A program made the position numbers and the translations under genes. The notes under the pieces were generated by a model that had not been told where the DNA came from, made no database searches, and saw only the letters and a program-made list of their open reading frames with translations. A stretch of 49,820 nucleotides of DNA from positions 1 through 49,820 of the forward strand of contig JAHJJD010000086.1 of assembly GCA_018822845.1 (NCBI GenBank). Reading direction: 5' to 3'. Of this stretch, positions 1-49,820 are shown one piece after another (positions within the stretch are counted from its first letter, which is position 1; every line of letters starts with the position of its first letter). The stretch comes from Gammaproteobacteria bacterium. Its GTDB lineage: Bacteria; Pseudomonadota; Gammaproteobacteria; Thiotrichales; Thiotrichaceae.

Positions 1-464
1 AGACAGCCAAGAAGCATGGTAAGTTCGTTCATGAGCAGTTGTTGTTATTCTTTGGACTTTGTTGTGATTGCCCATGGTAACAATGACTGCTCGCTTTTTA
101 ACCTATGAATTTACCACCGGTTTGGCGAAGGTATTGTCAATTAATTTGTTCATATCTATAGTCTCGCCTTATAATAGAGGAAATCCACTCATGGATAACA
201 ATTCCACCGACAATTTATAGCACATGATCATAAAATGTTGCTTTCCATTTATCCCAATAAATAATCCAGATGTCATGAATAAGCAGATAGCCTTTATTTT
301 TCATGCGGATAACAAAAAACCATTTTGAATTAGAATTTTGTTATCAATCTATAATAATTAATTATATGCATGAAAAGAGAACTCTGAGCAAAAGCAAAAT
401 GACAAGGTATAAAAAAGCCCGGATAACCGGGCTTTAATAAATATACTTAATGGCAATAAAACCA
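1..464. other. AT-rich region without a recognisable gene
   Basis: No convincing coding sequence is seen here, and the stretch is clearly richer in A and T than the rest of the window. The only organised signals are a promoter-like pair, TTGTTC at 146-151 and a perfect TATAAT at 170-175 with an 18-base spacer, followed by GAGG at 177-180 and a nine-codon frame at 191-220 (M-D-N-N-S-T-D-N-L, then stop). Such a small frame could easily be chance. The right end of the region contains the nrdB terminator. The AT bias could mark horizontally acquired or decayed DNA, but nothing identifies it. Confidence 0.5.
409..435 (-). terminator. Rho-independent terminator of the nrd operon
   Basis: A 9-bp GC-rich stem (AAAGCCCGG at 414-422 paired with CCGGGCTTT at 427-435) encloses an ATAA loop. 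On the minus strand the stem is followed by a run of T. It lies about 30 bases past the nrdB stop codon, which is where the nrdA-nrdB transcript should end. Confidence 0.85.
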
Positions 465-1751
465 TTAATCCCACTTTAGTGCGCCACCCGTCTGATACTC
501 AGTGACGCGGGTTTCAAAAAAGTTCTTTTCTTTACGCATGTTAGATTGTTCATCCAGCCACGGCAGCGCATTCTGGGCACCGGGGAACGGTTCCTCCATC
601 CCCAGTTGGCGCGCCCGGCGATTGGCGATGAAGCGGAACTGCTGGCTATGGTCTTCTGCGTTGTAGCCGAGAATCGGGTTGGGCAACAGGAATCTGGCGT
701 AAGCCTGTTCGGCGGCTTCAGCTTCATCCCACATGTCGCGCACAGCCTGCGGGTCGAGTTTGACGTTTTCTTCCTGCATGATCTGGCGCACCACACGGAT
801 ACCGAAGGAGCAATGCAGCACTTCGTCGCGCATGATGTATTGCAGTTGCTCGGCAGTGCCCTTCATCAGGCCACGGCGTTGCAGGGCAAAAATCGGCGAG
901 AAGCCGTTGTAGAACCAGCAACCTTCAAAGATACCGGCGAAGAAGGTGTAGGACAGCACGAAATCATGCAGGTCATCGCGGTTTTTCAGATCAATATCGT
1001 GGCGCAGAGCATCGTTGAGGCGGCGGTTGGCCATCTGGATCTTGCCGTTGATTTCCGGCACCACGCGGTAGCGGTTGTAGATTTCACCCTGATCAAGGCC
1101 AATGGTTTCGATGCAGTGCTGGTAAGTCCAGGTATGCAGCGCTTCCTCATACACCTGACGCGCCTGATAGATTTGCAGCTCGGGTGCGGTCATCTTTTCC
1201 ATTACCGCCAGACCGATGTTGCGCATGGCGAGAATGTCGGAAGTGGTCAGGTAGGCCAGCACGTTTTCGTACACATGGACTTCTTCCGGCTTCAGGTTGT
1301 GGTGGTAATCGTGCACATCCTGCGCCATGTTGATGTCAAGCGGCGTCCAGTGGTTCTTGTTGGCATTGAGGAAAAACTCCCACGCCCACGGATACTTGAA
1401 GGGCGCGAGCTGGTTGATGTCACCGCTGCCGTTGATCACGCGCTTGTCTTCCGCGCGCACTGGCTGTTGTGGTTTGAAGGGTTCTGCCGTGAAAGCCTTG
1501 CGGGCGCTACGGGGCGCTTTCGCATTCGTAGCGGCTTCCTCCACAGGGGTGGAAGCCGCACCCGTTACCTGCGTTGCAGACGCCTGCGGCTGCGCTGGCG
1601 TACTTTCTGCAACTTGGGTTTCAGTACTGATTTCACGGTTTACTACCTCCACAACAGGTTCATCAACGACATCGACAACTTTAAGCTGTGGTTTGTGGCC
1701 GTTCACCCGAGGGATCGGGGCGGCGAGGGGGTCATCCCAGTTTAACATCAT
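465..1751 (-). CDS. nrdB: Class I ribonucleotide reductase small (beta) subunit NrdB
   Basis: This is the ferritin-like radical-generating subunit that works with NrdA to reduce ribonucleotides to deoxyribonucleotides in the cytoplasm. The carboxylate/His ligand pattern and radical tyrosine of the family are visible as E203, H206 and Y210 in EEALHTWTY, and further on DEVLHCSFGIR provides later ligands. The 428 residues include about 100 N-terminal residues of low-complexity Ala/Pro/Thr/Val sequence before the conserved core, a linker-like extension of unknown role. The start is one of two adjacent ATG codons, 9 bases after a GGAGG ribosome binding site. It is the last gene of the minus-strand nrd unit, 51 bases downstream of the restriction nuclease gene, and is followed by a terminator. 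Confidence 0.96.
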   Translation of the reverse strand: MMLNWDDPLAAPIPRVNGHKPQLKVVDVVDEPVVEVVNREISTETQVAESTPAQPQASATQVTGAASTPVEEAATNAKAPRSARKAFTAEPFKPQQPVRAEDKRVINGSGDINQLAPFKYPWAWEFFLNANKNHWTPLDINMAQDVHDYHHNLKPEEVHVYENVLAYLTTSDILAMRNIGLAVMEKMTAPELQIYQARQVYEEALHTWTYQHCIETIGLDQGEIYNRYRVVPEINGKIQMANRRLNDALRHDIDLKNRDDLHDFVLSYTFFAGIFEGCWFYNGFSPIFALQRRGLMKGTAEQLQYIMRDEVLHCSFGIRVVRQIMQEENVKLDPQAVRDMWDEAEAAEQAYARFLLPNPILGYNAEDHSQQFRFIANRRARQLGMEEPFPGAQNALPWLDEQSNMRKEKNFFETRVTEYQTGGALKWD

Positions 1752-1802
1752 GTTCTTGTTCCTCCAGAATTCTTATCAATCATCCGGTCGCAGGGAAAGA
1801 TC

Positions 1803-2654
1803 CTACACCGGAGCAAAAAGGGTGGATGCAGACAGCTTCGCCTGTAGCGATTGCATGATCTGCTCCAGTTCAATCCTTGCCTCTGCCTGTAGCCCCAAGC
1901 AAAGGCCAATGCCATCGGCGTCCGTGCTCAAACGTGTTTGCAATGCGAGTTTGTAAACCCCACCCTGTTGAGCATCCATTCGGTAAGCGTGCAGGTGCAT
2001 GGAATCACCAATCCCGGCAGGGTTGCGCAGGTGGTCAAACCTGAATTTGCGCCCCATGTAATCCAGCAACTTGTCCTGCACGACCAGCACAAGTTTTTTG
2101 TGGACGTTTTCAAAGGTCTGAATTTTGTGATGCATCTGCACCAGAATCGTCTTGGCGGTCATTTTCCAGTTCATGCCAAATGGCTTGCTGGAATCTTCAT
2201 GCTCATCGGCGCGGGGAACACCCAGTTCCTTCAATAAACGCTGGCGTTCAGGCCAGACCGTTCCGGTGGTGTCCAGCGCCTGGAATTCGATTCCGACAAA
2301 ATCCTTTACCTTGCCGTCTTTGGCCGACACCAGAAAATAATCGACACTCCCGCCCGGAATAGCGACTTCGGACACGATGTGCAACTCGTTACCCGGCTCA
2401 TGCAGGGTCAACAGGTGCAAGCAGTCCGTGAATACCTGCCGCCGCTCCAGCAAACGGTTGGGGCAAATGATCACTGGCGATGGTTCACGTCCATACATGA
2501 CGGCACAGGAACCAATCGCGGTGTCCGGGTCACTTTTGCGGGTCTTGTAGCACTGCCTGCCGGTATAGGCGCATTGCTGATCCGCCACTACAGTATTCCA
2601 GTCCATCCTGTTTTGGATAGCGGGATGCCCGAACAATTCCACTACCTTGCTCAT
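1803..2654 (-). CDS. NotI-like type II restriction endonuclease
   Basis: The 283-residue product looks like the NotI family of restriction enzymes. It has four cysteines (C28, C35, C50, C64), consistent with the Cys4 iron site known in NotI, a VIICPNRLLERR segment, and a PD-(D/E)XK-type core in which D105 is followed by E123 and Q125 (GIEFQALDTTGT). The family cuts long GC-rich sites; this recognition site is unknown. The start is the ATG at 2654 because its ATG overlaps the TGA of the upstream methyltransferase gene (ATGA), which is typical of coupled R-M genes. A longer reading frame extends to 2891, but that part overlaps the methyltransferase and encodes nothing recognisable. The nuclease stop is 51 bases before nrdB. 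Confidence 0.8.
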   Translation of the reverse strand: MSKVVELFGHPAIQNRMDWNTVVADQQCAYTGRQCYKTRKSDPDTAIGSCAVMYGREPSPVIICPNRLLERRQVFTDCLHLLTLHEPGNELHIVSEVAIPGGSVDYFLVSAKDGKVKDFVGIEFQALDTTGTVWPERQRLLKELGVPRADEHEDSSKPFGMNWKMTAKTILVQMHHKIQTFENVHKKLVLVVQDKLLDYMGRKFRFDHLRNPAGIGDSMHLHAYRMDAQQGGVYKLALQTRLSTDADGIGLCLGLQAEARIELEQIMQSLQAKLSASTLFAPV

Positions 2655-3769
2655 AACAGGGTATCCAAACGCTGTTGCGCCAGTTCCAGATAACGGCACG
2701 AAATGTCGATGCCAACCGATTTGCGGTTGAGGTTGCGTGCAGCTACCAAGGTTGTGCCGGTTCCGCAAAAAGGGTCGAGCACGATACCGCTTTCCGGGCA
2801 GGTCGCCAATAGCGGAATACGGCATAAATCCTGCGGGTAGGGGGCAAAATGCACCTCCCGGCTTTGGGTGTCCTCCGGCAGGATGTCCCACACGTCGCTG
2901 GGCTTACTGCCTTTGGGGTGGTATTTGAGGAAATAGAACCCCTTCTCGCGTAATTCCTTGGCGCGACCTGACAGTTTTTCGCTATCCGAGTGGGTAGTGC
3001 GTTGCTGGCCGCGAATGATCATCCTGAAATCAGAAATTTTCCCGGCTTGCACATCCGCCAACATCTGCGTCAGCCCCGCCAACGCTGTCACTTTTTCCGC
3101 TGGAGTCAGCGCAGTCGACAGTTCGATCTGGCGCTTGTAACGCACGCCCGATACTCCGGTGGCGGAGACTACTGCACCATTCACCACCTTGGCTTCACGT
3201 GGTTTTGAACGGATAGCGTCGGCATTGTAGTAATAGCCCTTGGCCTGCTTCACAAAATGGAACAGCTTTTCATGCACGTTAGCGAGACGGTCTTTACTGT
3301 TATCCATGCCACCTTTGATCTTGTTCCAGACAACCTCATTGCGCAGAATCCAGCCTTGGTTATCCACCAACTCAAACGCTACCCGCCACGGTATACCAAC
3401 CAGCCCTTTACCGTTGTAGCTATCACCAAGATTCAGCCAAAACGAGCCTTCAGGCTTCAGCACCCGCTTGATTTCAGCACAGATAGCCACCAGATTTTTC
3501 ACATAATCGCGGTAATCGGCTTCCAGACCGATACCGCCGTTCTCATATTCGCGTTTGCCCCAGTAAGGCGGAGAGGTCATTACACAGTCGATACTGGAGG
3601 ATGGAAGCTCATATAAAACATGTAAAGCATCCCCCCTGAACAACACAGGGGCAATCGAAACATCCGTCTTATATGTAGCGACCAGATCCCCATATTTACA
3701 GGAGAAAATTCCACCACTAACTGATGGTTGCGGGGTTAATACCTGAGAGCCCAACATTGCGTTCATCAT
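2651..3769 (-). CDS. DNA methyltransferase (beta class, N4-cytosine or N6-adenine)
   Basis: This is the protective partner of the NotI-like nuclease. The catalytic motif IV, TSPPYW, lies near the N-terminus (residues 65-70) and the S-adenosylmethionine motif DPFCGTGTT lies near the C-terminus (about 332-340). That order defines beta-class amino-methyltransferases, and SPPY favours N4-cytosine methylation. The intervening 250 residues should contain the target recognition region. The gene is 372 codons long. Its first ATG (3767-3769) directly abuts the nrdA stop codon (3770-3772), with a second ATG in the next codon, so translation is probably coupled to nrdA. Insertion between nrdA and nrdB suggests horizontal acquisition, with expression from the host nrd promoter. 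Confidence 0.9.
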   Translation of the reverse strand: MMNAMLGSQVLTPQPSVSGGIFSCKYGDLVATYKTDVSIAPVLFRGDALHVLYELPSSSIDCVMTSPPYWGKREYENGGIGLEADYRDYVKNLVAICAEIKRVLKPEGSFWLNLGDSYNGKGLVGIPWRVAFELVDNQGWILRNEVVWNKIKGGMDNSKDRLANVHEKLFHFVKQAKGYYYNADAIRSKPREAKVVNGAVVSATGVSGVRYKRQIELSTALTPAEKVTALAGLTQMLADVQAGKISDFRMIIRGQQRTTHSDSEKLSGRAKELREKGFYFLKYHPKGSKPSDVWDILPEDTQSREVHFAPYPQDLCRIPLLATCPESGIVLDPFCGTGTTLVAARNLNRKSVGIDISCRYLELAQQRLDTLL

Positions 3770-7783
<4,014 letters not shown>

Positions 7784-7875
7784 GAGTATCAACCTCGGTG
7801 GACGTATTTATAGCTATTCAGCTTGACAAAGGTGAAAAATGAGATTAAGCCCAGTCGTGGAATTCTTCTGGGTAA

Positions 7876-7923
7876 CTACTATAGGATGTGCTTTTAGAGT
7901 CGGTCAAGCACAAGATGTTGTCA
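7876..7923. promoter_or_regulatory. Pair of NrdR-box-like operators upstream of nrdA
   Basis: Two imperfect 16-base elements resemble the NrdR palindrome consensus (ACAC-WATATATW-GTGT). The one at 7876-7891 (centre CTATAGGATGTG) matches 9 of 16 positions; the one at 7908-7923 (GCACAAGATGTTGTCA) matches 11 of 16. Their starts are 32 bases apart, about three helical turns, which is the spacing typical of paired NrdR sites. NrdR represses ribonucleotide reductase genes in response to dATP/ATP status. The matches were scored by eye. Confidence 0.5.
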
Positions 7924-7940
7924 AGAAGCTGTGAACAGCC

Positions 7941-7949
7941 TGTGGATAA
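7941..7949 (-). promoter_or_regulatory. Perfect DnaA box upstream of nrdA
   Basis: TGTGGATAA is the exact reverse complement of the 9-base DnaA box TTATCCACA. It lies 158 bases upstream of the nrdA start and next to the NrdR-like pair. In E. coli, DnaA binding upstream of nrdAB links reductase expression to replication initiation, so a similar role is likely here. Confidence 0.65.
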
Positions 7950-8106
7950 CCGAGGCAAGTCCAGTGCCAGCAGGGACTTTTTGCCCCCCTCAGATCATTG
8001 GAAAATTTTTCAAACATAGAATCCGCCATCATTGGTTTTTTCGATAGTTTCGGGAAACCAGCGACTTGTTGCATCCAGTTGAAACGTTTTTTCGTACAAT
8101 GCTCTG

Positions 8107-8123
8107 GATCAGGTTTACTGATC
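8107..8123. promoter_or_regulatory. Inverted repeat in the hvfA leader
   Basis: GATCAG and CTGATC form a perfect 6-bp inverted repeat around a GTTTA spacer. It lies just downstream of the TACAAT hexamer and about 40 bases before the hvfA start, a position that would suit an operator for a metal- or stress-responsive repressor. It could also be a chance palindrome. Confidence 0.3.
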
Positions 8124-8162
8124 ACAAAATAATCCAATCAGATTTCATGGAGACAATGAGAC

Positions 8163-8624
8163 ATGCAAAACAAAACACTGAAACTGGCTTTAGGCACAAC
8201 TTTCGCAGCAGGTATCGCACTCGGCGCGGCACAGGCTATCGCCGACAATCCGTTTGCTTCCGACGCGCTCAGCAGCGGTTACATGCAACTGGCTGAAAAC
8301 GACAAGGCCGGTGAAATGAAATGCGGAGCCAATATGGATGGCAAGTGCGGCGCTGGCATGAAGAGAAGCGCTGAAGGCACCTGCGGCGGCGACATGAAAT
8401 GCCCGGCTGACACCAACGAAGACGGCATGGTCACGAAAGAGGAGTTCATGACCCACCACGAAAAGATGTTTGACGAAGCCGATACCGACAAGGATGGCTC
8501 GCTGAACGCTGATGAACGCAAAGTCATGCACAAGAACATGGAAGGCAAGTGCGGCGCAGCCAAAACAGATGATGCCAAACCAGCCGATGGCGCTACCGCA
8601 GCTCCGGCTGAAGAAAAGAAGTAA
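8163..8624 (+). CDS. hvfA: HvfA-type RiPP metallophore precursor with two EF-hand loops
   Basis: The 153-residue product has an N-terminal signal peptide ending near AQA-IA, then NPFASDALSSGYMQLAE, the sequence style that follows the leader in HvfA precursors. Four repeated Cys-Gly motifs follow: EMKCG (51-55), DGKCG (59-63), EGTCG (71-75) and EGKCG (127-131), plus C80. In the Haemophilus HvfA family, EGKCG cysteines are converted by HvfB/HvfC into oxazolone-thioamide copper ligands. Unusually, two canonical EF-hand calcium loops, starting at D83 and D107, sit between the third and fourth Cys-Gly motifs. The C-terminus is Ala/Pro/Glu/Lys-rich. SD GGAGA at 8149-8153 supports this ATG. hvfB starts 3 bases later. 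Confidence 0.88.
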   Translation: MQNKTLKLALGTTFAAGIALGAAQAIADNPFASDALSSGYMQLAENDKAGEMKCGANMDGKCGAGMKRSAEGTCGGDMKCPADTNEDGMVTKEEFMTHHEKMFDEADTDKDGSLNADERKVMHKNMEGKCGAAKTDDAKPADGATAAPAEEKK

Positions 8625-8627
8625 GCC

Positions 8628-9455
8628 ATGCGCAGCCCTGCCCTCCACGGTGCAGGACTCGGCTTCCGGCGTGACCTGCTGGTTGCGCTGGAAAACCGGG
8701 TTCCGGATTGCATCGATTTTTTTGAAGTCGCCCCGGAAAACTGGATCGGGACGGACAAACGCAGCCAGCAACGTCTGCGCGCTTTCACCGAGCGCTACCC
8801 GTTTGTCTGCCACGGCCTGTCGCTGTCGCTGGGTGGGCTGACGCCACTGGATACTGACTTGCTGGGCAATATCAAGCTGCTCATGCGTGAGCACCACATG
8901 CCGCTGTACACCGAGCATTTGTCATGGTGTTCTGATCACGGCCATCTGTACGATTTACTGCCGATTCCCTTTACTGAAGATGCGGTAAAACACGTCGTCA
9001 GCCGCATCCGCCAAACACAGGATATTCTGGAACAGCGTATCGGCATCGAAAACGCCTCGTTCTACATGCAGGCCCCTATCAGCGAGATGGATGAAGCCAC
9101 TTTCATCAACGCCGTGCTGACAGAATCCGACTGCCTGCTGCATCTGGACGTGAACAATGTCTACGTCAACAGCGTCAACCATGCCTATGACGCGCACGAA
9201 TTCCTGCAAAAACTGCCGAAGGAGCGGGTGGTCTACCTGCACATGGCCGGTCATTACGAGCAAAAGCCCGACCTGCTGATCGACACCCACGGCGCGCCGG
9301 TCATTGACCCGGTGTGGGAACTGCTGGATTTCACCTACCAGCATTTCGGCATCTTCCCCACCCTGCTGGAACGTGATTTCAACATTCCCCCGCTGGCGGA
9401 ACTCGTGCCGGAAGTCGAACAGATCGCCAGCCTGCAAAGGAAACATGCCGCATGA
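8628..9455 (+). CDS. hvfB: DUF692 / MNIO-family RiPP-modifying enzyme HvfB
   Basis: This 275-residue TIM-barrel protein belongs to DUF692, the multinuclear non-heme iron oxidative enzymes that modify cysteines in RiPP precursors. Likely metal ligands are visible in order: H62 (HGLSLSLGG), E96/H97 (YTEHLSW), E141 (IENAS), D174/N176 (LDVNNVYVN), H205 and H209 (HMAGH), D219/H221 (IDTHG) and E248 (LLERD). The full set and normal length suggest an active enzyme. It starts 3 bases after hvfA, and its stop overlaps the hvfC ATG (ATGA), so the three genes form one operon. The probable substrate is the precursor encoded immediately upstream. Confidence 0.93.
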   Translation: MRSPALHGAGLGFRRDLLVALENRVPDCIDFFEVAPENWIGTDKRSQQRLRAFTERYPFVCHGLSLSLGGLTPLDTDLLGNIKLLMREHHMPLYTEHLSWCSDHGHLYDLLPIPFTEDAVKHVVSRIRQTQDILEQRIGIENASFYMQAPISEMDEATFINAVLTESDCLLHLDVNNVYVNSVNHAYDAHEFLQKLPKERVVYLHMAGHYEQKPDLLIDTHGAPVIDPVWELLDFTYQHFGIFPTLLERDFNIPPLAELVPEVEQIASLQRKHAA

Positions 9456-10249
9456 ACGCTACCGAAACTTTCCAGCGCACTTTCGCCGCCCACTTGCGCA
9501 ACCCGGAGGCCAATCCGCCCCCACAAGGCGTGGATGCGGAGCGCGCTGGCGTCTACGTCGAGCTGCTGTTCAACAATGTGGAAGATTTCCTCAGCGGCTG
9601 CTTTCCGGTAATACGCAAAATTCTCGACGATGGGCAATGGAATGCGCTGGTTCGCCAGTTTTATGCGGAACATGCCTGTCAATCGCCCTATTTTCGCGAG
9701 ATTCCTGCCGGGTTTGTGGAATGGCTGACAGGACGGCTTCCCTTCGACTCCCTTCGACTCCGCTCAGGGAACACCGCTCAGGGAACACTATTCGGTGAAC
9801 GGTTTCCTTTCCTGCTGGAACTGGCGCATTACGAGTGGGTGGAAGTGCCGCTTGCGCTGGATGATAGCGAAATCGACTGGAGTAGCATTGACCCGGACGG
9901 CGATTTGCTGGCAGGCAAACCGGTGCTGAACCCGGTCATGCTGCTGCAAAGTTACCAGTACCCCGTGCACCGTATCGGCCCCGATTTCCTGCCCACCGAA
10001 CCGGAGCCAACCCATTTGGTGTTGCTGCGTGACCAGCACGGCAAAATCCAGTTTGTCAGCCTGAATGTAACCACTGCCCGGTTGGTGCAGTTGTTGCAGG
10101 AAAACCTGGATACGCGCACGGCTATCTTTCAGCTTGCCCAGGAAATGCAGCATCCTGACCCTGAGCAGCTGATGCAGTTCGGCCAGCAGATACTGGAACA
10201 GTTCAAAACACAGTTTTTGGTGCTGGGAACAGCCATCCGTCCGCGATAA
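9452..10249 (+). CDS. hvfC: DUF2063 partner protein HvfC of the RiPP-modifying complex
   Basis: The 265-residue protein has the N-terminal DUF2063 domain (about residues 5-95, with FQRTFAAHLRNP and YVELLFNNVEDFLSGCFPV), which serves as precursor-recognition partner of DUF692 enzymes. The C-terminal half is a less conserved domain that begins near FPFLLELAHYEW. Between the two lies the short stretch FDSLRLRSGNTAQGT, encoded by an inserted palindromic repeat (9740-9787) and probably not original to the protein. The insert is 48 bases, so the frame is kept. Translation is coupled to hvfB. No DoxX-type hvfD gene follows, unlike some related operons. Confidence 0.9.
   Translation: MNATETFQRTFAAHLRNPEANPPPQGVDAERAGVYVELLFNNVEDFLSGCFPVIRKILDDGQWNALVRQFYAEHACQSPYFREIPAGFVEWLTGRLPFDSLRLRSGNTAQGTLFGERFPFLLELAHYEWVEVPLALDDSEIDWSSIDPDGDLLAGKPVLNPVMLLQSYQYPVHRIGPDFLPTEPEPTHLVLLRDQHGKIQFVSLNVTTARLVQLLQENLDTRTAIFQLAQEMQHPDPEQLMQFGQQILEQFKTQFLVLGTAIRPR
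9740..9787. repeat. Nested copy of a 24-base palindromic repeat inside hvfC
   Basis: The 48 bases read CCCTTCGACT, then a complete unit CCCTTCGACT+CCGCTCAGGGAACA, then CCGCTCAGGGAACA. The outer halves together make a second identical 24-base unit, so one copy appears inserted into the middle of another. Each unit can fold through its CCCT/AGGG arms. The whole block is translated in frame within hvfC. Confidence 0.85.
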
Positions 10250-10335
10250 ATGCCGGTTTTCGCACCGCATCTGTGAAGCAGGCAAGAATATATGCTATTT
10301 AATGGTGATGTAGTTGTGTTAATAGAGTGATCACC

Positions 10336-10557
10336 ATGAACCATCCCCAATCGAGACTGGCGGCTTACGCCATGATTTCCCTTTCCACCCTGATGATTTC
10401 AGGCTGTCTGGGTGTGCAACCTGCCAAGGAAGAACCGCAGGCCAAAAGCTTACAGGAAATTGCGGCTGAAGCGATGAATTCCAAAGGCAAGCTGACCAGG
10501 GAGCAAATCAATGCCCTGATCGCGGCGAACGCCAAATGTACACCCGATAAAATGTAA
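10336..10557 (+). CDS. Small lipoprotein of unknown function
   Basis: The 73-residue product begins MNHPQSRLAAYAM and has a hydrophobic stretch ending in the lipobox LMISGC, so it should be lipidated on C27 and anchored to a membrane on the periplasmic side. The mature part is only about 47 residues, polar, with one further cysteine near the C-terminus (AKCTPDKM). No family is recognised. A GTG at 10327 would add three residues before the signal, but the ATG gives a conventional signal peptide. It lies 86 bases after hvfC and 14 bases before the AraC-type regulator, so it may be co-transcribed with either. Confidence 0.7.
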   Translation: MNHPQSRLAAYAMISLSTLMISGCLGVQPAKEEPQAKSLQEIAAEAMNSKGKLTREQINALIAANAKCTPDKM

Positions 10558-10571
10558 GCGAGAGCTAACCC

Positions 10572-11585
10572 ATGCACATGCTTGCAGTCCTGCTATCCGG
10601 CTTTTCCGTCTTCAGCGCCCTGATCATGACGCTGACGCATTTCCGCTGTGATAACTACAAGGGGCAGTTACTGGCGCAAGGCATGGGCGTCATCCTGCTG
10701 CTGACACTGGTCGGCTTGCAACTTACCCATTTTTTCTGGTTGCAGGGCACGGCGGACTTCGTGCACACAGCGTATTATCAGGTATTGCTGTTTGCCGTGG
10801 CCCCGGCATTTTACCTGTTCAGCAAGCCGTTGTTACAGGCAGACAGTATTCTCCATCCCTATCAGCTGCTGCATTTGTTACCGGTGCTGGCAGCACCTTT
10901 ACTGCCATTCAGTCTGGCCTTGCCGCTGGCATTTGCCGTAGGCGCAGGTTACTTGCTGTGGCTGGCGTACAGCATTCACGCCCTGCGCTCGCAGCGTAGC
11001 CGCTTCCGGCTGGAACTGGCCATCCTCGGCACGGTGTTTGCCATTGCGCTGGCGGTGCTGCTGCTCGGGCTGGGCTTACCCCTGATTCCGGAAAAGCTGT
11101 TTTTCACATTGTATGCCAGCGCCATCGGCATTGCCTTCCTGCTGGTCAGTATTGTGCTCAGCCTCGCCCCGCAACTGTCTACCGAAGTGGCGGAAGCCGC
11201 GCGCGAAACCTACGCCGTTTCCACCCTCGGCAATGTCGATTGCGCACACATGCTGGTGCGGCTGGGCAACCTGATGGATCAGGAACAGGTGTTTCAGAAC
11301 CCTGACATGGACTTGCCCACGCTGGCGGAACGCATGCAGCTAACGCCTCACCAGTTGTCGGAACTGATCAATACCCGTCTCGGCAAAGGCTTTTCACGCT
11401 ATATCCGCGAGTACCGGGTGGAAGCAGCGGAAGACTTGCTGCTGGACAAGCCATCCATGCCCGTGCTGACGGTGGGGATGGAAGTCGGCTTTACCTCGCA
11501 GTCGAATTTCTACCAAGCCTTCCGCGAAATGACCGGGATGACGCCGGGGCAATACCGGAAAGTGCATCTCCAGGTAGCAGCGTAA
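10572..11585 (+). CDS. Membrane-anchored AraC-family transcriptional regulator
   Basis: The 337-residue protein has about seven hydrophobic segments in residues 1-205 and a C-terminal AraC-type double helix-turn-helix (about 235-333). The latter includes LSELINTRLGKGFSRYIREYRV and the family signature region VGFTSQSNFYQAFREMTGMTPGQYR. Such fusions are thought to sense a membrane or periplasmic signal and act directly on DNA, but the signal here is unknown. It starts 14 bases after the small lipoprotein gene and follows the hvfABC operon, so it is a candidate regulator of that system. The next gene is on the opposite strand, its stop 3 bases past this one. Confidence 0.85.
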   Translation: MHMLAVLLSGFSVFSALIMTLTHFRCDNYKGQLLAQGMGVILLLTLVGLQLTHFFWLQGTADFVHTAYYQVLLFAVAPAFYLFSKPLLQADSILHPYQLLHLLPVLAAPLLPFSLALPLAFAVGAGYLLWLAYSIHALRSQRSRFRLELAILGTVFAIALAVLLLGLGLPLIPEKLFFTLYASAIGIAFLLVSIVLSLAPQLSTEVAEAARETYAVSTLGNVDCAHMLVRLGNLMDQEQVFQNPDMDLPTLAERMQLTPHQLSELINTRLGKGFSRYIREYRVEAAEDLLLDKPSMPVLTVGMEVGFTSQSNFYQAFREMTGMTPGQYRKVHLQVAA

Positions 11586-11588
11586 CGT

Positions 11589-11879
11589 TCAGGCCTGCCT
11601 GTCCGCCAGCATCACCAGATCGCGCACGGTTTCCACCCGCTGCAAGCGTTCGTCGCTGATGGCGATGTTGAAGGCTTCCTCCATCGCCATGGCAACTTCG
11701 ACCAGACCATCGAAACTGAAACCGAGATCATCCCGCAAATGGCTTTCGGGCAGCACATCCAGCGCCACCAGACTCCATTCGACACAGATGATGTCGCGGA
11801 TTTGCAAAAACAGATAGTGCAAACGCTGATCATGGATGTGCTGCCTCGCATACAGCACGGAAGAAACTGCATCCTGCAT
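11589..11879 (-). CDS. Acyl-carrier-protein-like protein lacking the canonical attachment serine
   Basis: The 96-residue product has the four-helix carrier-protein pattern: an N-terminal helix, then LRDDLGF, then VEVAMAMEEAFNIAISDE and a closing helix around VRDLVML. The usual D-S-L site would fall in GFSFDGLVEV. Aligned without gaps, the serine position is Phe and a Ser is one residue early, so phosphopantetheine attachment is doubtful unless the loop has shifted. It is a single gene, convergent with the AraC-type regulator (stop codons 3 bases apart) and divergent from the SDR operon. No ketosynthase or acyl-ligase gene lies nearby to suggest a pathway. Confidence 0.75.
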   Translation of the reverse strand: MQDAVSSVLYARQHIHDQRLHYLFLQIRDIICVEWSLVALDVLPESHLRDDLGFSFDGLVEVAMAMEEAFNIAISDERLQRVETVRDLVMLADRQA

Positions 11880-12094
11880 AGTTGATACTCATCTTTTTGT
11901 GGTGACACTCACCCGGCCTGCTGGGAATCAAGCCGGAATCATCACCAAAATAGACCCATATTGATGCTATTTTGTTCAGTCTTTATTTGCAGAATGATCA
12001 TTTCATACACGATTTGTTTCCACTTCTATAAAACCGGAAGCCAACACCTTGCACAACGCTTACGCTTGTTACCAAAAGCAACGAGGAACACAGC

Positions 12095-12925
12095 ATGAAA
12101 ATATTGCTAACAGGCGCAAGCGGTTTCATCGGCAGGCATATCCTGCGGGCGCTGGAACAGGCCGGGCATGAAGTTGTGCCGGTTTCCCGCCGTCACGGTG
12201 TCGATTTCAAGCACATGCTCACACCAGAAGACTGGCTGCCCCATTTGAAAGAGGTGGAAGCCGTCATCAACAGCGTAGGCGTCATTGCCGAAACGCGCGG
12301 GCAAACCTTTGACACATTACACCATCGCGCCCCCGCCGCCCTGTTCCGCGCCTGCGTGATGGCGGGCGTACCACGGGTGGTGCAGATTTCTGCCCTTGGT
12401 GCTGACGATCAGGCTATTACCCCTTACCAGTTGAGCAAGAAGGCGGCGGATGATGTGCTACGCAGTCTGCCGCTGGAATGGTTCGTACTGCGCCCGTCGC
12501 TGGTGTATGGGGAAGGCGGCAAAAGCTCGGCCATGTTCCGCTTCATGGCTAGCCTGCCCATCATTCCACTGGTGGGCGATGGCAGGCAACGCATCCAGCC
12601 AGTGCATGTCAGCGATGTGGTGGCAACGGTACTGCAATGCCTGCCAGCGGCTTCCGCCCGCCGCACACTGGATGTGGTGGGCGCTTACCCGCTAACGTTT
12701 GTCGACTGGCTACAATCCATGCGGCTGGAAGCTGGCAGGAAAGCTGCTGTAACCTTGCCCATTCCGTTTAGCCTGATCATGGCAACAGCGCATGTGGGCA
12801 GGTTTGTCGTACCGATGCTGCACCCCGATAACCTGCGCATGTTGCAACATGGCAATACCGCTGACGTACAATCACTGGCCAATTTCCTCGGGCGTATGCC
12901 GCTGAGTGTGGAGGAAGCGCCATGA
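12095..12925 (+). CDS. SDR-family NAD(P)-dependent epimerase/oxidoreductase
   Basis: The 276-residue protein has an N-terminal Rossmann fold with GASGFIG (G7, G10, G13) and an extended-SDR YxxxK pair at Y111 and K115 (PYQLSK). The later segment RPSLVYGEGG and the C-terminal half resemble the NDUFA9-like / NmrA-like atypical SDRs, which often bind nucleotides without a clear sugar substrate. The substrate cannot be told from sequence. It starts an operon with DUF2269 and DUF4166 genes; the latter are often found beside or fused to this kind of SDR. The DUF2269 start codon overlaps its stop. Confidence 0.88.
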   Translation: MKILLTGASGFIGRHILRALEQAGHEVVPVSRRHGVDFKHMLTPEDWLPHLKEVEAVINSVGVIAETRGQTFDTLHHRAPAALFRACVMAGVPRVVQISALGADDQAITPYQLSKKAADDVLRSLPLEWFVLRPSLVYGEGGKSSAMFRFMASLPIIPLVGDGRQRIQPVHVSDVVATVLQCLPAASARRTLDVVGAYPLTFVDWLQSMRLEAGRKAAVTLPIPFSLIMATAHVGRFVVPMLHPDNLRMLQHGNTADVQSLANFLGRMPLSVEEAP

Positions 12926-13395
12926 CCTACCTGATCCTGAAATACCTGCATATCCTGAGTATGGTGCTGCTGTTTGGCACTGGCCTGGGCAGCGCGTTCC
13001 ACAAGTGGATGGCAGACCGTAGCGGTAACGTGGCACATATCGCCGCCACCAACCGCCATGTGGTACAGGCGGACTGGCTGTTCACCACACCAACGGTGCT
13101 TTTCCAACCCATCAGCGGCTTGTGGATGGTGTATTTGCTGGGCTTGCCGCTGACAACGCCATGGATTGCCATCAGCCTGGGCTTGTTTGTGTTCGCAGGC
13201 TTGTGCTGGCTGCCGGTGGTGTGGCTACAAATCCGGATGCGCCAGCTTGCAGATGCTTCCGTCATTTCCCAAACAGCCTTGCCTGCCCAATACTGGCGCT
13301 ATGCACGCCTCTGGTTCTGGCTGGGTGTACCGGCATTTATCGCGATGGTGCTGGTGGTTTTCCTGATGGTATTCAAATCGAGTTTCGGAGACTGA
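12922..13395 (+). CDS. DUF2269 integral membrane protein
   Basis: The 157-residue protein has four predicted membrane segments and the motifs YLHILSMVLLFGTGLGSAF near the N-terminus and HVVQADWLFTTPTVLFQPISG, both typical of DUF2269. No biochemical function is established for the family. The histidines in the first two helices could be ligands, but this is speculation. Its ATG overlaps the SDR stop (ATGA) and its own stop is one base before the DUF4166 start, so all three genes are almost certainly translated from one message. Confidence 0.85.
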   Translation: MTYLILKYLHILSMVLLFGTGLGSAFHKWMADRSGNVAHIAATNRHVVQADWLFTTPTVLFQPISGLWMVYLLGLPLTTPWIAISLGLFVFAGLCWLPVVWLQIRMRQLADASVISQTALPAQYWRYARLWFWLGVPAFIAMVLVVFLMVFKSSFGD

Positions 13396-13396
13396 G

Positions 13397-13993
13397 ATGG
13401 GCACAAACACACGCAAACCCTTGGTGCAGCAAGCCCTTGGCGCACAGTGGGAGCAATTGCCCCCCATCTTGCAGGCGCATTACCAGCATGACCCCAACAC
13501 TGAGGTTGGCGAACTGGATATTGAATACCCGGGTTTCATGCAGCCCTACCTCAGTTTCATGCGCTTGCTGGGGGCGCTGGTCAACCGGCGCGGCAAAGCC
13601 ATTCCGATCACGGTGGAAACCTGGATGGAGGGTAGTATCCAACGCTGGAAACGCACCCTGCACTTTCCCGATGGTCAGGAAATCCTGTTCAACAGCATCT
13701 GTGTGTACGCGGGCGGCAATGAATTGATTGAGTACGTCAATGCCTTCCTGGGGATGCGCATGGCGGTCACGGTGGAAGATGGCAGATTGAACTACGCTGG
13801 CAGGCATTACGTGTTGAAGCTGGGCAGTGTGCTGCTGCCTATCCCCGAATGGCTGGTACTGGGGCATACCACCGTTGTGGAAACGGCGGTGGATGACGCC
13901 AACTTTGCGATGGATTTCCGCCTGACGCACCCGTGGTTTGGGCAGGTGTTCCGCTATGCCGGGAAGTTTCAAACTATCTCTATGGAACGTTAA
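13397..13993 (+). CDS. DUF4166 domain protein
   Basis: The 198-residue soluble protein spans the DUF4166 domain, with GELDIEYPGFMQPYLSF near the N-terminus and MDFRLTHPWFGQVFRYAGKF at the C-terminus. The function of this family is unknown; it recurs next to or fused with SDR oxidoreductases, as here. No signal peptide or membrane segment is seen. It is the last gene of the SDR-DUF2269-DUF4166 operon. Confidence 0.85.
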   Translation: MGTNTRKPLVQQALGAQWEQLPPILQAHYQHDPNTEVGELDIEYPGFMQPYLSFMRLLGALVNRRGKAIPITVETWMEGSIQRWKRTLHFPDGQEILFNSICVYAGGNELIEYVNAFLGMRMAVTVEDGRLNYAGRHYVLKLGSVLLPIPEWLVLGHTTVVETAVDDANFAMDFRLTHPWFGQVFRYAGKFQTISMER

Positions 13994-14064
13994 TAGACCG
14001 TTCCGCCCTATCCGTGTAGCATACCGCCGCAACAACATAAACCAATTCCAATCAGGAGTTTCGC

Positions 14065-15009
14065 ATGGCGGGTGCAAGCCTTTTAGCCTTACTCGACGAC
14101 ATCACCACAGTACTCGATGACGTTTCCCTCATGACCAAGGTGGCGGCGAAAAAAACCGCTGGCGTATTGGGCGATGACCTCGCGCTGAATGCCGAACAAG
14201 TGGCAGGCGTACAGGCAGAACGCGAATTACCAGTAGTTTGGGCAGTCGCCAAAGGCTCATTCATCAACAAGCTGATCCTGGTACCCGCCGCCCTGCTGAT
14301 CAGCGCGGTTGCACCATGGCTGATTACCCCCTTGCTGATGATCGGTGGTGCCTACCTGTGCTTTGAAGGGTTTGAGAAAATCGCCCACAAGCTCATGCAC
14401 TCCGATGCTGAAGAACACGCTGAAGACACCTCCCTGCTCGAAGCCGCCCACAACCCCGACATCGACATGGTGACGTTTGAACAGGACAAAATCAAAGGTG
14501 CCATCCGCACCGACTTTGTGCTCTCCGCTGAAATCATCGTCATTGCCTTGGGTGTTGTGGAAAAAATGCCATTCCTGTCGCAAGTCCTCACCCTGTCGCT
14601 GATTGCCATCATCATGACCATTGGCGTCTACGGCCTGGTAGCAGGCATCGTAAAGCTGGATGACGTCGGTTTCCACCTGACCAGGGATGGGGCAGGCGGG
14701 TTCCGCCGCGCCCTGGGCAACGGCATTCTAGCGTTTGCGCCATGGCTGATGAAAGCCCTGTCAGTGGTGGGCACTGCCGCCATGTTCCTGGTCGGCGGCG
14801 GCATCCTGCTGCACGGCATTCCACATTCGCACGATTTCCTGCATGGCGCTGAAGTATTCGTGCATCAGGTTGGCGGGATTGGCGGGGTGTTGGCGCTGAT
14901 TACCCCCACACTGCTGAGCGGCGTATTCGGCGTGCTGGCTGGCGCGCTTGTGCTGGCAGTAGTTGCACCGGTTTCCGGCATCATTGGCAAATTCCGTCAG
15001 GCTAGCTGA
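14065..15009 (+). CDS. DUF808 (YedI-like) inner-membrane protein
   Basis: The 314-residue protein matches the DUF808/YedI family. The N-terminus [19 protein letters not shown] and the segment [19 protein letters not shown] are characteristic, and about six to seven membrane helices follow. The family has no confirmed function. A CAGGAG ribosome binding site precedes the ATG. The stop codon overlaps the end of the convergent tgpA gene by 8 bases, so the two messages share antisense 3' ends. Confidence 0.9.
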
Positions 15010-17026
15010 ATTTGCCCAACAACGACTTGAGCTGCTGGATGGCTGCATGGCCAGCACCATCCGGCGCGTAGCAAATCCCTTCGTAAAGCCGGGTAAACTC
15101 ACGGATTTCACTAGCCAATGCAGGCAAGGCTTGCTCAGCCTGCAAGGCAAACACGCCCGGAGCTTGCCCCGGCTCACGCACGACCCCGCGTTTCGCCAAA
15201 GCCGCACAGAAACGCCGGTAAAACTGGTGTTCCAGCGCCTCACGTTCATGCCGTTGCGCCACACCCAACATCAGTAACCAGCCCAGCACGATGACGGCGA
15301 AAACGCCACCCGCCAGCCCCGCAACACGCGCCACCGTCAACTCACCCAGCAGGGACTTGAGGAAATCAGCCTGCGCATCACTGTCATACCCCAGCACCCA
15401 GCGCTGCCAGCCGTACTGCACCGCATCCAGCCGCTGCCGCAAACCATTCAGCCACGCTATCTTGTGGCTGGAAAACACCGAATCTTGCAGAAAACTGCCT
15501 TCGGCGCGCACTGCCGCCTCCAGCCCCTGTTCAGTACGCTCAGGGGCAATCATGGCGGTCGGGTCGACACGCTTCCAGCCTGTATCGGGCAACCAGACTT
15601 CCGCCCATGCGTGTGCGTCATATTGGTGAATGGCGAGATACTGGCTTTGCCCGTTCCATTCCCCACCCTGATAGCCTGCCACTACCCGTGCCGGAATGCC
15701 TGCCGCACGCATCAGGAAAACAAAGCTGCCCGCATAATGTGCACAAAATCCGCGCTGGCTTTCAAACAGGAATTGGTCAATCGTATCGCTGTCACCCAAG
15801 GTTGGCGGACGCAGGGTGTAATAAAACTGCTGATCACTGAAACGTTTCAGCACCTTGTCGATATATTCCTGCTCGCTACCCGCCTCATCACGCAAGTGCC
15901 GGGCAAGCTCGCGGCTGCGCACATCACCATTTTCCGGCAACTGCAAAGCCAGTTGCCGCAGGAATGGGTCAAGCTGCCTATCACGCACAGCCTGCGGATA
16001 GCTGATTGCCTTCAACAGCAACGGAGCCTGCAATTCCTCCCTGGCCATCACCCGGTAATCCGCCGCTTGCAACACGTCGCCATCCACCTGCAGCGCCGTA
16101 GTCAGGGTAAACAGCCACGGCTGGCCGGTTTTTTCATAGACTGCTTCGTATTCCACAGGTTCGCCTTGCACCTGTATGTTTCCCGGCTGGAAAGCGTAAT
16201 CCCGAGCCACTGCCTGCTTGAGCTGCCACAAGTCGTATTGCTCATCGAACTGCCGCCATTCGCGCCCGTCGAAATGGTTCAACACCAGCCCGCGCCAGTA
16301 CAACTGATCCTGCGCCGGGCGCTCACCCTTGAATGTCACCCGGAAAGCCAGTTCATCCAACTGGCTGAGTTTGGCAATGTCTCCGGGCCTCATGTGATCG
16401 GAAATGCCTGTTTTCGCCTGGTTCGTCATCAGCGGCAATGTCCACAACGGCTGCAAGCGCGGGGCAACGATGAAAATCACCACCATCAGCGGCAGGCATT
16501 GCAACAGCATGAAACCCGCCAGTTTCAGGTTGAAACGCACATTCTGCGCCGCTGTGAATTCCGCTACGGTCTGTTGCACCCCGATCAGCGCACCGGTCAG
16601 CACCACCAACGAAAACACGCCGTACAAACCCGCCAGCATCGATTGGGTATACAGGAAATGCAACGCGACCAGAAAATAGCCGATGAACACCACCACCAAT
16701 GCATCGCGCCGCTGGATCACTTCCAGCGATTTGAAAGCGAACCCCAGCAGCAACAAGGCAGACATGGCTTCCAGTGACGGGAATTTCAAGCCTCTCAGGA
16801 ACAGCCCGCCAACCCCCAGTGCCAGCAACCCCAGCTTGAGCAGGCTCCCCGGCTGGGTTGCGCCGCCGGACAACACCCACAACCGCCAGCCCGCCGAGAA
16901 CAGCACCACCGGAATCAGCCAGAATGGCAAATCGAAAGCGAATGGCAGCATCACCACCAATTGTGCCACCAGCAACCAGATCATGCCGCTGTAGGTGATG
17001 AAGTTGTCTCCTACCGCCCTATTCAT
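15002..17026 (-). CDS. tgpA: TgpA-family membrane transglutaminase-like protein
   Basis: The 674-residue protein has several N-terminal membrane helices (DUF3488 region, about residues 10-195), a periplasmic transglutaminase-like domain and a C-terminal helix near 555-580 with a short cytoplasmic DUF4129-like tail. The Cys-His-Asp triad is visible in [28 protein letters not shown] and GWKRVDPTA. In Pseudomonas aeruginosa, TgpA is an inner-membrane protein with an active periplasmic transglutaminase domain and is important for viability. The gene overlaps the DUF58 gene by 8 bases and completes the moxR-DUF58-tgpA operon. Confidence 0.92.
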
Positions 17027-17903
17027 CTTTCACCCCGAACAATGCCAGCGCCCGCAGGCATTGCGCCTTGTGCCCCTCCCCCTTACCAGGCGGAATGGTC
17101 TTGCCGGGCAGTTTTAGACCGTATTGCCGTTGCGCCTGATGGTATTCCAGCACCTTGCTGCACAGGTGCGACAGACGCACTTCCACGCCCGGCATCGGCA
17201 GATCATTCCAGTCCAGCCACACATCATGGCTGCTGTAATCAACAAACACCTTGGTGTGTAACTTGCCGGTCTGGGCATATTTGCTCCAGTGGATATGTTT
17301 GGGCGCATCGCCGGGGCGATAAGCGCGGATGCCACCGAAATCACTGGTTCCACCCACGATTTCCACACCACCTGCGGCTGTATCGGTTGAGCCTTTGCCC
17401 TGTTGTGCGAAAATCCTTTCCACCGGTTTGGGGTAGACAATCCCTTGCACATCCAGCGTCACATACGCCCATGCCAGCGCCAACCCGGTCGGAAAGCGCG
17501 TAGAGATATGAATGCGTGGCGGCTGGAACCTGCCTCGCTGCGTGGTTGCGTGCGAAAGCTTTATTCGCGCGGCAGGCGTTGCCGCCAGATTCACCTGCAC
17601 CAGATCTTCGCCCGGCCAAGCCAGTTGCAAGGCAAATTTGCGCTGGTTTGCCGGGCAGGAAAGAGCAATTTCCACCACCGCCTTTTCCCCGGCAAAACAC
17701 GGCTCCACGCCGATAGCGGTCACGCTCAGGCTCGACAGGTTGCGCTGAGTGTAGAAAATATTGATTAGCAGTAAAGCGATCAGCCAGAAACATACCGCAT
17801 ACACCAGTGAATTCTGGAAATTGATGCCCAGCAGGAACAGCAGCAGGATCAGAATCACCAATCCCAAGCCTGTTTTGCTGGGAATAATGAAAATCTTATC
17901 CAT
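17019..17903 (-). CDS. DUF58 domain membrane protein
   Basis: The 294-residue protein begins with two closely spaced hydrophobic segments (about 10-50), followed by a beta-rich region and the DUF58 signature around GGIRAYRPGDAPKHIHWSKYA and the following KVFVDY. DUF58 proteins are partners of MoxR ATPases and resemble von Willebrand A-type folds, but their precise action is not known. The start overlaps the moxR stop by 8 bases and the end overlaps tgpA, so the three proteins probably form one functional module at the inner membrane. Confidence 0.92.
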   Translation of the reverse strand: MDKIFIIPSKTGLGLVILILLLFLLGINFQNSLVYAVCFWLIALLLINIFYTQRNLSSLSVTAIGVEPCFAGEKAVVEIALSCPANQRKFALQLAWPGEDLVQVNLAATPAARIKLSHATTQRGRFQPPRIHISTRFPTGLALAWAYVTLDVQGIVYPKPVERIFAQQGKGSTDTAAGGVEIVGGTSDFGGIRAYRPGDAPKHIHWSKYAQTGKLHTKVFVDYSSHDVWLDWNDLPMPGVEVRLSHLCSKVLEYHQAQRQYGLKLPGKTIPPGKGEGHKAQCLRALALFGVKDE

Positions 17904-18825
17904 TACCTATCACGTCCACCATGGCGAGGATATGGCGGGCAAGCTGGTCACCCTGGGTTTCTTCGCGCCCGATGATGCGATGCCCTGCGACCGCAACAAA
18001 GACTGCCTGCACATCCTCTGGCAGCACATGCCCGCGCCCCTGCAACAAGGCCCAGCTTTGCGCACTTTTCACCAATGCTTGCGCGCCGCGTGGCGACAGG
18101 CCGAGCTGGCACAAATCGCTTTGCCGGGTTTTGGCAATCAGGCGCTGGATGTAATCCAGCAGGTTATCGGAAAGTTTCACCTGCGGAATCAGGGTTTGCA
18201 ACGCTTTCAAGCGCCCTGCGTTCAACACCTGATTGAGGGATGCCAGCAGGATGCGGCCACTACGGCCTTTCAACAACTCACGTTCCGCCGCCGGGTCGGG
18301 GTAACCAAGCGAAATGCGCAGCAGGAAGCGGTCAAGCTGCGATTCCGGCAAGGCAAATGTACCTGCCTGGCTTTGTGGGTTTTGGGTCGCGATAACGAAA
18401 AACGGGCTGGGCAGGCGATGACTGACACCATCGACACTGACCTGTTGCTCCTCCATCGCCTCCAGCAGTGCACTTTGGGCTTTGGGCGTGGCCCGGTTGA
18501 GTTCATCCGCCAGAAAAATCTGGCTGAACAACGGGCCACGGTGAAAACGGAACCGGGCAGAATGTGTTTCAAATACCGATGCGCCGATCAGGTCGGCAGG
18601 CAACAGGTCGCTGGTGAACTGGACACGCTTGTATTCCAGACCACAGACTTGCGCCAAAGCGTGCGCCAGTGTGGTTTTGCCCATGCCGGGCAGGTCTTCG
18701 AGCAGCAGATGACCATTGGCCAGCAAGCAGCTTAGCGCCAGACGGACTTGCTGCTCCTTGCCGAGAATGACCTTGTTGAGCTGGTTAAGGGTTGCCTGCA
18801 TGAGTTGGGGGGCAGCCATCGTCAT
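17896..18825 (-). CDS. MoxR-family AAA+ ATPase
   Basis: The 309-residue protein carries Walker A LPGMGKTT (near residue 45), Walker B IFLADELNRA, sensor 1 in FFVIATQNP and the arginine-bearing ESQLDRFLLR segment, all typical of MoxR ATPases. These act as chaperone-like ATPases that help assemble or activate partner proteins, usually encoded with DUF58/VWA proteins as here. Two in-frame ATG codons lie close together at the start; the first is used here. The gene begins 94 bases after darP on the same strand and heads the moxR-DUF58-tgpA unit. Confidence 0.93.
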   Translation of the reverse strand: MTMAAPQLMQATLNQLNKVILGKEQQVRLALSCLLANGHLLLEDLPGMGKTTLAHALAQVCGLEYKRVQFTSDLLPADLIGASVFETHSARFRFHRGPLFSQIFLADELNRATPKAQSALLEAMEEQQVSVDGVSHRLPSPFFVIATQNPQSQAGTFALPESQLDRFLLRISLGYPDPAAERELLKGRSGRILLASLNQVLNAGRLKALQTLIPQVKLSDNLLDYIQRLIAKTRQSDLCQLGLSPRGAQALVKSAQSWALLQGRGHVLPEDVQAVFVAVAGHRIIGREETQGDQLARHILAMVDVIGNG

Positions 18826-18919
18826 GTTGTGTGTTTCCGTTATTTTTATGTATTGGGGTTGGAAACGACTTTACATCATGCGGGCATTGCTTGCCTACAA
18901 GGCCACGATCGCTGGGCGG

Positions 18920-19441
18920 TTAAATACTTTTCAGCTCCCGCAGGTATTTGAACAGTTCCCGGCTACTTTTGGGTGGCTTGCCAGCAGATTGTTCCTTGTG
19001 GGCATTGCGGATCAGGGTACGCAGGCGCTGCACATCCACCCCATTGAATTGCTGCATGAGTTCACCCACGGCATCATCATCGGTCAGCAGGCGCTCGCGC
19101 CAGCGTTCGAGTTGGTGGAATTTACCGGCCTGACTGCGGGTCGCACGATCCCATTCGTCGAATTTGGCCTGGATCGGCTCCAGTTCTTCCTTGCGCATCA
19201 GCTTGCCAATGTACTGTTTTTGGCGGCGGATGGCACCATGAGCCGTCAGGCGTTTAGCCAGCATCACGGCGTCGTAGAGCACTTCCGACAAATCCAGTTG
19301 TTCGAGCTGTTCCTGACGCAGTTCGATCAGGCGTTCGCCCAGTTTCTGCATGGCTTCGGCTTCGCGCTTGACTTCGCTTTTGCTGATGTAATCGTCATCA
19401 TCGTAATCTTCGTCAGTGTTCCACACTGTTGTTTGCCTCAT
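18920..19441 (-). CDS. darP: DarP/YjgA-like ribosome biogenesis factor (DUF615)
   Basis: The 173-residue, highly charged helical protein matches the DUF615 family, with KSEVKREAEAMQKLGERLIEL at the N-terminus and the RRQKQYIGKLMR segment typical of YjgA. E. coli DarP promotes late 50S ribosomal subunit maturation. The acidic N-terminal tract DEDYDDDDY precedes the conserved part. It starts only 27 bases past the atp terminator, so it either has a promoter overlapping the terminator or relies on read-through. The moxR operon follows on the same strand. Confidence 0.9.
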   Translation of the reverse strand: MRQTTVWNTDEDYDDDDYISKSEVKREAEAMQKLGERLIELRQEQLEQLDLSEVLYDAVMLAKRLTAHGAIRRQKQYIGKLMRKEELEPIQAKFDEWDRATRSQAGKFHQLERWRERLLTDDDAVGELMQQFNGVDVQRLRTLIRNAHKEQSAGKPPKSSRELFKYLRELKSI

Positions 19442-19468
19442 TCATACCATTTTCTGCGAGTCTAAAGC

Positions 19469-19494
19469 AAAAAGGCTCCCGAGGGAGCCTTTTT
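19469..19494. terminator. Rho-independent terminator after the atp operon
   Basis: AAAAAGGCTCCC at 19469-19480 pairs with GGGAGCCTTTTT at 19483-19494, giving a long stem with T runs on both strands. It lies 24 bases after the atpC stop and should end the atp transcript on the minus strand. The symmetrical structure could also work on the plus strand. Confidence 0.9.
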
Positions 19495-19517
19495 GTTTTT
19501 GTCGGACTTGCCGAAGC

Positions 19518-19946
19518 TTAGTGACCGCGAGCCTTACCGATCCGGTGCAGCATTTCGATCTGCGCCTTGGCCGCTTCCAGCTCAGCCTGAATGGCCTCGT
19601 AATCAAGGTCTTCAGGGTCTTTGCCTTGCAGCGCGTCGGTAGCTTGCTTCATCGCTTCACGGGCGGATGCCTCGTCGAGGTCTTCCGCACGCATCCCGGT
19701 GTCAGCCAATACTGTCACCACGTGTGGCTGAACTTCCAGTATGCCACCGGAGACGAACAGCGATGCCATCGCGCCTTCATCGGTTTTGTACTGCAATTCG
19801 CCTGCACGCAGCTTGGAAATCAACTGTGAGTGGCGTGGGAGAATACCCAAATCACCCATAATACCCGGTGCAATCACTTCTTCAACCGTGCCAGAGAACA
19901 GGGACTGTTCTGCTGTTACCACGTCCAGATGAAATGTCATCGCCAT
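19518..19946 (-). CDS. atpC: ATP synthase F1 epsilon subunit
   Basis: The 142-residue protein has the N-terminal beta-sandwich (FHLDVVTAEQSLFSGTVEEV, then PGIMGDLGILPRHSQLIS) and a C-terminal helical hairpin. It couples rotation of the central stalk to the catalytic head and can inhibit ATP hydrolysis. An AGGAGG site precedes the start. It is the last gene of the operon, with a strong terminator following. Confidence 0.97.
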   Translation of the reverse strand: MAMTFHLDVVTAEQSLFSGTVEEVIAPGIMGDLGILPRHSQLISKLRAGELQYKTDEGAMASLFVSGGILEVQPHVVTVLADTGMRAEDLDEASAREAMKQATDALQGKDPEDLDYEAIQAELEAAKAQIEMLHRIGKARGH

Positions 19947-19958
19947 GATGCCCTCCTA

Positions 19959-21338
<1,380 letters not shown>

Positions 21339-21374
21339 TCAGTACCTCACTAAAATTTAAAATCCGTAACAGCC

Positions 21375-22232
21375 TTAGACCGCTGAAGCACCCGCAACAA
21401 TCTCGGAAATTTCCTGGGTGATTGCCGCCTGACGCGCCTTGTTGTAGATGAGCTTCAAATCATCAATCATGGTTCCGGCATTGTCGGAGGCGCTCTTCAT
21501 TGCGACCATCCGCGCTGCCATTTCACAAGCCACGTTTTCAACTGCGCCTTGGTAAATGAGTGATTCAATATAACGCTGCATCAACGCATCAATGACTTCT
21601 TTCGACTCAGGTTCGTAGAGATAGTCCCAATGGTGCTTGATTGAATCCGTTGCCGATGCCTCCAGCGGGATGAGCTGTGTCACCTGCGGTTTTTGCGTCA
21701 TGCTGTTAACGAATTCATTCTCGACCAGGAAAAGGCGATCAATCCGGCCTTCCTCGTAAGCATCCAGCATCACCTTGACCGTGCCGACCATATCCGCCAC
21801 TTTTGGGGCATCGCCCATGTGGGTTTTCTGGGCAACAATCCCGTAACGACGAAACGCTGCCGCAGCCTTGGCACCGAAGACGCAGATGTCGACTTCGACA
21901 CCTTCCTTCTTCCAGTCCGCCATGCTACGCAACGCCTGCTTGAACAAGTTGACGTTCAAACCACCACACAGACCCCGGTCAGAGGACATGATGATGTAGC
22001 CAACCCGTTTCACGGTTTCGCGTGTCTGGGTATAAGGGTGTTTATACTCAAGATGACCATGCGCCACGTGGCCTACCACCTGGCGCATTTTTTCAGCGTA
22101 TGGACGGCTGGCTTTCATCCGGTCTTGCGCACGGCGCATTTTGGATGCAGCAACCATTTCCATCGCTTTCGTGATCTTCTTGGTATTGCCGATACTCTTG
22201 ATCTGGCTCAGTATTTCTTTACCACCTGCCAT
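21375..22232 (-). CDS. atpG: ATP synthase F1 gamma subunit
   Basis: The 285-residue central-stalk subunit starts [36 protein letters not shown]-like, the conserved N-terminal coiled-coil helix, and ends with [19 protein letters not shown], the matching C-terminal helix. The middle segment includes [10 protein letters not shown]. It rotates within the alpha-beta hexamer. GGAGG precedes the start, and the gene lies 15 bases after atpA. Confidence 0.98.
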
Positions 22233-22247
22233 AGGATTAACCTCCCA

Positions 22248-23789
22248 TTACCAAGTGTGTTTCGACTTGAAAGTTTCCAGCGCGGTTTTCATCGCACCAG
22301 CAATCTCGTCGTTGAAATCACCTTTCTCGTTGATCTTGTCCAGCAGTTCCTTTTGTGAAGAACGCAGATAGCTCAGCATCGCTGCTTCAAAATCTACCAC
22401 TTTCTTCGCATCGACGTCATCGAGGAAACCCTCGTTGGCGGCATACAGGGAGAAAGCCATTTCTGCTACGGACAGCGGGGAGAATTGCGGCTGTTTCATC
22501 AGTTCAGTAACGCGTTGGCCACGATCCAATGACTTACGGGTACCTTCGTCAAGGTCAGAAGCGAACTGGGAGAATGCTGCCAATTCACGGTACTGAGCCA
22601 ATGCCAAACGTACACCGCCACCGAGTTTCTTGATGATCTTGGTTTGTGCAGCACCACCTACGCGGGATACTGACAGACCTGCGTTGATCGCAGGACGGAT
22701 GCCCGCGTTGAACAGGTCGCTTTCCAGGAAGATCTGACCGTCAGTGATCGAGATTACGTTGGTAGGAACGAAGGCAGAAACGTCACCACCCTGGGTTTCG
22801 ATGATCGGCAGCGCGGTCAATGAACCGGTTTGGCCTTTCACTTCACCTTTGGTGAATTCTTCAACGTATTCTTTATTTACGCGAGCCGCACGTTCCAGCA
22901 AACGGGAGTGCAGGTAGAAAACGTCGCCCGGATATGCTTCACGACCCGGTGGGCGGCGTAGCAACAGGGAAACCTGACGGTAAGCCCAAGCTTGCTTGGT
23001 CAAATCGTCGTATACGATCAAAGCGTCTTCGCCACGGTCACGGTAGTATTCACCCATGGTGCAACCCGCATAAGGTGCGAGGTATTGCATGGAAGCCGGG
23101 TCAGCCGCAGTTGCCGCCACGATGGTGGTGTATTCCAGTGCGCCGTACTCTTCGAGCTTGCGTACTACGTTGGCAACGGAAGATGCTTTTTGACCAACCG
23201 CGACGTAAACGCATTTCACGTTTTTGCCTTTCTGGTTGATGATGGCATCGACTGCTACCGCTGTTTTACCGGTTTGGCGGTCGCCGATGATCAGTTCGCG
23301 CTGACCACGACCGATTGGCACCATCGCATCCAGTGCTTTCACACCGGTTTGCAGCGGCTGGTCAACCGATTTACGTTCGATAACGCCCGGAGCCACACGC
23401 TCAATCGGGTCGAAACCGTCGTTATCAACTGGACCTTTACCGTCAATCGGGTTGCCCAGTGCGTCAACGACGCGACCCAGCAGACCACGACCGACTGGAA
23501 CTTCCAGGATGCGGCCAGTACATTTTACGGTGTCGCCTTCAGTGATACCTTTGTAATCACCAAGGACAACCGCACCGACGGAGTCACGTTCCAGGTTCAA
23601 AGCCAGACCGTAAGAACCGTTGGAGAATTCGATCATCTCGCCGGACATTACATCGCCAAGCCCGTGAAGGCGGACGATACCATCCGTTACGGAGACAACC
23701 GTACCCTCAGTGCGAGCTTCAGCGCCGGACTCGAAGCTGCTGATGCGCTTCTTGATCAGGTCACTGATTTCAGTTGGGTTAAGTTGCAT
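22248..23789 (-). CDS. atpA: ATP synthase F1 alpha subunit
   Basis: The 513-residue non-catalytic nucleotide-binding subunit has Walker [16 protein letters not shown] and the arginine-finger region [20 protein letters not shown]. The N-terminal [20 protein letters not shown] is typical of the family. The reading frame is complete and of normal length. It begins 28 bases after atpH with GAGGAATA as its ribosome binding site. Confidence 0.98.
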
Positions 23790-23817
23790 ATGCTATTCCT
23801 CAATATATCGGCTGGGC

Positions 23818-24354
23818 TTAACGCGCCAACGCCGCCTTCATATCTTTCAGCCTGCTCTGGATTGAGCCGTCAATCACCAAGTCACCCGCGCGGACAATTG
23901 CGCCACCCATCAGGGCAGGGTCAACTTTGGTAACGAGTTTGATCTCACGTCCCAAGCGTTTTTGGAGTGCCGCAGCAATGGTCTGCTGCTGGTCATCGCT
24001 CATTTCATGCGCAGAAATGATTTCCGCTTCAATCGCGCCTTCCGCTTCCGCCTTCATTTGTTCGAAGATGGTAGCCATTTCAGGCAACAATGCGAAACGG
24101 TCATTCTCTGCCAGCGCCTTGAGCAGATTGCGGCCTTGGTCGTCGAGTGCATCACCTGCAATCTCGGCGAATACGTCCGCTTTCTGTTCTTTGGTCATGC
24201 GAGGATGAGCCAACAAGGCAGATGAACCGTCAGCCGCGACCACCGCAGACATGGCTGCCAGTTGGGCAGACCATTCGGTCAGCTTCCCGGCTTCCTGCGC
24301 CATCTCAAACACCGCGCGGGCGTAAGGACGGGCAGCGGTTGTCAAATCAGACAT
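23818..24354 (-). CDS. atpH: ATP synthase F1 delta subunit
   Basis: The 178-residue stator subunit connects the alpha subunits to the peripheral stalk b dimer. The N-terminal TTAARPYARAVFEMAQEAG and the C-terminal KVDPALMGGAIVRAGDLVIDGS are hallmarks of the OSCP/delta family. It starts 10 bases after the atpF stop with a GAGGAA site. Confidence 0.97.
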   Translation of the reverse strand: MSDLTTAARPYARAVFEMAQEAGKLTEWSAQLAAMSAVVAADGSSALLAHPRMTKEQKADVFAEIAGDALDDQGRNLLKALAENDRFALLPEMATIFEQMKAEAEGAIEAEIISAHEMSDDQQQTIAAALQKRLGREIKLVTKVDPALMGGAIVRAGDLVIDGSIQSRLKDMKAALAR

Positions 24355-24364
24355 GGTTCATTCC

Positions 24365-24835
24365 TCAGATTTGCGCGGCCAGTTCATCCAATGCTTTCGC
24401 GTGAGCAGCTGCATCGATTTCCTTGCCAAGAATTTTTTCAGCACCGGAAATAGCCAGTGACGCAACCTGCTTGCGCAGGGATTCGCGGGCACGGGATACT
24501 TCCTGCTCGATATCCGCCAGGGCAGACGCTTTGACGCGGCTCTGTTCTTCCACGGCGGCATTCTTGGCTTCGTCGACGATTTCAGACGCACGCTTTTGCG
24601 CTTGTGCGACGATTTCGGCAGCTTCGGCTTTAGCCTTTTTCAGTTCGTCCAGTGCTTTATGACGAGCCAACTCTTCTTCGTGCTTGCCTTTTTCGGCAGC
24701 GGCCAGACCATCGGCGATACGCGCCTTGCGGTCTTCCAGCACTTTCAGCATCGGCTCCCACAGCACGCCCTTGACAAACCAGATCAGAACTGTAAAGACC
24801 AGCATCTGACCTATCAGGGTTGCAGTTACGTTCAT
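24365..24835 (-). CDS. atpF: ATP synthase Fo b subunit
   Basis: The 156-residue peripheral-stalk protein has one N-terminal membrane helix ([20 protein letters not shown]) followed by a long charged Ala/Glu/Lys-rich coiled coil, exactly the layout of bacterial b subunits. It dimerises and holds F1 stationary. The start follows CGGAGG; it lies 50 bases after atpE. Confidence 0.97.
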
Positions 24836-24885
24836 GGGTCTAACCTCCGAATGTTCGTTACAGATTCAACAACAAATCGGATGGA

Positions 24886-25170
24886 TTAGCCGCCAATTGC
24901 AGTTTTAGCAGCGCCGATGAACGGGTTAGCAAAGATGAACCACATGGAAATACCCAGAACGATCATTGGGAATGCTTCCATCAGACCGCCAGTGAACAGC
25001 ATTTGACCAGTCAGTTGCGCACGCATTTCAGGTTGGCGGGCGATACCCTCGATAAATTTGGAACAGATCATACCCCAGCCCAGTGCGGAACCCAGACCAG
25101 CAGCCGCCAGGATAATGCCAACGCCTACAGCAGTGTAGGAATAGATCATTGCAACAAGTTGTGCATCCAT
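24886..25170 (-). CDS. atpE: ATP synthase Fo c subunit (rotor ring)
   Basis: The 94-residue hairpin of two membrane helices forms the rotor ring. The polar loop ARQPE is conserved, and the ion-binding carboxylate is the Glu in TGGLMEAFPMIV. The residue after it is Ala rather than Ser/Thr and no partner Gln is obvious, so the ring is probably proton-coupled rather than sodium-coupled. It lies 51 bases after atpB. Confidence 0.97.
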   Translation of the reverse strand: MDAQLVAMIYSYTAVGVGIILAAAGLGSALGWGMICSKFIEGIARQPEMRAQLTGQMLFTGGLMEAFPMIVLGISMWFIFANPFIGAAKTAIGG

Positions 25171-25221
25171 CGTTAAGTCTCCAAAGAAAAGTTAAAAATC
25201 AAAAAGTAAAAACAGAAAATC

Positions 25222-26079
<858 letters not shown>

Positions 26080-26121
26080 TCACCCCGTATTACAAAGTTA
26101 AAAAATTCTTCCATGCTGGAA

Positions 26122-26472
26122 TCACCCGACCTGACGGGTTCCCATCAGCATGTAGGCCAGTTGCGCGACCATAAATGTCCCCAAGAGAGGAACCGGCATC
26201 AACTCCAGATAGCCGAGACCAAACCCTAACGCAACCAACACAAATACAAATCTTTGTACAACGCCGAAGTAAAGCGCATTCACGCTCTGCTGCGGACTCA
26301 TTTTCGCCATCTCCCCCGCCTGTGCTACGCGCCGGGAAAGCAGTATGGTATTCGCGAGTGCTATGGCACCACCGTAAAGCGCAGGCAGCAATGCTGATTC
26401 ACCCTGATAAGACCATGACACTGCCACACCAGCCAGCATCAGGATGAATTGAATAATAAGAATACGTCGCAT
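26122..26472 (-). CDS. atpI: ATP synthase assembly protein AtpI
   Basis: The 116-residue protein has four hydrophobic segments and the SYQGESALLPALYGGAIALAN region typical of AtpI, which helps assemble the c-ring or supports ion supply. It is the first gene of the operon, starting about 48 bases from the predicted transcription start, with GAGGAG as its ribosome binding site. Confidence 0.92.
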   Translation of the reverse strand: MRRILIIQFILMLAGVAVSWSYQGESALLPALYGGAIALANTILLSRRVAQAGEMAKMSPQQSVNALYFGVVQRFVFVLVALGFGLGYLELMPVPLLGTFMVAQLAYMLMGTRQVG

Positions 26473-26526
26473 TTGCTCCTCATGGAGAAGGCCAAACTAT
26501 ACCTCTCCCGCCTGAAATCCTGAGCG

Positions 26527-26555
26527 AGTATAAATATATACTAATATACGGTCAA
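26527..26555 (-). promoter_or_regulatory. Strong sigma-70-type promoter of the atp operon
   Basis: On the minus strand TTGACC (26550-26555) is followed after exactly 17 bases by TATACT (26527-26532). Both hexamers match the housekeeping consensus in at least five positions and the spacer is AT-rich. This gives a leader of about 45-50 bases before atpI. Confidence 0.8.
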
Positions 26556-26681
26556 CCGCTGTGGACAACCCTTACCCATCCGGAAACAGGGACGGATTAT
26601 ATATCCCTTTTGGTATATCCCGCCACAACTAAATGCCCGATATGTTGTCGATAAATCTGAAGAAAGAGAGGACTTTATCCC

Positions 26682-26696
26682 GAGGAGGCGAATTTG
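26682..26696 (+). promoter_or_regulatory. Ribosome binding site that fixes a TTG start
   Basis: GAGGAGG at 26682-26688 is a near-perfect Shine-Dalgarno sequence 5 bases before TTG at 26694-26696. No in-frame ATG lies near enough to encode the signal peptide, so this TTG is the likely initiation codon of the thioredoxin-like gene. Confidence 0.75.
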
Positions 26697-27191
26697 ACAC
26701 CACAACCACGCACGCTAACAGCAACCTTGCTGCTGTGGCTTTTGATGCTGACCACACAATTTCCTGCACTGGCTGAAGAGCAGATTATTGAAGAAGCAAG
26801 CGATTTCCAGTCGCTGCAACAGGAAATGCTGGACGAAAAGCTGCCCCTGCTACTGGCTTTTCGTGCCGACTACTGTGACTACTGTGCCCAGCTTGAACGG
26901 GAATATCTGGAACCGATGATCAAAAGTGGTGATTACGCCAAGCGGATATTGATCAGACGCTTCAGCATGGGCAAATCCGAAACCGTCACTGACTTCAATG
27001 GCGACAGGATTGATGCAGATGAATTCTCCCACCGGCACAAGGCGTCATTGACACCCACACTGGTATTCCTGAATGCACAAGGGGAAGAAGTTGCAGAACG
27101 CCTGCTGGGCTACAACAGCCCTGACTTTTACGGCGCATATCTGGAAAATGCCATTGATGCCGCTTACAAGGCAGTCAACAACGAAAAATAG
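26694..27191 (+). CDS. Periplasmic thioredoxin-fold protein
   Basis: The 165-residue product has a signal peptide (about residues 1-27, ending near FPALAEE), then a thioredoxin fold with an active-site-like CDYC motif (DYCDYCAQLE) and the cis-proline region SLTPTLVFLNAQGEEV. This resembles DsbC/SoxW-like periplasmic thioredoxins, which reduce or isomerise disulfides in exported proteins. The partner is unknown and the gene stands alone, divergent from the atp operon. Translation starts at a TTG behind a very strong ribosome binding site. The stop codon lies in a GC-rich hairpin. Confidence 0.85.
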   Translation: MTPQPRTLTATLLLWLLMLTTQFPALAEEQIIEEASDFQSLQQEMLDEKLPLLLAFRADYCDYCAQLEREYLEPMIKSGDYAKRILIRRFSMGKSETVTDFNGDRIDADEFSHRHKASLTPTLVFLNAQGEEVAERLLGYNSPDFYGAYLENAIDAAYKAVNNEK

Positions 27192-27212
27192 GGGCGCAGA
27201 TTCCGCGCCCCT
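27190..27212. terminator. GC-rich hairpin between convergent genes
   Basis: AGGGGCGC (27190-27197) pairs with GCGCCCCT (27205-27212) around a 7-base loop. It overlaps the last base pairs of the thioredoxin-like gene and lies 18 bases past the algR stop on the other strand, so it could end both messages. There is no clear T run, so it may need Rho or act as an RNA-stabilising hairpin. Confidence 0.5.
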
Positions 27213-27229
27213 CAAGAGAAGAAATGGAA

Positions 27230-27976
27230 TTAACGATTGCGGACGAAGCGACGCACTTCCGCCAGATGGCGGCGGCTGACTTCCAGTTGATCCTTGACGT
27301 TATCCAGCACGACCTGGGTGCGGCCAATGGAGGACTTGGAAAGGCCGGAAATTGCACTTTTGGATACCAGCGCATTGCGATGAATACGGATGAAGCGATC
27401 CGCCAGATCCGTTTCCAGTGATTTCAGCGACTCTTCGATAATGACCTCGCCCTTCTTGTGGCGCACCGTTACATACTTCTGGTCGGCCTGGAAGTAAACG
27501 ACCTCTTCAATTGGAATCAACTCAAGGTTCCCCCGCATACGCGCACAGATGTGCTTGCGCGCAGCAAGATTGCGACTGTCCCGACCCTCCAGCGCTTCCA
27601 TACGTTGCGCGCGGTTCAGTGAGCGGGCTTGTTCCAGACTTTGTAATAATTGTTCTTGTCTAATCGGTTTCATAAGATACCCTGTTGCTTTTGTTGAAAA
27701 TGCTTCTAAAGCATATTCACCATACGCTGTGGTGAATATGACGGCTGGTGGGCTGTCCATGCCTGAAATGTGCCGGGCGGCTTCCAACCCATCCATGCCG
27801 GGCATGGAAATATCCATCAGCACAATGTCTGGCTGATAACGTTCCGTCATCAGCACTGCATCAATCCCGTTATCGGCTTCTGCACACACTCCGTAGTCGA
27901 TCTGGCTGGCCAATAAGCCCTTGATTCGTTCGCGGGCATATTCCTCATCATCAACGACCAGTATTTTTAATGTCAT
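27230..27976 (-). CDS. algR: LytTR-family response regulator AlgR
   Basis: The 248-residue protein has an N-terminal receiver domain with phospho-acceptor D55 (IVLMDISMPGMDG), acidic D9-D10-E11 and a conserved Lys in YLMKPI, then a C-terminal LytTR DNA-binding domain (about 145-245, LIPIEEVVYFQADQKYVTV). It is the partner of the kinase immediately upstream, as AlgR is of AlgZ/FimS in Pseudomonas, where the pair controls type IV pili and alginate. The start at 27976 gives MTLKILVVDDE and has an AAGGAG site; a longer frame to 28027 would add an unlikely extension inside the kinase gene. Confidence 0.92.
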   Translation of the reverse strand: MTLKILVVDDEEYARERIKGLLASQIDYGVCAEADNGIDAVLMTERYQPDIVLMDISMPGMDGLEAARHISGMDSPPAVIFTTAYGEYALEAFSTKATGYLMKPIRQEQLLQSLEQARSLNRAQRMEALEGRDSRNLAARKHICARMRGNLELIPIEEVVYFQADQKYVTVRHKKGEVIIEESLKSLETDLADRFIRIHRNALVSKSAISGLSKSSIGRTQVVLDNVKDQLEVSRRHLAEVRRFVRNR

Positions 27977-27983
27977 AGTTCTT

Positions 27984-29030
27984 CTACTCCTTGGGGATGG
28001 AAAATGAGACCCGGTATTGCTGGACACTCTTCTGGATCTTCAAGTTAGCCCGGTCACCATAAGCCAGCTTTAGTCGACTGATCATGTTTTCCTGGGCAAT
28101 ATGGTTTCCCTTTGTGTGGGTACTAACACCCGAAGGGGGCACGGGATTGGTAACCGCCACATCCAGGCGATTACCAGCGTCATACAGACTGACTGTCAAT
28201 AAGCCCCCGTCCTGACGCGGCTGAATTCCATGATAAACGGCGTTTTCAACCAATGGCTGCAAGATAAAAGGTGGGACTTCCAGATCAAGCGGCAGGCTGT
28301 TCTGGTCCATATCCAGATTCATAGTCAACCGCCGTTCCCCCAGCCGCAAGCCTTCCATGCGCAAATAAGCCAGCGTCAGATCCAGCTCTTCCTTCAATGG
28401 AATGCGTGAGCGCTTGTCCAGTGTCAAACGCATGATGTCGGACAAATCCAGCAGGGCCTCCTCAGCCCTGTCCGGTTTTATATGCACAAGATGCGCGATG
28501 GTATTCAAGCTGTTGAACAGGAAATGCGGGCGCATACGCGCAGACAGAGCGTCATATTTGGCGGCAGAATCAGCCTCTATCGTCTCTTCCCACTGACTAT
28601 GGATATAGAAGTAGCGCAATAGCACCAGCACAATGACCAGACTGATCACCAGATTCTTGAAAATAAACAGGCCACTGACCAAAGTCTTGTCTTCGGGGTC
28701 ATGTATCTGACCGGAAACCAGCAGGCCGAGCACGGAAGCCAGCAGTGTAAAACCAGCAATCGTCACCAGAACAATGATCGAAGCCTTCAGAACACTTGGC
28801 TTTCGCACAAACCGGCTGATGAAACACAGGGTAAAAATGGACGCCAGTGCCACCCACTGCACAAACAGCGAATGCAGGCCAAGATTGACAAAAAAGTCAC
28901 GCAGATCGGTAGCAACCGCCAATGCCAGCACAATCGCCAGAAACTCGGCAGCCAGCACAGCGCGCAACAACGCCTGCGGCACACAGAGGTTCGGCAGATA
29001 GCTTAAAGTTTTCCCATTGAATGCTGACAT
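27984..29030 (-). CDS. algZ: LytS-type sensor histidine kinase AlgZ/FimS
   Basis: The 348-residue protein has six hydrophobic segments in residues 15-145, then the His_kinase domain of the LytS/AlgZ class with the phospho-accepting His in ARMRPHFLFNSLN, and an ATPase domain with VPPFILQPLVENAVYHG. The N-box and glycine-rich loop are present but short, as in this class. Seven bases separate it from algR. Its head-to-head position with argH is the same as in Pseudomonas, supporting orthology rather than a generic LytS pair. Confidence 0.92.
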   Translation of the reverse strand: MSAFNGKTLSYLPNLCVPQALLRAVLAAEFLAIVLALAVATDLRDFFVNLGLHSLFVQWVALASIFTLCFISRFVRKPSVLKASIIVLVTIAGFTLLASVLGLLVSGQIHDPEDKTLVSGLFIFKNLVISLVIVLVLLRYFYIHSQWEETIEADSAAKYDALSARMRPHFLFNSLNTIAHLVHIKPDRAEEALLDLSDIMRLTLDKRSRIPLKEELDLTLAYLRMEGLRLGERRLTMNLDMDQNSLPLDLEVPPFILQPLVENAVYHGIQPRQDGGLLTVSLYDAGNRLDVAVTNPVPPSGVSTHTKGNHIAQENMISRLKLAYGDRANLKIQKSVQQYRVSFSIPKE

Positions 29031-29112
29031 CTTTTGCTCTCATCAGAGCCAAATCACAGCAGATACTGCAACATGGAACCTGATCCGTTTATAATTTTAT
29101 TATTTATCTACT

Positions 29113-29146
29113 AGCCTGTCTGGCAGGCTGAGCAATTATGTATACT
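29113..29146 (+). promoter_or_regulatory. Possible argH promoter with adjacent inverted repeat
   Basis: TATACT at 29141-29146, preceded by TATG, is an extended -10-like element. A 6-bp inverted repeat, AGCCTG and CAGGCT around TCTGG (29113-29129), occupies the -35 region and could be an operator. No good -35 hexamer is visible, so this is tentative. Confidence 0.35.
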
Positions 29147-29261
29147 ACCCACAACTGATGTTGCTTCGATACCACTTGCAGGTTGCATTTTTAATTCTTC
29201 CACAATGTGATAACGTCTGGCAACTTCTTTTAGCAACTTGATGAAAATTCAGCACTAACCC

Positions 29262-30662
29262 ATGAGCGAACAGCAGCAAGACACAGCCAGGGACAAGCCC
29301 TGGGGCGGACGTTTCAGTGAATCCACCGACGCTTTCGTCGAAGAATTCACTGCATCCATCAACTTTGACAAGCGCTTGTACAAGCACGACATCCAGGGAT
29401 CCCGTGCCCATGCCCGCATGTTGGGTAAGGCAGGCATATTAAACAACAACGAAGTTGAACAAATCCTTAGCGGATTGGATTCAATTGAAAAGTCTATCGA
29501 AAATGGCGATCTGGAATGGAAAGTGGCACTGGAAGACGTGCACATGAACATCGAAGCCCGGCTCACCGACCGCATCGGCATTGCAGGCAAAAAGCTGCAC
29601 ACAGGCCGTTCCCGTAACGACCAGGTTGCCACTGATGTACGCCTGTGGCTGCGCGAACAGGTCGATGGTGTCAGCCACGAATTGCGCCGCCTGCAACACG
29701 CCCTGGTGGATGTTGCCGAACGCGAAGCTGAAACCATCCTGCCCGGCTTCACTCATCTACAAGTTGCCCAGCCAATTACATTCGGCCATCACATGCTGGC
29801 CTGGTTTGAAATGCTGCAACGTGATTTCGAGCGCCTGCAAGACTGCCGCAAGCGCATTAACGTGATGCCACTGGGCGCAGCCGCCCTGGCCGGAACCACC
29901 TACCCCATCGACCGTGAATTCACGGCGGAACTGCTTGGCTTTGAACGCCCTGCGCGTAATTCACTGGATGCCGTCAGCGACCGTGATTTCGCCATCGAAT
30001 TCACCTCGACGGCATCCCTGATCATGATGCACCTGTCGCGCTTCTCGGAAGAACTGGTGCTGTGGACTTCCGCCCAATTCGACTTTATCCGCCTGCCTGA
30101 CCGTTTCTGCACCGGCTCATCCATCATGCCGCAAAAGAAAAACCCGGATGTACCGGAACTGGTGCGCGGCAAAAGTGGGCGCGTATTTGGCCACCTCGTT
30201 GCCCTGCTCACCCTGATGAAAGGCCAGCCACTGGCCTACAACAAGGATAATCAGGAAGACAAGGAACCACTGTTCGACACCGTGGACACGCTGCTGGGCA
30301 GTTTGCGTGCATTTGCCGACATGATGCCGCATGTCCAGCCCAAGCCGGACAAAATGCGCCGCGCCGCCATGCAGGGCTTCTCAACAGCCACCGACCTGGC
30401 CGATTATCTGGTGCGCAAGGGTTTACCGTTCCGCGACGCCCACGAAGTCGTCGGCAAGGCGGTTGCATTGGGTGTGGATACCGGACGCGACCTGAGTGAA
30501 ATGGAACTGGCGGAGCTTCAGGCGTTTTCCGACACCATTACAGACGATGTATTTGAAGTATTGGCACTGGAAGGCTCGGTGGCCGCCCGCAACCATCTGG
30601 GCGGCACAGCACCGGAACAGGTCAGGAAACAAGTGCAGATCGCACGGAAATTATTGGCCTGA
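29262..30662 (+). CDS. argH: Argininosuccinate lyase
   Basis: The 466-residue enzyme cleaves argininosuccinate to arginine and fumarate, the last step of arginine synthesis, in the cytoplasm. Family signatures include [17 protein letters not shown] and the catalytic-loop signature [16 protein letters not shown]. The length is normal and the frame intact. It is divergent from algZ and convergent with lspA. Confidence 0.97.
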
Positions 30663-30672
30663 CGGGTGGAAT

Positions 30673-30693
30673 GGGGCGTATGCAATACGCCCC
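30673..30693. repeat. Palindromic repeat between argH and lspA
   Basis: GGGGCGTAT and ATACGCCCC form a perfect 9-bp stem around GCA, flanked by CTACA. The GGGCGTATGCAATACGCCC core resembles a short dispersed palindrome found in many bacterial genomes, recalled from memory. Located between two convergent stop codons, it may also act as a bidirectional transcription barrier. Confidence 0.7.
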
Positions 30694-30701
30694 TACATCT
30701 G

Positions 30702-31229
30702 CTATTCCATCTGATCAGAATTGAACAGGCTCAGAAAAACCAGCAGCACGGCACCAATCGTAATCGCAATATCCGCCACATTGAAGGTGGCGAAGTGGCC
30801 ATTGTTTAACAACAGCGGCACATTAAAGTTCAAATAAAAATCAATAAAGTCAATTACCTTACCATACAATAAGCGATCAATCAGATTGCCGATAGCACCA
30901 CCAAGCACCAGCGCCAACCCGATAGCAGCCCAAACCTGTTCCTTCCGCAACTTGCGCAACCAGTTAATGATGAAAGCACTAACCACGATGGCCAGAGTCG
31001 CAAAAATCCAGCGCTGTACGCCCCCCATCCCGGCCAGGAAACTGAAGGCTGCCCCTTCGTTGTAAGCCAGCATCACGTTCAGATGCGGAAACACCGCAAC
31101 CGGATCATGCAGTTCCAGATTGGCTTCCGCCATCCACTTGGTTAACTGGTCGACAGCGACTACCACCGCCGACAACCACAACCAACCCAACATGCCCACA
31201 TCTGCGGACAGGGAACGGAAACTACGCAT
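30702..31229 (-). CDS. lspA: Lipoprotein signal peptidase (signal peptidase II)
   Basis: The 175-residue inner-membrane aspartyl protease removes signal peptides from prolipoproteins. The catalytic aspartates lie in [10 protein letters not shown] and FNVADIAI, and the conserved [11 protein letters not shown] appears as [12 protein letters not shown]. The start chosen, [11 protein letters not shown] at 31229, overlaps the ileS stop by 8 bases, in keeping with the usual ileS-lspA operon; a longer frame to 31376 lies wholly within ileS. Confidence 0.94.
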
Positions 31230-34041
31230 ATTCACGCACCTCACCTGCACCTTCGACATTATCGACACAGCGGCCACACAACTCAGGATGCCCAGCATGA
31301 CTCCCCACATCTTCGCGATGATGCCAGCAACGGGTACACTTGCCATGCCTGGAACGGGACACGCGCACGAATACATGCTCCATCACCTCCACTGCATCCT
31401 CTGGCACATCAGCCAGATCGTGCAAATGGGCACCTGATGTAATCAACACAAAACGCAACTCATCACCCAGCTTCACCAATGGATCAGCTCCAGGCTCGCG
31501 CGCATCCTTGCGGTAATAAATATCGACTTCAGCATCCAGACCCGCACCGATCTTGCCCGCCACCCGCACCTCTTCGAGTTGCTTGCTGATCAGCTCACGC
31601 AGGTTGAAAACTGAACTCCACTCGCTGGCAGACAGCTTGTCACCCGCATCCAGCCGGAACAGGCCATCATACCATTCGGTAAACAGCACGGAATCCACCG
31701 CCTTTTTACCCGGCATGTGTTGCCAGATTTCTTCGGACGTGAAGCTCAGCACCGGATACAACCAGCGCACCATGGCATTGAGGATATGCCAGGCCGCCGT
31801 TTGTGCAGAACGACGCCCGAGACTATCTGCCCGCATGGTGTACTGACGGTCTTTGGTAATATCGAGGAACAGGCTACCCAATTCCACAGTACAGAAGTTA
31901 AGCACCTCCTGTGCAATCAGATGGAACTGGAAGCGGTCGTAGGCCAATAGCACCTTTTCCTGTACCTGCGCAGCCTGATCCACCGCCCAGCGATCCAGCG
32001 CCAGCATGTCGGCAGCCGGAACCATGTCGCGTGCCGGATCAAAATCATTCAGATTGGCCAGCAGGAAACGCGCCGTGTTGCGGATACGCCGGTAAGCGTC
32101 TGCCGTGCGTTTGAGGATCTCATCGGAAACCGACATTTCACGGCTGTAATCAGTCGCGGCTACCCACAGGCGCAGGATATCTGCCCCCAGCTTGCCCGTA
32201 ACTTCCTGCGGCGCAACGATATTGCCCTTGGACTTGGACATTTTCTCGCCTTTCGCATCCACCGTGAAACCATGGGTCAAAACAGTGCGGTAAGGCGCTT
32301 CGCCGCGAGTGCCAATAGCCGACAGCAGGGATGACTGGAACCAGCCGCGATGCTGGTCGGAACCTTCCAGATACACATCCGCCGGAAATTGCAACCCTGC
32401 GCGACGTTCCAGCACAGAGGCATGAGTTACACCAGAATCAAACCAGACATCCAGCGTATCTGTTGCCTTGTCATAGTTGGCTGCATCCTTGCCCAGCAAC
32501 TCTTCGGTTTCGAGCCGGAACCATGCATCAATGCCTTCACGCTCAATGCGTTGCGCCACTGCCTCAATCAAGGCTTCAGTATGCGGATGCAGCTCGCCAG
32601 TTTCCTTGTGCACAAACAAGGTGATCGGCACACCCCAGTTACGCTGACGGGAAATACACCAATCCGGGCGGTTCTGCACCATGCCTTCGATCCGTGCCTT
32701 GCCCCAATCGGGCAACCACTTGACGCCCTGGATAGCCTCCAGTGCTTTTGCCCGCAAACCATTCTGATCAAGACTGATGAACCACTGCGGCGTGGCGCGG
32801 AAAATCAGCGGGGTTTTATGCCGCCAGCAATGCGGGTAGCTGTGGCGTAGCTTGTCGGCTTTCAACAGCTTGCCACGCTCGGTCAACACTTCCAGCACAT
32901 GCGGGTTGGCCTTGTGGACGGATTCGCCCGCAAACAATTCGGTATTCGGCAGGAAACAACCATCGCCACCGACCGGATTGTCGACCGGTAGCCCATATTT
33001 CTGCCCGACCACGAAGTCTTCCTGACCATGGCCGGGAGCCGTGTGGACAGCCCCTGTACCAGCATCAGTGGTAACGTGATCACCGAGAATAACCGGCACG
33101 TGGCGGGCGTAGAATGGATGCTGTAACTGCAAACCTTCCAGCGCATCACCCTTGCAGCGGGCAATGATAGTGAAATCACTGATTTCAGCACGTTGCAGCA
33201 CGGATTCGTGCAGAGCCTCCGCCAACACCAAACGTTCGGTAGCAGTTTGCACCACCACGTATTCCAGTTCCGGGTTCAGGGCAACAGCCTGATTGGCTGG
33301 CAAGGTCCACGGCGTGGTTGTCCAGATAACAACAGAAACTTCACCATCACCGGCAGCATCTGGGACACGCTTCAGCAGGTCGCCTTCATCAACCACAGTG
33401 AAACGCACGTCGATGGAGAACGATGTCTTGTCGGCATACTCCACTTCCGCCTCCGCCAGCGCCGAACCGCAATCGGTACACCAGTGCACCGGCTTTGCGC
33501 CCTTGTGCAGATGCCCGTTGGCAGCGATACGCCCCAGCGCACGCACGATGTCGGCCTCGGTCTGGAAATCCATGGTCAGATAGGGGTTTTCCCACTCGCC
33601 CAGCACACCAAGGCGCTTGAAATCCTTGCGTTGCAGCTCAATCTGCTCGTGGGCATACTCCCGGCAGGCTTTGCGGAAAGCAAACGCATCCACCTTGTCA
33701 CCAGCCTTGCCCAGCTTCTCTTCCACCTTGAGTTCAATCGGCAGACCGTGGCAATCCCAGCCTGGCACATAAGGCGCATCAAAACCGCCCAGGGTTTTGC
33801 TCTTGACGATAATATCCTTGAGAATCTTGTTGACAGCATGACCAATATGAATGGTTCCGTTGGCATACGGAGGGCCATCGTGAAGAATGAATTTGGGGCG
33901 GCCTGCGGCATGTTCACGCAATTTCTGGTAAAGCTGGCGGGTTTCCCAGCCCTCCAGCATGCCTGGCTCACGCTTGGCCAAGTCACCACGCATCGGGAAC
34001 TGCGTATTCGGCAGGTTGAGGGTATGCTTATAATCCGTCAT
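31222..34041 (-). CDS. ileS: Isoleucyl-tRNA synthetase
   Basis: The 939-residue class I enzyme charges tRNA-Ile. The HIGH signature is [16 protein letters not shown] near residue 65 and the KMSKS loop is [10 protein letters not shown] near 605. The editing domain lies between them ([14 protein letters not shown]). A C-terminal zinc site is formed by [12 protein letters not shown] and CGRCV. The length is standard for the bacterial form sensitive to mupirocin-type inhibitors (inference from type). It is followed by lspA with an 8-base overlap. Confidence 0.97.
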
Positions 34042-34224
34042 CGTCAGTCCTGTTGTCTTTTACAGTGTTACACTGCACCATAGTCGGCGAAGAATACCAA
34101 GTTTCACCCTAAAAACCGATAGGTTAAGGTGTTTTCACGCCACTTTACCTATAAGATAGGGTATTTCAGATTTTTGTACTCCCTCACAACAAGGGCAATG
34201 ATTATTTAATAAGGGATCCCTCTC

Positions 34225-36024
34225 ATGCGTCATACAACCACTCTTATGGCGGGCTTGCTGTGCCTTGGTCTTACTGCATCTTCAACCCTGATGGCTGAAA
34301 TCGGTATCGCCGCTGAAACACCAGCCAACATCGCACCACCAGCGGAAACAGCCCCCAAAGCACCACAAGAAACCGTAACACCTGGAGCGGCTCCTGCGCC
34401 AGCTCCGCCCCTACAGGCAGAAGCAATCCCGGCCAGTAATGACCCTAACGACCCACGTGAAAAAATCAAGGATGCCGTCGTCAAGGTTTACATCGTTCAG
34501 CACACTTACCAAACCCTTTCGCCATGGAATTCCGACTCGCAAAAAGGTTCCGGTTCCGGCCTGATCATCAACGGCAACCTGATCCTGACCAATGCGCACG
34601 TCGCCGCCGACGCCACTTTCCTGGAAGTGCAGCGTCATGGCGAAACCAAACGTTATGAGGCCGACGTGGTATTCATTTCCCACGAATCCGACCTCGCCCT
34701 GCTGCGCACCAAGAATCCCGAAGCCTACCAAGGCATCCAGCCGCTGGAGCTAGGCGATTTGCCCAAAATGCAACAACAGGTGGAAGTGTACGGGTTCCCG
34801 ATCGGTGGCAATACCCTGAGCGTTACACGCGGTGTGGTTTCACGTATCGAAAAGCAGAATTACGTCCATACCGGCGAAAACCTGATTGCCGTACAGGTCG
34901 ACGCAGCCATCAACTTTGGCAACAGCGGCGGCCCGGTCATTTCTGATGGCAAGGTAGTCGGGGTAGCCATGCAATCCAGCTTCCTGACTGAAAATATCGG
35001 CTACATGATCCCTACACCGATCATTCGTCACGTTCTGGATGACATCAAGGATGGCAAGGTAGACGGCTACGGCTTTCATGGCTTTGAAACCCAGTCCATG
35101 GAAAATCCTGCCATGCGCCGCAAATACAACGTGAGCGAAGACCAGACCGGCATGCTGGTTCACAAGGTTTACAAACAGTCCCCATCCGAAGGTAAAATCC
35201 AGATCGGTGACATCGTAACCGAAATGGACGGGCACAAAATCGAAAACAACGGCACGGTCGAATTCCGCCCAGGTGAATACATCGACTACACCCATTACAT
35301 TGACATGCACCAGATCGGCGAAGACATGAAGGTCAAAATCATTCGCGCCGGGAAAGAGCAGGAAATCACCCTGAATCTGGAAAAGCCCGGCAAGGAATAC
35401 CTGCTGGTCAAACCCAACCAGTATGACAAACAACCCACCTTCTTCATTTACGGCGGTTTTGTCTTCATGCCACTGAATCAGGATGTCATTGACGCGATGG
35501 ATGGCCTGCCAGCCCGCATTGGCGCTCTGACTTACGAATCACCGGACGACATCCGCAGCGAAGCCGTTATCATGACCAAGGTGCTGCCAGCGGACATCAA
35601 CAAGGACTATCACCATGACAGCAACCTGCTGATCGAAAAGATTAACGGTGAAAATTTCCGCAACTTCCGTGAATTCTTTGACAGGATCCAGGCAGCCAAC
35701 ACCGACTTCATTACGCTGGAAACTGCTGATGATTACCAGATCGTGATTGACCGCAAGGAAGCCCTGAATAGCCAGACCGGCATTCTGGCGCGCTACGGCA
35801 TTACCAACGACCGCTCAAAGGACTTGCAAGCCATTAACCAGGCCGCACAGGAACCCAGCGTGGTCGCACCTGCTCCGGCACAACCAGCTGCTCCTGCCTC
35901 CCCGCAGGCAGAAGCCACCCCCGCACCTGTAGTGCCAGCCATACCTGCAACGCCTGCCGTTCCACAGACCGAAGCCATGAACCCGCCACCTGCGACACCA
36001 GCAACCGGAGCACCCCGCATCTGA
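34225..36024 (+). CDS. Secreted Deg9-like trypsin-family serine protease with PDZ region
   Basis: The 599-residue protein has a signal peptide (about 1-24), a Pro/Ala-rich linker to about residue 70 and a trypsin-like domain with the triad H125 (TNAHVAAD), D156 (ESDLALL) and S234 (GNSGGPV). A PDZ-like region follows around residues 310-400 and a further domain to about 535. The tail of about 60 residues is again Pro/Ala-rich. The pattern [21 protein letters not shown] and [13 protein letters not shown] resembles the Deg2/Deg9 branch of HtrA proteases rather than DegP. It probably acts in protein quality control in the periplasm or outside. Its stop overlaps the mutL start (TGATG). A paralogue lies at 45020-46534. 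Confidence 0.88.
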
Positions 36025-37847
36025 TGCCGATACGTCAGCTTCCTACCCACCTGATCAACCAGATTGCCGCAGGCGAGGTCGTTGAACGCCCCGCCTCGGT
36101 GGTCAAGGAACTGCTGGAAAACGCCCTCGATGCCGGAGCCACCCGCATCGAGGTCAACATCGAGCAAGGCGGCGGCAAACGCATCCGCATCCGAGACAAT
36201 GGCAGTGGCATTCCCCGCGACGAACTCATGCTGGCACTCAGCCGCCACGCCACCAGCAAAATCAGCACACTCGACGATCTGGAACAGGTGCGCAGCCTCG
36301 GCTTCCGGGGGGAAGCATTACCCAGCATTGCCTCTGTTTCCCGCCTGGTCCTCAGTTCCCGGCACGCTGACGCAGAACAGGGCTGGAAACTGTTTGGCGA
36401 TGGCCAGGAAGTGTTCGATGAACCGGAACCCGTTGCTCACGCAACCGGCACCACGGTTGATGTTGCCGACCTGTTTTTCAATACTCCAGCACGGCGCAAA
36501 TTCCTCAAGGCAGAAAAAACCGAATTCGGCCATATCGAAGACATGCTGCGCAAAATTGCACTCAGCCGCTTTGATGTCGCGTTTGAACTGAACCACAACC
36601 AGAAAAACACCTTGCGCCTGCGCCCCTCGGATGACCGCAGCGGGGCGGAAAGGCGCATCGCTGACATCTGCGGTAGCGCATTTGCAGAGCAAAGCCTGTA
36701 TCTGGACTACGAAGCAGCAGGATTGCGCCTATGGGGCTGGGTGGGTTTGCCAACATTTTCCCGTTCGCAGGCTGATCTTCAGTATTTCTACGTCAACGGA
36801 CGCAATGTGCGCGACCGGCTAATCACCCATGCAGTCAAGCAGGCATATCAGGACGTGATGTATCACGGGCGGCACCCGGCTTTCGTCCTGTTCCTGGAAC
36901 TGAATCCGCAACTGGTGGATGTGAATGCACACCCAACCAAGCAGGAAGTACGCTTCCGCGAAGGGCGGCTGGTGCATGATTTCCTGTTCCGGACGCTGCA
37001 TCAGGGGCTGGCGGACATCAGGCCGGGGGATGCTGCTGGTGCTCCAACACATGTTCCAGCGCAAGCGCCGGATACCCCCCATCCCAACCTTCCCCCGCAG
37101 GGGGGGAAGGAGCAGGAAACCCCTTCGTACCGGCCAACATATCAGCCACAGCATCAGCAGCGTCTACAGATGCCGGTGCGGGAACAGATGGGTGTTTACC
37201 AGCAACTCTATAAACCTGTCACAGAACCTGCCGCAGCGCCACCAGAAATACCCGCCGACGAAATACCCCCGCTCGGCTACGCCATCGCCCAACTGCACGG
37301 CATCTACATCCTCGCCCAGAATGCCAGCGGGCTGGTGGTGGTCGACATGCATGCAGCCCACGAGCGCATTACCTACGAATACCTCAAGCAAAGCATGGCG
37401 GAAGACGCCATCCGCTCACAGCCACTACTGGTTCCAGCCAGTCTGAATGTCAGCCGGAAAGAGGCCGATTATGCCGAACGACACGCAGACACCTTCCAGT
37501 CACTGGGTTTTGAGCTGAGCAGAATGGGCATGGAAAAACTCGCCATCCGCGCAGTCCCCAGCTTGCTGAAAGACAGCAATACGGAAGCACTGGTGCGCGA
37601 TGTACTGTCTGACCTGATTACCCACGGTGAAAGCAGTCGCATTCAGGAAGCCATGAACGAAATCCTTGCCACCATGGCCTGCCACGGCTCGGTACGCGCC
37701 AACCGCAAACTCAGCATTGCGGAAATGAATGCCCTGCTGCGCGATATGGAACGCACTGAACGCAGCGGACAATGCAATCATGGCCGCCCGACCTGGACGC
37801 AAATGTCCCTGGACCAGATCGACAAACTGTTCCTGCGGGGCCGGTAA
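36024..37847 (+). CDS. mutL: DNA mismatch repair protein MutL (endonuclease type)
   Basis: The 607-residue protein has the N-terminal GHKL ATPase ([39 protein letters not shown]) and a C-terminal dimerisation domain. The latter keeps [12 protein letters not shown], matching the DMHA(x)2E(x)4E metal motif, plus ACHGSVRA and CNHGRPTW. MutL of this type nicks DNA itself, unlike E. coli MutL, which relies on MutH. The linker contains an inserted palindrome (37088-37110). The start overlaps the protease stop, and the stop overlaps miaA. Confidence 0.96.
37088..37110. repeat. GC-rich palindrome inside the MutL linker
   Basis: CCTTCCCCC (37088-37096) and GGGGGAAGG (37102-37110) form a 9-bp stem around GCAGG. 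It is translated in frame as part of [10 protein letters not shown] in the linker between the ATPase and C-terminal domains. The composition is like the repeat between hflX and rho, and the disordered linker would tolerate such an insertion. Confidence 0.65.
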
Positions 37848-38773
37848 TGGATAAAGCCATTTTCATCATGGGACCAACCGGTAGCGGAAAAACTGATCTG
37901 GCCGTTGCCTTGCGCAAGCATTTCCCGGTAGAAATCATCAGCGTCGATTCCGCCCTCGTCTACAAGGGCATGGACATCGGCAGCGCCAAACCGGATGCGG
38001 CAACCTTGGCGCAAGCCCCGCACCGCCTGATCGACTTTCTTGACCCCTCCCAACCCTATTCGGCTGCTGACTTCCGGGAAGACGCCCTGCGTGAAATGGC
38101 CGACATAACGGCACAAGGCCGCATCCCCTTACTGGTCGGCGGCACCATGCTCTATTTCCGCGCCCTCGAATATGGCCTGTCCGATCTGCCGGAAGCCAGC
38201 CCCGACATCCGCGCCAGACTGGAAGCCGAGGCTGCCGAGCACGGCTGGCAAACATTGCACAACCGTCTGGCTGGAATTGATCCAGTAGCCGCGAACCGCA
38301 TTCACCCCAATGACCCTCAACGCCTGCAACGTGCACTGGAAGTCTACGAACTCACTGGCAAGTCGCTCACCGAACTTCAACAAGCCGTATGGCATGAAGC
38401 CTGCCCATATAAGCTATTAAAAATTGCGTTAATACCTGAAAACCGCGCCTGGCTACATGCCCGGCTTGCACAGCGCTTCGACCAGATGCTCGAACAGGGT
38501 GTTATTGAAGAAGTCCAGAAACTATTGGCTCGCGGGGACTTGGACTCCCGCCTGCCTGCTATTCGCGCAGTTGGCTACCGGCAAATATGGGATTATTTAA
38601 TTAACAAAATAGACTACAATCAGATGCACGATCGTGCTATTGTCGCAACACGGCAGCTTGCTAAGCGTCAGATGACATGGTTGCGTTCCGAAAAAGAAAT
38701 TTCTGTGTATAATCCCCAGGAAGACCACCTTTCATCGGTAATCAGCGACGTTTCGGCGTTTATTGGCGGATGA
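37847..38773 (+). CDS. miaA: tRNA dimethylallyltransferase
   Basis: The 308-residue enzyme adds an isopentenyl group to A37 of tRNAs reading UNN codons. The P-loop [14 protein letters not shown] lies at the N-terminus and [18 protein letters not shown] follows, with the conserved GYRQIWDYL region near the C-terminus. The ATG at 37847 overlaps the mutL stop (TAATG), so the genes are translationally coupled. A longer frame from 37772 lies inside mutL. Confidence 0.96.
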
Positions 38774-38930
38774 ACGGATACGTCCGACAAACTGACATTT
38801 GTGCGAGTCGACGAAACTGTTAAGCTTTCAGGCGTCGAAGGAAATAAGCGACTGGCTCACTACCCAACCCCTAGCTTTAGGTGTGAGACCATAACAACCA
38901 CAAACCCAAGAATATTTTTAGGAGAAGCTC

Positions 38931-39158
38931 ATGTCGAAAGGGCACACATTACAAGAACCCTTCCTTAATGCCCTGAGAAAGGAACGGATTCCTGTCTCTA
39001 TCTATCTCGTCAACGGTATTAAATTACAAGGTCACGTTGAGTCTTTTGACCAATTTGTTGTACTTTTGGGGAATACTGTCAGCCAACTGGTATACAAACA
39101 TGCCATTTCCACGATCGTGCCTGCTCGCCCGATCAAATTGGCATTGGCCCCTGAGTAA
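38931..39158 (+). CDS. hfq: RNA chaperone Hfq
   Basis: The 75-residue Sm-like protein forms hexamers that pair small RNAs with mRNAs. The Sm1 region ([23 protein letters not shown]) and the YKHAIST motif are intact, and the C-terminal tail is very short (about 10 residues) compared with E. coli. GGAG lies 8 bases before the ATG. A 157-base spacer after miaA may carry a promoter, and hflX follows 28 bases later. Confidence 0.97.
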
Positions 39159-39186
39159 TCAATAAAGGAAAGAGGAAGGTTGCCGA

Positions 39187-40473
39187 TTGGAACTGTTTGA
39201 GCGCCCCGGAGGCGGTGAAAACGCGGTACTCGTTCAAATCAGTTTCAATACGGCAAAGTCCAGCCAGGATGAAAGGGAGTTTATCGAACTGGCTCGTTCG
39301 GCTGGTGCCGAAATAGCCGGATTTATTAGCGGATCACGCCAAAGCCCCGACCCTCGACATTTCATTGGTGAAGGCAAAACGCAGGAAGTACACGACCTGT
39401 TGCTTGCGCATGACGCCAATCTGGTCATTTTTGATCATTCCTTATCCCCCGCGCAAGAACGCAATCTGGAAAAGCAGCTGCAATGCCGCGTTCTGGATCG
39501 CACTGGCCTGATTCTGGATATCTTTGCCCAGCGCGCCCGCAGCCATGAAGGCAAACTTCAGGTTGAACTGGCTCAGCTAAAACACCTTTCAACCCGCCTT
39601 GTTCGCGGATGGACTCACCTTGAACGCCAGAAAGGGGGCATCGGTTTGCGTGGCCCTGGTGAAACCCAGCTTGAAACTGACCGGCGGCTGATTGGCGAGC
39701 GCATCAAACAGATCAACAAACGCCTGGAAAAAGTCCAGAACCAGCGAGAACAGGGAAGGCAAGCGCGCAAGAAGGCCGAAATTCCCACCGTCTCCCTGAT
39801 TGGCTACACTAACGCTGGCAAATCCACCCTGTTCAACGCCCTGACACAGGCTGAAGTCTATGCAGCAGACCAGTTGTTTGCCACACTTGACCCTACCTTG
39901 CGCCGGGTGCAACTCCCCAATCAGCAGGAAATCATCCTTGCTGATACGGTAGGCTTCATCCGCCACCTGCCACACGACCTGGTAGTCGCTTTCCGCTCTA
40001 CCCTACAGGAAACCATAGATGCCGACCTGCTCTTGCACGTTACTGACAGTCACGACGAGCAGCGCGAACTTTACCGTGAACAGGTCAACAAGGTGATTAC
40101 CGAAATCGGCGCAGAACACGTGCCACAGATCGAAGTAATGAACAAGATTGATCTCGGTGGACAAGCCCCACACATGGAAGAAGGCAACGGCGTCAGCCCC
40201 ACCCGCATTTACGTTTCAGCCCAGAAGCAGCTTGGGCTGGAGATGCTACTGGAATATCTTGGCAACTATTTTGCTGGCCAGATGTTTCGTGGCGAATTGA
40301 ACATCCCACCCAAACACGCGCGCCTGCGCTCCCGCCTCTATGCTGACAAGGCTATTCAAACGGAACAGATTTCGGAAGAAGGCAATTTCCGCCTGAACGT
40401 GGCGATTGACCAACGGCGGCTAGACCAATATTTACAAGAAGAAGGACTGTCACTCGACGATTTGGGGAATTAA
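39187..40473 (+). CDS. hflX: Ribosome-associated GTPase HflX
   Basis: The 428-residue protein has the N-terminal HflX domain (FIGEGKTQEV, DHSLSPAQERNLEKQL), a coiled region with LRGPGETQLETDRR, and a GTPase domain with GYTNAGKSTLF (G1) and ADTVGF (G3) and NKID (G4). HflX splits stalled ribosomes under stress. The start is the TTG at 39187, 7 bases after AGAGGAAGG; it gives MELFERPGGGE, matching the usual MFxRP beginning. The hflKC genes that follow in E. coli are absent. Confidence 0.95.
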   Translation: MELFERPGGGENAVLVQISFNTAKSSQDEREFIELARSAGAEIAGFISGSRQSPDPRHFIGEGKTQEVHDLLLAHDANLVIFDHSLSPAQERNLEKQLQCRVLDRTGLILDIFAQRARSHEGKLQVELAQLKHLSTRLVRGWTHLERQKGGIGLRGPGETQLETDRRLIGERIKQINKRLEKVQNQREQGRQARKKAEIPTVSLIGYTNAGKSTLFNALTQAEVYAADQLFATLDPTLRRVQLPNQQEIILADTVGFIRHLPHDLVVAFRSTLQETIDADLLLHVTDSHDEQRELYREQVNKVITEIGAEHVPQIEVMNKIDLGGQAPHMEEGNGVSPTRIYVSAQKQLGLEMLLEYLGNYFAGQMFRGELNIPPKHARLRSRLYADKAIQTEQISEEGNFRLNVAIDQRRLDQYLQEEGLSLDDLGN

Positions 40474-40587
40474 ATCCCCCTCGTTCCCCCTTTTTCAAAG
40501 GGGGAGGCAAGAGAACCAACTATCAAATCACTCAGATAGCGACTCTTACCCCCTCCTTTGAAAAAGGAGGGGCTGGGGGAGGATTTT
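40473..40587. repeat. MITE-like imperfect inverted repeat between hflX and rho
   Basis: The 115-base stretch has two strong hairpins. CCCCCTTT with AAAGGGGG forms the first (40486-40504); CCCCTCCTTT with AAAGGAGGGG forms the second (40550-40572). The outer ends, AAATCCCCC near 40473 and GGGGGAGGATTT near 40576, are roughly complementary. It fills the gap between the convergent hflX and rho genes and may act as a two-way terminator. No open reading frame or transposase is present. Confidence 0.75.
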
Positions 40588-40596
40588 CTTCGGGAT

Positions 40597-41856
40597 TTAC
40601 CCCCGACGCATAACGTCGAAGAACTCGCTATTGGTCTTGGTCTTGGAAAGCTTGTCGAACAGCAGCTCCATCGCGTCCAGATCGTCCATGCCATGCAGGA
40701 ACTTGCGTAGCACCCACAGGGTTTGCAGCTCTTCCTGGGTGGTGAGCAACTCTTCGCGGCGGGTGCCGGAGCGGTTGATATTGATGGCCGGGAATACGCG
40801 CTTCTCGGAAATGCGGCGATCCAGATGGATTTCCATGTTGCCGGTTCCCTTGAATTCTTCGTAGATAACCTCGTCCATCTTGGAACCGGTATCAATCAGC
40901 GCAGTAGCAATAATGGTCAGGCTGCCGCCTTCCTCAATATTACGCGCAGCACCGAAGAAACGCTTGGGGCGATGCAACGCATTCGCATCCACACCACCGG
41001 TCAGCACTTTGCCCGATGACGGCACCACGGTGTTGTAAGCGCGCGCCAGACGGGTAATGGAATCCAGCAGGATCACCACGTCACGCTTGTGCTCAACCAG
41101 ACGCTTGGCCTTTTCGATCACCATTTCTGCCACCTGCACATGGCGGGCGGCTGGCTCGTCGAAGGTGGAGGAAACCACTTCACCCTGCACCATGCGCGAC
41201 ATTTCCGTCACCTCTTCCGGGCGTTCGTCGATCAGCAGCACGATCAGGTAACACTCGGGGTAATTGGAGGCGATGCTCTGCGCAATGTTTTGCAGCATGA
41301 TGGTCTTACCGGCCTTGGGCGGCGCGATAATCAGGCCACGCTGGCCTTTACCGTAAGGTGCCACAATGTCGATAACGCGGGCAGTGATGTCTTCACGACT
41401 GCCGTTGCCGCGCTCCATACGCATACGTTCGTCAGCATGCAAGGGCGTCAGGTTTTCAAAGGCAATCTTGTTGCGGGCGCTTTCCGGTGGCTCAAAGTTG
41501 ATGGTGTCCACTTTCAGCAGCGCGAAATAACGCTCATTATCCTTGGGGGGACGAATTTTACCCGCAATGGTGTCGCCGGTACGCAACCCAAAACGGCGGA
41601 TCTGGCTAGGGGAAACATAGATGTCATCGGCCCCGGCCAGGTAGCTGGAATCCTGGGAGCGCAGGAAGCCGAAGCCGTCCTGGAGGATTTCCAACACGCC
41701 ATCGCCATAAATGTCCTCGCCACTTTGCGCATTGGCTTTCAGCAGGGCAAAAACGATGTCTTGTTTGCGGGTTCGGGAGATGCTTTCAATACCCATCGCC
41801 TGAGCCATCTCAAAGACTTCGGCGGCAGATTTCTTTTTTAATTCAGACAGGTTCAT
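40597..41856 (-). CDS. rho: Transcription termination factor Rho
   Basis: The 419-residue RNA-dependent helicase has an N-terminal Rho-N domain ([19 protein letters not shown]), the RNA-binding cold-shock-like fold around [13 protein letters not shown], and an ATPase core with Walker [16 protein letters not shown] and Walker [18 protein letters not shown]. The Q-loop and R-loop regions are intact and the length matches E. coli Rho. It is downstream of trxA on the same strand, after a 315-base leader. Confidence 0.97.
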
Positions 41857-42171
41857 AAATGATGATGAAGTAGTACAAGAAATGTCTTTTCAGTGAACAG
41901 GAAGCCCCTCTCGCCGGAGTCTCCGCGCCCAGCTGGAAGAAACTGCCGGAAACGCTTTATAGCCATGACACATTAAGCTTTTCAGCCTGGTAATTGGCAT
42001 TTAAACAGGAGTCTACGATCAAGGAATACGAGACAGGATTCGCAGGAATGAATCTGGATGCAGATTCAAGTGAGTCTAAATTAGCATGTGAATTATCTAG
42101 AGTCCAGTAAATATAGCGGGTTTCAGCACGTCATGCAGTAAAAAGCACCTGCATGACGCGCCCACAACCCT
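41857..42171 (-). promoter_or_regulatory. Long leader between trxA and rho
   Basis: No gene is seen in these 315 bases. In E. coli, rho is preceded by a long leader used for autoregulated termination, and this gap is well placed for the same role. Near the trxA end lies a perfect 10-bp inverted repeat (42129-42158). No clear -35/-10 pair was found by eye; a weak candidate on the minus strand has TGGACT and TAATTT with a 17-base spacer. The assignment as a leader is inference. Confidence 0.45.
42129..42158. terminator. Hairpin after trxA
   Basis: CGTCATGCAG (42129-42138) pairs perfectly with CTGCATGACG (42149-42158) around a 10-base AT-rich loop. It lies 13 bases past the trxA stop codon. No T run follows on the minus strand, so it may be a stability hairpin or an attenuating structure between trxA and rho rather than a complete intrinsic terminator. 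Confidence 0.5.
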
Positions 42172-42504
42172 TTAAAGGCTCTGGTTCAGGAATGCAGTCA
42201 GCTGGGATTTGGAAAGTGCTCCCACCTTGGTGGCTGCAACTGCGCCATCCTTGAACAGCATCAGTGTCGGAATTCCACGAATGCCGTAACGGGGTGGTAC
42301 GCCCGGATTTTCATCAATATTCAGTTTGGCGATTTTCAACCTGCCATTGAACTCATCAGAAACAGCAATCTCGTCCAGCAATGGGGCAATCATTTTGCAT
42401 GGCCCGCACCACTCTGCCCAATAATCAACTAGCACGGGGGTGTCGGATTTCAATACTTCCTGTTCAAATGTGGAATCGGAAAGTTGAACGATGTCTTTAC
42501 TCAC
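42172..42504 (-). CDS. trxA: Thioredoxin 1
   Basis: The 110-residue cytoplasmic disulfide reductase has the active site WCGPC (C33, C36) in [21 protein letters not shown] and the cis-proline in RGIPTLMLF. The start codon is GTG (42502-42504), with GGGAG upstream. The trxA-rho order is conserved in gammaproteobacteria. It lies 38 bases after the LysM gene on the same strand. Confidence 0.97.
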
Positions 42505-42542
42505 AGAAGGGTTCTCCCTGATTTTTCATTGCATTGTGGCCA

Positions 42543-43229
42543 TTACTCGGGAATTTTCAGCTCCTGCCCCTCCAGAATGATATCCGGGTTACTGAGCAGT
42601 TCCTGGTTCGCTTGGTAGATTTTCCAATATTTTAAACCATCTTTGTAGTACTGGCGCGCAATCAAACTGAGACTTTCTCCATTCTTAACGACATGTCGTT
42701 GTTCTCCGGCCACTTTTTCCATGTTTATTACAAGGGAACTGGCAGGGATATTCTGCCTGTCAGGCGATTTATCCTCTCCTGCCCCCTCGATCAATTGCCG
42801 ATTCGCTTCAATAACGTCATCGACGACTTTTCCTGCGGCTTCCAACGCCTGGGCTTCGGCCCCACTTCCTGCCTGCACCTCGGACATGGCGGATTGTACG
42901 GCATCACGAATCTCATCCAGCTTCATGCCCTGTCCCAATGCGCCCGAGACCACACTGCCCATTTCCTGCCGGATGGCTGTATCATCGTGCTTATTCGCCA
43001 GCGCTTTTTCCAGCGAGCGGGAAATGGTCTCTGCCAAAGCCTCCACCTCAGTTTCTACCATGGGGGTGGCAGGTGGCTCTGGTTCGGTGTCCCTGGCTTT
43101 TTGCCCTTGAATGGCCGTATCCGCAGCTTCGTCCTGCAAAGCTTTTTCATAGTCATCCGCTGACGCGGCCTGGGCAATGACGCCATTCCCCAACAACAAA
43201 CAAACAAACAGCGTAATGGCGACTTTCAT
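42543..43229 (-). CDS. Exported LysM-domain protein
   Basis: The 228-residue product begins MKVAITLFVCLLLGNGVIAQA, a signal peptide with cleavage near AQAASA. The middle is acidic, Ala/Glu/Gln-rich and probably helical, and the C-terminus is one LysM domain (HVVKNGESLSLIARQYYKDG... to GQELKIPE). LysM binds peptidoglycan, so the protein is probably envelope-associated; no catalytic domain is seen. The start at 43229 has a perfect AGGAGG; a longer frame to 43373 lies in the rhodanese gene. It starts 8 bases after the rhodanese stop, so the two are co-transcribed. Confidence 0.85.
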   Translation of the reverse strand: MKVAITLFVCLLLGNGVIAQAASADDYEKALQDEAADTAIQGQKARDTEPEPPATPMVETEVEALAETISRSLEKALANKHDDTAIRQEMGSVVSGALGQGMKLDEIRDAVQSAMSEVQAGSGAEAQALEAAGKVVDDVIEANRQLIEGAGEDKSPDRQNIPASSLVINMEKVAGEQRHVVKNGESLSLIARQYYKDGLKYWKIYQANQELLSNPDIILEGQELKIPE

Positions 43230-43237
43230 GAGACCTC

Positions 43238-43912
43238 CTACTTTTCCGGCACGCTGACCGTCAACCCCAGCATTTGCCAGGATTGCATGCCGTCGCGGTA
43301 CCAAAGCAAACGCTCGGCAGGATAACCAAGACTCAACAGGTTGTTGATTGCACGGGGTGACTGGTCGCACCACATACCGTTACAGAACAACAGCAACTCG
43401 CGTGCGTTGGCGAAATTCCACTTGCCATCCTGTTCCTCAGCTCCCAACAGCTTGAGAATACGCGAGGTATGCGGGTTTTCGAGACCCGCACTGAGAATGG
43501 TAAAGGGGATATTGATGGCTCCGGGAATGGTGCCTTTTTCATACCAGTCGGGCATGCGCGCATCGACCAGCAGCCCGGTATTCTGACGTACCTGTTTGCT
43601 GAGAAAATCGAGCAACTCCAGCTCTCCAACCGTTCTCACACCAGGAGCTATCTCAATGGGGTGTATGCAAAAAGGCGGGCAGGGCCGTGAAGTTTTGGCA
43701 AAACTGTTGTTCAACTGGTTGGCTGTATCCTGTATGCGTTCGATGCGGATGGTCTTGCCCTCATGCACAATCTCCAGATAAGGCAGCTTTTCAGTAATTT
43801 TGACCTCGACATCATCGGCAGCTATTGCATCGGCAAGCCAGACAACACATAACAACAACAAAACCCATAGTTGACAAAATTGAATGACAGGAACTGTTTG
43901 TATTTTAGTCAT
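43238..43912 (-). CDS. Exported rhodanese-like protein with CPPFC motif
   Basis: The 224-residue product has a signal peptide (about 1-31), an N-terminal part with a CPPFC motif at 78-82, and a rhodanese domain (about 95-220) with LVDARMPDWYEKGTIPGAINIP and the active-loop region FCNGMWCDQSP (C177 and C182). Rhodaneses transfer sulfane sulfur; periplasmic versions are common in sulfur-oxidising bacteria, but the substrate here cannot be told. The two cysteine pairs could be redox-active. It is the first gene of a unit with the LysM protein and trxA. Confidence 0.85.
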   Translation of the reverse strand: MTKIQTVPVIQFCQLWVLLLLCVVWLADAIAADDVEVKITEKLPYLEIVHEGKTIRIERIQDTANQLNNSFAKTSRPCPPFCIHPIEIAPGVRTVGELELLDFLSKQVRQNTGLLVDARMPDWYEKGTIPGAINIPFTILSAGLENPHTSRILKLLGAEEQDGKWNFANARELLLFCNGMWCDQSPRAINNLLSLGYPAERLLWYRDGMQSWQMLGLTVSVPEK

Positions 43913-44125
43913 AAAACTCCCTCTCGCCTCCCCTTTTACCCATAAAACAGATGTAATTATGCTTCAACATGATACGGACTTATTTCGATAAGAATCAAGC
44001 CGCTACAAAAATATTCCAGCCTCAGGCAAAATCTTCAACAATCTGTCGCTCCCGAATTGCGAACCAGACAACAATTTTATAGTCTGATATTTGTGACTAC
44101 TGATTGCAAAAAGGACTTAGTCAAA

Positions 44126-44815
44126 ATGAAATATTCAGTATTGGCCGCAGGGCTATTGTTTGCCACTTCCACGGTACAGGCTGCCCCTGACAGTTTTCAG
44201 GCAAGCTACAATGTCAGCAACGGCAATATCACGCTTGGCAAGATGGATGTGAGCCTGAGCTATACCGCTAACGGTTATACCTACCAAAAGTTAACCAAGG
44301 CGAACGGTCTGGCCGCCATGTTAAGCGGAGACACCCTGACCGAACGCAGCAGCGGTGTTAAACAGGGCGAGAACCTGAAACCGCAAAACTACCTGCACCA
44401 TCATAAAAACCGGCGCAAGGACAAACGCGACGAATTCACTTTTGCTGCTCCCAATCAGGTCAAGGGCAAGTACGACAACAATGCCTATCAATTGCAAGTA
44501 CCCACCAACACCATTGACCCGGCCATGCTGGAAGTGCGTTTGATGGAAGATGTCGCAAACGGTAAACCTTTAACCTACCAGGTTACCAACAAGGGCAAAC
44601 TGCATACTTACACCTTTGCCAAGCTGGGCAAGGAAACCTTGCGGGTTCCGGCAGGCAGTTTTGAATGCGAGAAAGTCCAGCGCAAGGATCCACAAGGCAA
44701 TCGCGACACCACAGTATGGCTTGCCCCGGAACTGAACTACGGCATCGTCAAAATTCGCCATAACGAAAAGGGCGATGTACTGGAAGCACAATTGGCCAGT
44801 TTCAAACCACGCTGA
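44126..44815 (+). CDS. DUF3108 exported protein
   Basis: The 229-residue protein has a signal peptide (MKYSVLAAGLLFATSTVQA) and then a beta-rich DUF3108 domain, with FQASYNVSNGNITLGKMDVSLSY and VPAGSFECEKVQRKDP as typical segments. DUF3108 proteins are thought to adopt a lipid-binding barrel-like fold in the periplasm, but their role is not established. The start at 44126 has AAGGAC about 10 bases upstream; a frame from 44057 would place an implausible extension before the signal. A strong hairpin follows the stop. Confidence 0.85.
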   Translation: MKYSVLAAGLLFATSTVQAAPDSFQASYNVSNGNITLGKMDVSLSYTANGYTYQKLTKANGLAAMLSGDTLTERSSGVKQGENLKPQNYLHHHKNRRKDKRDEFTFAAPNQVKGKYDNNAYQLQVPTNTIDPAMLEVRLMEDVANGKPLTYQVTNKGKLHTYTFAKLGKETLRVPAGSFECEKVQRKDPQGNRDTTVWLAPELNYGIVKIRHNEKGDVLEAQLASFKPR

Positions 44816-44819
44816 CTCA

Positions 44820-44854
44820 GGCAGCACTGGCCACTCATCTGGCCAGCGCCTGCC
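44820..44854 (+). terminator. Hairpin after the DUF3108 gene
   Basis: GGCAG-CA-CTGGCCA pairs with TGGCCAG-CGC-CTGCC around a CTCATC loop, giving a 12-bp stem with a small internal bulge. It begins 4 bases past the stop codon. No T run follows, so termination may be Rho-assisted or the hairpin may protect the 3' end. Confidence 0.5.
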
Positions 44855-45019
44855 GGGGTGTGTAAATTCTCTGCTGTATCGCCCATATTGCTATTCCTGG
44901 TTGGCCCTGTAACCCGGACATTTCCGTTTGTCTGTAAAAAGTAGGTCATTAATCGGATTTTCGAGGGTTTTATGTATTAGAATATTTACACACTTGTTTC
45001 CCCCAACCGAGTTTCACCC

Positions 45020-46534
45020 ATGCCCAGTATCCAGAATGGCTTTCTTTCCCCCCTGCTCCGACTGTTGACGTTGCTGCTGCTGGTTCTGCCTGCAACATTA
45101 ACAGCAGACACGACCACCACCGACCACAACGTGGAAGATTTCATTGTCAAGGTACACGTTACTTCCAAAAGCCATGACACCGTTTCGCCGTGGAATTCCA
45201 GCATCATCAGCTCTACTGGCTCGGGTCTCATCATTGAGGGCAAACGCATCCTGACCAACGCACATGTTGTGTCGGACAGCACTTTTATCGAAATCCAGCG
45301 CGATGGGCAATCCCGCCGTTATGAAGCCGGGGTGGAGGCCGTTTCACACGAATCCGATCTTGCCGTGCTGAAAGTGAAAGACGAAAGTTTCTTCAACAAT
45401 GGCGATTTCCTGCCCTTGGGCGACCTGCCGGATGTGCATCAGGAAATTGCCGTGTATGGCTATCCGGTTGGTGGCGATACCCTGAGCATCACCAAGGGCA
45501 TCGTATCGCGTATTGAATTCCAGACCTACGCCCACAGCGGCCTGTCGATGCAGGCAGTACAGGTGGATGCCGCCATCAACTTCGGCAACAGCGGCGGCCC
45601 GGCAATTGCGGATGGTAAGGTGGTCGGCATTGCCATGCAGATTTCCGGTGGCGGCGAGGAAAATATCGGCTACATCATCCCCGTCAGCATGGTGAAACGC
45701 TTCCTCGCTGACGTGGCGGATGGCAAGCAGGAAGGCATTCCAGAACTTTCGCTGTTCACCGAGGAACTGCTCAACCCTACCCTGAAAAAGCATTACCAAC
45801 TGGGCGAAGGCCAATCTGGCGTACTGGTCACGAAAGTATGCGCGGAAACGCCGACCGAAAAGCTCATCAAGCCCAACGATGTCATCACCCATATCGATGG
45901 CAACAAGATTGAAGACAATGGCATGACCACCCTCACCCCCAAAAAGCAGATTGACTTCCTGTACCACGTCGACATGCATCAGGTCGGTGACACCCTGAAA
46001 CTCGACATTGTGCGCGACGGCAAATCCATGCAGGTGGAAGTGCCGCTGACCAAAGCGGTGGAAAGCATCTATACCTACGACGAAACACCGGTTTATTTCG
46101 TTTACGGAGGCTTTGTCTTCGTACAGTCAGACCGCGCGGATATCTGCTATTCCCGCCGGGATTACGACAAGCAAGACAATAAGAACGCGAAGGAATACGC
46201 CAGGATTGCGCAGGCACTGGCCTCCCCTGGCAACATCGGATTTCATGACACCAGCAACTTTTTCATCGAAAAAATCAACGGCAAGGAATTCAATACCTTC
46301 AAGGAATTCTTCACCCTGCTGAAAACGGGGCAATCACCTTACATCCTGCTGGAAGACGGCACTGGTGAGCAACTCGCCATCGACCGTCAGCAAGCCGAAA
46401 GCGGACACCAAGCATTGCTGGATAAGTACCTGATCCAGAAACCGGAATCGGCTGAAGTCGCGCAGTGGGAAACGGAACTGGTGAAGGAGAAAGCCAGCAA
46501 ACAGGCGAATGCAGGTGACAAGCAGGCTTTGTGA
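45020..46534 (+). CDS. Second Deg9-like secreted serine protease
   Basis: The 504-residue protein has a signal peptide (about 1-29) and a trypsin-like domain with the triad H82 (TNAHVVSD), D113 (ESDLAVL) and S191 (GNSGGPA). A PDZ-like region and a C-terminal domain resemble those of the 34225-36024 protein along most of their length: TVSPWNSS, YGYPVGGDTLSITKGIVSRIE and ENIGYIIP all have counterparts. It lacks the Pro/Ala-rich linker and tail of that paralogue. It probably works in envelope protein quality control. Its TGA is directly followed by the convergent AsmA stop (TGATCA), with no spacer. Confidence 0.88.
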   Translation: MPSIQNGFLSPLLRLLTLLLLVLPATLTADTTTTDHNVEDFIVKVHVTSKSHDTVSPWNSSIISSTGSGLIIEGKRILTNAHVVSDSTFIEIQRDGQSRRYEAGVEAVSHESDLAVLKVKDESFFNNGDFLPLGDLPDVHQEIAVYGYPVGGDTLSITKGIVSRIEFQTYAHSGLSMQAVQVDAAINFGNSGGPAIADGKVVGIAMQISGGGEENIGYIIPVSMVKRFLADVADGKQEGIPELSLFTEELLNPTLKKHYQLGEGQSGVLVTKVCAETPTEKLIKPNDVITHIDGNKIEDNGMTTLTPKKQIDFLYHVDMHQVGDTLKLDIVRDGKSMQVEVPLTKAVESIYTYDETPVYFVYGGFVFVQSDRADICYSRRDYDKQDNKNAKEYARIAQALASPGNIGFHDTSNFFIEKINGKEFNTFKEFFTLLKTGQSPYILLEDGTGEQLAIDRQQAESGHQALLDKYLIQKPESAEVAQWETELVKEKASKQANAGDKQAL

Positions 46535-48958
46535 TCAAAACAAACCTTTCAGCTTGTTCTTGAGCTCATCCTCCAGCTTCTGTTTGAGCTGATCTTCGGC
46601 ACTGGCATCATCTTTGCCAGATGTCGAAGACGAACCACCCAACTGCTTCTGCATCTGATCCTGCAAGCGCTGTTGCAGTTTGTCTTTTTCGCCCTGAAGC
46701 TTTTCCTGCAATTTGCCTTTTTCCTGCTCGGCTTTTTGCTTGAGGGCGTCGAGCTGCTTCTGCTTTTCAGCCTCAAGTTTTTCCTCCAGTTTGGCTTTTT
46801 CCTTGTTGAGTTCGCGTTTGGCGAGTTCTTTCAGCAACACATCCACCTCCAGCGCATAGCTTAGATTATTCCACGGGCCGTGGATGTACAGCGGGGCAAA
46901 CAACCCTTCCGGCTTGTCAGGCCTGGGTTTCTCACCGACGCGCAACTTGAAGTCCAGCGATTCGTTGACGATGTTTACATCCCCAGCCCCCTTGACCTGA
47001 AAATGCGGGGCGGTCATAAGGTTTTCATCGGTGTGGAACGTGCCCTGTTGCACCTGCCATTTGCCACCCAGCGTGGTGAAAGCGACCTCCTTTTCACCCA
47101 GTTCATTGGTGCGTTCCTTTTCGAACAACTTCACCACCTGTTTGGTTTTCTGGGCAAAATTGGCATCGCGGATGGTGCCATCCTGTAAAGCCACATCAAC
47201 CGTGCCATTCAGATTCTGCTTGAAAGCCACCGCATCGCCCGCCACCGATGTCAGTCGCGCGGTGAGGTCAAGCGCGCCCGTTACCGTTTTATCCTCTGTC
47301 AGGGCATAGAGCAGGTCTTCAGTACGCAAGCCGCTGGTTTTGTGCGTCATGTCCAGCGTGGCGGGTGTTTGGTTGGTATTGATCCTGATGTCGCCCTGAT
47401 AACCACCCTTGAATAGCGTACCTTTGGGCGCGAGGGTGACAATCCCATCCTGCATCTGCACGCCCAGCGTGGCTTTTTGCAACTGGAAGGGTGGGTAACT
47501 GAGCACATCGGCTTTGAATTCGCCATTCATCGCTAGTGCTGCCATTGGGTCACGGATTTGCAGCCTGCCGTTCAGTTGCTGCCCCATAGCCGTCAAGCTG
47601 GTCTGAGCGAGATCAATCACGCCTTTACCATTACCCAGGTTAAGGTTGACTTCACCCTTACCCTGCTGTTTCAGACTGCCACCGGGAATGCTGTCGCTTT
47701 GCACATTGGCCGTTATCTGCAAACCACCCACACTGAGTTGTTGTTGCTCCAGCTGGAGGCGGGTACTGCCGCTGGCCTGCACATCGGCAGTTTGCACTGG
47801 CAAACTGCCGCCCTGTACTTTGGCCTGCAATTGCATTCCGTCGATCTTGAGAATCTGGCTTGCCAAATCCAGATGGGAGTCACCACTCAAATTGGCGTCA
47901 ACTTGCCCGGCTTGCGGGTGGTTAAGGTTGGCGTGTACACGCATTCCGCCAATACTGATATTTTCCTGCGCAAGATTGGCCTGCATCCGCCCGGTCAGTT
48001 GTACGCTGCCAAGCTGGGGAAGCTGCACCTGCGCCTGCAAATCTGGCATGAAATACTTCTGCGCTTCGGTTTCGCCACGCAATGTACCTTTTACATCGGC
48101 ATGGATGTTGCCCTGCTCCTTGCTGGCAATATCGATGGCGGCAACCAGGCCGCTGACATTAATGGCTTTGTTTTGCAGGTTACCTTCAGCATCACCACTG
48201 AGCGTGGCGTTCAGGGTATCGCCCGTACCGGGTTTGTTGTTGGCCTGCACCTTGAGCTTGAGGGCGGAAAGGCTGAAATCTTGCTTGTTTTCCGCCAGCA
48301 TGGCTGTAGTGGAGCCATCGATACTGACATCCAGCGCTGGGGAATTCTGTTGCAGGCGCGTGGCCAACCTTATGTCGACCGGCTTGCCGGGGCGCAACGC
48401 GCCAGTTTGCAGGTTGAGCGGGGCGATCGCCATATTTTGGCCGGTTTGTGCATCCTGCCAGCGGATGGTGGAATCCTTCACGCTGATGCCCGCCACCATG
48501 AAGTTACCCAACAGGCGGGCGATGACCTGCCCGACCTTATCATCCTGCTGGCTGGAACCGGCAGGCAGTAAGTCCCCCCAGTTGGTTTTACCGCTTTTAT
48601 CGCGTTGCAGGGTCAGCTCCAAACCTTGCAGGGTCACTTCGTTGACGCGCAATTGCTGATCCAGCAACGGCATGAGCTGGACCGAAACCCGCGCCGATTC
48701 TGCTGCTGCAAAGCTTTCGCCATCGAAACCACTGGCGTTACCGAGCTTCACCTGATCCAGCTTCAGTGCAATGTCGGGGTAAACCGACAAGCCGATGTCG
48801 CCACTAATATCGAGATTACGCCCGGTCTGTCCCTTCACCAGCGCCACAATGTCGGGCTTGTAACGGTTGGCGTCGAAGGTCAGCATGAAAACGACAACCG
48901 CAGCCACCACCACCAGCAATACCACAAATAACCACATAACCGGACGTAAAAACGACAT
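46535..48958 (-). CDS. AsmA-family envelope protein
   Basis: The 807-residue protein has one N-terminal membrane helix (residues 5-27), followed by the AsmA N-terminal domain (FDANRYKPDIVALVKGQTGR...) and a long repetitive beta-strand region ending with the AsmA C-terminal domain. It finishes with an unusual coiled-coil tail of about 100 residues rich in Lys, Glu and Gln (KAKLEEKLEAEKQKQ onward). AsmA/TamB-like proteins are bridge-type proteins implicated in lipid transport between membranes. The ATG at 48958 is chosen because it lies 5 bases after AGGAGG; an in-frame GTG at 48964 overlaps that site. Confidence 0.9.
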   Translation of the reverse strand: MSFLRPVMWLFVVLLVVVAAVVVFMLTFDANRYKPDIVALVKGQTGRNLDISGDIGLSVYPDIALKLDQVKLGNASGFDGESFAAAESARVSVQLMPLLDQQLRVNEVTLQGLELTLQRDKSGKTNWGDLLPAGSSQQDDKVGQVIARLLGNFMVAGISVKDSTIRWQDAQTGQNMAIAPLNLQTGALRPGKPVDIRLATRLQQNSPALDVSIDGSTTAMLAENKQDFSLSALKLKVQANNKPGTGDTLNATLSGDAEGNLQNKAINVSGLVAAIDIASKEQGNIHADVKGTLRGETEAQKYFMPDLQAQVQLPQLGSVQLTGRMQANLAQENISIGGMRVHANLNHPQAGQVDANLSGDSHLDLASQILKIDGMQLQAKVQGGSLPVQTADVQASGSTRLQLEQQQLSVGGLQITANVQSDSIPGGSLKQQGKGEVNLNLGNGKGVIDLAQTSLTAMGQQLNGRLQIRDPMAALAMNGEFKADVLSYPPFQLQKATLGVQMQDGIVTLAPKGTLFKGGYQGDIRINTNQTPATLDMTHKTSGLRTEDLLYALTEDKTVTGALDLTARLTSVAGDAVAFKQNLNGTVDVALQDGTIRDANFAQKTKQVVKLFEKERTNELGEKEVAFTTLGGKWQVQQGTFHTDENLMTAPHFQVKGAGDVNIVNESLDFKLRVGEKPRPDKPEGLFAPLYIHGPWNNLSYALEVDVLLKELAKRELNKEKAKLEEKLEAEKQKQLDALKQKAEQEKGKLQEKLQGEKDKLQQRLQDQMQKQLGGSSSTSGKDDASAEDQLKQKLEDELKNKLKGLF

Positions 48959-49067
48959 CGACACCTCCTAATAAACCGCTCGGGATGGTTTTAATATCAC
49001 AGACAAACCAGCTTCCCTACAATGAAGACTATACACCACCCCAAATATCCCAGCAGAAGGAATGACC

Positions 49068-49820
49068 ATGCCCATACTCAGCGCCTCAGCCTCAGGCAGC
49101 AAAAAAGTACTCGATATGTACCGCCCCAAAACCTGGAAAGAAAAAGGTCTGTGGTGGACGCTCGGTCTGTTTCTCGCCACTTACATTGTCATCGTCCTGC
49201 TGCTCGGCCTGTACTGGAGCAATGAGCCGGACACCTTCGACGTCAACGAAAACGCCAAACTCAAGGCGGAAGAAACCCATACTACGGTCGCCAACGGTTT
49301 CACCACCACTGCGACCCTGATCAAGGTCGTCAGCACCCTGCTGGACAAGCCGGGCGGTTACCTGAGCAATGACATAACCCCACCGGGCGTTTATCTGGAC
49401 AACATCCCCGAATGGGAATTCGGCGTGCTGGTGCAAACCCGTGATATGGCGCGCGCTTTCCGCAACGACTTCAGCCGTTCGCAGTCGCAGTCTACCGAAG
49501 ACAAGGATCTGATCATCGCCGAACCTCGTTTCAACTTCGATTCCGACTCCTGGCTGTTCCCACCGACTGAAAGCGAATACCGCACTGCCATCAAGGCGCT
49601 TGAGCGCTACTTGCTGCGCCTGAGCGACCCCAGGCAGATGAATGCGCAGTTCTATTCACGTGCCGATAACCTGCGCGACTGGCTGGCGCAGGTGGAAAAA
49701 CGCCTCGGTTCGCTTTCCCAGCGCCTCAGTGCCAGTGTCGGGCAGGAAGGTCTGAATCTGGGGCTGGCAGGAGACAACGCTGCTCAGCAATCCACCCCGG
49801 TGCCATCCCGGCAGTACTAC
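49068..49820 (+). CDS. DUF2333 family membrane protein, partial at the window edge
   Basis: The 251 codons visible run to the last base with no stop. The product has a membrane segment at about 30-50 (LWWTLGLFLATYIVIVLLLG), then a periplasmic helical domain with NPDTFDVNE-like and GGYLSNDITPPGVYLDNIPEWEFG segments typical of DUF2333. The function is unknown. AGAAGGA lies at 49054-49060, 7 bases before this ATG; an ATG at 49062 is too close to that site. It is divergent from the AsmA gene. Confidence 0.85.
   Translation, partial: MPILSASASGSKKVLDMYRPKTWKEKGLWWTLGLFLATYIVIVLLLGLYWSNEPDTFDVNENAKLKAEETHTTVANGFTTTATLIKVVSTLLDKPGGYLSNDITPPGVYLDNIPEWEFGVLVQTRDMARAFRNDFSRSQSQSTEDKDLIIAEPRFNFDSDSWLFPPTESEYRTAIKALERYLLRLSDPRQMNAQFYSRADNLRDWLAQVEKRLGSLSQRLSASVGQEGLNLGLAGDNAAQQSTPVPSRQYY

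Follow-up and report, generated by a model that had tools for sequence, protein, structure and literature searches.

What is a pair of calcium-binding loops doing inside the precursor of a peptide some of whose relatives bind copper? The question is posed by three tightly packed + strand genes at positions 8163-10249 of the window, as we call the whole 49,820-nucleotide stretch of Thiotrichaceae DNA analysed here. They encode, in this order, a precursor, an MNIO enzyme of the HvfB family and a partner of the HvfC family, with a 3-base gap between hvfA and hvfB and then a 4-base overlap between hvfB and hvfC. A sequence-only reading had taken them for an HvfABC-type RiPP operon; these coordinates and the gene order hold, and curated models score above cut-off for the precursor motif, HvfB and HvfC.

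An hvfABC operon with an EF-hand precursor

The hvfA-like gene (8163..8624, +) encodes an EF-hand type precursor of 153 aa, recognised above cut-off by EF-hand_1, EF-hand_5 and NF050137, the model of the HvfA KCG motif. The product of the second gene (8628..9455, +; 275 aa) belongs to DUF692 (PF05114, 349 bits) and, with 416.3 bits against the NF003818 cut-off of 360, qualifies as an HvfB-type MNIO; among solved structures its top match is the DUF692 protein 3bww. The third product (9452..10249, +; 265 aa) combines DUF2063 with NGO1945_C, reaches 277.9 bits with NF050145 (cut-off 142), which makes it an HvfC-type partner (PME1), and has 3dee as its top structure. Taken jointly with the Ca2+-folded Cu(I)-buffer course proposed below, it is quite likely that 8163-10249 represents the Buf_EGKCG/oxazolin group, as an hvfABC operon of its subclass with EF-hand precursors.

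By eye, the precursor starts with Lys, a hydrophobic stretch and A-I-A ahead of D28, so that residues 1-27 (8163..8243, +) are likely a Sec signal peptide. Behind it lies an F-x4-L-xx-G-Y element (residues 31-40, 8253..8282, +). The pattern F-x4-[LM]-x1-2-G-Y occurs closely behind the signal peptide in 30/35 KCG precursors adjoining HvfB genes in other genomes, with or without EF-hands, and is a possible docking site for HvfC.

The precursor contains five cysteines. The four xxxCG motifs of the sequence-only reading are all located: EMKCG (C54, 8313..8327, +), DGKCG (C62, 8337..8351, +), EGTCG (C74, 8373..8387, +) and EGKCG (C130, 8541..8555, +). None of 20,000 shuffles of the precursor contained four such motifs, and none contained two EF loops. 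The fifth cysteine, C80 in DMKCP (8391..8405, +), lies three residues before the first loop. The sequence-only reading had named it with the other four as a residue on which to look for mass loss, but it precedes Pro rather than Gly and may be a non-substrate. The motifs are moreover degenerate, the exact EGKCG being present in one of four, a point against the copper-buffer reading. NF050137 gives 24.1 bits (cut-off 19.5), which establishes the KCG motif, while the full-length HvfA equivalog NF050188 (cut-off 95) gives no match at E up to 1. This model also leaves six other EF types below its cut-off, three scoring 27-45 bits and three without a match. By these profiles the window precursor falls into the wider KCG-motif group and outside HvfA in the strict sense; its degenerate motifs and the interrupting EF pair probably account for the missing NF050188 match.

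Loop 1 covers residues 83-94 (8409..8444, +) and loop 2 residues 107-118 (8481..8516, +). Both have the canonical 12-residue form with Asp, Gly and Glu at positions 1, 6 and 12 (D83, G88, E94 and D107, G112, E118), and these six residues are invariant across a 16-row alignment. The PROSITE-type pattern coded in our script agrees with Pfam, where EF-hand_1 (5.2e-08) and EF-hand_5 (1.7e-07; PF13202, 30.9 bits against 25.9) exceed their cut-offs with two stretches each. Three Cys-Gly motifs stand ahead of the pair and the last one, the EGKCG of C130, behind it, and the earlier claim of two textbook EF-hand loops at this place is upheld. Two PF13202 stretches in a KCG-type precursor whose gene lies ahead of an MNIO gene are the features of the type named Buf_EGKCG|EF-hand_5.

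AlphaFold2, run with 19 sequences, models residues 81-130 with a pLDDT of 84-97 by ten-residue blocks. The order in this region is loop, helix 92-106, loop, helix 116-135, so that loop 1 lacks a modelled entering helix; pLDDT falls below 50 across most of residues 39-76, leaving the N-terminal arm mostly disordered. The model carries no information on metal or modified residues, and a Foldseek search with it gave no significant match. Of the idea that a folded domain is flanked by modified cysteines, the part that stands is the EF-hand core between cysteine motifs, backed by the pLDDT values and by the lowest pN/pS of four precursor regions; modification of the cysteines is predicted, less surely for C80.

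Conservation within the genus

A precursor homologue was found in 13/15 other genomes of the genus. The 14 precursors gathered, our own included, all have a loop spacing of 24 residues, cysteines before and after the pair and, three residues ahead of loop 1, a Cys-Pro. Pairwise comparison of these sequences (91 pairs) gave a pN/pS of 0.14 for the EF pair, 0.27 for the N-terminal motifs, 0.39 for the signal and 0.48 for the tail, values of which the order alone is meaningful at the high pS (0.54-0.71). Among the four regions, constraint is strongest on the EF pair.

An HvfB frame lies at most 1.5 kb from the precursor in 11 of these 14 cases. In G058 it is found 1.6-1.7 kb downstream with another gene in between. 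No HvfB frame occurs within 1.5 kb of the precursors of G062 and G048, which speaks against the copper-buffer reading; in G048 none appears in 3.9 kb downstream, and two MNIO genes are located about 150 kb from the precursor.

All eight genus operon regions read have nrdA upstream. Five follow the order hvfA-hvfB-hvfC-small lipoprotein-AraC, three of these with a second KCG precursor behind hvfC. The G058 region shows hvfB-hvfC-lipoprotein and ends before AraC, G050 has hvfABC without the small lipoprotein and AraC genes, and the G048 region lacks hvfB. Two genomes of a sister genus carry a DoxX-like gene between hvfA and hvfB (Pfam was run on one); DoxX is described as a core gene of such clusters in the relevant part of PMC12452194. 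The flanks of the window operon (nrdA, the small lipoprotein and an AraC-type regulator gene at 10572-11585) give no hint of copper, another point against a copper buffer.

Distribution of EF-hand precursors

At the HvfB cut-off of NF003818, 398 genomes of the phylum yielded 41 places in 39 genomes. A KCG precursor lies upstream in 35 of the 40 places outside our own genome, and 9 of these 35 precursors contain an EF pair. EF-hand precursors are therefore a sizeable share of the KCG RiPP group, 26 of the 35 being without the pair. Motifs also follow the pair, as in the window, in four of the nine (L032, L045, L050 and L055); in the other five (L043, L044, L046, L057 and L058) they solely precede it. 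The five HvfB-type genes without a recognisable KCG precursor upstream are L047, L048, L049, L052 and L053, and two of the genomes concerned, G364 and G156, possess another HvfB that is accompanied by an EF-hand precursor. A further 48 MNIO places, one of them in our own genome, score below the cut-off; the 20 that were fetched include one KCG-type precursor, without EF-hands.

In an enzyme tree made of 23 neighbours of EF precursors, 26 neighbours of others and 3 outgroup members (52 in all), the EF label changes five times, four of these changes being forced by well-supported branches. This indicates that EF-hands have been gained or lost repeatedly.

Named genomes were also scanned with the EF-loop pattern and the best 80 of 106 loci kept. 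Of these 80 loci, 12 include an MNIO gene within the DNA fetched; the EF protein has a KCG-type motif in 10 of them, as against 3 of the other 68 (Fisher p 1e-8), a contrast somewhat biased by the query alignment, which itself contained KCG motifs. Here an MNIO gene counts as absent if none lies within about 1.5 kb on each side for loci from the genome searches, or up to 3 kb for loci from the pattern scan. The three positives without an MNIO gene are L088 (Thiogranum) and the lipoprotein-like L120 and L136 (Bacteroidota). Two of the 12 MNIO neighbours, L129 and L130, encode an EF protein without any Cys, which runs against the copper-buffer reading. Some rows overlap: L019 and L020 are one gene, of which L020 was left out; L055 and L089, equal in length, seem to be one contig; and L088 and L205 are possibly one gene.

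The two Bacteroidota genes (L120:2860-3804 and L136:2659-3198) combine EF-hand and KCG motifs with a lipoprotein-like start, with no MNIO in the fetched DNA. Both adjoin similar-looking oxidoreductase genes, in L136 by Pfam a GMC oxidoreductase and gluconate 2-dehydrogenase subunit 3.

A cysteine at a near-fixed distance from loop 1

Among 37 EF types gathered, the distance from the last Cys ahead of loop 1 to the first Asp of the loop is 6 residues in 18, 3 residues in 14, which are those of the window's genus, and 9 residues in 5. In a further 16 EF types, a set that left out the already counted L178, L181 and L193, the distance is 6 in 12 and 8, 9, 16 and 19 in one each. Kinship among the rows, a few of which repeat one gene, inflates the count. 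Cysteines stand on both sides of the EF pair in 30/37, the remaining 7 having none after the pair, and 35/37 contain more than one. The two exceptions, L086 and L087 of Nitrosospira, keep the EF pair but have just one Cys, placed six residues ahead of loop 1; the HvfB genes beside them are 64.6% and 63.3% identical to that of the window, and HvfA models do not match their precursors. The near-fixed place of this cysteine suggests that the residue matters for the EF domain.

Precursors may also stand apart from the enzyme. In the G533 family, a match was found in 11/20 genomes. The 10 EF precursors read there have Cys on both sides of the pair, and the 1-1.5 kb fetched with them contains no MNIO gene. 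MNIO genes are nevertheless present in all 7 of these genomes that were tested, and the three MNIO loci read (L214, L215 and L217) are ordinary hvfABC operons with a plain KCG precursor. With a plain-precursor operon and a separate EF precursor in one genome, one HvfBC pair probably serves both types. Stand-alone precursor genes, with modification in trans as a possibility, are noted in the passages of PMC12452194 on such clusters.

Relation to known systems

The literature compared here consists of parts of PMC12452194, PMC4053335, PMC9132961, PMC11559002, PMC13419390, PMC13097082 and PMC13171946. The sequence-only reading had left to a survey whether EF-hand precursors already form a described subclass with known function. 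The class is in print: in its relevant part, PMC12452194 (Antoine et al. 2025) describes a second Buf_EGKCG/oxazolin precursor type with two EF-hand_5 domains, 'Buf_EGKCG|EF-hand_5', and suggests for it Ca2+ homeostasis or signalling besides copper, with EfhP as example; neither there nor in the passages on EfhP is a molecular function given for the modified form. The EF-hand KCG precursor class is thus already known and the window is a further example. Precursors of this type share with ours export, KCG motifs, two EF-hands and adjoining MNIO and DUF2063 genes. In the wording available from that paper, however, the EF-hands are fused C-terminally to a short EGKCG domain, whereas in the window and in 4/9 surveyed precursors motifs also follow the pair. 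Small additions of the present work are the count of such two-sided precursors, the form with just one Cys, the evidence that EF-hands came or went several times, and the cysteine at a near-constant distance from loop 1.

EfhP (PA4107) of Pseudomonas aeruginosa is alike in the parts of the papers that describe it, with two EF-hands, a predicted periplasmic location, EGKCG repeats and an apparent DUF692/DUF2063 operon; the adjoining DUF692 and DUF2063 genes appear in the 2014 account (PMC4053335). The same account has its loops begin at residues 88 and 115, a spacing of 27 against 24 in the window. Its Kd for Ca2+ is given as 13.7 uM (PMC9132961), and the passages of PMC11559002 on EfhP note the EGKCG repeats and propose Ca2+/iron sensing. 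Among the papers searched, 'EF-hand' and 'EGKCG' appear together only in PMC11559002 and PMC12452194.

Oxazolin (HvfA/HvfBC, Haemophilus influenzae) and fontiphorin (FonA/FonBC) share with the window the enzyme families NF003818 and NF050145 and the KCG motif. Their precursors are described in the sections at hand as carrying EGKCG repeats, unlike the degenerate motifs of the window with an EF pair among them, and the term EF-hand has a count of 0 in PMC13419390 and PMC13097082. According to the relevant sections of these two papers, the HvfBC product is a 5-thiooxazole, with 4 Da lost per Cys. For the copper-binding groups that the sequence-only reading ascribed to HvfB and HvfC, this is the current assignment. 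HvfA minus its signal peptide is reported in the corresponding part of PMC13419390 to be poorly modified. Within the literature sampled, we found no report of an EF-hand KCG precursor being modified or binding copper.

Two other families are more distant. Bufferin Buf1 (DUF2282) has an enzyme of the same superfamily but another precursor family; the one encoded in our own genome, at L001, has an enzyme of 261.7 bits, under the HvfB cut-off of 360. Lanmodulin (LanM) shows a weak profile similarity to the precursor (31.5 bits; NF053806 cut-off 135), which places the precursor outside that family, and the LanM structure 8fns aligns to the model in Foldseek over 37 columns at 1.3 A, not significantly (E 2.4). 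LanM has four EF loops, Pro at loop position 2 and a short distance between loops. The window precursor has two loops and Thr at position 2, and its 24-residue loop distance is common in other bacterial EF-hand proteins among the best 80 of 106 named-genome loci.

Possible function

By analogy with these relatives, the most likely function is that of a periplasmic, Ca2+-folded Cu(I) buffer. The precursor would be synthesised in the cytosol, and the low level of free Ca2+ there would keep its EF pair unfolded. HvfC would bind the region of the signal peptide and the FxxxxLxxGY element and offer the arms to HvfB, which would oxidise C54, C62, C74 and C130 to 5-thiooxazoles with a loss of 4 Da each. 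The modified product would leave via Sec and its signal be cut off; in the periplasm, Ca2+ would make the EF pair adopt a small loop-helix-loop-helix fold, a core flanked by N- and C-terminal thiooxazole arms, and the folded product would bind and buffer Cu(I). Genes, motifs, architecture, family membership and conservation are observed here. The thiooxazole chemistry, the signal-peptide-dependent modification and the copper binding are borrowed from oxazolin, fontiphorin and bufferins, and Ca2+ binding from EfhP; we infer the modification of the window precursor, the cysteines concerned, the binding of both metals and the folding switch.

EfhP, the best studied relative, is tied to Ca2+ and iron uptake and not to copper, which counts against this proposal. 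The product could instead be mainly a periplasmic Ca2+ sensor of the EfhP kind that alters gene expression, its cysteines, modified or not, sensing redox or a metal such as iron. This we consider unlikely. EfhP is built from the same domains and lies in the same operon context, with the Kd quoted above, and is required for Ca2+ regulation of iron uptake in the parts of PMC9132961, PMC4053335 and PMC11559002 concerned; the EF pair is also the most constrained region, and the two Nitrosospira versions retain it with a single Cys. Yet more than one Cys in 35/37 EF types is what would be expected of a chelator, and no sensor partner is apparent, the AraC-type gene having no tie to the precursor. 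Alternatively, the EF pair might merely aid solubility or export, as a Ca2+-dependent fold that forms only once Sec has exported the protein and plays no part in copper chemistry. Such an aid, possible if somewhat doubtful, agrees with the scatter of EF types on the HvfB tree (five changes, four forced), with the 26/35 KCG precursors beside HvfB genes that manage without the pair and with the coexistence of plain and EF precursors per genome in the G533 family, but the near-fixed distance from Cys to loop would be unexpected of a mere tag.

The same distance (6, 3 or 9 residues in 18, 14 and 5 of 37, and 6 in 12 of 16 more), together with Cys on both sides of the pair in 30/37, would fit a gate in which folding joins the N- and C-terminal thiooxazoles, or sets one of them beside loop 1, and so makes Cu(I) affinity Ca2+-dependent. 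We judge such gating quite improbable: the nearest Cys in the window's genus, at three residues, is a Cys-Pro that may be unmodified, there are exceptions at 8, 16 and 19, in 7/37 no Cys follows the pair, the N-terminal arm is mostly disordered in the AlphaFold2 models, and the rows counted are related, a few being the same gene. That EF-hand HvfA is a Ca2+-assembled copper site, with a thiooxazole at a set distance from the first loop (six residues in most lineages examined, and on the sole cysteine of the two Nitrosospira proteins), Ca2+ forming or tuning the Cu(I) site and copper being reported or released according to periplasmic calcium, is offered as a speculation with a slim chance of being right. 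The small size of the operon, its few cysteines and the single-Cys Nitrosospira forms would make a coupling of Ca2+ and thiooxazole copper binding directly testable, and if it were true, EfhP-type calcium signalling and copper RiPPs would become one subject.

Additional MNIO systems and neighbouring genes

On contig C21 of our own genome, a second MNIO gene (L001) accompanies a DUF2282 (Buf1 bufferin) precursor (PF10048, 79.3 bits), so that this organism has two different MNIO systems. Short second KCG precursors without EF-hands occur in genus relatives (L166:4021-4377, L167:4122-4403, L173:2213-2488 (-), L172:3278-3601 and L212:1779-2429 (-)), behind hvfC in three loci, divergent to hvfB in L212 and elsewhere in L172, some with lipoprotein-like signals; the operon of the window has none. 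G061 has hvfBC with a short EF-less KCG precursor, and an EF precursor looked for in this genome was not found. The small lipoprotein-like gene of the window (10336-10557, +) recurs behind hvfC in 6/8 genus regions and matches no family above cut-off. Upstream, the ribonucleotide reductase large-subunit gene (3770-7792, -) has an apparent intein mid-frame, with LAGLIDADG_3 above cut-off at 34.4 bits and Hint_2 just below at 26.4.
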